Positions 1 through 64,000 of a stretch of 64,000 nt of DNA are shown one piece after another. How positions within the stretch are numbered: the stretch's first letter is position 1; every line of letters starts with the position of its first letter. The DNA is from Micromonospora sp. AMSO31t (GTDB lineage Bacteria > Actinomycetota > Actinomycetes > Mycobacteriales > Micromonosporaceae). Location of the stretch: contig NZ_WBKT01000003.1 of assembly GCF_008868175.1 (NCBI RefSeq), positions 1 through 64,000 of the forward strand. Direction: 5' to 3'. The notes beneath the pieces were generated by a model. That model was not told where the DNA came from, did no database searches, and worked only from the letters and a program-made list of their open reading frames with translations. The position numbers were made by a program, and so were the translations under genes.

Positions 1-1
1 C

Positions 2-772
2 GCTCCGGCCTCCGCCCCGGACCGGCCTGATCCGCCGACCGCCACCCGGGCCGACCACGGTCCGCCGTCCCCGGCTCCGGCGAGGGCGGCCCGGACCAGT
101 TCGGCGCCCGGCGCCGCGCTCCGGACCACCGTGGACGCCGCCACCGCCGACGCGGCGCGCGAGTTGGCCCGGACCGGGCGGGCCACGCTGCACATGGTCG
201 GGCTGGCCGCGTTCGCCACAGTGCTCGGCGCCGCCACCGGCCGGCGCGACCTGCTCGTCGGCGTCGCCTTCGCCGGCCGGACCAGCGTCGCCGCCGAGCG
301 GAGCGTCGGCTGCCACGTCAACACGCTGCCGCTGCGGCTGCGGCCGGCGCCCGACCGCACTTTCGCCAGCTTGCTGGCCGAGGCCCGCCGGGTCACCCTG
401 TTCGCCGCCGCCCACCAGGACGTCCCGTTCGACCTGCTGGTGGAGCGGCTGCGGCCCACCCGCCGGCCGCGGCGCAACCCCCTCGTCCAGGTCGCCTTCG
501 GGGTGCAGAACGCCCCGCCGGCCCGGCACCGCAGCGCCGCCGGCGTCGAGTTCAGCGGCGTGGAACTGACCCCGGACACCGCCCGGCTCGACCTGACCCT
601 CTGGCTCGACGAGCGGCGGGACGGGCTGGCGGCCCTCTGGACCTACCGCACCGACCTGTTCGACCACGACGGCGTGGTCACGTGGCACCGCCGGTTCGGC
701 GCGGTGCTGCGTACCGCCGCCGCCGACCCCCGGCGCAGTCTCGCCGACTGCGCCGACACCGCTGGAGAGTGA
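2..772 (+). CDS. NRPS, C-terminal part of a condensation domain (5' truncated by window)
   Basis: The frame is open from base 2, so this is the end of a larger protein. The first 45 or so residues are Pro/Ala-rich linker-like sequence. The rest is the second half of an NRPS condensation domain: the GCHVNTLPLR block (latch/C5 region), the HQDVPFDLLVERL block (C6/C7) and the PLVQVAFGVQN strand. The reading frame stops about 50 residues after the domain, with no carrier, adenylation or thioesterase domain following. The protein therefore ends on a condensation domain, which is unusual and suggests that the acceptor substrate sits on another protein. The TGA is followed two bases later by the next gene's ATG, with GGAGAG overlapping the stop, so they share an operon. 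The family call is secure. Whether this is a large NRPS or a stand-alone condensation enzyme cannot be seen here. Confidence 0.85.
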   Translation, partial: APASAPDRPDPPTATRADHGPPSPAPARAARTSSAPGAALRTTVDAATADAARELARTGRATLHMVGLAAFATVLGAATGRRDLLVGVAFAGRTSVAAERSVGCHVNTLPLRLRPAPDRTFASLLAEARRVTLFAAAHQDVPFDLLVERLRPTRRPRRNPLVQVAFGVQNAPPARHRSAAGVEFSGVELTPDTARLDLTLWLDERRDGLAALWTYRTDLFDHDGVVTWHRRFGAVLRTAAADPRRSLADCADTAGE

Positions 773-774
773 AG

Positions 775-1836
775 ATGACTGAGCAGAACCGGGTCGCGCG
801 GACCATCCCCCGACGCGGCCGCGAGCGGAACCTGGTGGACGTGCGCCCCGACTGGCCCGGCGGGCCGCTGCCGGCGCTGGTGCGGGCCAACGTGCCCGAC
901 GTCGACCTGACCGGCTGGCTGGCCGGTCACCGCGACGAGGTCGACGAGCTGGCCCGGCGCGCCGGGGCGGTGCTGTTCCGCGGTTTCGCCGTGGCCGGCG
1001 CCGACGACTTCCGCGCGGTGATGGCCGCCCTCTCCGACGGCGTGCTCTCCTACGGCGAGCGCTCCTCACCGCGCAGCCAGGTCACCGAGGGGGTGTACAC
1101 CTCCACCGAGCACCCGGCCGACCAGCCGATCGTGCTGCACAACGAGCAGTCGTACACGGTGAACTGGCCACTGCGGATCGTCTTCCACTGCGAGGTCGAG
1201 CCGGCCGCCGGCGGGCGCACCCCCCTCGCGGACAGCCGCCGGGTGCTGGCCCGGCTGCGCCCCGGGACGATCGCCGAGTTCGAGCGGCGGGGCGTGCTCT
1301 ACCGGCGCAACTACCTGCCCGGCATCAGCCTCTCCTGGCAGACCGCGTTCCAGACCGAGCGGCGCGAGGACGTCGAGGCGTACTGCGCGCGGGCGCTCAT
1401 CGACGTGGAGTGGGTGGGCGACCGGCAGCTGCGCACCCGGCAGGTCCGCCCGGCCGTGCGCCGGCACCCGGTCACCGGGGAGCGGACCTGGTTCAACCAC
1501 GCGCTGTTCTTCCACGTCACCTCGCTGCCCGACGACGTGAGCGCCGGCCTGCGGGCCGCGCTCGGCGAGGAGGACCTGCCCTACCAGACCGCGTACGGCG
1601 ACGGCACGCCCATCCCCGACGCGGTGCTGGCCGAGCTGCGGGCCGCGTACGCCGCGGAGACCCGTTCCTTCGCCTGGCAGCGCGGCGACGTGCTGCTGGT
1701 GGAGAACATGCTGGCCGCGCACGCCCGGGAGCCGTTCACCCCGCCCCGCCGCATCCTCACCGCGATGTCCGACCCGGTCGCCGCGCCCGAGCTGACCGAG
1801 GCGCTGCGGGCCGTCGCGACGGGAGGCCGGGCATGA
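775..1836 (+). CDS. TauD/TfdA-family Fe(II)/2-oxoglutarate dioxygenase, SyrP/KtzO-like amino-acid hydroxylase (first copy)
   Basis: This 353-residue protein is a non-heme iron oxygenase of the TauD/TfdA superfamily. The facial triad is visible as H122 and E124 (LHNEQSY) plus H316 (AAHAREPF), with arginines at 325-326 placed to bind 2-oxoglutarate. The HxE form and the following GGRTPLADSR block are typical of the SyrP-like subgroup in NRPS clusters, whose characterised members beta-hydroxylate Asp or Glu residues held on carrier proteins (SyrP, KtzO, KtzP). The ATG at 775 was chosen because GGAGAG lies 7-11 bases upstream; an upstream in-frame ATG at 682 runs through the preceding gene. Its stop overlaps the ATG of a paralogue (ATGA). 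Substrate is inferred: the downstream adenylation domain reads as Glu-specific. Confidence 0.88.
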   Translation: MTEQNRVARTIPRRGRERNLVDVRPDWPGGPLPALVRANVPDVDLTGWLAGHRDEVDELARRAGAVLFRGFAVAGADDFRAVMAALSDGVLSYGERSSPRSQVTEGVYTSTEHPADQPIVLHNEQSYTVNWPLRIVFHCEVEPAAGGRTPLADSRRVLARLRPGTIAEFERRGVLYRRNYLPGISLSWQTAFQTERREDVEAYCARALIDVEWVGDRQLRTRQVRPAVRRHPVTGERTWFNHALFFHVTSLPDDVSAGLRAALGEEDLPYQTAYGDGTPIPDAVLAELRAAYAAETRSFAWQRGDVLLVENMLAAHAREPFTPPRRILTAMSDPVAAPELTEALRAVATGGRA

Positions 1837-2849
1837 GCGGGCCGGCGCCCCGGCGGCGCGCCACCGGCACGGTCACCGCGCCGGTGACCCGGCGGGTCCT
1901 CGTGGACGAGGAGTTCGTGCTCCTCGTCGAGGCGGCCGTGCCCGACCTCGACCTGGCCGGCTGGCTCGCCGGCCGGCGCGGCGAGCTGCTGGCCGACCTG
2001 GACCGTCACGGCGCGGTGTTCTTCCGCGGCTTCGAGGTGCGCACCCCCGACGACTTCAGCCTGGCCGCCCGGGCGGTCAGCCCGGACCTGCTCGGCTACC
2101 TGGAGCGGGCCGCGCCCCGGCACGAGGTCGCCGACCGGGTGTTCACCTCCACCGAGTTCAACGCCGAGCAGTGGATCCCGCTGCACCACGAGATGTCGTA
2201 CTCGCACAACTGGCCGACGCACCTCTACTTCTGGTGCGCGCAGCCGGCCACCGGCAGCGGCGGGGCCACCCCGCTGGCCAGCGAGCGGGTCATCACCCCG
2301 CTGATCCCGGCCGACGTGCGGGAGCGGTTCCTCCGCGCCGGCGTCAGCTACGTGCGCAACTACGGCCCGCACCTGGACCTGCCCTGGCAGGAGGCGTTCC
2401 AGACCAGCGACCGGGCGGAGGTGGAGGCGTACTGCGCCGCGTCGGCGACCGAGTTCACCTGGCTGGGCTCCGACGGGCTGCGGACCCGGGCCCGCCGGCA
2501 GGCGGTGGCCACGCACCCCCGTACCGGGGAGACGGTCTGGTTCAACCACGCGCACCTGTTCCACGTCTCCAACATGCCGGCCGAGGTGTCCGGCGCCCTG
2601 TTGCGCGAGTACGGCCCGGACGGGCTGCCCCGCAACGCCTACTACGGCGACGGCGAGCCGATCCCCGACGAGGTGGTCACCGGCATCCGCGAGCTGTACC
2701 GGCAGCACGCCGTCTCGGTGCCCTGGCAGCGCGGCGACGTGCTGGTGGTGGACAACTTCCTGGCCACCCACGGCCGGGAACCCTTCAGCGGCGACCGGCA
2801 GATCCTGGTCGCCATGTCCGACCTCTACGTCAATCGGAGTGTGGTGTGA
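1833..2849 (+). CDS. TauD/TfdA-family Fe(II)/2-oxoglutarate dioxygenase, SyrP/KtzO-like amino-acid hydroxylase (second copy)
   Basis: The 338-residue product is a diverged paralogue of the preceding dioxygenase. Iron ligands are H118 and E120 (LHHEMSY) and H313 (ATHGREPF), and the family block NRSVV-terminated C-terminus follows AMSDLY. The start ATG overlaps the upstream stop by four bases (ATGA), and its own stop overlaps the GTG start of the NRPS (GTGA), so the three proteins are translationally coupled. In kutzneride biosynthesis two such enzymes (KtzO, KtzP) make opposite stereoisomers of beta-hydroxyglutamate, or act on differently loaded carriers. A similar division of labour is a reasonable inference here, but sequence alone does not show which stereochemistry each gives. 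Both enzymes look catalytically complete. Confidence 0.88.
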   Translation: MSGPAPRRRATGTVTAPVTRRVLVDEEFVLLVEAAVPDLDLAGWLAGRRGELLADLDRHGAVFFRGFEVRTPDDFSLAARAVSPDLLGYLERAAPRHEVADRVFTSTEFNAEQWIPLHHEMSYSHNWPTHLYFWCAQPATGSGGATPLASERVITPLIPADVRERFLRAGVSYVRNYGPHLDLPWQEAFQTSDRAEVEAYCAASATEFTWLGSDGLRTRARRQAVATHPRTGETVWFNHAHLFHVSNMPAEVSGALLREYGPDGLPRNAYYGDGEPIPDEVVTGIRELYRQHAVSVPWQRGDVLVVDNFLATHGREPFSGDRQILVAMSDLYVNRSVV

Positions 2850-5800
2850 ACGGATACCGTCTGTCGCCGATCCAGCGCCTGGCCTGGGCCGGGAAGCAGG
2901 ACCTGGTCCGGGCGCGGGTCCGGCTCGACCGGCCGCTGGACCGGGCCCGGTTGCAGGCCGCCGTGGACGCGGTGGTGGCCCGCCACGAGGCGCTCCGGCT
3001 GACCCTGGTGCACCATCCCGGGCTGCGGGTGCCGTTGCAGGACGTGGACGACGCCCGCGCCGTGACGGTCGGGGCGCAGGGCGACCTGTCGGTCACGTTG
3101 ACCGACGACGCGCTGGAGGTGGCCGCCACCCCGCTGATCGCCGACCCGGCCAGCCTGCGGCTGGTCCTCGCCGACCTGGCGCGGGCCTACGCCGGCGAGG
3201 CGTTGCCGGAGGACCCGGAGGCGTTGCAGTTCCTCGACGTCGCCGAGTGGCTGCTGGAGGAGCGGGAGCAGGCCCCGGCCACCGGGCCGGCCGCGCCGGC
3301 CGCCCGGCTGGTCACCCCGCACGGCGACGACCCGAGCGCGGTCGTCACCGCGGCGGTGCCCGCCGCCGCGCTGGCCGACGCCGCGCGGGCCGCGGGCGTG
3401 GAGCCGGGAACCGTGCTGCTCGCCGCCTGGGCCCTCGCCGTGTCCCGGCGGGCCGAGGCGCCGGACGGGGCCGACGAGGCGGACCTGGTGCTGGCCCGGT
3501 GGAGCGACGGCCGGCAGGCCGACGGCACCGCGGAGGTGGTGGGCCCGCTGGGCGCCTACGGCCCGCTCCGGCTGCCCCTGCCGCTGCCGGCCTCCCCCGC
3601 CGACCTGCTGGCGGGCGTCCGCGCCGCCGAGGCCGCCGCCGACCAGACGTTCCACCTGGTCGACCCGGTGGACGAGCAGTCCGGGGCGGTCGCCGCCTTC
3701 GCGCTGCGGTCCGCCGTGGACCCGTCCTCGGTGACCGGTCTCGGCGCCGCCACGGTGACGGTCGCCGACCCCGCTCCGGTCGCCGGCCCGCAGCTCACCG
3801 CGCTGACCGACGGTGACCGGGTCACCCTGCGCGTGGTCGGGGGGCAGTGGCTGCTCGACGCGCTGCTGGCGGTCCTGCGCACGCTGCCCGCCGCGCTCAC
3901 CGGGGACGCCCCGCTGGCCCTGCTCGGCGACGGGGAGGCCGGCTGGCTGGCCGACGCGGCCGGCACCGCGTCCGAGGCGCCGGGGCGTACGCTCGTGGAC
4001 CTGCTCGACGCGGGCCTGGCCGGGATGGCCGGGGAGGCTCCGGCGGTGGTCGCCGCGGACGGCGCGTACACCGCCGGTGAGCTGCGCGAGCGGGCCGCGC
4101 GGGTGGCGGGCGCCCTCGCGGCGCGCGGCCTGGCCGGCGCGCCGGTCGGGGTGCTGGCCGCCCGCTCCCGGGACACCGTCGTGGCCTTCCTCGGCGTGCT
4201 GCGGGCCGGGTCGGTGTTCGTGCCGCTGGACGCGGACGCCCCGCCGTCGCGTCTCGCCGCCCAGCTCCGGGCGGTGGACGCGGAGGTCGTCGTCGGCGCC
4301 GGCGGCCCGGCGACCGTCACCGTCGAGGACCTGGTCGCGGCCGGCGGCCCGCCGCCCGCGGCGCCGGTCCCGGCCGACCCGGCGTACGTGATCTTCACCT
4401 CCGGCTCCACGGGAACGCCCCGCCCGGTGCGGGTGTCCCACGGCGCCGCCACGCACCTCGCCGGGGCGCTGGAGCAGACCGTGTACGCGGGCAGCCGCCC
4501 CGGCCTGCGGGTGGCGGTCAACGCCCCGCTCACCTTCGACGCCTCGGTCAAGCAGCTCGTGCAGCTCGGCCACGGGCGCGCCCTCTACCTGGTGCCGGAG
4601 GAGGTCCGCCGGGACGGCGCGGCGCTCGCCGCCGCCCTGGCCGCGAACGACGTGGACGTGCTCGACCTGACCCCCGCCCAGCTGCGCATCCTGCTCGCCG
4701 GCGCCGGGGACACCCGGCTGCCCGGCCTGCTGCTGCTCGGCGGCGAGGCCGTCCCGCCGGACCTGTGGGAGACCGTGGCGGCGCTGCCCGGCGTCCGCGC
4801 GGTCAACCTGTACGGCCCGACCGAGTGCACGGTGGACACCAGCGTGGCCGAGATCCGCGCCGGGGACGCGCCGACCATCGGCCGGCCGCTGCCCGGCGTC
4901 GCGGTCTGGGTGCTCGACGAGCGGTTGCGGCCGGTGCCGCCGGGCGTGGCCGGGGAACTCTGCGTCAGCGGCCCGCAGCTCGCCGACGGGTACCTGGGCG
5001 ACCCGGAGGCCACGGCGCGGCGTTTCCCGGAGGTGGGCCTGCCCACCGGGACCGCGCGGGTCTACCGGACCGGCGACCGGGTGCGCCTCGACGCCGACCG
5101 GCGGCTGCGCTACCTGGGACGCCTCGACGACCAGGTGAAGATCCACGGGTTCCGGGTGGAGCCCGGCGAGGTGGCCGCCGTCCTGCGCGGGCACCCCGAG
5201 GTGGCCGACGCCGCCGTGGTCGCCCGCGACGACGACGGATACGGCGACCGCCTCGTCGCCTACGTCCGGCCCGGCGCCGGCCCGGCGCCGACCGTCGACG
5301 TGGACCGGATCGCCGGGGTCAACCCGCACGAGACCCGCTACCTGTACGACGAGATCTTCGTCCAGCAGGTCTACCTGCGCGACGGCATCGTGCTGCGGCC
5401 CGGGGCGACCGTGCTCGACGTGGGCGCGAACATCGGCATGTTCTCGCTCTTCGTCCACGCCGTCTGCCCGGACGCGACCATCCACGCGTTCGAGCCGGTG
5501 CCGTCGGTGGTCGACGTGCTGCGGAGCAACGTCGCCGAGTTCGGCGTGCCGGCCACGGTGCACGGGTTCGGGCTGTCCCGGGCGGCCGGGGAGGTGTGCT
5601 TCACCTACTACCCCGGCTACTCGATGATGTCCGGCCACGCCGCGTACGCCGACGCGGACGCCGAGGTGGCGGTGATCAAGCGGTACCTCACGAACGAGCG
5701 GAACGCGGGCGCGGGCGAGCGGGACGTCCTGCTCGGCCGGGTCGACGAGCTGCTCGCCGAGCGCTTCGCCGGCCGGCGGCTCACCGTGCCGGTCCGGCCG

Positions 5801-8122
5801 CTGTCGGCCGTCCTGGACGAGCTCGCCCCGCAACGGATCGACCTGCTCAAGATCGACGTACAGCGCGCGGAGGCCGACGTGCTGGCCGGGCTGGAGGAAC
5901 GGCACTGGCCGCTGGTCGCGCAGGTCGCCATGGAGGTGCACGACGCGCCCGGCACCGACACCGCGGGCCGGCTGGCCGAGCTGGTCGCGTTCTTCGAGGC
6001 GCGCGGCTTCACCGTGGTCACCCGGCAGGACGACCTGCTGGCCGGCACGGACCGGCACACCCTGCACGCCGTGCGCCCCGAGTACGCCGCCGACCCGCGC
6101 CCGGCGGTGGTCACGCCGGCCGCACCGGCGGCCGGCCCGCTGGCGGAGCGGCTGCCCGGCTGGCTGGCCGACCGGCTCCCCGCCCACCTGCTCCCGGCCG
6201 CCGTGGTGCTCGTCGACGAGCTGCCGCTGACCCGCAACGGCAAGCTCGACCGGGCGGCGCTGCCCGCGCCCCGCCTGGGCCGGCCCGGCGCCGGCGAGGG
6301 CGTCTCGCCCGCCAACCGGGCCGAGGAGATCCTGGTCGAGGCGTGGCGTGAGGTGCTCGGGGTGGCGGACTTCGGGGTGACCGACAGCTTCTTCGCCCTG
6401 GGCGGCGACTCGATCCGCAGCATCCAGATGCAGGTGGCGGCGCAGAAGCGGGGGCTGTCCTTCCAGCTCAACGACATCTTCGCCCACCAGACGATCCGGG
6501 AGCTGGTCGCGCACGGGCGGCTCACCGTCGACGGTGTCGAGGCCGGGCCCGGCGCGGTGGAGGCCGGGCGGTTCGCCCTGGTGGCCGCCGCCGACCGGGA
6601 GCGGCTGCCCGACGGGCTCGCGGACGCGTACCCGATGACCGCCCTCCAGCAGGGCATGGTCTACCACGGCGAGCTGACCGGCGACCCGGCCATGTACCAC
6701 AACGTCACCGCGCACCGGGTCGCCGCGCCCCTGGACGCGGCGGCGCTGCGCCGCGCGCTGGCCGGGCTGGTGGCCGCCCACCCGGTGCTGCGGACCGGGT
6801 TCGCGCTGGGCGCCTACTCCGAGCCGTTGCAGCTCGTGCACGCGGACGTGCCGGTCGAGGTGCCGGTGACCGACCTGGCCGGCGCCGACCGGCAGGTCCG
6901 CCGGGCGCGGATCGACGACCTGGTGGCCGAGGAGCGGGTACGCCCCTTCGACTGGGCCCGCCCGCCGCTGCTGCGGCTGCACGCCGTGCGGGAGGACGCC
7001 GAGGCGTTCACGCTGGTCGTCGCCGAGTACCACGGCATCCTCGACGGGTGGAGCCTGCACCGGTTCCTCACCGGCCTGCTCGCCGCGTACGACGCCGAGC
7101 GGGCCGGCCGGACCCACCCGGCCGACCCGGGCCTGCCGTTCCGGGAGTACGTGGCGGCCGAGCGGCACGCCCTGGCCGACCCGGTCACCCGCCGGTTCTG
7201 GCTGGACGGCGCGGGCGCGGTACGGCCGCTGCTGCTCGGCGGGGCGCAGCCCCGGACCACCACCACCCAGCGGGTGCCGTTGAAGGCGGACACCACCGAG
7301 GTCGTCGCCGAGGCGGCCCGGGCCGCCGGGGTGCCGGTCAAGTCCTGGCTGCTCGCCGTCCACCTGCGTCTGATCGGCGAGCTGGCCGGCCGGGACGACG
7401 TGGTCAGCGGCCTGGTGGTCGGCGGCCGGCCGGAGGGTGCGGGCAGTGACGCCACCCTCGGGCTGTTCCTCAACACCCTGCCGGTGAGCGTGGCGCTGGG
7501 CACCCGGTCGCCGGCCGAGCTGGCCGCCGAGGTGTGGCGGGCCGAGCGGGAGCTGATGGGGCACCACCGCTTCCCGCTCGCCGAGATCGTCCGTGCCGGC
7601 GGCGGCCCCCGCTTCGACCACTTCTTCAACTGGACCCACTTCCCGCACGGGCCGGCCGACGGCGGCAGCCGCATCGTGGACAGCCGGGGCATCACGGTCG
7701 ACGTGGCGTTCAGCCTCGCCGTCGACGCCGAACTCGACGCCGGGACCGGCCGGCTGGCCCTCACCGTCCAGTACGACCACCGGCACGTTCCCGCCGAGCG
7801 GGTGGACGCGCTCGCCGACGGCTTCCGCCGGCTGCTGACCGCCGACCCGGCCGCGTCGCTGCCGCCCGTCGCCCCTGCGGGGCCCGCGGCCGGCGACGGG
7901 CGCGGCGAGTGGGCCACCCGGGTGGCGGGGGCCTGGCAGGAGGTGCTCGGGGCCGCGCCGCGCGACCCGGCCACCGACTTCCTGGCCGCCGGCGGTGACT
8001 CGCTGCGTGCCCTGCGGCTGGTCACCGTGCTGCGGCAGCGCCACGGCAGCGACCTCACGCTGCCCGAGTTCGCGGCGCTCGGCAGCTTCGGCGCGCTGGT
8101 GGACCGGGTGGCGCGCTCGTGA
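2846..8122 (+). CDS. NRPS: degenerate C - A (Glu-type, interrupted by FkbM-like MT) - T - C - T
   Basis: A 1758-residue synthetase. Residues 1-370 form a condensation-like domain whose HHxxxDG motif is replaced by IADPAS, so it is probably non-catalytic. Residues 380-1150 form an adenylation domain: A3 FTSGSTGT near 516, FDAS near 563, NLYGPTE near 654, A8 near 770, A10 NGKLD near 1131. The specificity positions read by eye give D-A-K-D-L-G-L-V-D-K, close to the surfactin-type L-Glu code DAKDLGVVDK. Between A8 and A9, residues 820-1080 are an FkbM-type SAM methyltransferase (VLDVGANIGMF near 855, AFEP, LLKIDVQRAE). A carrier domain follows (GGDSIRS near 1186), then a C domain (YHGILDG near 1395, second His kept) and a terminal carrier (GGDSLRA near 1716). 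There is no thioesterase and no A domain for the last carrier. GTGA overlaps occur at both ends. Confidence 0.92.
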   Translation: MNGYRLSPIQRLAWAGKQDLVRARVRLDRPLDRARLQAAVDAVVARHEALRLTLVHHPGLRVPLQDVDDARAVTVGAQGDLSVTLTDDALEVAATPLIADPASLRLVLADLARAYAGEALPEDPEALQFLDVAEWLLEEREQAPATGPAAPAARLVTPHGDDPSAVVTAAVPAAALADAARAAGVEPGTVLLAAWALAVSRRAEAPDGADEADLVLARWSDGRQADGTAEVVGPLGAYGPLRLPLPLPASPADLLAGVRAAEAAADQTFHLVDPVDEQSGAVAAFALRSAVDPSSVTGLGAATVTVADPAPVAGPQLTALTDGDRVTLRVVGGQWLLDALLAVLRTLPAALTGDAPLALLGDGEAGWLADAAGTASEAPGRTLVDLLDAGLAGMAGEAPAVVAADGAYTAGELRERAARVAGALAARGLAGAPVGVLAARSRDTVVAFLGVLRAGSVFVPLDADAPPSRLAAQLRAVDAEVVVGAGGPATVTVEDLVAAGGPPPAAPVPADPAYVIFTSGSTGTPRPVRVSHGAATHLAGALEQTVYAGSRPGLRVAVNAPLTFDASVKQLVQLGHGRALYLVPEEVRRDGAALAAALAANDVDVLDLTPAQLRILLAGAGDTRLPGLLLLGGEAVPPDLWETVAALPGVRAVNLYGPTECTVDTSVAEIRAGDAPTIGRPLPGVAVWVLDERLRPVPPGVAGELCVSGPQLADGYLGDPEATARRFPEVGLPTGTARVYRTGDRVRLDADRRLRYLGRLDDQVKIHGFRVEPGEVAAVLRGHPEVADAAVVARDDDGYGDRLVAYVRPGAGPAPTVDVDRIAGVNPHETRYLYDEIFVQQVYLRDGIVLRPGATVLDVGANIGMFSLFVHAVCPDATIHAFEPVPSVVDVLRSNVAEFGVPATVHGFGLSRAAGEVCFTYYPGYSMMSGHAAYADADAEVAVIKRYLTNERNAGAGERDVLLGRVDELLAERFAGRRLTVPVRPLSAVLDELAPQRIDLLKIDVQRAEADVLAGLEERHWPLVAQVAMEVHDAPGTDTAGRLAELVAFFEARGFTVVTRQDDLLAGTDRHTLHAVRPEYAADPRPAVVTPAAPAAGPLAERLPGWLADRLPAHLLPAAVVLVDELPLTRNGKLDRAALPAPRLGRPGAGEGVSPANRAEEILVEAWREVLGVADFGVTDSFFALGGDSIRSIQMQVAAQKRGLSFQLNDIFAHQTIRELVAHGRLTVDGVEAGPGAVEAGRFALVAAADRERLPDGLADAYPMTALQQGMVYHGELTGDPAMYHNVTAHRVAAPLDAAALRRALAGLVAAHPVLRTGFALGAYSEPLQLVHADVPVEVPVTDLAGADRQVRRARIDDLVAEERVRPFDWARPPLLRLHAVREDAEAFTLVVAEYHGILDGWSLHRFLTGLLAAYDAERAGRTHPADPGLPFREYVAAERHALADPVTRRFWLDGAGAVRPLLLGGAQPRTTTTQRVPLKADTTEVVAEAARAAGVPVKSWLLAVHLRLIGELAGRDDVVSGLVVGGRPEGAGSDATLGLFLNTLPVSVALGTRSPAELAAEVWRAERELMGHHRFPLAEIVRAGGGPRFDHFFNWTHFPHGPADGGSRIVDSRGITVDVAFSLAVDAELDAGTGRLALTVQYDHRHVPAERVDALADGFRRLLTADPAASLPPVAPAGPAAGDGRGEWATRVAGAWQEVLGAAPRDPATDFLAAGGDSLRALRLVTVLRQRHGSDLTLPEFAALGSFGALVDRVARS

Positions 8123-9291
8123 CCGGCTTCAGCACGGCCGCCGTGCACGGCGACGACGGCCTGGTTCCCGGTGGGGCGGTGGCGCCACCGATCGTGCAGA
8201 GCGCGACGTTCAGCGCCGAGTCCGACGAGCGGTTCACCGAGATCGCCACCGAGGCCCGGGGCAGCGTCTTCTACACCCGCTACGGCAACCCCAACCACGC
8301 CCAGGTGGCCGCCGTGGTGGCCGAGCTGGAGGGGGCGGAGACGGGCCTCGTGACCGCCTCCGGCATGGGCGCGATCAGCACGATCACCCTGGCCCTGCTC
8401 TCGGTCGGCGACCACGTGGTGGTGCAGCGCAGCACGTACGGCGGCACCACCTCGCTGGCCACCGGCCTGCTGGCGCGCTTCGGGGTGTCCTGCACCCAGG
8501 TCGACCAGACCGACAGCGGGGCCTTCGACCGGGCGCTGCGCCCGGAGACCCGCCTGGTGCTCGTCGAGACGCCGAGCAACCCGCTGCTGGAGCTGACCGA
8601 CCTGGCGGCCGTGGTCGCCGCGGCGCACGCGGCGGGCGCGCTGGTGGTGGTCGACAACACCTTCGCCACGCCGGTCAACCAGCGCCCGTTGAGCGCCGGG
8701 GCGGACCTGGTCTGGCACAGCGGCACCAAGTTCCTCGGCGGTCACTCCGACGTGTCGGCCGGGGTGGTCGTCGGCCCCGCCGGGCTGGTCGAGCGGGTGT
8801 GGCGGACCTCGATCGTCACCGGCAGCACGCTCGGCCCGGTGGACGCCTGGCTGTTGTTGCGCGGCATCCGCACGCTGCCGCTGCGGGTGCAGCGGCACAA
8901 CGCCAACGCGCTCGCCCTGGCCGAGGCGCTGGAGGGGCACCCGGCGGTCGCCCGGGTCCGCTACCCGGGGCTGCCGTCGCACCCCCAGCACGATCTCGCG
9001 CGCCGGCAGATGACCGGCTTCGGCGGGGTGCTCGGCGTCGACCTCGCGGCGGGCCGGGCGGGGGCCGCCGCCCTGCTCGCCGGTCTGGGTCTCGCCAAGC
9101 GCGCGGCCAGCCTGGGCAGCGTCAGCACCCTCGTGGTGCATCCCCGGTCGATGTGGGCGGGGATCGTGGACGCCGGCCAGCTGGCGGCCACCGGCATCGG
9201 GGAGGGCCTGGTCCGCGTGTCCACCGGCATCGAGGACACGGCCGACCTGGTCGACGACTTCCTGGCGGCGCTGGACACGGCGCCGACCTGA
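8119..9291 (+). CDS. PLP-dependent Cys/Met-metabolism (cystathionine gamma-synthase/lyase-like) enzyme in NRPS operon
   Basis: This 390-residue protein belongs to the fold-type I gamma-family PLP enzymes. Visible signatures are YTRYGNP (Y52/R54), the cofactor-binding VVVDNTFATP (D179) and the Schiff-base lysine K204 in HSGTKFLGGHSD. It is full length for the family (380-400 residues). The GTG start overlaps the NRPS stop (GTGA), so the enzyme is translated with the NRPS. Housekeeping relatives are cystathionine gamma-synthase, gamma-lyase and methionine gamma-lyase. In natural-product clusters relatives make non-proteinogenic residues by gamma-replacement or elimination (for example LolC, Fub7, CndF). 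The tight coupling favours a biosynthetic role such as supplying or modifying an amino acid, but the reaction cannot be named from sequence. Confidence 0.85.
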   Translation: MTGFSTAAVHGDDGLVPGGAVAPPIVQSATFSAESDERFTEIATEARGSVFYTRYGNPNHAQVAAVVAELEGAETGLVTASGMGAISTITLALLSVGDHVVVQRSTYGGTTSLATGLLARFGVSCTQVDQTDSGAFDRALRPETRLVLVETPSNPLLELTDLAAVVAAAHAAGALVVVDNTFATPVNQRPLSAGADLVWHSGTKFLGGHSDVSAGVVVGPAGLVERVWRTSIVTGSTLGPVDAWLLLRGIRTLPLRVQRHNANALALAEALEGHPAVARVRYPGLPSHPQHDLARRQMTGFGGVLGVDLAAGRAGAAALLAGLGLAKRAASLGSVSTLVVHPRSMWAGIVDAGQLAATGIGEGLVRVSTGIEDTADLVDDFLAALDTAPT

Positions 9292-9377
9292 CGCGGGACG
9301 GACGTCGGCGCATGGTCCGGGCCGCAACGGGAATCGGAGTGCCGCCAGCAGGACCGACGGACGCCAGGAGCCACGCC

Positions 9378-10091
9378 ATGACGGACCTCTCGCCCACCGG
9401 GTCGCCCCAGGCCGGCAACGGCGGCTTCGCCGTCGTGGAGATGTTCACCTCGCAGGGCTGCGAGAGCTGCCCGCCCGCCGAGGAGGTGCTGACCGAGATC
9501 GAGCGGGACGCCCGCAAGCGGGGCGAGCCGGTCTTCGCCCTGGGCTTCCATGTCGACTACTGGGACCACCTGGGTTGGCCCGACCCGTACGCCGCCGGGG
9601 CGTACACGGCCCGGCAGGAGGCGTACGCGCGGGCCTTCGGGACCGGACACCTCTACACCCCGCAGATGGTCATCAACGGCACCGCCGAGTTCGTGGGCTC
9701 CGACCGGCGGCGGGCCGCCGAGGCCATCACGTCCGCGCTGTCGACCGCGGCCCTCACGCCGCTGGCCCTGTCGGTCGGGGACGCGGGCGGCGGGCACGTG
9801 GTGGTGGACTACCGGACACAGCGGCCGCCGGCGCGGGGCATGCTGCACGTGGCGGTCGTCGAGCGCGGCCTGGAGAACGACGTGCCCCGGGGCGAGAACG
9901 CCGGCCGCCGGCTGCGGCAGGACAACGTGGTACGCGCCTTCACCTCGGTCGGCCTGGGCGCCGAGGAGGGCCGGGTGGACCTGTCCGTGCCGCCGGATCT
10001 CGATCCCGCGCAGGCGTCGGTGGTCGGCTACGTGCAGCAGGAGGGCGAGCGGGCCGTCGTCGGCGCGGCGGCCGTCGACGTGTCCGCCTGA
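9378..10091 (+). CDS. DUF1223 family thioredoxin-like protein
   Basis: The predicted 237-residue protein matches the DUF1223 family. An early CESCPPAEE motif (CxxC) follows VVEMFTSQG, and GFHVDYWDHLGWPDP and YTPQMVINGTAEFVGSD follow in the family order. The fold is thioredoxin-like and the function is unknown; the CxxC suggests thiol redox or metal handling. There is no signal peptide, so it is probably cytoplasmic. The ATG at 9378 is preceded by AGGAG with seven-base spacing and is preferred to an ATG at 9312 that has no good site. It lies 86 bases after the NRPS-linked PLP gene and 37 bases before an MFS gene, so it may be read as part of the same transcript. A role in peptide biosynthesis is not evident. 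Confidence 0.82.
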   Translation: MTDLSPTGSPQAGNGGFAVVEMFTSQGCESCPPAEEVLTEIERDARKRGEPVFALGFHVDYWDHLGWPDPYAAGAYTARQEAYARAFGTGHLYTPQMVINGTAEFVGSDRRRAAEAITSALSTAALTPLALSVGDAGGGHVVVDYRTQRPPARGMLHVAVVERGLENDVPRGENAGRRLRQDNVVRAFTSVGLGAEEGRVDLSVPPDLDPAQASVVGYVQQEGERAVVGAAAVDVSA

Positions 10092-10128
10092 GCCCGCCCG
10101 CGCGCCGCTCACCCGAGGAGCACGCCCG

Positions 10129-11331
10129 ATGAGCATCGCCCCGCAGCAGAAGCGCCTCACGCCGAACGTCACAGTGGTCCTGCTCGCCTCGATCATCGTG
10201 TCGTTCGTCGCCGCGTCGACGGCCCCGAGCCCGCTGTACGGGATCTACCAGGCGCGCTGGCACTTCTCGCCGATCACCACCACCGTGGTGTTCGCCGTCT
10301 ACGCCGTCGCGGTGCTGGCCTCGCTGCTCACCGTCGGCAAGCTCTCCGACCATGTCGGGCGGCGCCCCGTCCTGCTCGCCGCGATCGCGGTCCAGATCGT
10401 CTCGCTGGTCATCTTCGTCCTCGCCGGCGGCGTACCGGAGCTGGTGGCCGCCCGCGTCGTGCAGGGCCTGGCGGCAGGCACCGCCACCGGCGCGGCGGCC
10501 GCCGCCATGCTCGACATCGACCGTGCCCGCGGCACGCTCGCCAACTCGATCGCCCCGGGCATCGGGACCGGGGTCGGTGCGCTGCTCTCCGCGCTGCTCG
10601 TCCAGTACCTGCCCGCGCCGACGCGCCTGGTGTACGTCGTACTGCTCGTCGTGCTGCTCATCCAGGGCGTCGGGGTCGTGCTGATGCCGGAGACGGTCAC
10701 GCCCATATCGGGGGCGCTGCGGAGCCTGCGGCCGGAGATCCGGCTGCCCCGCGCGGTACGCGGGCCACTGCTGGTCGTCGCGCCGGTCGCCTTCGCCGTC
10801 TGGGCCCTCGCGGGGTTCTTCGCCGCGCTCGGCCCGGCGCTCGTGCGTGCGCTCATGAACTCCTCGATCGTGGCCGGGGGTCTGAGCATCTTCGTCTTCG
10901 CCGTCTTCGGGTCGGTCGCCATCCTCGTGCTGCGCGACCGGCCCGCGCGGACCGTCATGCTCACCGGCATCACCGCGCTCGTGATCGGCATGATCATCAC
11001 GCTGGTGTCGGTCCGGGCGGAATCCATCGCCGGCTTCTTCGTCGGCCTCGCGTTCGGGGGCGTCGGCTTCGGCGGCGGCTTCCAGGGCAGCCTCAAGACC
11101 GTCACGCCGCTGGTCGAGGCGCACGAGCGCGCCAGCGTGCTCTCCCTGCTCTACATCGTGTCCTACGTCGGCTTCGGCCTGCCCACGGTGATCGCCGGCT
11201 TCCTCGTGGTCCACGGCGGGGGCCTGCGCCGGACCGCCGAGGAGTACGCCGTCGCCGTCATCGTGCTGGCCGCGGTCGCCCTGCTGGGGCTGCGCGGGAC
11301 GGCCCGGACGGCCCCGGCGGGCGCGCGATAG
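10129..11331 (+). CDS. MFS transporter, possible exporter of the adjacent NRPS product
   Basis: A 400-residue membrane protein with about 12 hydrophobic segments. The MFS loop 2-3 signature appears as GKLSDHVGRRPVL near residue 70, and there is a PSPLYGIYQ motif after TM1. The ATG at 10129 is preceded by CCGAGGAG with eight-base spacing. The size and single-domain MFS layout suit a drug or metabolite efflux permease. It lies downstream of the NRPS genes on the same strand with no terminator-like hairpin between, so export of the peptide or of a related toxic product is a reasonable guess. Substrate specificity cannot be read from the sequence. Confidence 0.82.
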   Translation: MSIAPQQKRLTPNVTVVLLASIIVSFVAASTAPSPLYGIYQARWHFSPITTTVVFAVYAVAVLASLLTVGKLSDHVGRRPVLLAAIAVQIVSLVIFVLAGGVPELVAARVVQGLAAGTATGAAAAAMLDIDRARGTLANSIAPGIGTGVGALLSALLVQYLPAPTRLVYVVLLVVLLIQGVGVVLMPETVTPISGALRSLRPEIRLPRAVRGPLLVVAPVAFAVWALAGFFAALGPALVRALMNSSIVAGGLSIFVFAVFGSVAILVLRDRPARTVMLTGITALVIGMIITLVSVRAESIAGFFVGLAFGGVGFGGGFQGSLKTVTPLVEAHERASVLSLLYIVSYVGFGLPTVIAGFLVVHGGGLRRTAEEYAVAVIVLAAVALLGLRGTARTAPAGAR

Positions 11332-11342
11332 CGTCGCAGCTG

Positions 11343-12308
11343 ATGCCCAACCCGTCCGGACCGGCCGCCCTGACCACGGCCGAACGCGCGATCGACACCC
11401 GCTCCCGCGCCATCCTCGCCCGGCTGCCCCGGCACGGTCCGGCCGGCTGGCTGACCGAGTTCGCGGTCTTCGGGCTCAAACAGGCCTGGGCGTGCGTGTT
11501 CGGTGGGGCGATGCTGGCGGTCATCTTCGCGGCGCACCTCTGGTACCCGGCGGACCCGGCGTTCGCCCGCAACGACTTCCTGACGCTCGCGGCGGTCGCC
11601 ATCCAGGTCGCGATGGTGGCCGGCCGCCTGGAGACCCTGCGCGAGCTGCGGGTGGTGGTGCTGTTCCACCTCGTCGGCACGGCGATGGAGCTGTTCAAGA
11701 CCGAGGTGGGCTCCTGGTCCTACGCCTCCGACGGGCTGCTGAGGGTCGGCGCGGTGCCCCTGTTCAGCGGCTTCATGTACGCCGCGGTCGGCTCCTACCT
11801 GGTCCGGGTGAACCGGCTGTTCGACCTGCGCTTCACCCGCTATCCGAGGCGCTGGGTGACGGCGCTGCTGGCGGCGGCGATCTATGCCAACTTCTTCACC
11901 AACCACTACGTCGTCGACGTGCGGTGGCTGCTCATCGCCGCCGTCGCGCTCGTGTTCGGGCGCTGCGTCATGCAGTTCCGCATCTTCCGGTTCCGGTGGC
12001 GCATGCCGCTGCTGCTGGCCTTCCTCCTCGTCGCCTTCTTCATCTGGCTCGCCGAGAACATCGCCACCTGGTCGAACGCCTGGCTCTACCCCAGCCAGCT
12101 GGGCGGTTGGCACCTGGTCTCGCCGGCGAAGCTCGCCTCCTGGTTCCTCCTCATGATCATCTCGGTGGTGCTGGTCACCTGGATCTCGCCGCCGCAGCCG
12201 CCCGACCCGCCGCAGCCGCCCGACGACCCAGGGCCGGCGGCGGCGGACCGCGACGCGGCCGACACGCCGGCTCCCGCCACCGTCACGCGACGGACGCCGG
12301 CGCGCTGA
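11343..12308 (+). CDS. DUF817 family integral membrane protein
   Basis: The 321-residue product has about eight membrane segments and the conserved DUF817 blocks FGLKQAWACVFGG, RLETLRELRVV, GTAMELFKTEVGSW and PLFSGFMYAAVGSY, ending with NxWxYP-like sequence near residue 250. The function of DUF817 is not established. The C-terminal 45 residues are a Pro/Asp-rich cytoplasmic tail with a PPQPPDPPQPPDDP run. The ATG follows the preceding MFS stop by 11 bases and has no strong Shine-Dalgarno sequence. The end overlaps the end of the oppositely oriented GHL10-like gene by 26 bases, so the two coding regions converge without space for a conventional terminator. Confidence 0.8.
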   Translation: MPNPSGPAALTTAERAIDTRSRAILARLPRHGPAGWLTEFAVFGLKQAWACVFGGAMLAVIFAAHLWYPADPAFARNDFLTLAAVAIQVAMVAGRLETLRELRVVVLFHLVGTAMELFKTEVGSWSYASDGLLRVGAVPLFSGFMYAAVGSYLVRVNRLFDLRFTRYPRRWVTALLAAAIYANFFTNHYVVDVRWLLIAAVALVFGRCVMQFRIFRFRWRMPLLLAFLLVAFFIWLAENIATWSNAWLYPSQLGGWHLVSPAKLASWFLLMIISVVLVTWISPPQPPDPPQPPDDPGPAAADRDAADTPAPATVTRRTPAR

Positions 12309-13923
12309 GCCCGCCCTCGTTGCCGCTGCGGTCCAGGCCGGACACGCAGTAGGTCAGCGGCCCACCGGCCGGGGCGGCGGTGTCCACCCAGTCACCGCTC
12401 CGGGTGGTGCCGATCAGCCGGGCGACGCCACCGTCCACGCGGTAGACGGCAAAGCTCACGGCGTCGCCGCGCCAGGTCAGCGCCACACCGCCGGTGTCCT
12501 GACGCCGCGCGCCGCTGAGGGCGGGTGCGGGTGGCGGCGCCGCCGGCAGCTGGGCCATCGGGGGCAGCAGCGCGGGGGCGGCGTAGTGCGCCCGGCTGTA
12601 CCGGCTGACCGCCCCGAGCTTGTCGGCACGCACCTGCCGGGCGCTGAAGTGCACGCTCCCGCTCACCCCGTGCCGCCGGTTCAACGCGAGCTGCCGGTCC
12701 AGCTCGGCCGGATCCCGCCACGCGCCGCGCTCACCGACCCGGTAGTCGGCCTGACCGATGTAGAGCTGCACCCGGGTGCCCCGCACCGTGGCCGCCCACC
12801 ACGGCAGCAGCTTGGCGTAGTCGGCCTTGCCGAACCCGATGTGCCAGTAGAGCTGCGGCACGACGTAGTCCAGCCACTGCCGGCGTACCCACAGCCGGGT
12901 GTCGGCGTAGATGTCGTCGTAGCTCTGCAGGCCGGCGGTGGACGAGCCGGCCGGGTCGGTGCGCTTGTTGCGCCAGATGCCGAACGGGCTGATGCCGAAC
13001 TTCACCCACGGCTTGATCGCCTTGATCCGCTCGCTCATCTCCCGGACCAGGGTGTTCACGTTGTCCCGGCGCCAGGCGTGCCGGTCGGCGAACCGCCGGC
13101 CGTAGCGGGCGAACGCCGCGCCGTCCGGGAAGTCCTGCCCGGCCTCCGGATAGGGGTAGAAAAAGTCGTCGAAGTGCACCCCGTCGACGTCGTACCGCTG
13201 GACGGCCTCCAGCATCGCGTCCTCGACGAACCGGCGCGCCTCCGGGATGCCCGGGTTGAAGTAGAGGCGGCTGCCCGGCTTGTCGGCGCTGGGATAGGTC
13301 ACCATCCAGTCGCGGTGCCGCCGCAGCGGGTGCGTCGGTGCGAGCTGGTCCAGGTGGGGGCCCGGTCCGCCCACGGTGGCGGGTTGGCCGCCCCGGTAGG
13401 GGTTGAACCAGGCGTGGAACTCCAGGTTGCGGGCGTGCGCCTCGGCGACCATGAACTCCATGGGGTCCCAGCCCGGGTCGCGGCCGTCACGGCGCCCGGT
13501 CAGCCACTCCGACCAGGGCGCGTAGCTCGACGGCCAGAGCGCGTCCCCGCTCGGTCGCACGTGCACGAAGACGGCGTTGTGGTGGCGCCGCACCGCCAGG
13601 TCCAGCCAGCCGCGGAACTCGGCCCGGGCGGCGTCGGCCGGCAACCCCCGCCGGCTCGGCCAGTCGATGTTGTTCACCGTCGTGATCCACATGCCGCGCA
13701 GCTCGCGGGTCGCCCGGGTCGGCCGGCCCGCGCAGTCCCGGCCACCGCCGGCCGGGCCGGCGGCCGCGCTCCCCGGTTCCGCCGCGCCACCGGTGCCGGC
13801 GACCCGGTCGCGCAGCGACCAGGCGCCGACCCCGGCCACCACGGCGAGCGCGACGACGACCGCGACGAGCGCCCGGGTACGGCGGCGGGGAACGGGCGGA
13901 ACGGGCGTTTCGGCGGCGGGCAT
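12283..13923 (-). CDS. Secreted/anchored glycoside hydrolase-like protein, GHL10 (DUF187/YngK-like) with C-terminal Fn3-like region
   Basis: This protein has 546 residues. The N-terminus has a short Arg-rich stretch and one hydrophobic segment (about residues 17-36), a signal anchor or signal peptide. Residues 70-430 match the GHL10/PF02638 TIM barrel: LRGMWITTVNNIDWPSRRG, FHAWFNPYR, YFNPGIPEAR, DGVHFDDFFYPYP, KFGISPFGIWRN and the VVPQLYWHIG block. Proteins of this family are thought to hydrolyse cell-surface polysaccharide or peptidoglycan glycans; biochemical proof is limited. The last 80 residues, with WRGDAVSFAVYRVDGG and YCVSGLDRSGNEG, look like a fibronectin type III-like module. It is a single gene facing the DUF817 gene. 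Confidence 0.85.
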   Translation of the reverse strand: MPAAETPVPPVPRRRTRALVAVVVALAVVAGVGAWSLRDRVAGTGGAAEPGSAAAGPAGGGRDCAGRPTRATRELRGMWITTVNNIDWPSRRGLPADAARAEFRGWLDLAVRRHHNAVFVHVRPSGDALWPSSYAPWSEWLTGRRDGRDPGWDPMEFMVAEAHARNLEFHAWFNPYRGGQPATVGGPGPHLDQLAPTHPLRRHRDWMVTYPSADKPGSRLYFNPGIPEARRFVEDAMLEAVQRYDVDGVHFDDFFYPYPEAGQDFPDGAAFARYGRRFADRHAWRRDNVNTLVREMSERIKAIKPWVKFGISPFGIWRNKRTDPAGSSTAGLQSYDDIYADTRLWVRRQWLDYVVPQLYWHIGFGKADYAKLLPWWAATVRGTRVQLYIGQADYRVGERGAWRDPAELDRQLALNRRHGVSGSVHFSARQVRADKLGAVSRYSRAHYAAPALLPPMAQLPAAPPPAPALSGARRQDTGGVALTWRGDAVSFAVYRVDGGVARLIGTTRSGDWVDTAAPAGGPLTYCVSGLDRSGNEGGLSAPASVA

Positions 13924-14013
13924 CGACCCAGTCTGCCAGCGCCGCCCGGCGGGCGAAACCGGCCGGAACCGCTTCTTGACGGCCGCCTGAGGCGCCGGCC
14001 GCGCCGGGCAGCG

Positions 14014-14046
14014 GCGTGGACCGGTCCTGGATGGACCGGCCCACGC
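14014..14046 (-). terminator. Rho-independent-type hairpin downstream of the S1 protease gene
   Basis: On the minus strand a 14-base-pair stem (arms 14033-14046 and 14014-14027, one G:U pair) closes a five-base loop. It starts about 43 bases after the protease stop codon. There is no U-tract, as is common in actinobacteria. Confidence 0.65.
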
Positions 14047-14088
14047 TGTTCGGATCTGCGGTACGCCGGCCGTCGCGGCGTCGGTGCC

Positions 14089-15330
14089 TCAGCCCTGGAT
14101 GAGCGAGGCGCCGTAGTAGGTCAGCGACCCGATCTGCGCGTCACCCACCGGCCGCAGCAGCGGTGCGTACCAGACGGTGCGGGAGCCGTTGGGGCTCACG
14201 CCGGGGCAGGCCGCCGTGCCGAGCACGCCGGCGGAGACGGTGCCGCGCGCGTCGACCCGGCCGTCCGACCGGTACGAGTACACCGGCCCGCCGCTGTCGC
14301 CCGGCGCGGCGGCGCAGCCCCCGGCGACGATGTGGTTGGCCTGCGTCACCGGCCCGATCACGTACCCGATGTTGACGAACTGGTTGACCACGTCGACCCG
14401 CAGGCTGCAGTGTTCACCGCTGGAGGAGCCGCCGGTGCAGACGTAGTTGCCGACGTAGTCCGACGCGGCGCCGCCGACCCCGATGCTGGTGGCCGCGTTG
14501 TACGGCCCGGTGTAGATCCGGCCGCCGGCCGCGACCCGGATCATCAAGGTGTCCCGCGGGTTCCAGTCGTTGATGATCGGCCCCATGGTGTTGGTGACGC
14601 CACCGCCGTCGTAGGCGACCTGGCCGTTGTAGCCGCAGTGCCCGGCGCTGAGGATCTGCCGGGCGTCGTTCCAGTACACCCCGAAGCCCGTGCTGCAGCC
14701 GCCGCTGGCGTAGTAGCGCGCCCCACCCCAGTACGGGGCGAAGTCGTTCTGGCGGTTGAGCGGCGTCGCGTTCGGCGTGGTGCTCACGCTGAGCGGCAGC
14801 CGCGCGGTACGCAGGACGTCCCGCTTGCCCGACGCCAGCGCCTTGCCGGTGACGGTCACGGCGAGGCCGCTGCCGTCGACCTTGGCGGCCACCGAGACGG
14901 CCCGGGGGTCGGCGGCGAGCCGCTGCGCCTCGGCGACCATCTCGCGCTGGTGGAACCGGGCCGGCTTGAACTTCACCGGCACGGAGAGCCGCTTGGCCAG
15001 GTCACGGACCGACCCGGGCACCCGCCCCTTCCAGTAGACGGTGAGCCTGCGGGCCTCCGGCGCGGCGACCACGCCGGCGAAGCCCTCGCCGCGGGCGGCC
15101 GTGATCTCGCCGGCCGCCGCGTTGAGCCGGTCCTGCTCGGCGAACAGCGCACGCCAGCTGGCGAACCCGCCCGGCACCGCCTCGGCCGGCTGGGTCGACG
15201 GCGTGACGGGCTTGCCCTCGGCCATCGCCGGGGTCCCGAGGGCGCCGGTGGCGACGATCGCGGCGGCCAACGCGAAAAGGGTACGGCGCATGACCGTGCC
15301 CCCGCGTCCGCCCGATGTCATTGGACTCAT
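14089..15330 (-). CDS. Secreted trypsin-like (S1 family) serine protease
   Basis: A 413-residue secreted chymotrypsin-fold protease. The start is fixed by AGGAGG nine bases upstream of the ATG at 15330. A signal peptide follows (MRRTLFALAAAIVATG..., cleavage near AMA/EG at residue 37/38). About 150 residues of pro-region precede the protease domain. The triad is visible as H231 (LSAGHCG), D260 (NPRDTLM) and S346 (PGDSGGP), and several cysteines suggest disulfides. The propeptide plus alpha-lytic/streptogrisin-like core suggests an autoprocessing extracellular enzyme. Upstream lies a 440-base intergenic region shared with a divergent MFS gene. A hairpin follows the stop. Confidence 0.88.
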   Translation of the reverse strand: MSPMTSGGRGGTVMRRTLFALAAAIVATGALGTPAMAEGKPVTPSTQPAEAVPGGFASWRALFAEQDRLNAAAGEITAARGEGFAGVVAAPEARRLTVYWKGRVPGSVRDLAKRLSVPVKFKPARFHQREMVAEAQRLAADPRAVSVAAKVDGSGLAVTVTGKALASGKRDVLRTARLPLSVSTTPNATPLNRQNDFAPYWGGARYYASGGCSTGFGVYWNDARQILSAGHCGYNGQVAYDGGGVTNTMGPIINDWNPRDTLMIRVAAGGRIYTGPYNAATSIGVGGAASDYVGNYVCTGGSSSGEHCSLRVDVVNQFVNIGYVIGPVTQANHIVAGGCAAAPGDSGGPVYSYRSDGRVDARGTVSAGVLGTAACPGVSPNGSRTVWYAPLLRPVGDAQIGSLTYYGASLIQG

Positions 15331-15772
15331 AGAGATTTACCTCCTGGAGGTGAGAGCCGCCGGGGTGACAATTTCCCCGGTCGACCTCGAATTCTGCGCG
15401 ATGAATCCCATTCACCGGCCTCCTGCTACCAAGCGGACTCAGCCATTTACGGATGCTCGGTCGGCGTGCGACCATTGCCGGTTCCCACACGAACGCTGAG
15501 CAGGGAAGACACCTGTCAGGAACGCTTCCCGGCGATCCCGGAAACTGTCGGAAAAGCGCTCCGCATTGAACGGCCGCTCGCTTTTCCGGGGGCCGCCGTC
15601 GCGCATTTGTAACCGGCTTTTCACAATCCTCTTCGCGCGTATGTCACCCTGTCGCAAGGCCGACATCCGGCCTTGGCGCGCCACCACTTCGGGTGGGAGT
15701 CCGATCCGCTAGACCTTCTGCTCTCAGGCGATTTCGTTGTGGCGCGGCGCCCCCGTCGTGTCGGGTGGCGAC
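15331..15772. other. 442-base intergenic region between divergent protease and MFS genes
   Basis: No convincing gene. It is more AT-rich than its surroundings, as expected for a divergent promoter region. Its clear element is an eight-base-pair hairpin at 15655-15675 (CAAGGCCG / CGGCCTTG, loop ACATC). The Shine-Dalgarno AGGAGG of the protease is at 15340-15345. I could not pick out convincing -35/-10 pairs. Confidence 0.5.
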
Positions 15773-17101
15773 ATGCCGCCCGACACCGCGACGCCCCGAT
15801 TTCCGCGTTCCTCGCCCTACTGGCCGGTGGTGACCCATCCGCTGCTGCGCCGGGTCCTGCCCGGGCTGGCGGTGTCCGCCCTGGGCGACGGCATGGCCCT
15901 GGTCGCGGTGACCTGGCTGGCGTTGCAGCTCGCGCCCCACGGTCAGCGCGGCACGTGGACAGCCGTCGCGGTGGCGGCGTACACCCTCCCCAGCGCCGCC
16001 GGAACCATCGCCTTCGGCCGGCGCCTGGCCGGTCGGAGCGGTGCGCAACTCGCCGGCTGGGACGCCGTCCTGCGCGCCGGCGCGCTCGCGGCGATCCCCG
16101 CCGCACACCTTGCCGGGACGCTCACCATCGGCCTGTACGTGGCCCTGCTCGCCGCGTCCTCGCTGCTGCACTCGTGGGGCTCCGCCGGACGCTACGCGCT
16201 GATCGCCGAACTCCTGCCCGAACGGGATCACCTGCCGGCCAACGCGGTGCTCGGCATCATGGGCCAGGCCGCCACCATCGCCGGGCCCCCGCTGGCGGGC
16301 ATCCTGATCGGCGCGGCCGGTCCGGTCTGGGTCATCGCGCTCGACGCGCTCACCTTCGCCGTGCTGGCCCTCACCTACCGCCTCGCCCTCCCCCGCGGCA
16401 CGCGCGCGGACCCGACGGAGGCCGTCCCGTCCCGCACGGCCGGCCTCGGCGTCATCCGCCAGCACCGGACCCTGCGCGGCCTGCTGGCCCTGACGTTCGG
16501 GTTCTTCCTCCTCTTCGGCCCGTTCTACGTGGCCATGCCCGTCGTGGTCACCGAGGAGCTGCACGGCTCCGCGACGACCCTCGGTCTCTACTACACGGCT
16601 TTCGGCGCCGGCTCCCTCCTCGGCGGTCTCGTCACCGGTCACCTGCGCCGCTGGCCGCTGTGGCCCACCACCATCGGCATCGTCGTCGGGTTCGGCGCCG
16701 CCATGCTGCCGCTCGGCCTGGACGCGCCCGTCGGCCTCTCGCTGCCGGCCTTCGCCCTGGCCGGCCTCCTCTGGGCCCCCTACACGTCCACGTCGATGGC
16801 GCTGTTCCAGCGCAGCACCACCGGCGCGAGGCTCCCGCAGGCCCTGGCCGCCTACAGCGCGGTGATCGTGCTGGCGGTGCCGCTGGGCACCATGCTCGGC
16901 GGCCCGCTGACAGCCACGATCGGCGCCCGTCACACGCTGCTGCTGTGCGCCGCGGCCACGATCGCCCTCGGCGTGGCGGCCGCCGCACTCGCTCGCCTGC
17001 CCCGCCGGCCGTCCCCGACGGGCGACGACCCGACCGGGGTGGGCCCGGCGCCCGGGCGGCAGCCCCGCCCGGACGATGCCGTGGGCGCGGGCACCACCTG
17101 A
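15773..17101 (+). CDS. MFS transporter (DHA/MFS_3-like efflux type)
   Basis: A 442-residue permease with about 12 predicted membrane segments (first near LLRRVLPGLAVSALGDGMALVAV). The pattern SALGDG...AVTWLAL resembles the MFS_3/enterobactin-exporter-like group. A basic loop GRRLAGRSGAQ is in the position of loop 2-3. The C-terminal 30 residues are a Pro/Asp/Arg-rich tail. The start is uncertain: ATG at 15773 is used, but GTG at 15758 and TTG at 15737 are in frame and no site has a strong Shine-Dalgarno. The gene stands alone before a regulatory phosphatase gene and its substrate is unknown. Confidence 0.8.
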   Translation: MPPDTATPRFPRSSPYWPVVTHPLLRRVLPGLAVSALGDGMALVAVTWLALQLAPHGQRGTWTAVAVAAYTLPSAAGTIAFGRRLAGRSGAQLAGWDAVLRAGALAAIPAAHLAGTLTIGLYVALLAASSLLHSWGSAGRYALIAELLPERDHLPANAVLGIMGQAATIAGPPLAGILIGAAGPVWVIALDALTFAVLALTYRLALPRGTRADPTEAVPSRTAGLGVIRQHRTLRGLLALTFGFFLLFGPFYVAMPVVVTEELHGSATTLGLYYTAFGAGSLLGGLVTGHLRRWPLWPTTIGIVVGFGAAMLPLGLDAPVGLSLPAFALAGLLWAPYTSTSMALFQRSTTGARLPQALAAYSAVIVLAVPLGTMLGGPLTATIGARHTLLLCAAATIALGVAAAALARLPRRPSPTGDDPTGVGPAPGRQPRPDDAVGAGTT

Positions 17102-17145
17102 GGCCGACGCCGGACGCGGTACGACGGTGCGGCTATGGTCGGGCG

Positions 17146-18783
17146 GTGGATGAGCTGTTCGCGCCGGCAGGGACGCTGCGCACGGCGTACCGCGCGGTGG
17201 ACTGGGCATCCACGTCACTGGGCCCGGTGCGCGACTGGAGTCCCACACTGCGCGCGGCCGTCGACCTCACCCTGCACTCCCGGTTCCCCGTGACGCTGTT
17301 CTGGGGACCGGAGTTCGTCATGGTCTACAACCAGGCCTACGTCGAGTTGATCGGGCAGAAGCATCCGGCCGCGCTCGGCGCCCCCGCGGCGCGGGTGTTC
17401 GCCGAGATCTGGGACGTCATCGGGCCGATGCTCCGCTCGGTGCGGTCGACCGGGCGCGCGACCTGGACGCGGGACATGCGGCTGCTCATGGACCGGCGCG
17501 GCTTTCCCGAGGAGTGCTTCTTCACGTTCTCCTACTCCGCGGTCCGCGATCCGGACGGCCGGGCCGAGGGCGTGATCGACATCGCGACGGAGACCACCAC
17601 GCAGGTGCTGTCCCAGCGGCGGCTGATCATGCTGGTCGGGCTCAGCGACGCCCTCAGCGGCATCGAGGACCCGGCGGAGATCCTCGACCTGGCGCTGCGG
17701 GTGCTGCGCACCGATCCGCAGGACCTGCCGGACGTCGACATCCTGGTCCTGGACGCCGGCGGCGACGCCGGTCACCCACCGCTGCCCGCGCTGCCGTCGA
17801 CGATCCTCCGCGACGGGGACTTCGCGCTGGAGACGATGGCCGACGTCCCCGTGATGCGGATGCGCCTGCCGGGCCTGGCACCGTCCGCGGAGACGGTCCT
17901 GGTGGCACGGCTGAGCCAGCACCTGCCCCTCGACGACGGCTACGTGGGGTTCGTGCGGCTGCTGGGCGCGACGGTAGCGCAGGCGCTGCAGCGGGCCCAG
18001 GCGCGCCAGGCCGAGCGGCGGGTCGCGATCCTCGAACGGGACCTGTCCGAGCGGCTGCAACGCAGCCTGCTGACCCCACCCGCCCAGCCGCCCGGGACCG
18101 AGGTGGCGGTCCGCTACCAGCCGGCGGCGGAACGCGCGCGGATCGGCGGTGACTGGTACGACTCCTTCCTGCTGCCCGACGGCTCCCTCACCCTGGTCAT
18201 CGGGGACGTGGCGGGCCACGACCAGCAGGCCGCCGCGGCCATGGCGCAGATCCGCAACGTGCTCCGTGGCGTCGCGTACACGGTGGGGAAGCCGCCGGGC
18301 GGGGTGCTCGAGGGCCTGGAGGCGACGACGCGGGGCCTGGGCGTGAGCGCGTTGACGACCGCGGTCCTGGCCCGGCTGGAGCAGGACGAGGAGCAGGCCC
18401 GCACCGGCGTACACACCCTGTCGTGGTCCAACGCCGGACACCCGCCGCCGGTCCTGGTCGCCCCCGACGGGACCGCGACCCTGCTGCGCACGCCGCCGGA
18501 GATGTTGCTGGGCGTCCAGGCCGGCGTCGCGCGCGGCGACCACCGGGTCACCCTCGCGCCCGGCAGCGCCGTCGTCCTGTACACCGACGGCCTGATCGAC
18601 CGGCGCGACGCGATCATCGACGACGGGTTGGCGGAGCTGGTGCGGAGCCTCACGGGCCGGCACGGGTCGACCGCCGAGCAGCTCTGCGACGAGTTGCTGG
18701 CCCGCTTCGCCGCCAGCAGCGACGACGACATCGCCCTGCTCGTGCTGCGGATTCCGCCGGAGCCCGCCGGCACACCGGGGTAG
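17146..18783 (+). CDS. PAS-domain SpoIIE (PPM)-type serine phosphatase
   Basis: The 545-residue protein begins with a PAS-like sensor (about residues 20-140; FPVTLFWGPEFVMVYNQAYVELIG...FSYSAVRDPDGRAEGVI). A variable linker region with a helical segment follows. Residues 310-540 form a SpoIIE/PPM phosphatase: IGGDWYDSFLL, IGDVAGHDQQAA, SNAGHPPPVLV, YTDGLIDRRD and SDDDIALLVLRI supply the metal-binding aspartates. Such proteins dephosphorylate anti-sigma-factor antagonists in partner-switching modules. The next gene is an RsbW-like HATPase, which supports that role. GTG at 17146 is chosen; TATGGT lies 6 bases upstream, so the message may be leaderless. Confidence 0.87.
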   Translation: MDELFAPAGTLRTAYRAVDWASTSLGPVRDWSPTLRAAVDLTLHSRFPVTLFWGPEFVMVYNQAYVELIGQKHPAALGAPAARVFAEIWDVIGPMLRSVRSTGRATWTRDMRLLMDRRGFPEECFFTFSYSAVRDPDGRAEGVIDIATETTTQVLSQRRLIMLVGLSDALSGIEDPAEILDLALRVLRTDPQDLPDVDILVLDAGGDAGHPPLPALPSTILRDGDFALETMADVPVMRMRLPGLAPSAETVLVARLSQHLPLDDGYVGFVRLLGATVAQALQRAQARQAERRVAILERDLSERLQRSLLTPPAQPPGTEVAVRYQPAAERARIGGDWYDSFLLPDGSLTLVIGDVAGHDQQAAAAMAQIRNVLRGVAYTVGKPPGGVLEGLEATTRGLGVSALTTAVLARLEQDEEQARTGVHTLSWSNAGHPPPVLVAPDGTATLLRTPPEMLLGVQAGVARGDHRVTLAPGSAVVLYTDGLIDRRDAIIDDGLAELVRSLTGRHGSTAEQLCDELLARFAASSDDDIALLVLRIPPEPAGTPG

Positions 18784-18827
18784 GCGGGCGAGGCCGGGGC
18801 GTCGCGGGCGAAAAATCGGAATGCAGG

Positions 18828-18833
18828 TAGCCT
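18828..18833 (+). promoter_or_regulatory. Candidate -10 box of a leaderless transcript
   Basis: TAGCCT lies seven bases before the ATG at 18841, which has no Shine-Dalgarno sequence. This is the spacing expected if transcription starts at or beside the start codon. No clear -35 box is visible. Confidence 0.35.
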
Positions 18834-18840
18834 CTTTTCC

Positions 18841-19281
18841 ATGGGCGGTTCGGGACCGCCGGCCGACATCAATTCCACGGGGGCCGGGCATACGCGACGT
18901 GCGGCGTCGTCGCTGCTGGCCCGGGCCTTCACCACGGCCAGCATCACCGAGCTGCGGCATGCCGTCGCCGCGGCTGTCGCGGCAGCGGGGCTGACCGGCG
19001 AGCCCGCCGAAGACTTCGTCCTGGCCGTCCACGAGCTGGCCACCAACGCCGTACGCCACGGCGGCGGCACGGGCCACCTGCACCTGCGGCGGCAGGGCGA
19101 CCTCCTGCTCTGCGACGTCATCGATCATGGCGCGGGCGTCGACGCGCCGCCGATCCGGCAGGTCGCCGGGGACGCGGCGGGCGGCCGGGGCCTCTGGCTG
19201 GCGGACCACCTGGCCGACTCGCTGAGCCTGCGCCGCCGCGCCGACGGGCTGACCGCCACCGTCACCATCGCGCTGAGCTGA
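18841..19281 (+). CDS. RsbW-like HATPase_c ATP-binding protein (anti-sigma/serine kinase type)
   Basis: This 146-residue protein carries the GHKL ATPase motifs: N box HELATNAVRHGGG (near residue 62-74), G1-type DHGAGVDAP and G2-type GGRGLWLADHLAD. The size is typical of stand-alone actinobacterial HATPase_c_2 proteins, which bind sigma factors or phosphorylate antagonists. The preceding gene is a SpoIIE-type phosphatase, so the pair is likely to form part of a partner-switching circuit. No sigma factor or STAS antagonist is adjacent, so the partners are elsewhere. The gene ends four bases before the end of the oppositely oriented glpD. Confidence 0.85.
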   Translation: MGGSGPPADINSTGAGHTRRAASSLLARAFTTASITELRHAVAAAVAAAGLTGEPAEDFVLAVHELATNAVRHGGGTGHLHLRRQGDLLLCDVIDHGAGVDAPPIRQVAGDAAGGRGLWLADHLADSLSLRRRADGLTATVTIALS

Positions 19282-19285
19282 CCCG

Positions 19286-21010
19286 TCAGACCGCCACGGC
19301 CGCCTGCTGCACCACCTCGGGGGCGCCCAGCCGGGCCGCGTCGGCCGCCGTGTCGTCGGGCTGCTCGTGCGCGGCCCGCTCGGCCCGGACCCGGTCCCGG
19401 TAGTGCGCCACCTCCCGGTCGACCCGCTGCTCGTCCCAACCGAGGACCGGAGCCATCAGCTCCGCCGCCGGCCGGGCCGCCGTCAGCCCCCCGTCGAAGC
19501 TCTCGATCGAGATGTGGGTACGCCGGGTCAGCGCGTCCTCCAGGTGCAACGCTCCCTCGGCGGAGGCCGCGTAGGCGATCTCCACCCGCAGGTAGTCCTC
19601 CGCGCCGTCGAGCGGCCGGCCGAGCGTCGGGTCCTCCCGCAGCAGCTCCAGCACCTCGTCAACGGCGGCGCCGTAGCGGTGCAACAGGTGCTCGACGCGC
19701 TCGGTGTGCAGGCCGAACTGCTGCGCCAGCCGGCGTCGCTGGTTCCATCGCGCGACGTGGCCCTCCGCGCCGAGCAACGGCACCCGGTCGGTGCACGAGG
19801 CGGGAACCCCGCCGCCGAGGCCGCGCACGGCCTCGTCGACCGTGTCGCGTGCCATGACCCGGTACGTCGTGTACTTGCCGCCGGCCACCATCACCAGCCC
19901 GGGCGTCGGGCGGAGCACGGCGTGCTCGCGGGACAGCTTCGCCGTGGCGTCGGACTCCCCGGACAGCAGCGGGCGCAGTCCGGCGTACACCCCCTCGACG
20001 TCGTCGCGGGTCAGCGGGGTGGCCAGCACCTGGTTGACGTGCTCCAGCAGGTAGTCGATGTCCCGGCTGGTCGCCGCCGGATGCGCCTTGTCCAGGTCCC
20101 AGTCGGTGTCGGTGGTGCCGATCAGCCAGTGCCGGCCCCACGGGATCACGAACAGCACACTGGTATCGGTACGCAGGATCAGGCCGGTCCGGGACCGGAT
20201 CCGGTCGCGCGGAACGACCAGGTGGATGCCCTTGGAGGCCCGGACCTGGACCTGGCCCCGCTCGCCCACGAGTGCCTGGCTGTCGTCGGTCCACACGCCG
20301 GTGGCGTTGACGACCTGCCGGGCGCGCACCTCCAACACCCGGTCGGTCTCCAGGTCGTGCACCCGTGCCCCGGTGACGCGGGCGCCCTCGCGGAGGAAAC
20401 CCACCACCCGCGCCCGCGACAGCGGATGCGCCCCGTACGCGGCGGCGGTGCGGACCAGGAAGGTCACCAGCCGGGCGTCGTCGACCTGGGCGTCGTAGTA
20501 CTGGAGGGCGCCGACCATCGCCTCGGGCCGCAGGGACGGGCAGGCGCGCAGCGCGCCCCGGCGGGTCAGGTGCCGGTGGGCCGGCACGCCGCGCGCGTGA
20601 CTGCCCGAGAGGCTCATGGTGTCGTAGAGCAGGACGCCGGCTCCCGCGTACAGCCGCTCCCAGCCGCGGTGCCGCAGCGGGTAGAGGAACGGCACCGGGC
20701 GGACCAGGTGCGGGGCGAGTCGCTGCAGGAGCAGCCCGCGCTCGCGCAGCGCCTCCCGGACCAGCCCGAAGTCGAGCATCTCCAGGTAGCGCAGGCCGCC
20801 GTGGATGAGCTTGCTGGACCGGCTCGACGTGCCGCTGGCCCAGTCGCGGGCCTCGACGAGCCCGACCGACAGGCCGCGGGTGACGGCGTCGAGCGCGCAG
20901 CCGGCGCCGGTGACGCCGCCGCCGATCACCAGGACGTCCAGTTCCTGGCCGCCGCCGAGCGCGGCCAGGGACCGCTCGCGGGCGGCCGGTGACAGTGTCG
21001 CGGAATGCAT
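19286..21010 (-). CDS. glpD: Glycerol-3-phosphate dehydrogenase (FAD-dependent)
   Basis: The 574-residue flavoprotein oxidises glycerol-3-phosphate to dihydroxyacetone phosphate and passes electrons to quinones at the membrane. The Rossmann FAD motif is VLVIGGGVTGAGCALDA (near residue 30), followed by the GlpD signature GTSSRSSKLIHGGLRYL. WLIGTTDTDWD and VAGGKYTTYRVMA in the FAD/substrate domain and a C-terminal helical domain complete the family length. The ATG at 21010 has AGAGAAG upstream; longer in-frame extensions would run into glpK. It is the last gene of glpF-glpK-glpD, 83 bases downstream of glpK. Confidence 0.95.
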   Translation of the reverse strand: MHSATLSPAARERSLAALGGGQELDVLVIGGGVTGAGCALDAVTRGLSVGLVEARDWASGTSSRSSKLIHGGLRYLEMLDFGLVREALRERGLLLQRLAPHLVRPVPFLYPLRHRGWERLYAGAGVLLYDTMSLSGSHARGVPAHRHLTRRGALRACPSLRPEAMVGALQYYDAQVDDARLVTFLVRTAAAYGAHPLSRARVVGFLREGARVTGARVHDLETDRVLEVRARQVVNATGVWTDDSQALVGERGQVQVRASKGIHLVVPRDRIRSRTGLILRTDTSVLFVIPWGRHWLIGTTDTDWDLDKAHPAATSRDIDYLLEHVNQVLATPLTRDDVEGVYAGLRPLLSGESDATAKLSREHAVLRPTPGLVMVAGGKYTTYRVMARDTVDEAVRGLGGGVPASCTDRVPLLGAEGHVARWNQRRRLAQQFGLHTERVEHLLHRYGAAVDEVLELLREDPTLGRPLDGAEDYLRVEIAYAASAEGALHLEDALTRRTHISIESFDGGLTAARPAAELMAPVLGWDEQRVDREVAHYRDRVRAERAAHEQPDDTAADAARLGAPEVVQQAAVAV

Positions 21011-21093
21011 CCGTCTTCTCTTTCTGCGCGGGGTGGGCGGCCGACGAGGGGGCGCCGGCCGCCCGGATCCTGGGGGTGGGACAGGGATACGGC

Positions 21094-22611
21094 TCAGTCG
21101 ACATCGACCCAGTCGAGGGTGCGGCCGACCGCCTTCTTCCACCGGGCGTAGCCGGTCTCGCGCTGCTCCGGCGACCAGGTCGGCTGCCAGCGCCGGCTCT
21201 CGTTCCAGTTCTCGCGCAGTTCGTCGGTGCTCTTCCAGAACCCGACGGCGAGCCCGGCCGCGTAGGCCGCGCCCAGGGCCGTGGTCTCGGCGACCACCGG
21301 CCGGCTGACCGGCACCCCGAGGATGTCCGCCTGGAGCTGCATGCAGAGGTCGTTGACGGTGACGCCGCCGTCGACCTTCAGGCACTCCAGGTGCACCCCG
21401 GAGTCCTGCTCCATGGCCTCGGCCACGTCCCGGCTCTGGTAGCAGATCGACTCCAGGGTGGCCCGGGCGATGTGCGCGTCGGTGTTGAACCGGGACAGGC
21501 CGACGATCGCGCCGCGAGCGTCGGAGCGCCAGTACGGGGCGAACAGGCCGGAGAACGCCGGAACGAAGTACACGCCGCCGCTGTCCTCGACCTGGCGGGC
21601 CAGGATCTCGCTCTGCGCGGCGGTGCTGATGATCTTGAGCTGGTCACGCAGCCACTGCACGGCCGAGCCGGTGACCGCGATCGAGCCCTCCAGCGCGTAC
21701 ACCGGCGCGTCGTCGCCGAACTGGTAGCAGACCGTGGTGAGCAGCCCGGCCTTGGACCGCACGATGTCGGTGCCGGTATTGAGCAGCATGAAGTTGCCGG
21801 TGCCGTACGTGTTCTTCGCCTCGCCCGGCGCGAAGCAGACCTGCCCGACCGTGGCGGCCTGCTGGTCGCCCAGGTCGCCGGTGATGCGGACGGGGCTGCT
21901 GAACGGCCCGTGCGGCACGGTGCTGCCGTACGAGCGCGGGTCGGAGGACGGCCGGATCTCCGGCAGCATGGCCCGCGGGATGCCGAAGAACGACAGCAGC
22001 TCGTCGTCCCAGTCGAGCGTCTCCAGGTTCATGAGCATCGTGCGGCTGGCGTTGGTGGGGTCGGTGACGTGCACACCGCCCTCCGTGCCGCCGGTCAGGT
22101 TCCACAGCAGCCAGGTGTCGGTGTTGCCGAAGACGGCGTCGCCACGCTCGGCCGCCTCCCGGACCCCGTCGACGTTCTCCAGGATCCACTGGATCTTTCC
22201 GGCGGAGAAGTACGTCGCCGGCGGCAGGCCCGCCCTGCGCCGGATGACGTCCCCCTTGCCCTCGCGTTCGAGGGCAGAGGCGATCCGGTCGGTGCGGGTG
22301 TCCTGCCAGACGATCGCGTTGTAGTAGGGCCGGCCGGTCCGGCGGTTCCACACCACCATGGTTTCGCGCTGGTTGGTGATGCCGAGCGCGGCGAGGTCGG
22401 CGCCGGCCAGGCCGTGCTCGTTCATCGCGGTCTGGATCACCGTCTGGGTCCGTTCCCAGATCTCCAGGGGGTTGTGCTCGACCCAGCCCGCCCGCGGCAG
22501 GATCTGCTGGTGTTCGAGCTGGTGGCGGCCGACCTCGTTGCCACCGTGGTCGAAGATCATGAATCGGGTGCTGGTGGTGCCCTGGTCCACGGCGCCGACG
22601 AAGTCAGCCAT
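21094..22611 (-). CDS. glpK: Glycerol kinase (copy 1, in glpF-glpK-glpD operon)
   Basis: The 505-residue FGGY-family kinase phosphorylates glycerol to glycerol-3-phosphate with ATP. Visible signatures are [16 protein letters not shown] at the N-terminus (phosphate-binding loop), [28 protein letters not shown] and the C-terminal [25 protein letters not shown] blocks. It is full length. It lies between glpF and glpD and is transcribed with them. A second, diverged glycerol kinase gene lies 1.8 kb away on the other strand beside the IclR regulator. The TTG/CTG-rich 5' region holds GGAGAC-like Shine-Dalgarno sequence (AAGGAGA) a few bases before the ATG. Confidence 0.95.
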
Positions 22612-22653
22612 GCGGGGGTCTCCTTCCGGTACGGGAAATACGGGGTCGGCGGA

Positions 22654-23487
22654 TCAGACTCGGGAAAGCTCGGCCTCTCCCGGCGCGGCCTCGGTGGCCA
22701 GGGCGCCCGGCTCCGGGGTGTCCTCGTCGGGCAGGAACCGGCCGACGATCAGCTCGTAGAGACCGGCGCCGACCACACCGCCGACGAGCGGCCCGACGAT
22801 CGGCACCCAGAAGTACGGGTAGCCGCCGGCATCCTGGAACGCTGTCTCGTAGCCGGTCAGGAAGGAGGCGAGGCGGGGGCCGAAGTCGCGGGCGGGGTTG
22901 ATGGCGTAGCCGGCGTTGGCGGCGAAGGCCATCCCGATCGCCACCACGATCAGGCCGACGATCAGCGGGGCGAGGTTGCCGCCGGGCAGCGAGTTGCGCG
23001 CGTCGGTGACCGCCAGGATCAGGAACAGCAGGATCGCCGTACCGATGATCTGGTCGCGCAGGGCGCCCCACTCGCTGACGCCGGCGCCCGGCAGGGTGGA
23101 GAAGACGCCCTGGCTCTTGACCGTGAGGCCCGGGTCGAAGCGGGACAGCGCCTCGCTGTAGTTCCAGCGGATGACCAGGGCCGCAACGAACGCGCCGGCG
23201 GTCTGGGCCAGCGCGTACGGCATCACCTTGCGCCAGGAGAAGCCCTTGAACACGGCCAGGGCGACGGTGACCGCCGGGTTGAGGTGGGCGCCGCTGATCC
23301 GGCCCGCCACGTACACGCCGAGCGTGACGCCGAGGCCCCACGCCCAGGCGATGCTGTCGAACTCGCCGGTGCCGGCGGCGGCCACCTGGGCGACCACGCC
23401 CACGCCGAACAGGATGAGGATCGCGGTGCCGGCGAACTCGGCGGCCAACTCACCGAGAAGTCCGGGAACCTTCGCTCGTTGCGTCAT
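22654..23487 (-). CDS. glpF: Glycerol facilitator / aquaporin (MIP family)
   Basis: A 277-residue MIP channel with six membrane segments and two half-helices carrying the pore motifs HLNPAV (near residue 68) and NPARD (near residue 200). The loop before the second half is extended (about GTGEF... and SRFDPGLTVKSQG), as in glycerol facilitators. It is first in a glpF-glpK-glpD operon, which defines its role as glycerol uptake. GGAGG lies about six bases before the ATG. The 120-base gap to the divergent IclR gene must hold both promoters and the regulator's operator. Confidence 0.93.
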   Translation of the reverse strand: MTQRAKVPGLLGELAAEFAGTAILILFGVGVVAQVAAAGTGEFDSIAWAWGLGVTLGVYVAGRISGAHLNPAVTVALAVFKGFSWRKVMPYALAQTAGAFVAALVIRWNYSEALSRFDPGLTVKSQGVFSTLPGAGVSEWGALRDQIIGTAILLFLILAVTDARNSLPGGNLAPLIVGLIVVAIGMAFAANAGYAINPARDFGPRLASFLTGYETAFQDAGGYPYFWVPIVGPLVGGVVGAGLYELIVGRFLPDEDTPEPGALATEAAPGEAELSRV

Positions 23488-23578
23488 CTGGCGCCTCCAG
23501 AAGCGGTGGGAGTGGCTGAACCGTAGAGAGCGCCGCGAGGTCGGGTCAACGAACCCCGGTCGACATTGCCGAACACTG

Positions 23579-23605
23579 TTGCGACTGGTGGAACGCCGCT
23601 AGCAT
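23579..23605 (+). promoter_or_regulatory. Candidate promoter of the IclR gene, leaderless type
   Basis: TTGCGA (23579-23584) and TAGCAT (23600-23605) are separated by 15 bases, a slightly short spacer. The ATG follows eight bases after the -10 and has no Shine-Dalgarno, so the transcript may be leaderless. Confidence 0.4.
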
Positions 23606-23613
23606 TCCGCCCC

Positions 23614-24381
23614 ATGCCGGGTCAGGTGCAGTCCATCGCGCGTGCCGCGGCGATCCTCCGCCTGCTGGCCAGCAGTTCCGGCCGGCTCGGCATCGGGGAG
23701 ATCGCCCGTTCCCTCGACCTGCCCAAGGGCACCGCGCACGGGATCGTCCGGACCCTTCAGGACGTCGGCTTCGTGGAGCAGGACAAGACCTCCGGCAAGT
23801 ACCAGCTCGGGGCGGCGCTGCTGCACCTCGGCACCAGCTACCTCGACGTCAACGAACTGCGCTCCCGCTCCATCAACTGGGCCGACCCGCTGGCCGCGCG
23901 CAGCGGCGAGTCCGTCCGCATCGGCACTCTGCTGGACGGCAAGGTGCTGGTGGTCCACCACGTCTTCCGACCCGACGACACCCTGCAGACGCTCGACGTC
24001 GGGTCCCTGCTCCCCCCGCACGCCACCGCGCTCGGGAAGGTCCTGCTCGCCTACGACGTCGGCGCTGCCAACGCGGTCCTGCAGGGCGAACCCGAGCCGT
24101 ACACCCGCCGCACCCTGGTCACCCCGCGGACCCTGTCCCGCGCGCTGACCGAGATCCGGGACAACGGCTGGGGCGCCGAGATCGAGGAGATGACCCTCGG
24201 CGAGGCCGGCATCGCCGCGCCCATCCGCGGCTACGGCGGCCTCGTCGTGGGCGCGATCGGGCTCTCCGGCCCGGTCGACCGGGTCTGCGACGGCAAGAGC
24301 CACCCCCGGCCCGCGCTCGTCGCGTACGTCCGGGACGCCGCCCGGGCGGTGTCCCGCGATCTCGGGGCCGCCCGCTGGTGA
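23614..24381 (+). CDS. IclR-family transcriptional regulator of the glycerol genes
   Basis: The 255-residue regulator has an N-terminal winged helix-turn-helix ([16 protein letters not shown]...[21 protein letters not shown]) and a C-terminal IclR effector domain (residues 80-250; [41 protein letters not shown]). It is divergent from glpF-glpK-glpD and 46 bases upstream of a second glpK, the arrangement of the Streptomyces GylR regulator, which represses glycerol genes. Glycerol or glycerol-3-phosphate is therefore the likely effector. ATG 23614 is chosen over an upstream in-frame start because the domain begins immediately afterwards and a -10-like box lies just before it. Confidence 0.9.
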
Positions 24382-24427
24382 TCCGTCCAGGCTGCACCGC
24401 CACCCCCGCGCCAGAGAGGACGAGGAC

Positions 24428-25951
24428 ATGACCGACAGCTACGTCGTCTCCATCGACCAGGGCACCACCTCGACCCGCTGCATCGTGTTCGACCGCCGCG
24501 GCAACCTCGTCTCCGTGGCCCAGCGGGAGCACCAGCAGCACTTCCCCCGCCCCGGCTGGGTGGAGCACGACGCCCTGGAGATCTGGCGCAACGTCGGCAA
24601 GGTGGTGCCCCGGGCCCTCGTCGAGGCCGGCATCGGCGTCGACCAGATCGCCGCCATCGGCATCGCCAACCAGCGGGAGACCATCGTGGTGTGGGACCGC
24701 CGCACCGGCGTGCCGGTGGCGCCCGCGATCATCTGGCAGGACACCCGGACCGACGCGCTGGTGGAGACGCTGTCCGAGGCGGCCGGCGCCGACGGCCTGC
24801 GGGAGCGCTGCGGCCTGCCGCTCACCACGTACTTCTCGGCACCGAAGCTGCGCTGGCTGCTGGACCACACCCCCGGCCTGCCGGAGCGGGCCGAGCGGGG
24901 CGAGGTGCTCTTCGGCACCATGGAGAGCTGGCTGATCTGGAACCTCACGGGCGGCCCGGACGGCGGTCTGCACCTGACGGACGTGACCAACGCCAGCCGC
25001 ACCATGCTGATGGACCTGCGTACGCTCCGCTGGCACCCCGACTCGCTGGCCTTCTTCGGCATCCCGGCCGCCATGCTGCCCGAGATCCGTTCCTCGTCGG
25101 AGGTCTACGGCACGGCGACCACCGTCCTGCCCGGCGTACGGATCGCCGCCGCGCTCGGCGACCAGCAGGCCGCCCTGTTCGGCCAGACCTGCTTCGCACC
25201 CGGCGACGCCAAGTGCACCTACGGCACCGGCAGCTTCCTGCTGCTCAACACCGGCGAGGAGCCGGTGCACTCCGACCACGGGCTGCTCACCACCGTCGGC
25301 TACCAGATCGCCGGCCGGCCCGCCGTCTACGCCCTCGAAGGCTCCATCGCGATCACCGGCTCCCTGGTGCAGTGGTTCCGCGACCAGCTCGACCTCATCA
25401 CCACCGCGCCGGAGATCGAGACCCTCGCCCGCACCGTCGACGACAACGGCGGCTGCTACATCGTGCCGGCCTTCTCCGGGCTGTTCGCGCCGCACTGGCG
25501 CAGCGAGGCGCGGGGCGTGATCGTCGGGCTCACCTCGTACATCACCAAGGGGCACCTGGCCCGGGCGGTGCTGGAGGCCACCGGCTGGCAGACCCGCGAG
25601 GTGGTCGAGGCGATGAACGCCGACTCCGGACTGGATCTGACGGCGCTGCGGGTGGACGGCGGGATGACTGCCAACAACCTGCTCATGCAGTTCGTCGCCG
25701 ACGTGCTCGGCGTCCCGGTGGTGCGCCCCATGGTCGCCGAGACGGTCTCGCTCGGCGCCGCGTACGCCGCCGGACTCGCGGTAGGCTACTGGGCCGACCT
25801 GGAGGGGCTGCGCAGCAACTGGCACCTGGCCGCCCGCTGGGAACCGGAACTGGACGAGACGATCCGCGCCGAGGAACGGGAGAACTGGCAGCGCGCCGTG
25901 GAGCGCACCTTCGGGTGGATCAAACCGGAGGCCCGGGCCGCCAACCGGTGA
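24428..25951 (+). CDS. glpK: Glycerol kinase (copy 2, downstream of IclR regulator)
   Basis: This is a second complete FGGY kinase, 507 residues: [59 protein letters not shown] and [14 protein letters not shown] are all present. GAGAGGACGAGG precedes the ATG. It lies 46 bases after the IclR gene on the same strand and is clearly diverged from the copy in the glpFKD operon (N-terminal, lid and C-terminal segments differ), so it is not a recent duplication. Both copies keep the catalytic aspartate region. A different expression level, regulation or polyol substrate is possible; glycerol is the default call. Confidence 0.92.
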
Positions 25952-26122
25952 CCCACCGGACGCCAACCGACCGAGACCCCTCCCGCACCGAACCAGGGCG
26001 AGCTCCGCAACAGCCGCGCTCACACGAGCCGCGCCATTCGCACCGACGGCACTCGCCCCGCAGATACCGCTCCTGCCGCAGGGACTGCACGAGAACCAGA
26101 CTGCGGCGGGGAGAGCCTACGC

Positions 26123-26434
26123 TCAGTCGGTCGGCAGGAGGGGGCGCATGAAGGTGCGCTCGTAGCGCAGGACGCAGCCGGAGTCGTCGCGGATCCGGTC
26201 GGCGGCCACGAACTCCGGGTCGTCGTCGAACCGTGCGCGGTAGCGCTCGTACGCCGCCAGGCTCTCGAAGCTGAACAGCGCCTCGGCCCGGTCGCTGGCG
26301 CCCTCGGCGGGCAGGAAGTAGCCGTGGTGCACGCCGCCGTGCTTGGTCACCAGCCGCATCCACTCGCGGGCGAAGCGTTCGAACGCCTCAATCTGCGCGG
26401 GGTCGATCGTGTAGTGCACGACGCAGGTGATCAC
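26123..26434 (-). CDS. NIPSNAP family protein
   Basis: A small protein of about 103 residues. The block ITCVVHYTIDPAQIEAFERFA followed by LVTKHGGVHHGYFLPAEGASD and ALFSFESLAAYERYR is characteristic of the NIPSNAP family, a dimeric alpha/beta-barrel (ferredoxin-like) fold of uncertain function. GTG at 26434 gives the family's usual start (ITC...); an in-frame GTG at 26443 would add three residues. It faces the second glycerol kinase gene across a 170-base convergent gap in which I see no terminator-like structure. Confidence 0.8.
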   Translation of the reverse strand: MITCVVHYTIDPAQIEAFERFAREWMRLVTKHGGVHHGYFLPAEGASDRAEALFSFESLAAYERYRARFDDDPEFVAADRIRDDSGCVLRYERTFMRPLLPTD

Positions 26435-26453
26435 GGCATCCACCCTACGGGCC

Positions 26454-26492
26454 GCCGTGCCGGCGCTCCCCCCGTGGGAGCGCCGGCACGGC
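26454..26492 (-). terminator. Strong hairpin terminator of the sigma/anti-sigma-like operon
   Basis: A perfect 17-base-pair stem (26454-26470 with 26476-26492) closes the loop CCCGT. It begins 14 bases after the stop codon of the minus-strand gene at 26507 and also separates it from the NIPSNAP gene. No U-tract is present. Confidence 0.75.
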
Positions 26493-26506
26493 TGGACCAG
26501 GGACGG

Positions 26507-27601
26507 TCAGCCGCAGCCCAACGCGTCGGCGTACCTGACCGATTCTCCGGCGACCACCTTGTCCGCCGTCTCCCAGAACACCTCCGGCCAGTCGCCCTCG
26601 TCGTTCATCTGGTGCAGCACCTTCCAGTTGTGGCTGCTGCGCAGCGCGTCGGCGGCCCGCCGGAGCGCGGCGTCGTCGCCGGCCCGCTTCGCGCGCTGCC
26701 ACTCGGCGATCCAGCCACAGCCGACCCGGGACGTGACCTGAGCGCCGAACTGGTAGGCGTCGTTGGTGCCGAGGCCGGCCAGCGCGGCCCGGTCGAAGTC
26801 CGGGGGCAGCGGGATGTCGGCCAGCACCTTCGTGGCCTGCTCGTCGACGCGGGCCGGCGTGACGATCTCCGGCGGGAGCGCGGCCAGCCAGGTGCGCACG
26901 TCGACGCGGACGACGTGGGTGAGGATCCGGTCGAACTCGGTGCGGTTTCCGCCGCTGGCCCGCAGTTCCACGAAGACGCCGTCGCGGGGGCGGAGCATGA
27001 CGGCGAAGTCCTCGCCGCTGTAGCGGAACAGGTCACCCGGCCAGCCGTCCACCTTCACCGCCTGCGGGGCGCTGACGTTGCGCCGGTCCGCGTGGTAGCC
27101 GTCGTACTGGTCCGCCGGGTACCAGTTCATGTCCATCTGCCGCGCGCCGTTGCGGAACGCGATGGTGCCCTGCTTCTCGGCGAACCCGTAGACGGTGGTG
27201 ACCTTCCACCCGGGCTCGTCGATGAGCAGCCGCGGGTTCTGCTCGGCGGCCTTCAACGCCACCGGCGAGTAGCTTACGGGCGTACCCGCACCGGCGGTGC
27301 CGGGTGCGGCGGCGGTACCGGCCGGAGCCGGCCCGCCGTCGTGCGGAGGCTCGCCGTAGACGGTGGCCACGGCGAGGACACCGATGAGCGCGGCGGCCGC
27401 GGTCAGCGGGCCGGCCAGGCGGCGGACCAGGGTGCGCCTGCTCCGGGTACGCGGCTGCGGTGTTTCGGCGACGCGGTCGAGCGTCGGCTCGGACATGATC
27501 TCCTCCAGGAGAGCCTGCTTGGCCCCGTCGAGGTGCCCGATGACATCGGGTCGGTAGGGGTCGGCGTCTCGGACCATCCGGTCGAGGTGCTCCTCGGTCA
27601 T
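26507..27601 (-). CDS. Single-pass membrane protein encoded with a sigma factor; probable anti-sigma or CU044_5270-like protein
   Basis: The 364-residue product has an N-terminal cytoplasmic part (about 70 residues, MTEEHLDRMVRDADPY...RTRSRRTLVRRL), one membrane segment (about residues 62-84) and a long extracytoplasmic domain with no motif I recognise. Its ATG overlaps the stop of the upstream sigma factor gene (ATGA). This layout is typical of actinobacterial sigma/transmembrane-partner pairs annotated as CU044_5270 family. A role in sequestering the sigma factor is inferred from context; the usual zinc-binding HxxxCxxC anti-sigma motif is absent. Confidence 0.75.
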   Translation of the reverse strand: MTEEHLDRMVRDADPYRPDVIGHLDGAKQALLEEIMSEPTLDRVAETPQPRTRSRRTLVRRLAGPLTAAAALIGVLAVATVYGEPPHDGGPAPAGTAAAPGTAGAGTPVSYSPVALKAAEQNPRLLIDEPGWKVTTVYGFAEKQGTIAFRNGARQMDMNWYPADQYDGYHADRRNVSAPQAVKVDGWPGDLFRYSGEDFAVMLRPRDGVFVELRASGGNRTEFDRILTHVVRVDVRTWLAALPPEIVTPARVDEQATKVLADIPLPPDFDRAALAGLGTNDAYQFGAQVTSRVGCGWIAEWQRAKRAGDDAALRRAADALRSSHNWKVLHQMNDEGDWPEVFWETADKVVAGESVRYADALGCG

Positions 27602-28170
27602 CTGCCCTCCTTCGGGGCGGGTGCGGTCAGGACGTCGAGTACATGTCCGGGCGGCCCGAGGTCGTCACCGACGAGTTCGCGGAGTCTGGCCCGTGCCCGC
27701 GACAGGCGGGTCCGGACGGCGGCCGGGCTCACCCGGAGGACCTCGGCGGCCTCGCGCGGTTCCAGTCCCTCCCAGACGGTGAGCAGCAGCACCTCCCGGT
27801 CCAGCTCACCGAGGCGGGCCAGCGCGGCCCGGACGGCGAGCCGTTCGGGCACCTCACTGCCCGGGTCGGCGCCGACCGCCGCGGTGATCCGTTGGCGGAG
27901 CCGCTCCCCCAGCCGCTGCCGGCGTACGCCGCCGCGGTGATGGTTGGCGAGCACGCGGCGGGCCACGCCGTACAGCCAGAGCCGGGCCTCGCCGTCGGCC
28001 GGCAGGTCGTGTCTCCGGCGCCAGGCGACCAGGAAGGTCTCGGCGACGACGTCGGCCGCGTCCTCGGGCTGCGCGACGCGGCGCAGCGCGTACGCCAGCA
28101 GCGGCGCGAAGTCGGCGGCGTAGACGCGTCGGAAGCGGTCCTCGTGCTCGGTCCCGGAGCTCACGTCCAT
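27598..28170 (-). CDS. ECF-type RNA polymerase sigma factor
   Basis: The 190-residue protein shows sigma-70 region 2 (FAPLLAYALRRVAQPEDAADVVAETFLVAWRR, near residues 20-52) and region 4 with a helix-turn-helix (LDREVLLLTVWEGLEPREAAEVLRVSPAAVRTRLSRARARL, near 120-165). Regions 1 and 3 are missing, as in the extracytoplasmic-function class. ATG at 28170 is used; GTG at 28164 is possible. It is cotranscribed with the overlapping membrane-protein gene, which probably controls it. Target promoters are unknown. Confidence 0.9.
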   Translation of the reverse strand: MDVSSGTEHEDRFRRVYAADFAPLLAYALRRVAQPEDAADVVAETFLVAWRRRHDLPADGEARLWLYGVARRVLANHHRGGVRRQRLGERLRQRITAAVGADPGSEVPERLAVRAALARLGELDREVLLLTVWEGLEPREAAEVLRVSPAAVRTRLSRARARLRELVGDDLGPPGHVLDVLTAPAPKEGR

Positions 28171-28229
28171 CCCATGTCCGGTCGGGCGCCCATCGTGACA
28201 GGCCCGGGACCGGAAGAACAGGAAACCGG

Positions 28230-30074
28230 TCAGGCGGGCCGCAGGTGGGTGCGCCGGTTCTTGCGCCCCGCCTCGTACGCCGCCCGGGCGGCCCGCCCCT
28301 CCGCGGTGGTCGAGACCTCGGCGACCGGCACGTCCCACCAGGCGCCGGCGTCCGGTCCGGCCTCGAACCGGTCGGTCCGCACGTGCACCACGGTGGTCCG
28401 CGTGGCCGCCTTCGCCGTCGCCAGCGCCGCCCGGAGCTGCGCCATGGTGGACACCCGGATCAGCTCGGCGCCGAGGCTGGCCGCGTTGGCGCCGAGGTCG
28501 ACGGGCAGTGGCTCCCCGCCCCGGTCGGTGTAGGCGGTGCCGAGCCGGTGCGCGCCGACGCTCTCGGACAGCCGGCCGATCGAGGCGAAGCCGGAGTTGT
28601 CGACCAGTACCACGACCAGCTTGACGCCCTCGGCGACCGCGGTGGCCAGTTCGCTGGGCAGCATGAGGTAGGAGCCGTCGCCGACCAGCACGAACACCTC
28701 GCGCTCCGGCGCGGCCAGCTTCACCCCGATCCCGCCGGGGATCTCGTAGCCCATGCAGGAGTAGCCGTACTCGACGTGGTAGCTCTTGGGGTCCGCGCTG
28801 CGCCACAGCCGGTGCAGGTCGCCGGGCATCGACCCGGCGGCGCACACCACCACGCCGCCCGGGCCGGCGGCGTCGTTGACCGCGCCGATCACCGCGGTCT
28901 GGGTGGGCCGGGCGTCCGGGTCGGCGTGCCGGGCGCGGTCCGCGACGGCCGTCCACCGCTCGCGCAGCCGGGCCACCGACTCCCGGTACGCGGGCTCGGT
29001 GGTCCAGCCGGCGCAGGCCCCGCCGAGGGCGGTGAGGCTCTCCCGGGCGTCGCCGACGATCTGCGTGCCGGACAGTTTCGCCGCGTCGAAGCGGGTGACG
29101 TTGAGGTTGACGAAGCGCGTGCCGTCGCCGAACAGGGTGCCGGAGGCGGTGGTGAAGTCGCTGTAGCGGGTGCCCACCCCGATGACCACGTCCGCGCCGG
29201 CCGCGATCTCGTTGGCGGCGGTGGTGCCGGTGACGCCGACCGCGCCGAGGGCGAGCGGGTGGTCGTGCCGCAGCGCGCCGGTGCCGGCCTGGGACTCGGC
29301 GACCGGCACCCCGTGTGCCTCGGCGAACCGGCGCAGCGCCCCGGTCGCCCCGCTGTAGATCACCCCACCGCCGGCCACCAGCAGTGGCCGGCGGGCCGCC
29401 CGCACGATCCCGGCCGCCCGGGCCAGCGCGGCCTCGTCGGCGCGGGGGCGCGGCACGTGCCAGACCCGTTCGGCGAACAGCTCGTCGGGCCAGTCGTACG
29501 CCTCGGCCTGCACGTCCTGCGGCAGGGCGAGGGTGACGGCGCCGGTGTCCGCCGGGTCGGTCAGCACCCGCATGGCGGCCAGCAGCGCCGCGGGCAGCTG
29601 CTCCGGCCGGTTGATCCGGTCCCAGTAGCGGGAGACCGGCCGCAGCGCGTCGGTCACGCTGACGTCGTGGGAGCGCGGGTCCTCCAGCTCCTGGAGCACC
29701 GGGTTGGCGACCCGGGTGGCGAAGATGTCGCCGGGCAGCAGCAGCACCGGCAGCCGGTTGATGGTGGCGCCGGCGGCGCCGGTGACCAGGTTCGTGGCGC
29801 CGGGGCCGATGGAGGTGGTGCAGGCCAGGGTGCTGAGCCGGTCGGTCATCCGGGCGTACGCGGCGGCCGTGTGCACCATGCCCTGCTCGGTGCGGCACAG
29901 GTGATACGGCAGGTCGGCGCCGGCGGTGGCCAGCGCCTCGCCGAGCCCGGCGACGTTGCCGTGGCCGAAGATGCCGAAGCAGGCCGGGATCAGTCGTTGC
30001 CGCCGCCCGTCGCGCTCGGAGAACTGCCGGGCCAGGAACGCCACGACCGCCTGCGCCACCGTCAACCTGGGCAT
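28230..30074 (-). CDS. iolD: 3D-(3,5/4)-trihydroxycyclohexane-1,2-dione hydrolase
   Basis: The 614-residue thiamine-diphosphate enzyme cleaves the cyclic diketone of myo-inositol catabolism to 5-deoxy-glucuronate. The N-terminal Pyr domain (GHGNVAGLGEAL, CRTEQGMVHTAAAYAR), the central Rossmann domain (RPLLVAGGGVIYSGA) and the PP domain with the ThDP motif VGDGSYLMLPSELATAVAEG...VLVDN are all present. Length matches IolD (about 620-640). The ATG overlaps the iolB stop by one base (TGATG). It is last of iolC-aldolase-iolB-iolD; inositol dehydrogenase and inosose dehydratase are not in this operon. Confidence 0.93.
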   Translation of the reverse strand: MPRLTVAQAVVAFLARQFSERDGRRQRLIPACFGIFGHGNVAGLGEALATAGADLPYHLCRTEQGMVHTAAAYARMTDRLSTLACTTSIGPGATNLVTGAAGATINRLPVLLLPGDIFATRVANPVLQELEDPRSHDVSVTDALRPVSRYWDRINRPEQLPAALLAAMRVLTDPADTGAVTLALPQDVQAEAYDWPDELFAERVWHVPRPRADEAALARAAGIVRAARRPLLVAGGGVIYSGATGALRRFAEAHGVPVAESQAGTGALRHDHPLALGAVGVTGTTAANEIAAGADVVIGVGTRYSDFTTASGTLFGDGTRFVNLNVTRFDAAKLSGTQIVGDARESLTALGGACAGWTTEPAYRESVARLRERWTAVADRARHADPDARPTQTAVIGAVNDAAGPGGVVVCAAGSMPGDLHRLWRSADPKSYHVEYGYSCMGYEIPGGIGVKLAAPEREVFVLVGDGSYLMLPSELATAVAEGVKLVVVLVDNSGFASIGRLSESVGAHRLGTAYTDRGGEPLPVDLGANAASLGAELIRVSTMAQLRAALATAKAATRTTVVHVRTDRFEAGPDAGAWWDVPVAEVSTTAEGRAARAAYEAGRKNRRTHLRPA

Positions 30075-30970
30075 CACGCCTCTTTCGTTCCGGGCCGGGT
30101 CAGCGGCAGCCGCGGGTCCACCGGCTGGCCGGCCCAGCTGCCCCGGATCCAGCCGTGCCGGGGATCGTCCACACAGGCCATCGTCCGGGCGGCCCCGGGT
30201 CCGGCCAGCACGTTGAGGTAGTAGAGGTCGTAGCCCGGTGCGGCCATCGACGGCCCGTGGTAGCCGTACGGGACGAGCACCACGTCGCCGGTGCGCACCT
30301 CGGCCAGCACGTCGATGGGCCGGTCGTCGGTGCCGTAGACCCGCTGGTAGCCCACCGGCCCCTCGCCGGGCGCGCCGCCCGCCACCTCGAAGTAGTAGAC
30401 CTCCTCGAGCGCCGCCTCGACCCGCCCGTCGCCGTACGCCCGCTCCTGCTCGTGCTTGTGCGGCGGGTACGACGACCAGTTGCCGCTGGGCGTGAGCACC
30501 TCCACGGCGACCAGCCGGTCGCAGTCGAAGGCGTCCGGGGCGCAGAAGTTGTTGACCTGCCGGCTGGCCGGGCCGGCGCCGCGCAGTTCCACCGGCACGT
30601 CCCGGGCCGCGCCGTAGCGGGGCGACAGCCGGCGGGTGGCCCGCGCCGACGGCAGCGCGAAGCGTCCCGCCCCGCGGATCGTCACCTCGGCGTCGCGGGG
30701 CAGGTAGGCGAAGTCGGTGACCGCGGCGAACACCGACGTCCGGCCGGTCAGGGCGATCCGCAGCCCGTCGCAGTGCACGGTGGCGGCGCCGGCCAGCGGC
30801 AGCACCAGCATCTCCTCGTCGCCGGTGGCGAAGCTGGCCTCGCCGTCGGCGGGCAGGGTGAGCACCCGCAGCCCGGCGTAGGTCCAGCCGGCCCGCTCGG
30901 GGGTGACCTCCAGCGCCCACGGTTCCCGAGCGGCGCCGCCCCAGGGCAGGTGGGCGTCGGGGGTCCTCAC
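30074..30970 (-). CDS. iolB: 5-deoxy-glucuronate isomerase
   Basis: The 298-residue cupin isomerises 5-deoxy-glucuronate to 5-dehydro-2-deoxy-gluconate in inositol breakdown. Typical IolB sequence is visible: RQVNNFCAPDAFDCDRLVAVEVLTPSG, WSSYPPHKHEQ with the metal-binding histidines, EEVYYFEVA and the cupin end VLVPYGYHGPSMAAPGYDLYYLNVLAG. GTG at 30970 overlaps the stop of the preceding aldolase gene (GTGA); a longer in-frame start at 31102 would lie inside that gene. It is coupled at both ends. Confidence 0.93.
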   Translation of the reverse strand: MRTPDAHLPWGGAAREPWALEVTPERAGWTYAGLRVLTLPADGEASFATGDEEMLVLPLAGAATVHCDGLRIALTGRTSVFAAVTDFAYLPRDAEVTIRGAGRFALPSARATRRLSPRYGAARDVPVELRGAGPASRQVNNFCAPDAFDCDRLVAVEVLTPSGNWSSYPPHKHEQERAYGDGRVEAALEEVYYFEVAGGAPGEGPVGYQRVYGTDDRPIDVLAEVRTGDVVLVPYGYHGPSMAAPGYDLYYLNVLAGPGAARTMACVDDPRHGWIRGSWAGQPVDPRLPLTRPGTKEA

Positions 30971-31854
30971 GCGTCCTGCCCGGTGGGCAGCAGCGAGCCG
31001 GCCAGGTCCACGGCGGCGGCCACGTCGTCGTCGGGCGGGTAGAGCAGCGCGCGGCCGACGACCAGGCCGCGCACGCCGGGCATCCGCAGCGCCCGCGCCC
31101 ACCGCGCGTACACCACGTCGGGCGCCTCCACCGGGTCGCCGCCGAGGAGCAGGACCGGCAGCGTGGTCGCGGCCATCACCCGCTCCATCTCGTCGACGGC
31201 CGGCAGCTTCAACCAGGTGTACGCGCTGGTCGCGCCGAGCGCCTGCCCGACGCTGACGCCCTTGATGACCGCCTCCGGGCGCAGGTCGGCGCTGACCCGG
31301 CCGCCGTCGCGGGCCACCCAGAGCGGTTCGACGAGGGCCACGGTGCGGTGCGCGGCGAGGGCGGTGACCGCCTGGGCGCAGGCCTGGAGGGTGGAGGCGG
31401 TGGCCGGGTCGTCCGGGTCGATCCGGCAGAGCATCTTGCCGCCGTCGTAGCGCATCGCGGCGATGCTGTCGGCGTCGTAGGCGGTGAACCGGTCATCGAG
31501 TTCGAAGGCGGCCCCGGACAGGCCGCCCCGGTTCATCGAGCCGATGGCCAGGCGGTTCTCCAGCGCCCCGAGCAGCAGCAGGTCCTCCAGGATGTCGGGG
31601 GTGCCGAGCACCCCGTCGACGCCGGGCCGGGACAGCGCCACCCGCAGCCGGTCGAGCAGGTCCGCGCGCCCGGCCATGGCCATCGGCCGGTCGCGTACCC
31701 CGAGGGCGCCGCGGGCCGGGTGGTCGGCGGCGATGACGAACAGCGGCCGGCCCGGTTCGGGCCAGGGCCGGCGGGTACGGCGGGCCGCGGCTTCGGCGAT
31801 CGCCTGCGGCCGGTGCGCCCGGGTGCGGGTCAGCGCGTCGTACTCGGTGCTCAC
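30967..31854 (-). CDS. Cgl0159-family (beta/alpha)8-barrel aldolase of inositol catabolism (IolJ-like role)
   Basis: The 295-residue protein belongs to the class I aldolase superfamily group annotated as Cgl0159 family or deoxyribose-phosphate-aldolase-like. FVIAADHPARGALGVRDRPMAM, GVLGTPDILEDLLLLGAL, GSMNRGGLSGAAFELDDR and VIKGVSVGQALG (candidate Schiff-base lysine) are visible. Relatives are regular members of actinobacterial iol operons, where cleavage of 2-deoxy-5-keto-gluconate-6-phosphate (the IolJ step) is expected. The GTG start overlaps the iolC stop (GTGA). The exact reaction is inferred from family context and position. Confidence 0.82.
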   Translation of the reverse strand: MSTEYDALTRTRAHRPQAIAEAAARRTRRPWPEPGRPLFVIAADHPARGALGVRDRPMAMAGRADLLDRLRVALSRPGVDGVLGTPDILEDLLLLGALENRLAIGSMNRGGLSGAAFELDDRFTAYDADSIAAMRYDGGKMLCRIDPDDPATASTLQACAQAVTALAAHRTVALVEPLWVARDGGRVSADLRPEAVIKGVSVGQALGATSAYTWLKLPAVDEMERVMAATTLPVLLLGGDPVEAPDVVYARWARALRMPGVRGLVVGRALLYPPDDDVAAAVDLAGSLLPTGQDA

Positions 31855-32822
31855 CGGTCTTCTCCTGTCAGGACGGCCGTCGACGGCGCGGCGTCCCCGG
31901 CCAGCGCCGCCGTCTCGGCGTAGTCGGGCATGGCGGCGGAGCAGGCCAGCCGGGAGGCGACGATCGCGCCGGCGGCGTTGGCGAAGCGCATGGTCCGCTC
32001 CAGCGGCCAGCCGCGCAGCAGCCCCAGGCAGAGCGCGCCGCCGAAGGCGTCGCCGGCGCCCAGCCCGTTGACCACGTCCACCGGGACCGGCGGCACCCGT
32101 ACGCTCTGCTCCGCGGTGCGGGCCAGCACGCCGGCCGGGCCGAGCTTGACCACGGCGAGCCGCGGACCCCGTTCGAGCAGCAGGTCGGCGGCCCGGTCCG
32201 GGTCGCGGGTGCCGACCGCGACCTCCACCTCGTCGAGGTTGCCGACGGCGACGGTGACCCGGGGCAGCGCCTCGGCGACGGCCGCCGTCGCGGCGGCCGG
32301 GTCGGGCCAGAACATCGGCCGGTGGTCCAGGTCCAGCACGGTGTGCGGGCGGGCGGCCCGGGCGGCGAGCGCGGCGAGGTGCGCGTCCCGGCTGGGCTGC
32401 TGGCACAGGCCGGTGCCGGTGAGCCAGAAGACGCGGGCCGAGGTGATCGCGTCGAGGTCCAGCTCCTCCGGGCGGATCTGGAGGTCGGGGGCCGTGGGGG
32501 TGCGGTAGAACCACAGCGGGAAGTGGTCCGGCGGGAAGATCTCGCAGAAGGTGATGGGGGTGGGCAGCCCGTCGACCGGGTGGACCTGGCTGTCGTCCAC
32601 ACCGAACTCGCGCAGCGCCCGGTGCACGTAACCGGCGAAGGCGTCGGCGCCGGTGCGGGTGATCAACCCGGCACGCAGGCCCTGCCGGCTGGCCGCGACC
32701 GCCACGTTGGTGGGGCTGCCGCCGAGGAACCTGCCGAACGTCTCGACCTCGGCCAGCGGCGTGGCGATCTGCAACGGATAGATGTCCACCCCGACCCGGC
32801 CGATGGTGAGCACATCGAGCAT
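31851..32822 (-). CDS. iolC: 5-dehydro-2-deoxygluconokinase
   Basis: The 323-residue PfkB/ribokinase-family enzyme phosphorylates 5-dehydro-2-deoxy-gluconate. The N-terminus LDVLTIGRVGVDIYPLQ, GRFLGGSPTNVAVAASRQGL (PfkB signature 1) and VVNGLGAGDAFGGAL (signature 2, with catalytic Asp near 252) are visible. GGAGG lies seven bases before the ATG. It is the first gene of iolC-aldolase-iolB-iolD, whose four reading frames overlap by one to four bases, so the enzymes are coupled. The promoter region, shared with a divergent GntR gene, contains a perfect palindromic operator. Confidence 0.93.
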   Translation of the reverse strand: MLDVLTIGRVGVDIYPLQIATPLAEVETFGRFLGGSPTNVAVAASRQGLRAGLITRTGADAFAGYVHRALREFGVDDSQVHPVDGLPTPITFCEIFPPDHFPLWFYRTPTAPDLQIRPEELDLDAITSARVFWLTGTGLCQQPSRDAHLAALAARAARPHTVLDLDHRPMFWPDPAAATAAVAEALPRVTVAVGNLDEVEVAVGTRDPDRAADLLLERGPRLAVVKLGPAGVLARTAEQSVRVPPVPVDVVNGLGAGDAFGGALCLGLLRGWPLERTMRFANAAGAIVASRLACSAAMPDYAETAALAGDAAPSTAVLTGEDR

Positions 32823-32881
32823 GCGGCGCCCTCCGTCCCGGCCGGCGTCGGCGTGTCCGCCAGCTCGATTCCGTCCCTGAT

Positions 32882-32910
32882 TGGTAACAGTGCTCTACGA
32901 GTTGTGTCAA
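32882..32910 (-). promoter_or_regulatory. Promoter of the iolC operon
   Basis: On the minus strand TTGACA (32910-32905) and TTACCA (32887-32882) are separated by 17 bases. The -35 is perfect; the -10 is weak. The operator palindrome lies four bases upstream of the -35. Confidence 0.6.
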
Positions 32911-32913
32911 TGT

Positions 32914-32927
32914 GTTGTCATGACAAC
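32914..32927. promoter_or_regulatory. GntR-type operator palindrome (site 1) between iolC and the GntR gene
   Basis: GTTGTCATGACAAC is a perfect 14-base palindrome between the divergent iolC and gntR genes. Its core TGTCATGACA occurs again upstream of the sugar-transport operon at 33799-33808. Binding by the adjacent GntR protein is inferred from position and recurrence. Confidence 0.72.
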
Positions 32928-33010
32928 CGTGCTCTGCGCTCCGTGATCGCTTCGGTACAGTGGCGCGCATCAGCACGCCGATCCCGCGCAGCCGCAGCGA
33001 GGAGGATTCC

Positions 33011-33748
33011 GTGACCGGCCCCGAGATCGCGGTCGACCGCAGCAGCCCGGTCCCGCTCTACTTCCAGGTCGCGCAGCAGTTCGCGGCGGCGATCCAGCGC
33101 GGTGAGCTGGCCCCGGGGGACCGCCTGGACAGCGAGTTGCAACTGGCCGACCGGCTGGGGCTGTCCCGGCCCACCGTGCGGCAGGCCATCCAGCACCTCG
33201 TCGACAAGGGACTGATCGTCCGCCGGCGGGGCGTGGGCACCCAGGTGGTGCGGGGCGAGGTCCGCCGGGCCGTCGAGCTGACCAGCCTGCACGACGACCT
33301 GGTCCGGGCCGGCCAGCAGCCGTCCACCTCGGTGCTGGAGCTGGCCACCGTGGCCTGCCCGCCGGCGGTCGCCGCCGCCCTCGGCGTGCCACCGGGTGGT
33401 GAGGTGCAGCACCTGCGCCGGCTGCGGTTCTCCGACGGGGAACCCCTCGCCCTCATGGAGAACTGGCTCCCGGTCGACCAGCCGCGGCTCACCATGGCGG
33501 CCCTGCAGGCCGACGGCCTCTACGCGATCCTGCGTGCCGGCGGGCGGCGGATCCGGGGCGCCCAGCAGCGGATCGGGGCGCGCGCCGCCACGGCCGCCGA
33601 GGCGCAGATGCTGGGCGAGCGGCGCGGCGCGCCCGTGCTCACCATGACCCGCACCGCATACGACGACCAGGGCCGCTACGTCGAGCACGGCGCCCACATC
33701 TACCGGGCCAGCCGCTACTCCCTCGAGGTGACCGTCGCCGAGCGGTGA
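33011..33748 (+). CDS. GntR-family (HutC/UTRA) transcriptional regulator
   Basis: The 245-residue regulator has an N-terminal GntR winged helix (PLYFQVAQQFAAAIQRGELAPGDRLDSELQLADRLGLSRPTVRQAIQHLVDKGLIVRRRGVGT) and a C-terminal UTRA effector-binding domain (about residues 90-240), the HutC subfamily. GTG at 33011 is fixed by GAGGAGGA six bases upstream; an in-frame GTG at 32960 is rejected. It is divergent from iolC and directly upstream of a sugar ABC transporter operon. The palindrome TGTCATGACA on both sides makes it the likely repressor of both. The effector may be an inositol-pathway intermediate or a phosphorylated sugar. Confidence 0.9.
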   Translation: MTGPEIAVDRSSPVPLYFQVAQQFAAAIQRGELAPGDRLDSELQLADRLGLSRPTVRQAIQHLVDKGLIVRRRGVGTQVVRGEVRRAVELTSLHDDLVRAGQQPSTSVLELATVACPPAVAAALGVPPGGEVQHLRRLRFSDGEPLALMENWLPVDQPRLTMAALQADGLYAILRAGGRRIRGAQQRIGARAATAAEAQMLGERRGAPVLTMTRTAYDDQGRYVEHGAHIYRASRYSLEVTVAER

Positions 33749-33798
33749 CGGTGGATGTTTCGCGCTCATTTCAGTGACAGGTATTTACGTCGTCAAGC

Positions 33799-33808
33799 TG
33801 TCATGACA
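33799..33808. promoter_or_regulatory. GntR-type operator palindrome (site 2) upstream of the ABC transporter operon
   Basis: TGTCATGACA, identical to the core of the iolC-gntR site, lies 94 bases before the start of the binding-protein gene and 50 bases after the gntR stop. The flanking bases differ between the two sites, so only the core is conserved. Confidence 0.68.
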
Positions 33809-33902
33809 TTGTGGCCGCAAGCACCGCCGGCGGCGGACCTGCGGCCGGTGGGGCGACCCCGCGAGTCTCTTCGAAGTTCCTCCTTGCGAAGGGAAACAGC
33901 CC

Positions 33903-35300
33903 ATGTCAGCCAAGCCGAGACGCGCCGCCGGCGTGCTCGCCGCGTTCACCGCCGTCGCCCTCACCGCCACGGCCTGCGGCGGCTCGGACGAGCCCGCCGG
34001 TAAGGACGCCAAGAACATCACCCTCACCATCTCCGCCAACTCCATCGTCGGGGGCAAGAACTCCGCCGGCGCGGAGTGGATCGAGAAATGGGTCATCCCC
34101 AAGTTCGTCGAGGCGCAGAAGGCCAAGGGCGTCACCGCCAAGGTGACGTTCGTGCCCAGCGGCGTCGACGACGAGCAGTACAAGACCAAGCTGGCCCTCG
34201 ACCTGCGCTCCAAGGGCGGCGCCGACGTGATCGCCGTGGACGGCATCTGGGTCGGCGAGTTCGTCCAGGCCGGCTACCTCAAGCCGCTGTCCGAGGTCGC
34301 CGGGGACCAGGTCGACTCCTGGGAGGGCTGGTCCCAGATCCCGGAGACCGTGCAGGGCCTCGGCTCGTTCGAGGACAAGCGCTACGCCATCCCGCTCGGC
34401 ACCGACGGCCGGGTCCTCTACTACAACAAGAAGCTCTTCGCCCGGGCCGGCCTGCCCGCCGACTGGCAGCCGAAGAGCTGGCAGGAGATCCTCGACGCCG
34501 GCGCCAAGCTCAAGGCTCTGCCCGGGGTGACGCCGATCCAGATCAACGCCGGCACCGCGATGGGCGAGGCCACCTCCATGCAGGGCGCGCTGCCGCTGCT
34601 GGTCGGTGCGGGCGGCGAGATCTGGAAGGACGGCAAGTGGTCCGGCGCCACCCAGCCGGTCAAGGACATGCTCGACTTCTACACCAAGGTCTACGGTGGC
34701 GGCCTGGGCGACCCGAAGCTCCAGCAGGAGGCCAAGGGGCGCGACAAGTCGTTCGCCGAGTTCGCCGCCGGCAAGATCGGCATCCTCGCCGAGGGCGACT
34801 ATTTCTGGCGCAGCGTGGTCAACCCGACCACCGGCATCGCCAAGATGGCCGACCGGGACACCACCGTCGGCTACGCGATGATCCCCGCCAAGCAGCCCGG
34901 CGCCGGCATCCGCGGCCAGGACTTCGTCAGCATGTCCGGTGGCGGTGTGCGGACGCTCAACCCCAACTCCAAGTTCCCCTCGCAGGCGTGGGAGCTGCTG
35001 TCGTTCATGCACTCGGCCGAGGCGGTCAAGGCCGAACTCGCCGGCGAGGCGCGCATCACCGCGCGCCAGGACGTCAACAAGGAGGTCCTCGCGGGCGACC
35101 CGATGCTGAGCTTCATCACCGAGAAGGTGCTGCCGGTGACCGCGTACCGGCCGCCGCTCGCGGTGTACCCGCAGGTGTCGGTGGCGCTGCAGGAGGCGAC
35201 CGCCGCCGCCACGGCGGGCAAGAGCGCCGACGAGGCGGCCGCCGAGTACCAGAAGAAGGTCGAAGGGTTCGTCGGTGGTCCAGGTAACGTCACCTCCTGA
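33903..35300 (+). CDS. ABC transporter sugar-binding lipoprotein (family 1 solute-binding protein)
   Basis: A 465-residue extracellular solute-binding protein. Its lipoprotein signal ends with lipobox TATA-C25 (AVALTATACGG), so it is anchored in the outer face of the membrane. The body matches SBP family 1: VDGIWVGEFVQAGYLKPLSE, AIPLGTDGRVLYYNKKLFARAGLP, GEGDYFW-like ILAEGDYFWRS and the C-terminal QEATAAATAGKS. It is the first gene of an operon with two permeases and an ATPase, so it captures an oligosaccharide or sugar derivative. Downstream GH38 mannosidase suggests an alpha-mannoside. The binding specificity itself is not visible. Confidence 0.9.
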   Translation: MSAKPRRAAGVLAAFTAVALTATACGGSDEPAGKDAKNITLTISANSIVGGKNSAGAEWIEKWVIPKFVEAQKAKGVTAKVTFVPSGVDDEQYKTKLALDLRSKGGADVIAVDGIWVGEFVQAGYLKPLSEVAGDQVDSWEGWSQIPETVQGLGSFEDKRYAIPLGTDGRVLYYNKKLFARAGLPADWQPKSWQEILDAGAKLKALPGVTPIQINAGTAMGEATSMQGALPLLVGAGGEIWKDGKWSGATQPVKDMLDFYTKVYGGGLGDPKLQQEAKGRDKSFAEFAAGKIGILAEGDYFWRSVVNPTTGIAKMADRDTTVGYAMIPAKQPGAGIRGQDFVSMSGGGVRTLNPNSKFPSQAWELLSFMHSAEAVKAELAGEARITARQDVNKEVLAGDPMLSFITEKVLPVTAYRPPLAVYPQVSVALQEATAAATAGKSADEAAAEYQKKVEGFVGGPGNVTS

Positions 35301-36222
35301 CGAGGTGGTCGAGGGAGCGCGCCCGGTCACGGGCGCCTCCCCGGCCCCCGACGCCGCCGGGCTCGGCCGGGCCCGGGCCACCGGTTTCCTCGTCCCGGCC
35401 ATGGTGCTCATCCTGGTCTTCCTCGTGGTTCCGGCCGCCTGGACGATCTACCTGGGCGTGACCAACTACCGGCTGACCGGCCTGGCCGCCGCCCACCCCG
35501 AGGTCGTCGGCCTGGACAACTACACCCGGGCCCTCGGTGACGAGCGGTTCCGCACCTCCCTGCTGCTGACCCTGCAGTTCGTCCTCGGCTCTGCGGTGAT
35601 CGGCCAGGCCGGTCTCGGCTTCGCCATCGCGTTCGCGCTGCGCGACCGCCGCGGCCCGCTGCGCCGGGTGGTCGAGGGGTTCGTGCTGCTCTCCTGGATC
35701 CTGCCCAGTTCGGTGGTCGCCTTCCTGTGGATCGCCCTGCTCGATAGGGACGCCGGCACGCTCAACGCGCTGCTCGGCATCCCCGGGACGGCGTGGCTGC
35801 TGGACCACCCGATGTTGTCGATCATCGTCTTCAACACCTGGCGCGGCACCGCGTTCTCGATGATGCTCTACGCCGCCGCGCTGGAGAACGTCCCCCGCTC
35901 GCACCTGGAGACCGCCCGGCTGGCCGGCGCCTCGACCTGGCAGCAGCTGCGCGACGTGGTCTTCCCCCGCATCCGCGGGCACGTGCTCACCAACCTGCTG
36001 CTGATCAGCCTCTGGACGTTCAACGACTTCGCGCCGTTCCTGATCACCGCCGGCGGGCCCGAGCAGCGCTCGGAGATCCTGCCGGTCTACGTCTACAAGG
36101 TGGCGCTCTCCGGCGGCGAACTCGGCTTCGGCGCCGCCATCTCGTTCGTCATGCTGCTGATCAACCTGGTCATCGCGCTGGTCTACCTGCGCATGCTGGG
36201 CCGGCGGAAGGAGTCGGCGTGA
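35275..36222 (+). CDS. Sugar ABC transporter permease (MalF-type)
   Basis: The 315-residue permease has six membrane segments and the binding-protein-dependent transport EAA loop (ENVPRSHLETARLAGASTWQQLRDVVFPRIRGHV, near residues 205-238) that contacts the ATPase. The N-terminal 45 residues are cytoplasmic. GTG at 35275 is used, which overlaps the preceding gene by 26 bases; a later GTG at 35305 is possible. It forms the membrane channel with the next permease. Substrate class is inferred from the binding protein and the downstream hydrolase. Confidence 0.88.
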   Translation: MVQVTSPPDEVVEGARPVTGASPAPDAAGLGRARATGFLVPAMVLILVFLVVPAAWTIYLGVTNYRLTGLAAAHPEVVGLDNYTRALGDERFRTSLLLTLQFVLGSAVIGQAGLGFAIAFALRDRRGPLRRVVEGFVLLSWILPSSVVAFLWIALLDRDAGTLNALLGIPGTAWLLDHPMLSIIVFNTWRGTAFSMMLYAAALENVPRSHLETARLAGASTWQQLRDVVFPRIRGHVLTNLLLISLWTFNDFAPFLITAGGPEQRSEILPVYVYKVALSGGELGFGAAISFVMLLINLVIALVYLRMLGRRKESA

Positions 36223-37091
36223 CCACCGGCACGGCGCCCGCGCCCACCACCGAGCCGACGGGGCCCACCGTGGCCGTACGCCACCTGCTCGCCCAGATCG
36301 GCCGCTACACGTTCCTCTGCGCCGTGCTGGCCTTCTTCGCGCTGCCGCTGCTGTGGCTGGCCACCGCCCCGTTCGACGACACCCCGACGGTCACCGCCTC
36401 GCTGCCGCGGTTCACCCTGGACAACTTCCGCGCGCTGCTGGACAACCCGTACGCGCTGAGTTCGCTGCTCAACTCGGTCTACCTGGCGGCCGGCACCGCG
36501 GCGCTGGTGGTGACGTTCGCGGCGCTGGCCGCGTACGCGCTGAGCCGGGTCCGGGTGCCCGGCCGCGACGCGCTGCTCTACGGGCTGCTGCTGCTGTCCT
36601 CGATCGTCACCGGCACCGCCACCATGGTGCCGCTGTTCGAGCTGGCCTTCCGGCTCAACCTGATCGACTCCCGGCTGGGCGTCATCCTGATCCTCAGCGG
36701 CGGGCTGCTGCCGGCGGCCATCTTCATCCTCAAGGACTTCATGGACTCCACCCCGACGTCCTACGAGGAGTCGGCCCGGGTCTTCGGCGCGAGCCCGTTG
36801 CAGATCATGCGGCACATCGTGGTGCCGCTGGTCCGCCCCGGCCTGGCCACCGTGGGCGTCTGGGCCGTGGCCAACGTCTGGGGCAACTTCCTGGTGCCGT
36901 TCCTGCTGCTGCGCGGGCCGGACAAGGCGCCGGCCGCGGTGATCATGTACACGCTCTACACCGAGGGCGGGCAGGCCGACCTGCGGCTGCTCTCCACCTT
37001 CTCGCTGCTCTACTCGCTGCCGGTGGCGCTCATGTTCGTCTTCGTCAGCAGCCGATACGGGTTCCGCTTCCACGGAGGGATCAAGCGCTGA
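36219..37091 (+). CDS. Sugar ABC transporter permease (MalG-type)
   Basis: This is the partner permease, 290 residues with six membrane segments. The EAA loop is MDSTPTSYEESARVFGASPLQIMRHIVVPLVRP (near residues 175-207). GTG at 36219 overlaps the upstream stop (GTGA), with AAGGAG eight bases ahead. Its own TGA overlaps the ATG of the ATPase gene by one base (TGATG). The N-terminal 25 residues are Thr/Pro-rich and cytoplasmic. It is expected to assemble with the MalF-type protein and a dimer of the ATPase encoded next. Confidence 0.88.
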   Translation: MTTGTAPAPTTEPTGPTVAVRHLLAQIGRYTFLCAVLAFFALPLLWLATAPFDDTPTVTASLPRFTLDNFRALLDNPYALSSLLNSVYLAAGTAALVVTFAALAAYALSRVRVPGRDALLYGLLLLSSIVTGTATMVPLFELAFRLNLIDSRLGVILILSGGLLPAAIFILKDFMDSTPTSYEESARVFGASPLQIMRHIVVPLVRPGLATVGVWAVANVWGNFLVPFLLLRGPDKAPAAVIMYTLYTEGGQADLRLLSTFSLLYSLPVALMFVFVSSRYGFRFHGGIKR

Positions 37092-38242
37092 TGTCCGCCA
37101 TCACCATGCGCGAGCTGACCAAGGTCTACCCCGGCGGGGTACGCGCCCTGGACGCCCTCGACCTGGAGATCGCCGACGGCGAGTTCTTCGCCCTGCTCGG
37201 CCCGTCCGGTTGCGGCAAGACGACCCTGCTGCGCACCATCGCCGGCCTGGAGGTCGCCTCCGGCGGCAGCGTGCGCATCGGCGAGCGCGACGTCACCAAC
37301 CTGCCGCCGGGCAAGCGGGACGTGGCCATGGTCTTCCAGGACTACGCCCTCTTCCCGCACATGACCGTGCGGGACAACATCGCCTATCCGCTGCGGATCA
37401 AGAAGGTCGACCGGCGCAGCCGGGGCAGCAAGGCCGCCGACACCGCCGACGAGCTGGGCCTGTCCGGGCTGCTGGAACGCCGTCCGGGGCAGCTCTCCGG
37501 CGGCCAGCAGCAGCGCGTCGCCCTGGCCCGCGCGATGGCCTGCCACCCGCAGGTGTTCCTGCTCGACGAGCCGCTGTCCAACCTCGACGCCCGGCTGCGG
37601 CTGGAGGCCCGGACCTTCCTCAAGCGCCTCCAGCGGGAGCTGGGCGTCACCACCGTCTTCGTGACCCACGACCAGGCCGAGGCGCTGGCCCTGGCGGACC
37701 GGATCGCGGTCATGGAGGGCGGCCGGATCCGCCAGGTGGGCACCCCCACCGAGGTCTTCCGCCGCCCCGCCAACACCTTCGTGGCCGGCTTCATCGGCTC
37801 CACCCCCATGAACCTGATCGACGCGCGGGTGCGGGGCGACGAGCTGTCGGTGGCCCGGGCCGGGCTGCCGCTGCCCGACGACGCCCGGGGCCAGGTCACC
37901 GACGGCGAGCGGCTGGTCTACGGCATCCGACCCGAATATCTCGACTACTCCCCCACGGCCGTTCCCGGCGCGCTGACCGGCGAGGTCGTCGTCGTGGAGA
38001 ACCTGGGCAGCGTCTCCCTGGTCTCGCTGGACGTCCCCGGCGAGGACACCGAGGAGACCGGCCCGGGCCGGACCAGCGTGCAGGTCGTCGTGGCCGAGGG
38101 CGGCGAACCGGAACCGGGCGACACCGGCTGGGCGGTGCCCCGCCCCGGCCGGTCCCTGCTCTACCGCGACGGGAACCTGGTCACCGCCGCCGCCACGGCC
38201 GGCGTGCCGGCCCCCCGCGCCGACGCCGCCGCGCGGAGCTGA
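37091..38242 (+). CDS. ABC transporter ATPase (MalK/UgpC-type)
   Basis: The 383-residue ATPase energises the sugar importer. Walker A GPSGCGKTTLL (near residue 37), Q loop VFQDYALFPHMTV, signature LSGGQQQRVALARAM (near residue 135), Walker B VFLLDEPLSNLDARLR and the switch THDQAEA are intact. The C-terminal 150 residues form the OB/TOBE regulatory domain typical of MalK/UgpC. Unlike many actinomycetes that use one shared MsiK ATPase, this operon carries its own. ATG at 37091 overlaps the permease stop. The PHP metallohydrolase gene begins two bases after its stop. Confidence 0.92.
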   Translation: MSAITMRELTKVYPGGVRALDALDLEIADGEFFALLGPSGCGKTTLLRTIAGLEVASGGSVRIGERDVTNLPPGKRDVAMVFQDYALFPHMTVRDNIAYPLRIKKVDRRSRGSKAADTADELGLSGLLERRPGQLSGGQQQRVALARAMACHPQVFLLDEPLSNLDARLRLEARTFLKRLQRELGVTTVFVTHDQAEALALADRIAVMEGGRIRQVGTPTEVFRRPANTFVAGFIGSTPMNLIDARVRGDELSVARAGLPLPDDARGQVTDGERLVYGIRPEYLDYSPTAVPGALTGEVVVVENLGSVSLVSLDVPGEDTEETGPGRTSVQVVVAEGGEPEPGDTGWAVPRPGRSLLYRDGNLVTAAATAGVPAPRADAAARS

Positions 38243-38244
38243 CC

Positions 38245-39453
38245 GTGGTCGTGCACCGCGGCAGGTGGACCCTGCAGGACCGGGCCGACGACATGCTGCG
38301 GGCGCTGCCGGTCACCGTCGCACCCGGCACCGCCGCGCTCACCGTCCGGCTGGACTATCCCCGCGGCGCCGGCGTGCTCGATTTGGGCTGCGTCGGGCCG
38401 GACGGCTTCCGCGGCTGGTCGGGCGGCGCCCGCGACGGCTACACCGTGGCCGCCGGCTGGGCCACCCCCGGCTACCTGCCGGGCGAGCTGGAACCCGGCG
38501 AGTGGCAGGTGCTGCTGAGGTTGCACCGCATCCCACCGGACGGGCTGGACTACGAGGTCACCGCCACCACCAGCACCACGCCGCCGCCCGCGCCCGCCGC
38601 ACCGGCGGCGCCGCCGCGCCCGGACCGCCCGCCCCGCCGCGACCTGCCCGCCGTCGACGGCCGGCGCTGGCTCGCCGGCGACCTGCACGCGCACACCGTG
38701 CACAGCGACGGCAGCCAGACCATCGACGAGTTGGCCGCGCTCGCCGCCGCCCGCGGCCTGGACTTCCTCGCCGTCACCGACCACAACACCGTCAGCCACC
38801 ACCCGTGGCTGCCGGACGCCTCCACCCGCTACGGCATCAGCCTGCTGCCCGGCCAGGAGGTGACCACCGACCGGGGACACGCCAACGTGTTCGGGCCGGT
38901 GGGCTGGATCGACTTCCGCCGCCTGCCGGACGAGTGGCTCGCCGCCGCCCGGCGCGACGGCGGGCTCATGTCGGTCAACCACCCCCTCGGCGGCGACTGC
39001 GCCTGGCGCCAGCCGCTGGCCGACCGCACCCCACTGGTCGAGGTGTGGCACTCCGGTTGGTGGGACCGCACCTGGGGCGCCCCGCTGGCCTGGGCGCGGG
39101 CCTGGCGGCCCGACGTCGTGGCGATCGGCGGCAGCGACTTCCACCGCCCCGGCGACGACGCACCGCCCGGCTCCCCCACCACCTGGGTGCTCGCCGACCC
39201 CGACCGCGCCCCCGGCGACGCCGTGCTGGACGCGCTGCGCGGCGGCCGTACCGCGATCTCCGCCGACCCCGGCGGGCCGCTGCTGCTGCGCCTCGGCGAC
39301 GAGCTGCTGGCGCTCGACGCCGACGGCGCGCTGCTGGCCTACCCGGACGGCCGGCACCGGCTGGTCCGCGGCGACCGGTGCCTGCTGCCGGCCGGCGACG
39401 GGCTGCACGTCCTGGAGTCCCACCGCATGGAGGTGATCGCGCTGTGCAGCTGA
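38245..39453 (+). CDS. PHP-domain CehA/McbA-family metallohydrolase (putative phosphoesterase)
   Basis: The 402-residue protein has an N-terminal beta-sandwich-like domain (residues 1-125), a Pro/Ala-rich linker, and a PHP metal-dependent hydrolase domain (residues 140-360): GDLHAHTVHSDG, AVTDHNT, NHPLGGD and GGSDFHRPGDD carry the metal-binding His/Asp set. PHP proteins hydrolyse phosphoesters; CehA and McbA relatives hydrolyse carbamate or amide bonds in xenobiotics, so the bond cleaved is not certain. In this operon of carbohydrate uptake genes a phosphodiester or phosphomonoester of an imported glycan is the most likely target. GTG at 38245 follows the ATPase stop by two bases. No signal peptide is evident. 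Confidence 0.8.
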   Translation: MVVHRGRWTLQDRADDMLRALPVTVAPGTAALTVRLDYPRGAGVLDLGCVGPDGFRGWSGGARDGYTVAAGWATPGYLPGELEPGEWQVLLRLHRIPPDGLDYEVTATTSTTPPPAPAAPAAPPRPDRPPRRDLPAVDGRRWLAGDLHAHTVHSDGSQTIDELAALAAARGLDFLAVTDHNTVSHHPWLPDASTRYGISLLPGQEVTTDRGHANVFGPVGWIDFRRLPDEWLAAARRDGGLMSVNHPLGGDCAWRQPLADRTPLVEVWHSGWWDRTWGAPLAWARAWRPDVVAIGGSDFHRPGDDAPPGSPTTWVLADPDRAPGDAVLDALRGGRTAISADPGGPLLLRLGDELLALDADGALLAYPDGRHRLVRGDRCLLPAGDGLHVLESHRMEVIALCS

Positions 39454-40352
39454 CCGCACGCACGCGGGTGGCCGGCGCCCCCGTCAACTACGGCATCTAC
39501 CAGCCCACCGGGGCGCCCGTCGGCCCCGACGACCTGCTCGCGGCACTGGCCCGCGACGGCTACACCGGGGTGGACTCCGGCCCGATCGGCTACCTCGGCA
39601 CCGGCGAGACCCTCGCGCGGCGGCTGGCCGCGTCCGGCATCGCGCTGGCCGGCGGCTGGGTCGACCTGCGGTTCGCCGACCCGGCCGGCTTCGCCGAGGA
39701 CCTGACCCAGCTCGACGCCGCGCTCGACGTGTTCACCGCCGCGCCGGTCGACGACCCCCGGTTCGCGCCCCGGCCGACCCTGGCCTGCCCCGGCAACCCG
39801 GGCCGGATGGCCCGGCCGGGCATGCCGACCGACCTGGCGTCGGCGCTGCCCGCCGCGGCCTGGCCGGACTTCGCCGCCCGGGTGCAGCAGGCCGCCGACC
39901 GGTGCCGCGACCGCGGCCTGGAGCCGGTGTTCCACTACCACCTCGGCACCGACGTGGAGACCGAGGCGGAGGCCGACCGGCTGCTCGAACTGACCGACAT
40001 CGCCATCTGCCTGGACACCGGGCACCTCGCGCTGGCCGGCGGCGACCCGGTGGCCGCCGCACGCCGCTGGGCCGGCCGCATCGGCCAGGTGCACCTGAAG
40101 GACGCCGACCTCGCCGCCCACGCCCGGACCCGGGCGGCCGGCGGCGGCCTCATGGACATGGTCGCCGCCGGCGGATTCTGCGCCCTGGGCCGCGGCGACG
40201 TGGACCTCGCCGGGGTCTTCGCCGCGCTCGACGACATCGGCTACACCGGCTGGCTGGTGGTCGAGCAGGACGCCCCCGAGGACGGGGACCTCGACCGGAT
40301 CCGCGCCGACCAGCACGCCAACCGGCGGTGGCTCGAGGAGGTGCTGCGATGA
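39444..40352 (+). CDS. Sugar-phosphate isomerase/epimerase-like TIM-barrel protein (IolE/IolI type)
   Basis: The 302-residue protein matches the xylose-isomerase-like TIM-barrel superfamily (AP_endonuc_2) that includes inosose dehydratase IolE and inosose isomerase IolI. Metal-ligand blocks are visible: FHYHLGTDVE, ICLDTGHLALAGGD, GQVHLKDAD and LVVEQDAPE. GTG at 39444 overlaps the preceding gene by ten bases and has a perfect GGAGGTGAT site eight bases upstream, which fixes the start. The canonical IolE N-terminus (NDD region) is not seen, so a specific call is not made. Its neighbours, a Gfo/Idh/MocA dehydrogenase and iol genes across the GntR locus, make an inosose-type substrate plausible. 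Confidence 0.8.
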   Translation: MQLTARTRVAGAPVNYGIYQPTGAPVGPDDLLAALARDGYTGVDSGPIGYLGTGETLARRLAASGIALAGGWVDLRFADPAGFAEDLTQLDAALDVFTAAPVDDPRFAPRPTLACPGNPGRMARPGMPTDLASALPAAAWPDFAARVQQAADRCRDRGLEPVFHYHLGTDVETEAEADRLLELTDIAICLDTGHLALAGGDPVAAARRWAGRIGQVHLKDADLAAHARTRAAGGGLMDMVAAGGFCALGRGDVDLAGVFAALDDIGYTGWLVVEQDAPEDGDLDRIRADQHANRRWLEEVLR

Positions 40353-41491
40353 CCGAGCCCGGCAAGCGGATCCGGATCGCGGTGGCCGGGCTGGGCATCA
40401 TCGCCCGCACCGTGCACCTGCCGCTGCTGCAACGCCGCGGCGACCTGTTCGAAATCGTCGCCCTGGCCGACCTGTCCCCGTCCCGGATGACCGAGCTGGG
40501 CGAGCGGTACGGCGTCGAGCCCGCCCGCCGCTACACCGACGCGGCCCGGATGGTCACCGACGGCGGCTGCGACGCGGTGCTGCTGGCCACCTCCGGCTCG
40601 CACGGCGACCTGGCCGCGCTGGCGCTGCGCGCCGGCCTGCCGGTGCTGTGCGAGAAACCGCTGGCCTACACCCTCGCCGAGACGGCCCGGCTGGCCGAGC
40701 TGGACACCCGCGGCCCGGCGCTGATGGTCGGCTACATGAAGCAGTACGACCCAGCGGTCGCCGAGGCGGCGCGACTGCTCGCGGAACTCGGCGGGGCCGA
40801 GCGGGTGCACGCCGTGGAGGTGACCGTGCTGCACGCCGGCGGCGACCGGCAGCTGCGCTTCGCCAACCTGCCCCCGGCCGCCGGCGATGTGCCGGCCGGG
40901 GAGGCGGCCCGGCTGTCCGCCGCCGACCGGGCGCTGCTCGACGCCGCCGTCGGCGTCGACCCGGGCGCCCGCACCCTCTACCAGATCCTGATCAACAGCA
41001 TCTCGCACGACCTGTCCCTGCTGCGGCTGTTCACCGGGGCACCGGCCACCGTGGAGCAGGTCGCCACGTGGCCGCTCCCGGACGGCCCGGCCGAGCCGTC
41101 GGTGGAGATCAGCGGACGGCTGCCGGACGGCGCCCGCTACGGCATCCGGTGGCTCAACCTGCCGGACTACCCCGCCTACCGGGAGACGGTCACCCTGCAC
41201 CACGCCCGCGGCTCGCTGGAGCTGGTGTTCCCCTCGCCGTACCTGCTCAACGCGCCGACCACGCTGACCGTGGTGGACGAGCACGGCGGCGGTGAGCGGC
41301 GGGCCGCGTACCGGTCGGTGACCGAGGCGTTCGAGCAGGAGCTGGTCGCGTTCCACGCGATGGTCACCGCGGGCGCCGCGCCGCTGACCGGCATCGCCGA
41401 GGGCGCGGCCGACGTACGGACCAGCCAGCAGGTGGTACGCCGCTACGGTGAGCTGACCGGGGCGGCGATCGGCGGAGAGGCGGCGAGCTGA
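40349..41491 (+). CDS. Gfo/Idh/MocA-family NAD(P)-dependent oxidoreductase
   Basis: The 380-residue dehydrogenase has an N-terminal Rossmann fold (RIAVAGLGIIARTVHLPLL, with GxGxxA) and the family motif CEKPLAYTLAE (catalytic lysine near 108). The C-terminal alpha/beta domain contains DLSLLRLFTG and TLHHARGSLELVF. Members oxidise sugars, sugar acids or inositols (IolG is one). ATG at 40349 overlaps the upstream stop (ATGA), and its stop overlaps the mannosidase ATG (TGATG). It is a candidate missing inositol dehydrogenase for the iol genes nearby, but glycan oxidation, as in non-hydrolytic glycosidase pathways, is another possibility. Confidence 0.85.
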   Translation: MTEPGKRIRIAVAGLGIIARTVHLPLLQRRGDLFEIVALADLSPSRMTELGERYGVEPARRYTDAARMVTDGGCDAVLLATSGSHGDLAALALRAGLPVLCEKPLAYTLAETARLAELDTRGPALMVGYMKQYDPAVAEAARLLAELGGAERVHAVEVTVLHAGGDRQLRFANLPPAAGDVPAGEAARLSAADRALLDAAVGVDPGARTLYQILINSISHDLSLLRLFTGAPATVEQVATWPLPDGPAEPSVEISGRLPDGARYGIRWLNLPDYPAYRETVTLHHARGSLELVFPSPYLLNAPTTLTVVDEHGGGERRAAYRSVTEAFEQELVAFHAMVTAGAAPLTGIAEGAADVRTSQQVVRRYGELTGAAIGGEAAS

Positions 41492-44238
41492 TGACGCGAC
41501 CGACCGAGATCATCGTGGTGCCACACACCCACTGGGACCGGGAGTGGTACGAGCCGTTCCAGCGGTTCCGGCTGCGGCTGGTGGCGCTGCTGGACGACGT
41601 GTTCGACCGGATGGAGCGCGACCCGCGGCAGCGGTTCACCCTCGACGGGCAGCTCGCCGCGGTCGACGACTACCTGGAGGTCCGCCCGGAGCGGCGGGAG
41701 CAGGTGATCGACCTGGTCCGGGCCGGCCGGCTGTCGGTGGGCCCCTGGCAGATCCTGCTCGACGAGTTCCTCTGCTCCGGCGAGAACATCGTCCGCAACC
41801 TCGAACGCGGGCTGACCCGCAGCGCCGATCTGGGCGGCGCCATGCCGGTCGGCTACCTGCCCGACATGTTCGGCCACATCGCACAGATGCCGCAGATCCT
41901 GGCCGGCGCCGGGCTTGCCCACGCCTGCGTGTTCCGCGGCGTGCCCGAGCGGGTGCACCGTCACGCGTTCGCCTGGCAGGCGCCCGACGGCACCACGATC
42001 CGCACCCAGTACCTGCCCGGCGGCTACGGCAACGGTGCCGCGCTGATGGAGAACGCCGGGCAGGTCACGCGCCGGGCCGGTGACCTCGCCGACCGGCTCG
42101 CCGAATGGCGGCCGGACGGTGACGACACCCCGGTGCTGGCCATGTACGGCACCGACCACGCCGCCCCGGCGCCGGACGCCCCGGACCTGCTGGCCACCGC
42201 GGACGTCGCCGGCACCCGGCTGCGGCTGGGCACCCTCGCCGAGTACTTCGCCACCCAACCGGCCACCGTCGACGGCCTGCCCGTGGTCCGTGGCGAACTG
42301 CGCTCGCACGCCCGGGCCAACATCCTGCCCGGCGTGATCTCCGTCCGCGCGCACCTGAAGCAGGCGATGAACCGCGCCGAGCGGCGCGTCGAACGGTACG
42401 CCGAACCGCTCGCCGCGCTCACCCACGACGGGTCCGTGCAGCGCTTCCTCGACATGGCCTGGACCCGGCTGATCGACGCGAGCTGCCACGACTCGGTGAC
42501 CGGCTGCGGCTGTGACGAGACCGCCGAACAGGTCGCCGCCCGGCTCGCCGAGGCCGACCAGCTCGGCCGTGCGGTGTGCGACCTGGTCGGCGCGCGGCTG
42601 TCGGCCGCCGTGCCCCGGGACGGCTACCTGCTGTTCAACCCCACCCCGGCGGCGCGTACCGCCCTGGTGTGCCTGGACGTGGAGACACCGGCCGGCGGCG
42701 CCGTGGCGCTCGCCGACGCCGCCGGCCGCAGCGTGGCCACCCAGGTCCTCGATCGGGGCCGCACACTGCTCGCCGACGACGTCGTGCCGGCGGCCGACCT
42801 GCCGGCCGTGCTCACCCGGGTGCACGGCCGGGAGCTGTACGGCCAGGAGGTCACGGCCTGGTCGGTGTCGCCCGACGACGCCACCCTCACCTTCGAGGTG
42901 GCCCGGCACGGGGATCCGGCCTTCGACGTGGAGGACGTCCGGCTGGCGCTCGCCGCCGCCGCGCAGCCGGACCGGTGGCGGGTACGCATCCTCGCCGCGC
43001 CCCGGGCCACCGTCGCCGCCCTGGTCGACGTGCCGCCGCTGGGGCGGGCCGCGGTCCGGCCGGTGCCGCTGCCGGCGACCGCGACGCCCGCGTCCGACCC
43101 GGTCACGGTGGCCGGCCGCAGCCTCGACAACGGCCTGCTCCGGGTCGACGTCGCCGAGGACGGCACCCTGGCGCTGTCCACCCCGGACGGGGTGACCGTG
43201 GACGGGGTGGGCCGGATCGTCGACGGCGGCGACGTGGGCGACAGCTACAACTACGCCCCGCCGGCCGCCGACGAGCTGGTGGACAAGCCGCAGGCCGTGC
43301 GGACCGTGGTGCGCCACGACGGCCCGCTGGTGGCCGTCCTGGAGGTGGTACGCGAGTACCGCTGGCCGGTGGCCGCGGACGTCGACGCGGGCTCCCGCGC
43401 CGTGGAGCGGGAGCCGATCACCGTGACCACCCGGGTCGAGCTGCGCCGCGGCGAGGGCTTCGTCCGGCTGCGCGTCGAGTTCGACAACCGCTGCGACGAC
43501 CATCGGGTGCGGTTGCACCTGCCGCTGCCGTCGCCGGCCGACACGTCGTACGCCGAGGGTCAGTTCGCCGTGGTGGGGCGCGGCCTGACGGCCGAGGGTG
43601 GTGGCGGTGAGGTGCCGCTGCCCACCTTCCCGGCCAACGGGTTCGTCGCGGCCGGCGGGCCGGACGGCGCGCTCGCCGTGCTGCTGACCCAGCCCACCGA
43701 GTACGAGCTGACCGACGCCGGCCGCGAGCTGGCGGTCACCGTGCTGCGGTCGATCGGGATGCTGTCGCGCAACCGGCACGCGTTGCGTGACGAGCCCGCC
43801 GGCCCGCAGTTGCCCACGCCGCAGGCGCAGTGCCGCGGCATCCGCACGGTCGAGCTGGCGGTGCTGCCCTACCGGGGCGCCTGGCACGAGGCGGGGGTGC
43901 TGGCGGCGGCCGAGGCGTACCGGCACGAGGTGCTGGCGTTCCCGGGCGCCGCCGACCCGGCCACCGCGCTGCCCGCGCCGGCGGTCGGGCTCTCCGTCGA
44001 CGGGCCGGGCGTCGCGGTGACCAGCGTCCGGGACCGGGCGGGCCGCACCGAGGTGCGGCTGGTGGCGCAGGCCCCGGTCGACACCACCGCCGTGCTCGGT
44101 GGCGCGACGGTCCGCGGGGCCTGGCGGGCCGACCTGCTCGGCCGGCCCGGCGAGCAGCTCACCGTCGACGGTGACGGGCTGGTCCGGCTGCCCCTGCGCG
44201 CCTGGGAGATCGCCACGGTGCAGCTCGACCTGAGCTGA
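41491..44238 (+). CDS. Alpha-mannosidase, glycoside hydrolase family 38
   Basis: The 915-residue enzyme has the GH38 N-terminal catalytic domain with zinc-binding HTHWDREWYEP (near residue 12), the nucleophile region YLPDMFGHIAQMPQIL (Asp near 127), and SCHDSVTGCGCDETAEQV. Middle helical and C-terminal beta-sandwich domains (GDSYNYAPPAADE, RLRVEFDNRCDDHRVRLH) give the full family length. There is no signal peptide, so it acts in the cytoplasm on imported alpha-mannosides. It is the last gene of the GntR-linked operon. GH38 enzymes remove alpha-1,2/1,3/1,6-linked mannose, so mannosylated inositol, mannan fragments or N-glycan pieces are all possible substrates. Confidence 0.92.
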   Translation: MTRPTEIIVVPHTHWDREWYEPFQRFRLRLVALLDDVFDRMERDPRQRFTLDGQLAAVDDYLEVRPERREQVIDLVRAGRLSVGPWQILLDEFLCSGENIVRNLERGLTRSADLGGAMPVGYLPDMFGHIAQMPQILAGAGLAHACVFRGVPERVHRHAFAWQAPDGTTIRTQYLPGGYGNGAALMENAGQVTRRAGDLADRLAEWRPDGDDTPVLAMYGTDHAAPAPDAPDLLATADVAGTRLRLGTLAEYFATQPATVDGLPVVRGELRSHARANILPGVISVRAHLKQAMNRAERRVERYAEPLAALTHDGSVQRFLDMAWTRLIDASCHDSVTGCGCDETAEQVAARLAEADQLGRAVCDLVGARLSAAVPRDGYLLFNPTPAARTALVCLDVETPAGGAVALADAAGRSVATQVLDRGRTLLADDVVPAADLPAVLTRVHGRELYGQEVTAWSVSPDDATLTFEVARHGDPAFDVEDVRLALAAAAQPDRWRVRILAAPRATVAALVDVPPLGRAAVRPVPLPATATPASDPVTVAGRSLDNGLLRVDVAEDGTLALSTPDGVTVDGVGRIVDGGDVGDSYNYAPPAADELVDKPQAVRTVVRHDGPLVAVLEVVREYRWPVAADVDAGSRAVEREPITVTTRVELRRGEGFVRLRVEFDNRCDDHRVRLHLPLPSPADTSYAEGQFAVVGRGLTAEGGGGEVPLPTFPANGFVAAGGPDGALAVLLTQPTEYELTDAGRELAVTVLRSIGMLSRNRHALRDEPAGPQLPTPQAQCRGIRTVELAVLPYRGAWHEAGVLAAAEAYRHEVLAFPGAADPATALPAPAVGLSVDGPGVAVTSVRDRAGRTEVRLVAQAPVDTTAVLGGATVRGAWRADLLGRPGEQLTVDGDGLVRLPLRAWEIATVQLDLS

Positions 44239-44244
44239 CCCGGC

Positions 44245-45165
44245 TCATCCCGCGCGGGGCGCGGGCGGCACGGCGTTGTCGACGTCGAGCAGCCCGGCGT
44301 CGACGACGGCCCGGCTCAGCGGCCGGGTCAGCTCGGCGAGGCGGGCGCAGCCGTCGCCGCCGAGCACCGCGTACGCCGGGGTGGCGAGCCGGTCCGTGGC
44401 CGCCTCGATCCAGGCGCGCTGCGCCCGTCCGCGGTCGGTCAGGGCCGGCTCGTCGCCCTCGACCAGCCCGCGCCCGCGCAGCCGCTCGATCGCGCCCGCC
44501 CACTGCTCACCGGTCCAGCCCCGCGTGCGGCGCAGGAAGCGGACCGGCACCTCGCCGGAGGCGACGTGCAGCACCAGTGCCTCCAGCCCGGTCAGGCCGG
44601 CGAGCACCAGGGCGGCCACGTGCCCGTCGCCGCGGAACTCCCGCAGCAGCGTCTGGGCCTGCCAGAGGATCAGGTGCGGCCGGTCCGGCCAGGGCAGGGC
44701 GGCGTGGGCGGCGAACAGCGGCCGCCCCTCGGGGTACGCCGTGGCGGATTCGGCGGCGCGCCGGGCCAGCTCGGCGGCCTCGACCAGCTCGGGGGCCCGC
44801 ACCGCGTCGCCGAGCGCCCGGGTCAGGGCCGCGTCGGCGGCATCCCACCGGGCGGCCAGCACGGCGGCCGGCGTCGCCCGCTCCCAGGCGGCGGGCAGCA
44901 CCCGGGCCACGAGGTCCGGGCTGAAGTTGAAGAAGCTGGCCACCACCGGGCCGGGGCCGACCGGTCCCAGGGCGGCCGCGCGGGAGGCGAAGTAGCCGGC
45001 CGGGGCGGGGAGGCCGAGGGCGGCGTACCGCTCGTGCGCCTCCGGCACGAAGTAGATCATCGCGTGCAGGGGCTCGGTCACCCGCCAGGCGCGGCGCACG
45101 ACGGCCGGGTCGAGCGCCGCCTGCTGCTGCCCGCCCGGATCCGCGAGCGCTGTCAGGTCCGCCAT
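44245..45165 (-). CDS. SCO6745 family protein (HTH/MarR-like helical protein of unknown function)
   Basis: The 306-residue protein is recognised from family-type blocks: ARRAWRVTEPLHAMIYFVPEAHERYAALG, PAPAGYFASRAAALGPV, VVASFFNFSPDLVARVLPAAW and a C-terminal part (GWTGEQWAGAIERLRGRGLVEGDEPALTDRG) resembling a winged helix. Function of this actinobacterial family is not established. ATG 45165 is chosen because GGAAGG precedes it at good spacing; an upstream in-frame ATG at 45210 is less likely. A TACCG-AC-CGGTA inverted repeat lies 25-36 bases upstream. It converges on the mannosidase gene with six bases between. Confidence 0.78.
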   Translation of the reverse strand: MADLTALADPGGQQQAALDPAVVRRAWRVTEPLHAMIYFVPEAHERYAALGLPAPAGYFASRAAALGPVGPGPVVASFFNFSPDLVARVLPAAWERATPAAVLAARWDAADAALTRALGDAVRAPELVEAAELARRAAESATAYPEGRPLFAAHAALPWPDRPHLILWQAQTLLREFRGDGHVAALVLAGLTGLEALVLHVASGEVPVRFLRRTRGWTGEQWAGAIERLRGRGLVEGDEPALTDRGRAQRAWIEAATDRLATPAYAVLGGDGCARLAELTRPLSRAVVDAGLLDVDNAVPPAPRAG

Positions 45166-45189
45166 GTCACTGCCTTCCGCCGAGAACGT

Positions 45190-45201
45190 TACCGACCGGT
45201 A
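45190..45201. promoter_or_regulatory. Inverted repeat upstream of the SCO6745-family gene
   Basis: TACCGACCGGTA contains TACCG and CGGTA around two bases, a pattern common in TetR-family operators of actinobacteria. It is close to the expected promoter of the minus-strand gene. No regulator gene is adjacent. Confidence 0.35.
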
Positions 45202-45295
45202 GGTTCCCACGCCGGCGGCGGCCTGTCACCCGCCGGGCGCCGGAGGCTGCCTCATGGGGGCCTTTTGCTCAGGTCAGCGGCGTAGCACCACGTAT

Positions 45296-45334
45296 CGGGG
45301 TTGACGGGCCGCGACCAGCGGCCCGTCAACCCCG
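45296..45334 (-). terminator. Perfect long hairpin terminator of the NlpC/P60-like gene
   Basis: The arms 45296-45312 and 45318-45334 pair over 17 bases without mismatch around the loop GACCA. It begins 19 bases after the stop codon of the minus-strand gene at 45353. Confidence 0.75.
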
Positions 45335-45352
45335 TTCGTGTCCGCGGTGCGG

Positions 45353-46720
45353 TCAGAAGGTGTACGGGTACGGGGCGTCGTTGCCGTAGTCGAAGTAGTT
45401 GTCGTCGACGCCGCCGCTGACCGTGTCCTTCAGGTACCAGCGCCACATCCGCTCGTCGTAGTTCGCCACGATGCCGGGCTCGGTGGCGGCGGTGGCGCCG
45501 TTCCAGTCACCAGGAACCGGGTAGGTGCCGTGGCTGCCGAAGTTGAACTGCACGTCGGCGAGGCCGTCGGTGGTCAGGTCGTTCTTCAGGAACCAGCGAC
45601 GCGGGCCGTCAGCGTCGTCGACCACGGCGGGGGTCCAGGTCCCGTTGCCGTCCCAGTCGCCGGTCACCGGCCAGGTGTTGACGTTGCCGTAGCGCAGGGT
45701 GTTGCTGACGCCGCCACCGCTGTTGGCGTTGCGCAGCTCCCACTTCCAAGCGCCGCTGTCGGCCGAGACCACGCCGGGGGTGGAGGTGCCGTTGCCGTCC
45801 CAGTCGCCGACGACCGGGACGGCGTCCTTGCCGCCGTAGAGGAAGTCGACGTCGGAGACCCCACCGGAGAGCGAGTTCTTCAGGTACCACCGTCGGGAGT
45901 TGACCTCGTTGGCCACCACACCGGGGGTCCACCTGCCGTCGCCGTCCCAGTCACCGGCGACCGGAACCATGTCGGCGTCCCCGTAGGAGAACTTCAGGTC
46001 GGAGAACCCGGAGGACTGGGTGCGCTTGATGTGCCACTCCCACACCGCGCCGTTGCGTTGCACGACGGCCGGGGTGGCCTCCCCGGTGCCGAACCAGTCG
46101 CCGGCCAGGGCATAGCTCGGCGGGATGACGGCCGGCGGCGAGACGATGCGGGTCCGCCGGATCGGCTTGTACGACTGGAGGTCCGACCAGCCGTTGAAGC
46201 CGCGCGCCCCCTCGTTGTTGTCCGCGTACGGGTTCTGGACGGTCTGTCCGTCGCTGTTGAAGGAGTAGACGTAGGCGCCCTTCGTATGGTCGCCCGGATC
46301 CTTCCAGTGCGCGAACAGCTCCATGTGTCCGGTACGGACCATCGCGTCCCCGGGCTTGAAGTCATTGATGCTGCCGAGCGTGCTCCACATCGCGTTGCTG
46401 CCCATGAACTCGGAGGTCACGTAGCTGTCGGACAGGTGCCAGACCATGGAGACCAGGCCGGAGCAGTCGCGGCGGTACCGGTGGTCCCCGTCCGGGTCGG
46501 TGGCCCACGTACCGGTCTGCGTGTAGGTGATGCCCCGGTCCACCCAGTTCTGCGCGCGGTCGAGGATCTCGTCCCGGGTGATCTCGCCGTTCAGCGTGGA
46601 GGCCTGGGCCGGCGTGACGGCCACAGCCGCGGCCGCAGCGACGGCGACGAGGCTGAGCGTGGTGCCGGCGAGGAGCCGGATGACGTGACGGGTCTTGTTG
46701 CCTTCTGCGAAGAGATTCAT
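45353..46720 (-). CDS. Secreted NlpC/P60-like protein with FG-GAP-type beta-propeller repeats
   Basis: The 455-residue secreted protein has a signal peptide (cleavage after AQA, residue 40). An N-terminal domain has C86 in RDCSGLVSMVWHL and H132 in GHMELFAHW, the NlpC/P60 amidase or endopeptidase pattern. From residue 205 onward there are about six repeats of the form GDWDGDGxxTPGVV, each separated by a WxWYLK/NxxSGG block, which should fold as an FG-GAP/VCBS-like propeller. The peptidase domain may act on peptidoglycan stems, with the propeller as cell-wall or partner-binding module. ATG 46720 has AAAGG upstream. It is divergent from a SARP/STAND regulator and ends in a strong terminator. 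Confidence 0.83.
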   Translation of the reverse strand: MNLFAEGNKTRHVIRLLAGTTLSLVAVAAAAAVAVTPAQASTLNGEITRDEILDRAQNWVDRGITYTQTGTWATDPDGDHRYRRDCSGLVSMVWHLSDSYVTSEFMGSNAMWSTLGSINDFKPGDAMVRTGHMELFAHWKDPGDHTKGAYVYSFNSDGQTVQNPYADNNEGARGFNGWSDLQSYKPIRRTRIVSPPAVIPPSYALAGDWFGTGEATPAVVQRNGAVWEWHIKRTQSSGFSDLKFSYGDADMVPVAGDWDGDGRWTPGVVANEVNSRRWYLKNSLSGGVSDVDFLYGGKDAVPVVGDWDGNGTSTPGVVSADSGAWKWELRNANSGGGVSNTLRYGNVNTWPVTGDWDGNGTWTPAVVDDADGPRRWFLKNDLTTDGLADVQFNFGSHGTYPVPGDWNGATAATEPGIVANYDERMWRWYLKDTVSGGVDDNYFDYGNDAPYPYTF

Positions 46721-47076
46721 CGCTACCTTTCTCCGTACAAGCTGGTGTGTGGCGGGCGAAAACGATCTCGCTTCCGGCAGGCGACGGACGCGGCGCAGGT
46801 ATCTGCCGCCGCCGATCGGCCGGTAGAGTGATCCGGGCGTGCAAGATCGAGAAAGCAGCCGTTCCTCGGCGGCTTCCGATCGGCGAACGTCTTCAGTTGT
46901 GGTGTGCGGCCCCTTCCGGCAGGAGGTGACGGATCCGGCGGTGGCGCCCTTTCCGGTGCTGTTCACCGCGCTGGAGAGACCTTCGCAGCCGGTGTCGGTA
47001 GCGAAGCTGGACGAATCCTTGACGGTCCTGGCCGGCCCCGGGTGGGCCGGCTTGCGACGGTCACCGCGGGGGCGGG
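46721..47076. other. 356-base divergent intergenic region
   Basis: It separates the NlpC/P60-like gene (minus) from the SARP/STAND regulator gene (plus). TAGAGT at 46824-46829 is a possible plus-strand -10 box. A 95-codon plus-strand frame beginning at GTG 46839 and overlapping the regulator start has no recognisable features and is not called. Confidence 0.4.
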
Positions 47077-50000
47077 ATGGGTGCCATGGAAGTCCTCATG
47101 TTGGGCGAACTCGAGATCCGCTCTGAGGGGCGGCCGATTGAGCTGGGGCCGCTGAAACAGCGGCTCGTCTTGGCCGGGCTGGCCGTTGACGCGGGCCGGC
47201 CCGTGTCGACCGAGGCGCTCATCGACCGGGTGTGGGGCGCCTCCCCGCCTACCGACGCGCGTGGCGTCCTCTACACCTACATCACCCGGATCCGCCGGCT
47301 CCTCGCCACCGCCGGCGCGGGCGGCGAGACGGCCGTGACGCTGGTTCGCCAGCCCGGCGGATACCTGCTCACCGCGGCAACGGACCAGGTTGACCTCGGC
47401 CGGCTGCGCAGCCTCACCCAGCAGGCGCAGCGGCTGAGCCCGGACGATCCCGCGCGCGCCCACCTACTCCGGCAGGCGGTGGACCTCTGGCGCGGCGACC
47501 CGCTGGCGGGGCTGGCCGGTGACTGGGCGGCCCACGTCCGGGAGCGGCTGCGCCAGCAACTGCTCGGGGTCCTGCTCGACTGGGCGGACAGCGAGCTTCA
47601 CCAGGGACGTCCCGGGCCGGTCGCCGACCGGCTTCGCGAGGCGGTGAACCACCATCCGCTCACCGAGCCGCTGGTGCTCTACCTGATGCGGGCGCTGCAG
47701 CTCTGTGGGCGCCGGGCCGAGGCCCTCGATCAGTACGCGCGGACCCGGGCTCTGCTCGCCGACGAGCTGGGCGTGGATCCGGGCGCCGAGCTGCAGAAGC
47801 TGCACCGATCACTCCTGCGGGCCGAGCCGTCGCCCGCCGCGTCGCCGCCCGTCCCGCGGCAGCCCGCACCCGAGCCCGTCCCTCCGGCCACGGAGGACGA
47901 ACCGGAGCGGAACGCCCCGGCCGCGCCGGGCTGCCAGCTTCCGGCGCCGCTGCCCGACCACACCGGGTGCGAGGAGGAGATTGCCGAGGCACTGGCGGTG
48001 CTGGCCGGGCCGGGGCAACCGGGCCAGCCACGACCCTCCCTGGTGCTCACCGGCGCAGGCGGGATCGGCAAGACCTCGCTGAGCGTGCGGCTGGCGCACC
48101 TGCTCCGCGACAGTTACCCGGACGGGCAGATATTCGTCGGGCTGGGCGGCGGCCGCGACGACCCGGCCAGCGCCCTCAACCAGGTGCTGCGCGCGCTGGG
48201 CGTGGCCAACGTCCAGCAGCTGCGCACGGTTGAGGAGAAGCTCGGCCAGTACCGGGCGGCGCTGAGCGGGCGACGGATCCTGATCGTGCTCGACTCGGCC
48301 GGCAGCGCCGAGGAGGTACGCGCGCTGGTGCCGGGCTCGGCCGGCAGCGCCCTGATCGTCTCCAGCCGCGCCCGGCTCACCACCATTCCTGGTGCCCGGC
48401 ACGTCGAGCTGAAGATGTTCCGCCACGACCAGTCGATGGCCCTGCTCGGTCAGCTTGTCGGGCCGGACCGGCTCGCCGCTGATCCCGAGGCGGCTCGGAC
48501 GCTGGTCGACCTCTGTGCCGGCCTGCCGCTCGCGTTACGGATCGTCGGCGCACGGCTCATGGCCCGGCCGCACCAGCGGATGGCCCGGCTCGCCGAGCGC
48601 CTCAGCGACGAGCGGAGCCGGCTCGACGAGATGACCGTCGACGGCCTGGCGGTGCGGGTCAGCGTGGCGGTCAGCTACCAGGGGCTCGACCAGCCGGCGC
48701 GGCAGGCCTTCCGGATGCTCGGGTTCATGGCGGTGCCCAACTTCGCCGACTGGCTCGCCGCGGCCCTGCTGGACGAGCCCGCCGACCAGGCGGAGGAACT
48801 CCTCGAACAGCTCGTCGACGCCCGGCTTGTCGAGGTGGTCCAGGACCCGGCGCACTGCGCCGTTCGCTACCAGATGCACGATCTGGTCCGCCTGTACGCG
48901 TACGAGTGCGCCGTCCAGGAGGACGCCCCGGAGGTCCTGCACACCGCGGTCGCCCGGGTGCTGGCCGCCGCCACCGCGCTCAGCGAACGACTCGGCGAGC
49001 GGCTGCCGCACGCGGTGTCCCCGCTGCACCGACCGCCCGTGCCGGTCAGTCTCGGGCCCGGCGTGCTCGCCGTGGACCACCTTCGGCCGGGTTGGCTGGA
49101 CGCGGAAGGGCTCTGCCTCGTGGCGGCCGTCGAGCGCGCGGCCGAACTGGGCATGGACGAGGCCGCCTGCGCACTGGCCGACGCCCTGGTCTTCGCGTCG
49201 TTCGCCGTTCGCAACGACTTCGTGGGTTGGGGCCGTACGCACGCAGCGGCGCTGGGGGTGGCCCGCCGGGCGGGCAACAGGGTCGCCCAGGGGGTCATCG
49301 AGTGCGGCATCGCCCTGCTGCGATACAAGGAGGACCGGTTCGGTGAGGCCGAAGGCTACTTCGCCTCAGCCACCGCGCTCTTGGAGGAGGCGGGGCACGA
49401 GGCCGGCTCGGCCGCCGCCCGCAACGGTCTGGGCACGGTGCTGCGCGAGGTGGGCCGGCACCGGGAGGCGATCCCGCTGTTGGCGGCCGCCGCCGACACC
49501 CTCGCCCGGCTCGGCGACGAGAACGGCGCCGCCCACGCCCGCTACGGGTTGGGGCACTGCCACCGCGAGCTGGGCGAGGACGCCGCGGCGATCGAGAACC
49601 TGACCCAGGCGGTGGACCGCTATCGTCGGCTGGGTCACTGGCGGGGCGAGGCGATCGCCACCCGTGGCATCGGCCTGGTGCACCGAGCCCTCGGTGACCT
49701 GGACGAGGCGCAGCGGTGGTGCTCGCGGGCGCACGACCTGGTCGTCGCCCACGACGACTCGCACATGTCCTGCTACACCACCCAGGCGCTCGCCAAGATC
49801 TGGATCCGGCAGGGTCGGACCGATCGGGCCCGGGAGCCGCTGCACCGCGCCCTGCTGACGTGCGAGCGGCTGCACGACCGGCTGGGAGTCGCGCTGCTGC
49901 GCCGGACCGTCGGGGAACTGCAACTCGCCACCGGTGAACTCGAGGCCGCGTCCGACATGCTCGAACTCGCGTACAAGAACTGGCGGGAGCTCGACCACGA

Positions 50001-50187
50001 CCTTGGCCAGGCGCGGACGCTGCGGGACCTGGGCATGGTGCATGCCCGGCGCGGTGATCGGTCCGCCGCCCACCTCGCGTGGGCCGAGGCGCTGGTGGTC
50101 TTCGAGCGGTTGGGCACCCGGGAGGCCGGCGAGGCCCTCGGCTGGCACGTGTCGTGTGGGCCGGGTTGCGACGCGGCGGACCGGTAG
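47077..50187 (+). CDS. SARP-family regulator with STAND (NB-ARC) ATPase and TPR domains (AfsR-like)
   Basis: The 1036-residue regulator has an OmpR-type winged-helix (residues 5-90; LEIRSEGRPIELGPLKQRLVLAGL, TYITRIRRLL) and a BTAD domain (residues 95-245; RRAEALDQYARTRALLADELGVDPGAELQKLHR). A NB-ARC/STAND ATPase follows: Walker A GAGGIGKTSLS near 327, ILIVLDSAG as Walker B, and GLPLALRIVGARL. About eight TPR repeats fill residues 720-1000. The layout is that of AfsR-like global regulators of secondary metabolism and secreted enzymes. ATG 47077 or 47086 may be the start. Its target genes are unknown; the nearest neighbours are secreted proteins. Confidence 0.92.
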   Translation: MGAMEVLMLGELEIRSEGRPIELGPLKQRLVLAGLAVDAGRPVSTEALIDRVWGASPPTDARGVLYTYITRIRRLLATAGAGGETAVTLVRQPGGYLLTAATDQVDLGRLRSLTQQAQRLSPDDPARAHLLRQAVDLWRGDPLAGLAGDWAAHVRERLRQQLLGVLLDWADSELHQGRPGPVADRLREAVNHHPLTEPLVLYLMRALQLCGRRAEALDQYARTRALLADELGVDPGAELQKLHRSLLRAEPSPAASPPVPRQPAPEPVPPATEDEPERNAPAAPGCQLPAPLPDHTGCEEEIAEALAVLAGPGQPGQPRPSLVLTGAGGIGKTSLSVRLAHLLRDSYPDGQIFVGLGGGRDDPASALNQVLRALGVANVQQLRTVEEKLGQYRAALSGRRILIVLDSAGSAEEVRALVPGSAGSALIVSSRARLTTIPGARHVELKMFRHDQSMALLGQLVGPDRLAADPEAARTLVDLCAGLPLALRIVGARLMARPHQRMARLAERLSDERSRLDEMTVDGLAVRVSVAVSYQGLDQPARQAFRMLGFMAVPNFADWLAAALLDEPADQAEELLEQLVDARLVEVVQDPAHCAVRYQMHDLVRLYAYECAVQEDAPEVLHTAVARVLAAATALSERLGERLPHAVSPLHRPPVPVSLGPGVLAVDHLRPGWLDAEGLCLVAAVERAAELGMDEAACALADALVFASFAVRNDFVGWGRTHAAALGVARRAGNRVAQGVIECGIALLRYKEDRFGEAEGYFASATALLEEAGHEAGSAAARNGLGTVLREVGRHREAIPLLAAAADTLARLGDENGAAHARYGLGHCHRELGEDAAAIENLTQAVDRYRRLGHWRGEAIATRGIGLVHRALGDLDEAQRWCSRAHDLVVAHDDSHMSCYTTQALAKIWIRQGRTDRAREPLHRALLTCERLHDRLGVALLRRTVGELQLATGELEAASDMLELAYKNWRELDHDLGQARTLRDLGMVHARRGDRSAAHLAWAEALVVFERLGTREAGEALGWHVSCGPGCDAADR

Positions 50188-50312
50188 GGAATCGGCCCGG
50201 CGGTCCCCGCCTGCGGATTCAAGGTCTGGTCCAGGTTCGACAGAGGCACGATGTCTAGCGTCGGTCGCGGATCGAGCGAGGGCTCGACAGACGACGACGA
50301 TGCGAGGCGACC

Positions 50313-50915
50313 ATGAAGCAGCGAGGCAACGCTCTGGCACTGTCCATCACGGTGGCCATGGCCGCCGCCGTGCTCGGCTGTTCGAGCGGGTCGAGCGACC
50401 CCGGGCCGGCGGTGGCGCACCCGGGTGGCACGGCGCCCGTAGCCGGCGACCCGCTGACTCCCCGACCGTCGGGCGGCGCGGCAGGTGCGGGGAAACCCGC
50501 GGCGAGCGTGCCCGGTCAGCCGGTCGCGCCCCACCGGCCCGCCGCGGGTGGGGCAGGCGGTGCCACCGGAGGGTCCAGGCCGTCGGGCGCCGGGGCCGCG
50601 CCCCCGCCCGCCAACACGGACACCACGGACCCGTCGTGCACCCCCGGCACGCTGCTGCGCGCCACGACGGCGCTGCTCGACGGGGCGACCGGCGGGGTTC
50701 CCATCGACCGGATCGACATCTTCGGCTGCGGCAACGCCTACGCCCGGGTGATCGCCGTAGCATCGAACGCCGAGCCGTTGGCGAACGGGCAGGTGTTCCT
50801 GCACCGGGTGGGCGCGGACTGGCGTCTGGCCGCACGGACCAGCCCGGGGCTCGACTGCGGCGACGAGGGCCTGACCGCGAACGTGGCTGCCGCCTGCTCG
50901 GCGCTGGCTCGCTGA
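50313..50915 (+). CDS. Putative lipoprotein
   Basis: The 200-residue product has a lipoprotein signal peptide with the lipobox AAVLG-C23. A low-complexity Pro/Gly/Ala-rich spacer of about 80 residues follows. The folded C-terminal part (residues 108-200; DPSCTPGTLLRATTALLDG, RIDIFGCGNAYARVIAVAS) contains four cysteines that could form disulfides. The family is not recognised. It lies 125 bases downstream of the SARP/STAND gene and could be its target or simply a neighbour. Confidence 0.65.
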   Translation: MKQRGNALALSITVAMAAAVLGCSSGSSDPGPAVAHPGGTAPVAGDPLTPRPSGGAAGAGKPAASVPGQPVAPHRPAAGGAGGATGGSRPSGAGAAPPPANTDTTDPSCTPGTLLRATTALLDGATGGVPIDRIDIFGCGNAYARVIAVASNAEPLANGQVFLHRVGADWRLAARTSPGLDCGDEGLTANVAAACSALAR

Positions 50916-51095
50916 CGGCGGCCCGGACGCCGGCCGGGGGCGTGACGGGCTCAGGCGCCACGAATTGCCGCTTCGGCTCCGCGAGCCGGACCGACTCACC
51001 CGGGCGGTGTCGAAGTTCCGAAACGTCCTGAACGGCCGGTCCGACGCCCTCATCATGACAACGAGACAGGACGCGAGCGCCAGGAGGCAACGACA

Positions 51096-51317
51096 ATGAA
51101 GCGTCGACGGAGCAGGCGGCGGTCACTGCTGCAGGCAGCGATGATCACACTGACCGCGGTGGCGGCGGCGGCAGCGGTGGTCCGCGCCGGGCGCCGGCAC
51201 GCCCTGGCAGAGAGCCCGGCGGTCGCCCTTCCGGTCCGCGGGGGTGACGGCACGGAGACCGCGATCTCGTCGCCGCCGCTCGGCGCGTCGCCGGTCCTCA
51301 CCCGCTCGGCGGACTGA
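51096..51317 (+). CDS. Small single-pass membrane protein (73 residues)
   Basis: A very basic N-terminus (MKRRRSRRRS) precedes one hydrophobic segment (about residues 11-30), and a 40-residue tail follows. AGGAGG sits ten bases ahead of the ATG, one of the best Shine-Dalgarno sites in the window, so this short frame is probably real. The Arg-rich start and hydrophobic segment could also be a signal peptide. No family is recognised. The gene stops ten bases before the end of the converging acetyltransferase gene. Confidence 0.6.
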   Translation: MKRRRSRRRSLLQAAMITLTAVAAAAAVVRAGRRHALAESPAVALPVRGGDGTETAISSPPLGASPVLTRSAD

Positions 51318-51327
51318 GGCCTTCCGG

Positions 51328-51630
51328 CTATTTGACCTTGCGGGTCGAGCGGGCCACGATCCCGTCGTACTCGGGGTGCTTCTCCAGCCAGCCGCTCAGG
51401 AAGGGGCAGATCGGCACCACGGTCCGCCGGTTGTCCCGCGCGTCGTCCATGACGGTCCGGGCCAGGAGCGAGCCGACGCCCTGCCCCTCGAACTCCGGGG
51501 CGACCTCGGTGTGGGTGTAGGCGATGATGTTGCCGGTCAGCTGGTAGGTGACCAGGCCGGCCGTCGCGCCCGTCTCGTCCCGCGCCTCGAAGCGTTCCCG
51601 CTCGGGCACGTCCGTCACCGTGAAACCCAT
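51328..51630 (-). CDS. GNAT-family N-acetyltransferase (YjdJ/Gcn5-like short type)
   Basis: The 100-residue protein matches short GNAT acetyltransferases (PF14542 group): ATAGLVTYQLTGNIIAYTHTEVAPEFEGQGVGSLLARTVMDDAR contains the acetyl-CoA loop (EGQGVGSLL), and PICPFLSGWLEKHPEYDGIV is the typical C-terminal end. The substrate is unknown. ATG at 51630 is used; the upstream base composition and family start (GFTVTDVPERERFEARD) agree with it. It stands alone, divergent from the chitinase gene. Confidence 0.82.
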   Translation of the reverse strand: MGFTVTDVPERERFEARDETGATAGLVTYQLTGNIIAYTHTEVAPEFEGQGVGSLLARTVMDDARDNRRTVVPICPFLSGWLEKHPEYDGIVARSTRKVK

Positions 51631-51694
51631 CCCGCCATCCAACCACGGTGCGCCGCCATCCACCGGCGGAAGTGACCACGGCGACAGAGGGTCC

Positions 51695-51723
51695 TGGACA
51701 GCTACAGTTAACAAACCTAATAA
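51695..51723 (+). promoter_or_regulatory. Promoter of the chitinase gene
   Basis: TGGACA (51695-51700) and TAATAA (51718-51723) are 17 bases apart, followed by an AT-rich stretch. The chitinase ATG is at 51775. It is one of the clearest sigma-70-type promoters in the window. Confidence 0.65.
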
Positions 51724-51774
51724 TTGTGCATCCGTCGATACGTCCGACGGCCCACCCCGTACCGGGAGGACCGG

Positions 51775-53265
51775 ATGCACCGCACCGCCCGTACCCCGTT
51801 CCTGGCCGCCCTCGCGGCGCTCGCCACCGCCGCCGCGACCGTGGCGCTCGCCGCACCGGCGCTGGCCGCCGGCCCCACCGCCACCTTCGCCAAGACCTCC
51901 GACTGGGGCACCGGCTGGGAGGGCAAATACACGATCACCAACGGCGGCGCCAGCACCATCACCGGCTGGCAGGTCGCCTTCACCCTGCCGGCGGGCACCA
52001 CCCTCGGCTCGTACTGGGATGCCACGGTCAGCAGCGTCAGCCAGCGGCACACGTTCACGAACCGGTCCTGGAACGGCACCATCGCCCCCGGCGCCTCGGT
52101 GTCGTTCGGCTTCCTCGCCACCGGGTCCGGCTCGCCCACCGACTGCACCCTCAACGGCGCACCGTGCGGCGGCGGCAACCCGACCACCCCGCCGACGACC
52201 ACCGCACCGCCCACGACCGGCCCGCCGCCGGCCGGCGGGCTGCCGAAGCACGCGCTGATCGGCTACCTGCACGCCAGCTTCGCCAACGGCTCCGGCTACC
52301 TGCGGATGGCCGACGTGCCCGCCGACTGGGACATCGTCAACCTGGCCTTCGGCGAGCCCACCTCGGTCACCTCCGGCGACATCCGCTTCCAACTCTGCCC
52401 CGTCGCCGAGTGCCCCACTGTCGAGAGCGAGGCGGAGTTCACCGCCGCCATCCGGGCCAAGCAGCAGCAGGGCAAGAAGGTGCTGCTGTCCATCGGCGGC
52501 CAGAACGGGCAGGTCCAGCTCACCACGCCCGCCGCCCGGGACACCTTCGTCCGGTCCGTGTCCGCGATCATCGACCGGTACGGCCTCAACGGCCTCGACA
52601 TCGACTTCGAGGGCCACTCCCTCTACCTGAACGCAGGCGACACCGACTTCCGCAACCCCACCACCCCGGTGGTCGTCAACCTCATCGCGGCCATCCGGAC
52701 CCTGAAGCAGCGCTACGGCGCCGGGTTCGTCCTCACGATGGCCCCGGAGACGTTCTTCGTGCAGCTCGGCTACCAGTTCTACGGGCCGGGCCCCTGGGGC
52801 GGGCAGGATCCCCGCGCCGGGTCGTACCTGCCCGTGATCCACGCCCTGCGCGACGTCCTCACGGTGCTGCACGTGCAGGACTACAACTCCGGCCCGATCG
52901 TCGGGCTGGACAACCAGTACCACACCATGGGCGGCGCGGACTTCCACATCGCGATGACCGACATGCTGCTCGCCGGTTTCCCGGTCGCCGGGAACGCCAG
53001 TGCCGTCTTCCCGGCCCTACGGGAGGACCAGGTGGCCTTCGGCGCGCCGTCGTCGACCAGCGCCGGCAACGGCTACGTCGCCCCGGCGGGTGTGCAGCAG
53101 GCGGTCACCTGCCTGGTCAAGGGCCAGAACTGTGGCGGCTACACGCCGCGCAGCGGCACCAACCCGGGCTTCCGCGGCCTGATGACGTGGTCGATCAACT
53201 GGGACCGGTACTACGGCTGGGAGTTCCGGCTCCAGCACGGCCCGTTCCTGAAGGCGCTGCCCTGA
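51775..53265 (+). CDS. Secreted chitinase: CBM2 plus GH18
   Basis: The 496-residue secreted enzyme has a signal peptide (cleavage near ALAA, residue 32) and an N-terminal cellulose/chitin-binding CBM2 domain (about 33-135; AKTSDWGTGWEGKYTITN, WQVAFTLPAGT, SWNGTIAPGASVSFGF). After a Thr/Pro linker (140-155) comes a GH18 TIM barrel. The active-site motif NGLDIDFEG ends in the catalytic E279, with D275 and D277; the first Asp of DxxDxDxE is Asn. Further blocks are LLSIGGQNG, LTMAPETFF and LMTWSINWD. GGGAGGA precedes the ATG. It degrades chitin outside the cell and probably belongs to a nutrient-scavenging regulon, though no DasR-like site was noticed. Confidence 0.92.
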   Translation: MHRTARTPFLAALAALATAAATVALAAPALAAGPTATFAKTSDWGTGWEGKYTITNGGASTITGWQVAFTLPAGTTLGSYWDATVSSVSQRHTFTNRSWNGTIAPGASVSFGFLATGSGSPTDCTLNGAPCGGGNPTTPPTTTAPPTTGPPPAGGLPKHALIGYLHASFANGSGYLRMADVPADWDIVNLAFGEPTSVTSGDIRFQLCPVAECPTVESEAEFTAAIRAKQQQGKKVLLSIGGQNGQVQLTTPAARDTFVRSVSAIIDRYGLNGLDIDFEGHSLYLNAGDTDFRNPTTPVVVNLIAAIRTLKQRYGAGFVLTMAPETFFVQLGYQFYGPGPWGGQDPRAGSYLPVIHALRDVLTVLHVQDYNSGPIVGLDNQYHTMGGADFHIAMTDMLLAGFPVAGNASAVFPALREDQVAFGAPSSTSAGNGYVAPAGVQQAVTCLVKGQNCGGYTPRSGTNPGFRGLMTWSINWDRYYGWEFRLQHGPFLKALP

Positions 53266-53327
53266 CCGGGCGCCGGCGCCCCGGGGTCGCAGCGAGCGGG
53301 CCCGGGGCGCCGGCCTCGACACGAAAA

Positions 53328-53347
53328 AAGGGAGCACCTGCTCCCTT
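53328..53347 (-). terminator. Hairpin upstream of helR with a U-tract in the minus-strand sense
   Basis: AAGGGAGC and GCTCCCTT form an eight-base-pair stem with a four-base loop. The A-run at 53324-53329 becomes a T-run downstream of the stem on the minus strand, so the structure looks like an intrinsic terminator for minus-strand transcription. It may also end the chitinase transcript. Confidence 0.5.
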
Positions 53348-53359
53348 CCACCTCCAACG

Positions 53360-53365
53360 TATATC
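53360..53365 (+). promoter_or_regulatory. Candidate -10 box of the helR promoter
   Basis: TATATC lies seven bases before the rifamycin-associated element and about 138 bases before the helR start codon. If it is the -10, the element lies in the first transcribed bases. A matching -35 is not evident. Confidence 0.4.
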
Positions 53366-53372
53366 GCACCGG

Positions 53373-53392
53373 GGGGCTTGCGGCAAGACCCC
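53373..53392 (+). promoter_or_regulatory. Rifamycin-associated element (RAE) upstream of helR
   Basis: GGGGCTTGCGGCAAGACCCC matches the published rifamycin-associated element (a near-palindromic motif with CTTGC-GCAAG) found upstream of rifamycin-resistance genes such as rph, arr, rox and helR in actinobacteria. It precedes a HelR/HelD-type gene. Induction by rifamycins is known for the family and is inferred here. Confidence 0.88.
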
Positions 53393-53502
53393 GGTGGTGC
53401 CGCAGAATCACCGGCCGAAGCCGTCCACCTGCGCAAACGGGGTGGCGGACCGGCGCCGGTGACCCGGCGGCGCCGCCGCGGCCCCAGATCGGAAATGGTG
53501 CG

Positions 53503-55677
53503 TTGAATCCCCTGACCAGCAGCGTGTTCGACCTTCCCGACCGTCTCTCGCCCAAGGCCGACCCGACCCTGATCGCCCGCGACGAGGAGCACTTCGCGGC
53601 CATGGCGGAGTGCATCGAGCGGTTGGCCGCCGACCTGTCCGACCGCCTCGACGCCGCGCGCCGGTCGCCCGGCGGCAAGGGCCGGCAGGCGTCCGACCGG
53701 GACGAGGAGGTCCGCCGGCTGACCGCCCGGCTGCGCACCCTGCGCCGCTACGGCGTGGACCTGTGCCTGGGACGCATGGTCGGCGCCGACGGCAGCGAGC
53801 CCGTGTACATCGGACGGCGCGGCCTCACGGACAGCGCGGGTCGGCGCCTGCTGCTCGACTGGCGCTCCCCCGCGGCCGAGCCGTTCTTCGGCGCGACCCA
53901 CGCCAACCCGATGGGCCTGGCGAGCCGCCGCCGGTACCGCTGGACGCAGGGCCGGATCACCGACTACTGGGACGAGGTGTTCACCTCCGACGGGTGGGAC
54001 GGGCACGCCGCGCTCGACGACCAGTCCGCCTTCATCGCCAGCCTGGGCGGCAGCCGGTCGAACCGGATGCGGGACGTGCTCGGCACCATCCAGGCCGACC
54101 AGGACGCCATCATCCGGGCCGGGTCCCGCGGCGCCCTCGTCGTGGACGGCGGTCCGGGCACCGGGAAGACCGTCGTGGCCCTGCACCGCACCGCCTACCT
54201 CCTCTACGCCGACCCGCACCTCGGGCACCGCCGGGGCGGCGTGCTGTTCGTCGGGCCCCACCAGCCCTACCTCGCGTACGTCGGCGACGTCCTGCCCAGC
54301 CTCGGCGAGGAGGAGGTGCAGACCTGCACCCTGCGCGACCTCGTCCCCGAGGGCGCCGCGGCGACGGTCGAGACCGACCCGGACGTGGCGCTCCTGAAGT
54401 CGTCCGCGCGGCTGGTGACGGCGATCGACGCGGCCGTCCGGTTCTACGAGGAGCCGCCGGCCACCGGGATGACCGTCACGACCGACGAGACCGACATCTG
54501 GCTGAGCGCCGACGACTGGGCCGCCGCGTTCGACGCACCCGATCCCGGCACCCCGCACAACGAGGCGCGCGACCAGATCTGGGCGGAGCTGCTCACGATC
54601 CTCATGGACAAGCACGACGGCGACGAACCGGCCGACCAGCTCCGCCGGTCGCTGCTGCGGAACCGGGAGCTGCGCACGGCCTTCCAGCGGGCGTGGCCGC
54701 TGCTCGAGGCGACCGACCTCGTCGGAGACCTGTGGTCGGTCCCCGCCTACCTGCGCAGGTGCGCCCCCTGGCTCAGCCCGGACGAGGTCCGGCGGCTGCA
54801 GCGTGCCGACGCCCGGGCCTGGACGGTGTCCGACCTGCCGCTCCTGGACGCGGCACGGCAGCGGCTCGGCGACCCCGAGGCGTCCGGGCGTCAGCGCCGG
54901 CACGACGCCACGGTGGCGGCCGAACGCGCACGCATGGCCACGGTCGTCGACGAGCTGATCGAGGCCCACGCCTACGACGACGGTGAAGGTGTGCTGTCGA
55001 GTCTGCGTCAACTGGACCTCCAGGACGCCCTGGTCGACGAGGCCGGGCTGCCCGGCGCCGACCCGGACCTGCTCGCCGGCCCGTTCGCGCACATCGTCGT
55101 GGACGAGGCCCAGGAGCTGACCGACGCCGAGTGGCAGATGCTCCTGCTCCGCTGCCCGTCCCGGAGCTTCACCATCGTCGGGGACCGCGCCCAGGCCCGG
55201 CACGGGTTCACCGAGTCGTGGCAGGAACGGCTCGAACGGATCGGTCTCGACCGGATCAGCCTGGCCACGCTGACCATCAACTACCGCACGCCGACGGAGG
55301 TCATGGCGGAGGCCGAGCCGGTCATCCGGGCTGTGCTCCCGGACGCCAACGTGCCGGCCTCCATCCGCGGCAGCGGCGTTCCCGTCGTACACGGATCCGT
55401 TTCCGACCTGGACTCGATCCTCGACACCTGGCTCGCCGCGCACGCCGAGGGGGTCGCCTGCGTCATCGGCGACCCGACGTTCCGGGAGACGCCCCGGGTC
55501 CGGTCGCTTACCCCGGAGCTGTCGAAGGGGCTCGAGTTCGACCTGGTCGTCCTCGTCGACCCCGAGGCGTTCGGCGGCGGCATCGAGGGAGCGGTGGACC
55601 GTTACGTCGCGATGACCCGGGCGACCCAGCAGCTCGTCATCCTCACCAGCGCCGGACGGGAGCCCGCCCGGCGGTGA
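53503..55677 (+). CDS. helR: HelR/HelD-type helicase-like RNA polymerase-protecting protein (rifamycin resistance)
   Basis: The 724-residue UvrD/Rep-superfamily ATPase displaces stalled or drug-bound RNA polymerase. Visible are a coiled N-terminal arm (DRDEEVRRLTARLRTLRRYG), Walker A DGGPGTGKTVVALHRTAYLL (near residue 215), the Walker B-type VVDEAQELTDAEWQ (near 530), IVGDRAQARHG, LTINYRTPTEVM and ELSKGLEFDLVVLVDPE. Length and motifs fit HelD-type proteins, and the RAE upstream marks the HelR subgroup that rescues polymerase from rifamycins. The start is a weak TTG at 53503 that overlaps the stop of a three-codon ATG frame (53495-53506); no strong Shine-Dalgarno is present, so the start is uncertain. 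Confidence 0.88.
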   Translation: MNPLTSSVFDLPDRLSPKADPTLIARDEEHFAAMAECIERLAADLSDRLDAARRSPGGKGRQASDRDEEVRRLTARLRTLRRYGVDLCLGRMVGADGSEPVYIGRRGLTDSAGRRLLLDWRSPAAEPFFGATHANPMGLASRRRYRWTQGRITDYWDEVFTSDGWDGHAALDDQSAFIASLGGSRSNRMRDVLGTIQADQDAIIRAGSRGALVVDGGPGTGKTVVALHRTAYLLYADPHLGHRRGGVLFVGPHQPYLAYVGDVLPSLGEEEVQTCTLRDLVPEGAAATVETDPDVALLKSSARLVTAIDAAVRFYEEPPATGMTVTTDETDIWLSADDWAAAFDAPDPGTPHNEARDQIWAELLTILMDKHDGDEPADQLRRSLLRNRELRTAFQRAWPLLEATDLVGDLWSVPAYLRRCAPWLSPDEVRRLQRADARAWTVSDLPLLDAARQRLGDPEASGRQRRHDATVAAERARMATVVDELIEAHAYDDGEGVLSSLRQLDLQDALVDEAGLPGADPDLLAGPFAHIVVDEAQELTDAEWQMLLLRCPSRSFTIVGDRAQARHGFTESWQERLERIGLDRISLATLTINYRTPTEVMAEAEPVIRAVLPDANVPASIRGSGVPVVHGSVSDLDSILDTWLAAHAEGVACVIGDPTFRETPRVRSLTPELSKGLEFDLVVLVDPEAFGGGIEGAVDRYVAMTRATQQLVILTSAGREPARR

Positions 55678-55740
55678 TGTCACCTCGCGGCCCGCCCGCC
55701 GGTCGTACCGGGTGGAGGGACCGACACGGGAGGGGACGAT

Positions 55741-56301
55741 GTGGAGCCACAGCAACAGATCAGGCAGGTGTACGCCACCTCGGCGGCCCGCCTGGTGGCG
55801 CAGGCGTACGCCATGACCGGCGACTACGCCGAGGCGCAGGACGTGGTGCAGGAGGCGTTCGTCCGGGCGCTGGCCCGGCCGGGACGGTTCCGCGAGGTGA
55901 CCAACCCGGAGGCGTGGCTGCGGACGGTGGCGTTGAACGTCGCCCGGTCCCGGCACCGCCGCCGCATGCTGCTGCACGGGCTCGTCCGCTCCGGCCGCCT
56001 CGACCCGGGGCAGCCCAGCGCACCGGCGCTGTCCCCGGACCACGTCGCGCTGGTGGCGGCGCTGCAGAAGCTGCCGCGGACGGCCCGGGAGACCGTCGTG
56101 CTGCACCACCTCGCCGACCTGCCCGTCAGCGAGGTGGCCCTCGCCATGGGCTGCTCGGTGGAGGCCGTGAAGACCCGGCTGGTCCGGGCCCGCCGCGCGC
56201 TGGCCGAGCAGCTCGGCGAGGACGACGACCCCGTCCCGCTGGCACCGGCCGCCTCCGCTGGTGTCCCGACCCGCCCCGACCGGAAGGCCCGCCATGCCTG
56301 A
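55741..56301 (+). CDS. SigE-family RNA polymerase sigma factor (ECF type)
   Basis: The 186-residue sigma factor has region 2 (LVAQAYAMTGDYAEAQDVVQEAFVRALAR, near residues 18-46, then NPEAWLRTVALNVARSRHRRR) and region 4 (LPRTARETVVLHHLADLPVSEVALAMGCSVEAVKTRLVRARRAL, near 112-156). GTG at 55741 has GGGAGGGGA upstream. It overlaps the start of the next gene, a BNR-repeat membrane protein that may be its regulator. Targets are unknown. Confidence 0.9.
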   Translation: MEPQQQIRQVYATSAARLVAQAYAMTGDYAEAQDVVQEAFVRALARPGRFREVTNPEAWLRTVALNVARSRHRRRMLLHGLVRSGRLDPGQPSAPALSPDHVALVAALQKLPRTARETVVLHHLADLPVSEVALAMGCSVEAVKTRLVRARRALAEQLGEDDDPVPLAPAASAGVPTRPDRKARHA

Positions 56302-57556
56302 GCTGAACTTCGCCAGCCTCAACGCGGCCGCCCAGGCCGGGTTCAAGCCGCACTTCGAGCAGGTCGTCGCCGCGGCCCGCCGGCGCCGTCGCCGGCGGCA
56401 GATCGTGACCGTCGCCACGGTCGCACTGCTGCTCGCCGGCTCCGGGGCCGCCGTGGCGGCCCGGTCCGGCGACTCCGGCCCGACGGTCGGCCGGTTCGCC
56501 GCCGACCGTACGCCGGAGTTCATCCCCGCCCCGGGTGGCACACCGACCCCGGGCACCGGCCCGGAGGTCGCCACCGGCCGGCCCGCCGCCGGCGACCTGG
56601 CCCACGTCTACCTGGTCTGGACCGGGTGCCGGGGCTGTCCCCCGAGGTGGGCGGGCACCGACGACGGCGGCCGGCACTGGCGCACCGGTCCGCTGCCCGT
56701 ACCGGCCGACGCCACGGTGGAGCTGAGGGCGGCCGGACCGCGCACCGTGGTGGCCCGCTACCTGTCCCGGTCCGCCTCGGACAGCAGGTCCGCGCGGTGG
56801 ATCGCCAGCGCCGACGGCGGGACCACCTGGCGCGAGGTGACCGTGCGGCCCGTGGACGCCCTACCGGCCGGCTGGCGGGTCCTCGGCCGGCAGCCCGGCC
56901 CCACGTACGACCCGATCATCGCCGCCGACCCGGCCACCGGCGACCTGGCGCAGCTCACCCGTAGGTCGGCCCTGCGCAACGCGGTGGGGGTCGAGAGCGT
57001 GCCCGCCGCGGCCGGTCTGTGGGTCAGCGGGTTCACCGGTGAGCGCACCGAGCACGACGGCCGGATCGTCGGCACCGGCGGCGCCGTGGAGGTGAGCCGC
57101 GACGGCGGGCGCACCTGGTCCCGGCACGAGTTCCCGGACGACCTCACCGCCTCCGACGACATCGGCGGCCCGGCGGTCGCCACCCGGGACGGCCGCACCG
57201 TCTACGCGCTCGGCCGGGTGCGCGGCGCCCTGGTGGTCTGGCGCAGCACGGACGGCGGAGGCACCTGGTCGCGGACCGCCGCGACGGCCCCGGTCGGCGA
57301 CCGCACGATCCGCGCGGCGGTGCGGCCCGACGGGGTGCTGGTGGTGCAGGCCGGCATCTCCGCCCGGGAGAACCCGCTGATGTTCGCCAGTTCCGACGCC
57401 GGCGCGACGCTGCGCCCCGCACCACTGGAGCCCGGCGCCGACCCCCGCCCGCTGCCCGACGGGTACGTGCAGACGGGCTGGCCGGACAGCAAGGGCGCCT
57501 GGCTCTCCACCGACGGCGTCACCTGGACCTGGCTCGACCCGCCCAAGCTGCCCTGA
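56294..57556 (+). CDS. Membrane-anchored BNR/sialidase-like repeat protein, encoded with a sigma factor
   Basis: The 420-residue protein has about 35 cytoplasmic residues, one membrane segment (near residues 36-56; basic RRRRRRR before it), and an extracytoplasmic beta-propeller-like domain. Asp-box/BNR repeats are visible: GTDDGGRHWRTG, SADGGTTWREV, SRDGGRTWSRH and STDGGGTWSRT. Such domains bind ligands or hydrolyse sialosides, but sialidase catalytic residues are not visible. ATG 56294 overlaps the sigma factor's stop by eight bases, so it is coupled to it. An anti-sigma or sensor role is suggested by this arrangement. Confidence 0.8.
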   Translation: MPELNFASLNAAAQAGFKPHFEQVVAAARRRRRRRQIVTVATVALLLAGSGAAVAARSGDSGPTVGRFAADRTPEFIPAPGGTPTPGTGPEVATGRPAAGDLAHVYLVWTGCRGCPPRWAGTDDGGRHWRTGPLPVPADATVELRAAGPRTVVARYLSRSASDSRSARWIASADGGTTWREVTVRPVDALPAGWRVLGRQPGPTYDPIIAADPATGDLAQLTRRSALRNAVGVESVPAAAGLWVSGFTGERTEHDGRIVGTGGAVEVSRDGGRTWSRHEFPDDLTASDDIGGPAVATRDGRTVYALGRVRGALVVWRSTDGGGTWSRTAATAPVGDRTIRAAVRPDGVLVVQAGISARENPLMFASSDAGATLRPAPLEPGADPRPLPDGYVQTGWPDSKGAWLSTDGVTWTWLDPPKLP

Positions 57557-57562
57557 GCGGAC

Positions 57563-57599
57563 CGGGTGCTCCCGGCGGTCCGGCCACCGGGAGCACCCG
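57563..57599 (+). terminator. Hairpin terminator between the BNR protein gene and glnA
   Basis: The arms 57563-57575 and 57587-57599 form a 13-base-pair stem with an 11-base loop. It begins just after the stop of the preceding gene and separates it from glnA. Confidence 0.75.
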
Positions 57600-57672
57600 A
57601 TTCGGGTGTACGCGGGCTCAGAACGGGTAATCCCGGGCGCTCAACCGCCGTGTCGACGTGTCAGGGGGACGT

Positions 57673-59097
57673 GTGTTCGCCAATCCCGAGGAACTGCTGC
57701 GCTACCTCGCCAACGAGGACGTGAAGTTCGTCGACGTACGTTTCTGTGACCTGCCCGGCGTGATGCAGCACTTCAACCTGCCGGTGGAATCCTTCGACGA
57801 CAGCGTCTTCACCGACGGCCTGGCCTTCGACGGCTCGTCGATCCGCGGCTTCCAGACGATCCACGAGTCGGACATGCTGCTGCTTCCGGACGTCACGTCG
57901 GCGTTCGTCGACCCGTTCCGGACGCAGAAGACCGTGGCGTTGAACTTCTTCATCCACGACCCGTTCACCCGGGAGGCCTACTCCCGGGATCCCCGCAACG
58001 TGGCCAAGAAGGCCGAGGCGTTCCTCGCCGCCAGCGGCATCGCCGACACCGCCTACTTCGGCGCCGAGGCCGAGTTCTACATCTTCGACTCCATCCGCCA
58101 CGAGACCTCCGCGCACCAGTCGTTCTACTACATCGACTCCATCGAGGGCGCCTGGAACTCGGGCCGGGAAGAGGAGGGCGGCAACCGGGGTTACAAGACC
58201 GCCTACAAGGGCGGCTACTTCCCCGTCCCGCCGGTGGACCACTACGCCGACCTGCGCGACGCCATGGTCCGCCGGCTCATCGACGCCGGGTTCACGGTGG
58301 AGCGTTCGCACCACGAGGTCGGCACCGGCGGCCAGTCGGAGATCAACTACCGGTACTCCACCCTGCTGCACTCGGCCGACCAGTTGCAGCTGTTCAAGTA
58401 TCTGATCAAGAACGAGGCGTGGGCCGCCGGGAAGACGGCCACCTTCATGCCCAAGCCGCTGTTCGGGGACAACGGCTCGGGCATGCACACCCACCAGAGC
58501 CTCTGGCGGGGCGGTAAGCCGCTGTTCTACGACGAGACCGGCTACGCCGGGCTGTCCGACACCGCCCGCTGGTACATCGGCGGCCTGCTGCACCACGCGC
58601 CCTCGCTGCTGGCCTTCACCAACCCCACGGTCAACTCCTACCGGCGGCTCGTGCCCGGCTTCGAAGCCCCGGTCAACCTCGTGTACTCCCAGCGCAACCG
58701 CTCCGCCTGCACCCGCATCCCGGTGACCGGCAGCAACCCCAAGGCCAAGCGCGTCGAGTTCCGCGTCCCCGACCCGTCCAGCAACCCGTACCTCGCGTTC
58801 TCGGCGATGATGATGGCGGGCCTGGACGGCATCAAGAGCAAGACCGAGCCGCCGGCCCCGATCGACAAGGACCTCTACGACCTGCCGCCGGAGGAGTGGG
58901 GCGACGTCAAGCAGGTCCCCGGCAGCCTGCCCGCCGTCCTCGACGCGCTCGAAGCCGACCACGACTACCTGCTCGACGGCGGCGTGTTCACCCCCGACCT
59001 CATCTCCACCTGGCTCTCCTACAAGCGGACCAACGAGGTGGACCCGGTGCGCCTGCGCCCCACCCCGCACGAGTTCGCCCTGTACTTCGACTGCTGA
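57673..59097 (+). CDS. glnA: Glutamine synthetase type I
   Basis: The enzyme condenses glutamate and ammonia using ATP. All GS-I blocks are present: [36 protein letters not shown], the ATP site, [12 protein letters not shown] and the substrate site [20 protein letters not shown] holds the tyrosine usually adenylylated by GlnE. GTG at 57673 gives 474 residues, the usual length, with AGGGGG five bases upstream; the earlier in-frame GTG at 57658 would add five residues. A terminator lies upstream, so glnA is monocistronic. It converges with an amidotransferase gene. Confidence 0.95.
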
Positions 59098-59116
59098 CGG
59101 CGGCCCGCCCCCGCGT

Positions 59117-60901
59117 TCAGCGGATGCCGTGGGACTGGAGCCAGAGTTCCAGCAGGCCGAGCTGCCAGAGCTTGTTGCTGCCGGCGGCGGCCTGCGCCCG
59201 GTCCGGTTCGGCGAGCAGCTCGGCGACGTATTCGGGCCGGAACAGGCCCCGATCCCGTGCGGCCGGCGCGGCTAGGGCCTCCGTGACGAGGTGCCGCACC
59301 GGGCCGTCGACGTTGCGCAGGGCGGGCACCGGGAAGTAGCCCTTGGGCCGGTCGATCACCTCCGCGGGCAGCGCCTCCCGGGCCACCTCCTTGAGGATCC
59401 CCTTGCCGCCCTGCGCCACCTTGTGTTCCGGCGGGCAGGCGGCCGCGAGAGCGACGAGGTCCTGATCCAGGAACGGGGTGCGCACCTCCAGCCCCCACGC
59501 CATGCTCATGCTGTCCACCCGCTTCACCGGGTCGTCCGGCAGCATCAGGTGGGTGTCCAGGCGCAGCACCGCGTCGAGCGCGGTGTGCGCCCCGGGCGCG
59601 GCCAGCTGCGCGGCGAGCAGCTCACGGCTGGCGTCGTGGTCGCAGGCGTACGCCGGGTCGACCACCAGGTCCAGCTCGGCGTGGCTCCGGTCGAAGAACG
59701 CCTCGGCGAACGCCTCGGCGGCGCCGTCCCGGGGCACCTCCGTGAGGGGCTGGTGGTAGCCGTAGCCGGCGAACACCTCGTCGGCGCCCTGGCCGGACTG
59801 CGCCACCTTGACGTGCCGGGCCACCTGTTCGGAGAGCAGGTGGAAGGCGACCACGTCGTGGCTGCCCATCGGCTCGGTCATCGCCAGGATCGTCCGCCGG
59901 ACCGCCGGCTCCAGGTCGTCGTTCGAGAGCTGGATGCGGTGGTGGTCGGTGCCGAAGGCACGGGCGACCAGATCGGAGTAGTGGAACTCGTCGCCGCTCT
60001 CGCCGCCCCGGCTGTCGAAGCCGATGCTGAACGTCTGCAGGTGGTGCTGCCCGGCCTCGGCGAGCAGGGCCACGATCATGCTGGAGTCCAGCCCGCCGGA
60101 GAGCAGCACCCCGACCGGCACGTCGGCCATGAGCCGCCGCCGCACCGCCGTGCGCAGCGCGTCGCCGACCGCGGCCTGCCAGTCCCGCGCGTCCATGCCG
60201 GCGTGCGCCGGGTCCCGCTGGTAGTCGGGCCGCCAGTAGACGCGCTCGCGGCTGCGCCCGTCGGCCTCCACCACCCGCACGGTGGCCGGCGGCAGCTTGC
60301 GTATCCCCCGCAGGACGGTCCGGGGCGCCGGCACGATCGAGTGCCAGGACAGGTAGTGGTGCAGCGCCACCGGGTCGATGCCGGTGTCGACGTCGCCGGC
60401 CGCCAGCAGCGCCGGCAGGGTGGAGGCGAACCGCAGCCGCCCCGGGGACTCGGCGAGGTAGAGGGGCTTGATGCCGAGCCGGTCCCGAGCCAGCACGAGC
60501 CGGCGCCGCTCCCGGTCGACCAGCACGACCGCGAACATCCCGACGAGGTGGTGGACGAACTCCTCACCCCATTCCGCGTACGCCACGAGGATGACCTCGG
60601 TGTCGCTGGTGGAGTGGAAGGTGTGCCCGGCGCTGCGCAGTTCGTCGCGGAGCTGCGGGTAGTTGTAGACGCACCCGTTGAACACCAGCGCCAGGCCCAG
60701 ATCCTCCCGGACCATCGGCTGGGCCCCCGCATCGGACAGATCGATGATGGTCAGCCGGCGGTGGCCGAGGGTGATCCACCCGTCGTTCCACAGGCCCTCC
60801 CCGTCGGGCCCCCGGGATCGCATCGCCTCGCTCATCCGGGTCACCGCGTGGCCGTCCGGCACGGATCCGTCGAATCGGGCCTCCCCGCTGATCCCACACA
60901 T
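59117..60901 (-). CDS. Asparagine-synthase-family amidotransferase (possibly N-acetylglutaminylglutamine amidotransferase)
   Basis: The 594-residue protein has a class II glutaminase domain with catalytic Cys2 (MCGISGE), SRGPDGEG and NGCVYNYPQLRDEL, and a synthetase domain with the ATP-pyrophosphatase motif LLSGGLDSSMIV (near residue 260). The sequence GHRRLTIIDLSDAGAQPMV and ARDRLGIKPLYLAE are closest, from memory, to the NAGGN (osmoprotectant dipeptide) amidotransferase group rather than housekeeping AsnB. The other genes of that trio are not nearby. Next to glnA it could also be a plain asparagine synthetase. The ATG is on the minus strand, and the upstream 276-base region is shared with a divergent catalase-like gene. 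Confidence 0.82.
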   Translation of the reverse strand: MCGISGEARFDGSVPDGHAVTRMSEAMRSRGPDGEGLWNDGWITLGHRRLTIIDLSDAGAQPMVREDLGLALVFNGCVYNYPQLRDELRSAGHTFHSTSDTEVILVAYAEWGEEFVHHLVGMFAVVLVDRERRRLVLARDRLGIKPLYLAESPGRLRFASTLPALLAAGDVDTGIDPVALHHYLSWHSIVPAPRTVLRGIRKLPPATVRVVEADGRSRERVYWRPDYQRDPAHAGMDARDWQAAVGDALRTAVRRRLMADVPVGVLLSGGLDSSMIVALLAEAGQHHLQTFSIGFDSRGGESGDEFHYSDLVARAFGTDHHRIQLSNDDLEPAVRRTILAMTEPMGSHDVVAFHLLSEQVARHVKVAQSGQGADEVFAGYGYHQPLTEVPRDGAAEAFAEAFFDRSHAELDLVVDPAYACDHDASRELLAAQLAAPGAHTALDAVLRLDTHLMLPDDPVKRVDSMSMAWGLEVRTPFLDQDLVALAAACPPEHKVAQGGKGILKEVAREALPAEVIDRPKGYFPVPALRNVDGPVRHLVTEALAAPAARDRGLFRPEYVAELLAEPDRAQAAAGSNKLWQLGLLELWLQSHGIR

Positions 60902-61177
60902 CCTCAGGGCACCCCCTCTGGCCTGCCGGTAGACACGAACATCGCTTGCCCGTCACCGCCGGACCGGTGGCACGGCCCATGAGAGGCCGCGACTACCCGC
61001 TGCGCGGGTGACGAAACGGGCTCCGAAGGGTGACGCCGGCTTCGTGTGTCACCCCCCTCGGCCGGCTCCCGCTGGGCCCATAGAGGTCATGGGTCGGCAC
61101 ACCGGCGGGCCACCGGGCCGGGAATGGGAGGAGACGTCGACCAAGAACCACTCGTGAACGACTGATCGGAGAAGATC
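60902..61177. other. Divergent promoter region with repeated GGGTGAC boxes
   Basis: It lies between the amidotransferase gene (minus) and the catalase/arsenate-reductase-like gene (plus). GGGTGACG occurs at 61006-61013 and 61028-61035, 22 bases apart, and inverted as TGTCACCC at 61047-61054. No coding sequence is apparent. Confidence 0.45.
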
Positions 61178-61672
61178 GTGTTCCGCCACGACCGCCACTT
61201 GCAGTTCCAGGCCGAGCCCGAGAAGCCCGACGCGCCGTTCGCGATGAAGTTGCAGGAGGTACTCGGGGGCCAGTTCGGCGAGATGACCGTGATGATGCAG
61301 TACCTGTGGCAGGGCTGGACCTGCCGGGTTCCCGGCAAGTACAAGGACATGATCATGGACATCGGGACCGAGGAGATCGGTCACGTCGAGATGCTCACCA
61401 CCATGCTCGCCCGGCTCCTCGAGGGCGCCCCCGCCGAGACCACCGAGAAGGCTGTCACCGACCGCACCCCGGCCCGGCTCACCTGGGACGCGGCCGAGGC
61501 CAGCGACGTCATCGTCACCGTGGGCGGCGGCGACGCCTGCCCCGTCTTCCCGAGCAAGCGGCACGAGGACTGGGCGCTCACCGATCCGGCCGAGCAGTCC
61601 CTCCCCGTCGTCCGGCGCGTCCGTGACGACATCCGCGCCCGGGTCGAGAAACTCGTCGACGGCCTCCGGTAG
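61178..61672 (+). CDS. Chimeric protein: N-terminal half of manganese catalase fused to C-terminal half of LMW-PTP arsenate reductase
   Basis: The 164-residue frame starts as a typical Mn catalase: MFRH...LQFQAEPEKPDAPFA, KLQEVLGGQFGEMTV, PGKYKDMIMDIGTEEIGHVEML and ARLLEGAPAETT. Ligands E35, E66 and H69 of the dimanganese site are in the expected places. From about residue 94 it reads as the C-terminal half of a thioredoxin-coupled arsenate reductase (DRTPARLTWDAAEASDVIVTVGGGDACPVFP, KRHEDWALTDPAEQ, RVRDDIRARV). The catalase half lacks the second glutamate and histidine (148 and 181 in L. plantarum numbering), and the reductase half lacks its P-loop cysteine and has G in place of the first Cys of MGCGDACP. 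It is in frame with GGAGAAG before the GTG. It is likely non-functional for both parent activities, and may be a deletion fusion of adjacent genes. Confidence 0.8.
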   Translation: MFRHDRHLQFQAEPEKPDAPFAMKLQEVLGGQFGEMTVMMQYLWQGWTCRVPGKYKDMIMDIGTEEIGHVEMLTTMLARLLEGAPAETTEKAVTDRTPARLTWDAAEASDVIVTVGGGDACPVFPSKRHEDWALTDPAEQSLPVVRRVRDDIRARVEKLVDGLR

Positions 61673-61803
61673 GCGGCCCTCGTACTCGTCGAGCCATTGG
61701 CAGCCGAGCCACCGACGAGAGGTCACCGCTCGCACGGCAACGTGCGAAAACGGCGGTTCTCGCAGGTGGTGTGGCGTTAGGCTGCAATCGGGCGGGGGCA
61801 GGC

Positions 61804-62220
61804 ATGAGCGATGACATCGAGGCGTTCTTCGTGGCGCTACCGGCGCGGGGGCGGGCCCTGCTGCCACCGCGCGTGCGCGGGACGCTGCGCGTGGACCTGG
61901 TGACCCACGACTCGACCCGCCACTGGTACGTCGACCTCCGCGCGCCGGGCCGGGTGCTCGTGAACCGGGACGTCCGGGCGGCCGACGCCGTGCTGACGAC
62001 GACGCCCGCCGTCTTCGCCCGGCTGGTGCGGGGCGAGTCCCCCGCCACGGCCGTGCTGCTGCGCAACGAGGCCACCCTGGTCGGCGACGCCCGACTGATC
62101 CTGGCGTTCCGGCGCTACTTCCCGCAACCGCACGGCACCGGCGATCCGCGGGAGGGTGCGCAGCGGCGGGCTCCCCACGGGCAGGCGTGGCGCGAGCGCC
62201 TGCGGGCCCGGACGGGGTGA
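61804..62220 (+). CDS. SCP2 sterol-binding-domain protein
   Basis: The 138-residue protein is mostly a SCP2-like lipid-binding domain: VRGTLRVDLVTHDSTRHWYVDL, GRVLVNRDVRAADAVLTTTPAVFARLVRGE and LLRNEATLVGDARLILAFRRYFP. Such domains bind hydrophobic ligands. The ATG at 61804 has GGGGGCAGG just upstream and TAGGCT at 61778-61783 as a possible -10. It ends four bases before the ATG of the debranching enzyme, so they are cotranscribed. The link between lipid binding and glycan hydrolysis is not clear. Confidence 0.8.
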   Translation: MSDDIEAFFVALPARGRALLPPRVRGTLRVDLVTHDSTRHWYVDLRAPGRVLVNRDVRAADAVLTTTPAVFARLVRGESPATAVLLRNEATLVGDARLILAFRRYFPQPHGTGDPREGAQRRAPHGQAWRERLRARTG

Positions 62221-62224
62221 CCGG

Positions 62225-64000
62225 ATGGCGATGCGGAAGTCGATCAACATCCTGGACGGGAACACGTTCCTGGTCTGCGACGACCGTGGCGACGTGGACC
62301 CGTCGCCCAGCGTGCCGACCGGGCTGTTCTCCTACGACACCCGCTTCCTGTCCACCTGGCGGTTGAGCGTGAACGGTGAACGGCTGCACGCGTTGTCGGT
62401 GGACGACATCCGCTACTTCGAGAGCCGCTTCTTCCTGGTGCCGGGCGAACCGACCCACTACGTCGACGCGACGGTGTCGGTGATCCGCGACCGCAGCATC
62501 GGCGGCAGCTTCACCGAGAACCTCGCGGTGCTCAACCACACCGACGAGGAGACGACCCTGACGGTACGCGTCGACATGGCCTCCGACTTCGCCGACATCT
62601 TCGAGATCAAGAACCCGCAGGGCAAGAAGGCGCCGGTCCAGGCGATCGTCGAGGAGGGACAGCTGCGGCTGCGCTACCGGCGGGACAGCTTCCACCGCGA
62701 GACCGTGATCTCCAGCTCGGCACCCGCCCGGGTCGACCCGGAGGGCATGACGTTCGAGGTGCGCGTACCGCCGCAGTCGGAGTGGCAGACCCGGTTGCAC
62801 GTACGCACGCTCGTGCTGGGCGCACACGAGCGCGACTTCCGCGACAGCCTTGAGCTGCGCCAGGCCCGGTCCCCGGCCGAGCTGGACGAGCAGCTGCGGC
62901 AGTGGACGGCGGCCGCACCCCGGCTGAAGTGCGACAGCCCGTCCATCACCACCGCCTACCGGCGGAGCCTGGTGGACCTGGCCGCGCTGCGCTACACCTC
63001 CATCACGATGGCCGAGGAACTGGTCGCCGCCGGGCTGCCGTGGTTCATGACCGTGTTCGGCCGGGACAGCATCTTCACCTGCCTGCAGGCCCTGCCGTTC
63101 ACCCCGCAGCTCGTGCCCGCCACCCTCGGCACGCTCGCCTACGGCCAGGGCAGCCGCCTCGACGACTTCCGCGACGAGGAGCCCGGCAAGATCCTGCACG
63201 AGCTGCGCTACGGCGAGTCCGCCGGATTCGAAGAACAGCCCCACTCGCCGTACTACGGCGCCGCCGACACCACTCCCCTGTTCGTCATCCTGCTCGACGA
63301 GTACGAACGCTGGACCGGCGACAGCGCCGTGGTGCGCGCCTACGAGTTCGAGGCCCGGGCCGCGCTCGACTGGATCGACAACTACGGCGACCTGCTCGGC
63401 ACCGGCTACATCTGGTACGAGACCCGCAACCGCGACAACGGTCTGGTCAACCACTGCTGGAAGGACTCCCCGGACTCGATCTGCTACCGCGACGGGCGCC
63501 TGCCCCCGTTTCCCCGTGCGACCTGCGAACAGCAGGGCTACGCCTACGATGCCAAGATCCGGGGCGCCCGGCTGGCCCGCCTGTTCTGGAACGACCCCGC
63601 CTACGCCGACCGCCTCGAACGTGAGGCCGCCGACCTGAAGGCCCGGTTCAACGAGGACTTCTGGATCGCCGACGGCGAGTACTACGCCCTCGCGTTGGAC
63701 GCCGAGGGAGGCCAGGTCGACGCGCTGTCCTCGAACATCGGGCACCTGCTGTGGAGCGGCATCGTCGAGGAGTCTCGGGCCGGTCGCATCGCCGAACTGC
63801 TGCTCAGCGACCGGCTCTTCTCCGGCTGGGGCGTGCGCACCCTCGCCACCGACTGCGCCCGCTACAACCCGCTCGGCTACCACGTGGGCACCGTGTGGCC
63901 CTTCGACAACTCGATCATCGCCTGGGGGCTCTGGCGCTACGGCTACCGCCGCGAGGCCGCCACCATCTGCCAGGCCGTCTTCGACGCCGCCGACTACTTC
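62225..64000 (+). CDS. Amylo-alpha-1,6-glucosidase / glycogen-debranching-type enzyme (3' end beyond window)
   Basis: The frame runs open from the ATG at 62225 to the last base of the window (592 codons seen). Residues 5-205 match the N-terminal beta-domain of glycogen-debranching enzymes (LDGNTFLVCDDRGDV, PTGLFSYDTRFLS, ESRFFLVPGEPTHYVDATV). From about 235 it is an (alpha/alpha)6 barrel of the MGH1/GDE_C type: GLPWFMTVFGRDSIFTCLQALPF, PGKILHELRYGE, SPYYGAADTTPLFVILLDEY, CWKDSPDSICY, EQQGYAYDAKI and VGTVWPFDNSIIAWGL. GRDS carries a conserved acidic residue. The exact substrate (glycogen, trehalose-like or mannosyl glycan) is not settled. It starts four bases after the SCP2 gene. Confidence 0.85.
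   Translation, partial: MAMRKSINILDGNTFLVCDDRGDVDPSPSVPTGLFSYDTRFLSTWRLSVNGERLHALSVDDIRYFESRFFLVPGEPTHYVDATVSVIRDRSIGGSFTENLAVLNHTDEETTLTVRVDMASDFADIFEIKNPQGKKAPVQAIVEEGQLRLRYRRDSFHRETVISSSAPARVDPEGMTFEVRVPPQSEWQTRLHVRTLVLGAHERDFRDSLELRQARSPAELDEQLRQWTAAAPRLKCDSPSITTAYRRSLVDLAALRYTSITMAEELVAAGLPWFMTVFGRDSIFTCLQALPFTPQLVPATLGTLAYGQGSRLDDFRDEEPGKILHELRYGESAGFEEQPHSPYYGAADTTPLFVILLDEYERWTGDSAVVRAYEFEARAALDWIDNYGDLLGTGYIWYETRNRDNGLVNHCWKDSPDSICYRDGRLPPFPRATCEQQGYAYDAKIRGARLARLFWNDPAYADRLEREAADLKARFNEDFWIADGEYYALALDAEGGQVDALSSNIGHLLWSGIVEESRAGRIAELLLSDRLFSGWGVRTLATDCARYNPLGYHVGTVWPFDNSIIAWGLWRYGYRREAATICQAVFDAADYF

Follow-up and report, generated by a model that had tools for sequence, protein, structure and literature searches.

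A probable fusion pseudogene of manganese catalase and arsenate reductase genes in a variable cargo slot of Micromonospora sp. AMSO31t

Introduction

The locus described here draws on two known protein families, the manganese catalases (katM; PF05067, NF052557) and the LMW-PTP-type arsenate reductases as found in actinobacteria (arsC; NF010053, TIGR02691), for which PDB 3t38 is the closest solved structure. In the manganese catalases, we take residues E150 and H183 to be the second ligand pair of the dimanganese site, and in the arsenate reductases the later cysteines of the motif TMGCGDxCP presumably act as the redox relay. Chimeric pseudogenes born by deletion or insertion are known in bacteria. 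A further system of relevance is the encapsulated ferritin EncFtn, whose iron site is reported to be built from two chains that each give Glu32, Glu62 and His65 (PMC5012862).

Here we analyse the first 64,000 nucleotides of contig NZ_WBKT01000003.1 of Micromonospora sp. AMSO31t (hereafter the window; positions refer to its forward strand). An initial annotation, made from the letters of this DNA, had pointed to an open reading frame combining parts of katM and arsC, and had offered two explanations, namely a fusion by deletion between adjacent genes or a new small metalloprotein with half of a dimetal site. We compared the locus with related genomes, and posit with a probability of roughly 0.84 that the chimera is a fusion pseudogene, which was born by rearrangement in a variable cargo slot.

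Results

The open reading frame at positions 61,178 to 61,672 of the forward strand starts with GTG and encodes 164 amino acids without any internal stop. It is an in-frame chimera, in which residues 1-93 correspond to the 5' part of katM (61,178-61,456, forward strand, codons 1-93) and residues 94-164 to the 3' half of arsC (61,457-61,672, forward strand). The Pfam profile Mn_catalase (PF05067) matches residues 2-96 with an E-value of 9.7e-40 and 136.8 bits (cut-off 27), covering profile positions 2-96 of 284. The C-terminal part reaches 15.3 bits against LMWPc (PF01451) and stays under the cut-off of 23.2, as expected where only half a domain is present. The best match for this part among the solved chains is the arsenate reductase 3t38 (residues 93-159, E-value 1.4e-11), and the arsenate reductases 1rxe and 1jf8 match it with E-values of about 1e-5. 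The chimera scores 175.1 bits against the catalase equivalog ManCatBAC (NF052557), below the cut-off of 350 bits that an intact relative exceeds with 403.5; the intact ArsC of the related genome G032 is likewise under the NCBIfam equivalog cut-offs.

Both active sites are incomplete. Of the dimanganese ligand set, the chimera keeps E35, E66 and H69 only, which align with the same three residues of PDB 1jku and 1o9i. E150 and H183, which are invariant in 26 homologues, would lie beyond the join, and the second half of the catalase metal site is therefore absent. On the arsC side, the P-loop CVHNAGR that was read in all 19 intact ArsC is missing, leaving the chimera without the N-terminal CX5R nucleophile. 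Furthermore, the TMGCGDxCP motif of intact ArsC reads TVGGGDACP, with the first cysteine changed to glycine and the second cysteine kept. Judged from these residues, the chimera is predicted to be unable to function as either a manganese catalase or an arsenate reductase.

A GGAG stretch is located upstream of the GTG start, and the sequence GATCGGAGAA is common to two of the four katM relatives aligned. The chimera may possibly still be translated from this katM ribosome-binding site. A sigma-70 scan found no promoter-like site, which says little for an actinobacterium. The initial annotation had described an in-frame chimera without frameshift, the assignment of residues 1-93 to a manganese catalase with E35, E66 and H69 in place and of residues 94-164 to the C-terminal half of an LMW-PTP arsenate reductase, two incomplete active sites and a ribosome-binding site, and these observations are borne out here.

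The two parental sequences meet at positions 61,455-61,456 (forward strand), where the dinucleotide TC is common to several katM relatives and to all six arsC parents shown. The join is sharp, with an overlap of 2 bp and without long homology between the parents. Comparing the locus in blocks of 30 bases with 8 of the 11 other katM copies and with 6 arsC parents, the best identity per block is 26-30 of 30 for katM up to position 61,447, and again 26-30 of 30 for arsC from 61,478 on, which excludes chance resemblance. In DNA searches of 160 genomes of the genus, including its own, 11 high-identity katM matches stop at 61,455-61,460, and most strong arsC matches start at 61,455. That the reading frame is open across the join is due to chance, at about 1 in 3.

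To the left, the chimera is flanked by a gene on the reverse strand (59,117-60,901) that we take to be an asparagine synthase gene (asnB-like). To its right follow, on the forward strand, genes that likewise appear to encode an SCP2-like protein (61,804-62,220) and an amylo-alpha-1,6-glucosidase-like protein (AGL; 62,225-64,000, continuing past the window end). All three are collinear in the related genomes G032 and G021, with amino acid identities of 94-96% for the asnB-like gene and 96-97% for AGL. At the nucleotide level, G032 is collinear with positions 58,696-61,044 (91.9%) and 61,455-64,268 (91.5%), and its homology on the right restarts inside its intact arsC. The slot of G032 comprises about 1.9 kb with cadI on the reverse strand and arsR, an aquaporin gene (aqp) and a full arsC on the forward strand. 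G021 is nearer to the window than G032 at the flanks (92.8-94.5% identity). In G021, the slot encodes a regulator of the ArsR family (86.5 bits, cut-off 55) together with a CDF-like transporter, the latter scoring 42.8 bits and thus staying under its cut-off of 82.35; katM and arsC are both absent. The slot between the asnB-like and SCP2-like genes is variable and its cargo is metal- or stress-related.

The three related genomes carry, in the same place, an ars cluster, an ArsR-family regulator with a CDF-like transporter, and the chimera. In the window, the left flank common to G032 is separated from the katM-like part by a forward-strand stretch (61,045-61,157), for which only short matches were obtained in 9 of the 159 other genomes of the genus, the best one covering 67 query bases at 79%. 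Past the window end, positions 65,156-67,808 of the contig (C3) contain FAD-oxidoreductase-like and LysR-like genes. By blastn, this region matches nothing in the G032 locus and is matched only in part in G021, suggesting that the downstream region is variable too.

The arsC half is the orthologue of the arsC found in the same slot of G032, as residues 93-164 of the chimera share 79% identity with the C-terminal half of that ArsC. Its synonymous divergence from G032 (dS 0.228) equals that of the flanking genes (asnB 0.227, AGL 0.207, SCP2 0.242). Together with the synteny, this indicates that the arsC half is a local arsC that was inherited and truncated in place. The corresponding dN is 0.101 for the arsC half, compared with 0.021 for AGL, 0.029 for asnB and 0.061 for SCP2.

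In DNA, the katM half shows 92% identity to its best relatives, and at the protein level residues 1-93 share 95-97% identity with seven katM copies from Micromonospora. Copies of the same katM type, with at least 87% identity in DNA, were found in 11 other genomes, which makes 12 of 160 including its own. The dS of the katM half to the nearest copy is about 0.34 and exceeds the divergence of the flanks from G032. The surroundings of eight same-type katM loci, inspected in stretches of 13-20 kb, differ from those in the window; glnA is nearby in two of them, and one carries the HelR-like helicase gene of the window. The katM half probably came from outside the slot.

Eight of the 12 same-type katM copies read through as 305 amino acids, and the copy of genome G112 gives a single unbroken alignment of 305 residues. 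The copy of M. globbae (L038/L159) is broken by a 1-nt deletion at codon 96 and that of M. cabrerizensis (L036/L160) by the loss of an internal segment, which starts at codon 107 and ends at about codon 269, so that, with the window, 3 of 12 copies are broken at codons 93, 96 and 107, within about 14 codons. For three random breaks in 305 codons to fall that close, the probability is 0.006. We do not build on a katM break hot spot, because this figure was obtained post hoc and the events differ in kind (a join to arsC, a 1-nt deletion and an internal deletion). Outside the genus, plasmid pR8L1 of Rhodococcus sp. 008 (L221) holds a manganese catalase frame for which the PLSDB gene table has no CDS and which reaches a stop after about 264 residues.

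Selection was assessed separately for the two halves. Over the first 66 of the 69 codons of the arsC half, the changes unique to the chimera are 6 nonsynonymous to 0 synonymous, against a pooled 11:11 in 19 intact homologues (one-sided Fisher p 0.033, with small numbers). These homologues are the distinct intact copies kept from 21 given loci, L003 and L166 being the same and L141 being left out. Five of the changes affect residues that are invariant in 19 of 19 intact homologues, one of them a conserved cysteine, namely M and C of TMGCGD, G and Y of PGKRYEDW and G of DPAGQ, while intact copies show at most two changes each at otherwise invariant residues. The signal of decay is moderate, since the same test run with 10 intact copies gave 7:1 versus 10:10 and the pairwise omega of the arsC half (0.214-0.504) overlaps that of intact copies (median 0.270, maximum 0.513). 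Relative to G032, omega is 0.444 for the arsC half, 0.101 for AGL, 0.128 for asnB and 0.250 for SCP2. The flanking SCP2 gene reaches 0.603 against G021, and a high omega is therefore no proof of decay by itself. The arsC half thus appears to decay.

In the katM half, no clear decay is visible by omega against its relatives (0.035-0.083, compared with a median of 0.047 and a maximum of 0.103 for the other copies). L20P is the sole unique nucleotide change, and E13 is also unusual, being K or R elsewhere. The low omega of this half mostly records the history before the join.

A complete second cadI / arsR-aqp-arsC cluster is located on contig C32 of the same genome, and contig C42 contains another full manganese catalase, which is 56% identical to that of M. 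noduli. With these intact genes remaining, the cell loses little. A detached C-terminus of the same katM type or an arsC N-terminal half was not found elsewhere in the assembly.

No match crosses the join among those listed for the 159 other genomes of the genus, and none of the 80 loci kept from 401 relatives matches past residue 123 of the chimera. Likewise, among the 10 matches listed from 398 plasmid records, the only one with at least 80% query cover is an ordinary manganese catalase without an arsC part. In protein searches, katM matches extend beyond residue 93 up to residue 125, as in ordinary katM. A conserved fusion family is ruled out by the lack of crossing matches among those listed for the genus, the relatives and the plasmids. 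A search with CadI, ArsR, aquaporin and ArsC of G032 (tblastn, E-value 1e-6) against 88 katM loci with flanks of at most 5-10 kb (81 distinct, seven being duplicated as named and unnamed records) gave zero matches, which rules out a conserved katM-ars neighbourhood. No genome examined carried katM next to an intact ars cluster, as an intermediate would, and a literature search for fusions of manganese catalase and arsenate reductase found nothing related.

Structure models were calculated with AlphaFold2 for the chimera and for an intact relative. The chimera model, with 27 aligned sequences that were relatives of the katM half only, has a mean pLDDT of 42, a pTM of 0.24 and no strands, whereas that of the intact relative, with 26 sequences, reaches 59.7 and 0.55, although its five models are uneven (59.7 to 37.1). 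In blocks of ten residues, the pLDDT of the intact relative is 54-84 from residue 11 to 100, compared with 46-55 up to residue 90 and 33 for residues 91-100 in the chimera. As the chimera model had relatives of the katM half only, its low pLDDT is weak evidence, and it weakly suggests that the fragment may lack a stable fold. In the model of the intact relative, helices span residues 19-44 and 54-80, placing the Glu and ExxH half-site (E35, E66, H69) on a predicted two-helix hairpin.

Discussion

The chimera most probably arose by rearrangement within the slot. In an ancestor shared with G032, the slot carried the cadI / arsR-aqp-arsC cluster, as synteny and equal dS show, and the intact ancestral arsC is indeed found at the same place in G032, while katM is not. 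Since katM does not normally have ars genes as neighbours, the slot must first have received katM, either as a gene or as its 5' piece, presumably in the lineage of the window. An illegitimate join with 2 shared bp would have tied katM codon 93 to the codon following arsC codon 61. In the end state seen today, cadI, arsR, the aquaporin gene, the P-loop half of arsC and the C-terminal two thirds of katM are gone from the slot; the order of these events is our inference. The suggested deletion between adjacent genes is thus upheld in that a local arsC was cut at the join, as seen from synteny and dS, but the adjacency of the two genes is not, given 0 of 88 katM loci with ars genes. The initial annotation had also envisaged intact adjacent genes in other species with a fusion in this one assembly only: the fusion was seen in this assembly only and intact genes exist elsewhere, but they lie separately.

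Could the draft assembly have joined katM and arsC falsely? The genome comes in 377 contigs, the join is known from the assembled sequence alone and the chimera from this one genome. However, collinearity with G032 and G021 holds to the left and to the right of the slot, so that an artefact would require two false joins within about 410 bases. Moreover, the missing partners, a katM C-terminus of the same type and an arsC N-half, are absent from the rest of the assembly, and the arsC half bears substitutions of its own, which makes an artefact improbable. It is hard to believe that the fusion formed elsewhere and came whole by horizontal transfer, as the arsC half and the flanks have diverged equally from G032 in dS, and the homology with that genome extends past the arsC half into the flanking sequence on the right, as fits truncation in place; the patchy occurrence of this katM type (12 of 160 genomes) and the variable slot are what speaks for such a transfer.

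The chimera could also be read as a functional new protein with the arsC half as a tail. Its catalase hairpin would then pair with that of a second chain to form a four-helix bundle around a symmetric dimetal site, comparable to encapsulated ferritin. E35, E66, H69 and the 35 invariant catalase columns of this half are kept save for L20P and E13, the frame and the GGAG stretch are preserved, the omega of the katM half is low, and in EncFtn two chains are reported to share the iron site (PMC5012862). The nearly intact catalase half thus keeps some room for this reading. The low omega, however, mainly reflects the time before the join, the chimera is known from a single genome, and five residues that are invariant in 19 intact copies have been lost from its arsC half. 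The poor model of the chimera (pLDDT and pTM below those of the intact relative) also counts against it, albeit weakly because the alignment covered the katM half only. We consider a functional protein very unlikely. The metalloprotein with half a dimetal site proposed in the initial annotation is therefore not supported, with no second example, lost invariant residues and a low, weakly informative pLDDT of 42.

The fusion pseudogene that we favour resembles known chimeric pseudogenes of bacteria in its minimal shared sequence at the join, in combining parts of two genes and in the intact paralogues present elsewhere, perhaps also in relaxed selection on its arsC half, and differs in that its frame happens to remain open over the join. 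Compared with the manganese catalases, it keeps 93 of 305 residues and lacks the second ligand pair. The arsenate reductases are matched by residues 93-164, but the P-loop with its CX5R motif is missing, only one of the later cysteines is left of two, and five otherwise invariant residues are changed. The likeness to EncFtn is one of residues and spacing, in that both have a half-site of Glu and Glu-x-x-His on a unit of two helices (32/62/65 in EncFtn, 35/66/69 in the chimera); unlike the chimera, EncFtn forms a family of its own, with a decamer that sits inside encapsulins.

As a long shot suggested by these residues, the catalase hairpin with its arsC-derived tail might be a newborn two-helix metalloprotein that dimerises to build a symmetric dimetal site, reversing the proposed duplication route to ferritin-like four-helix bundles. 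Comparable hairpins might be made in M. globbae and M. cabrerizensis, whose copies of this katM type are broken at nearby codons. A functional hairpin would provide a natural experiment on four-helix dimetal proteins versus two-helix half-site proteins. For the far more probable fusion pseudogene, the locus calls for caution, as an in-frame open reading frame that has a ribosome-binding stretch and matches two domains cleanly may yet be a remnant, and comparison with near relatives quickly exposes such remnants. The chimera also reveals a small variable slot between the asnB-like and SCP2-like genes, which carries differing metal- or stress-related genes.
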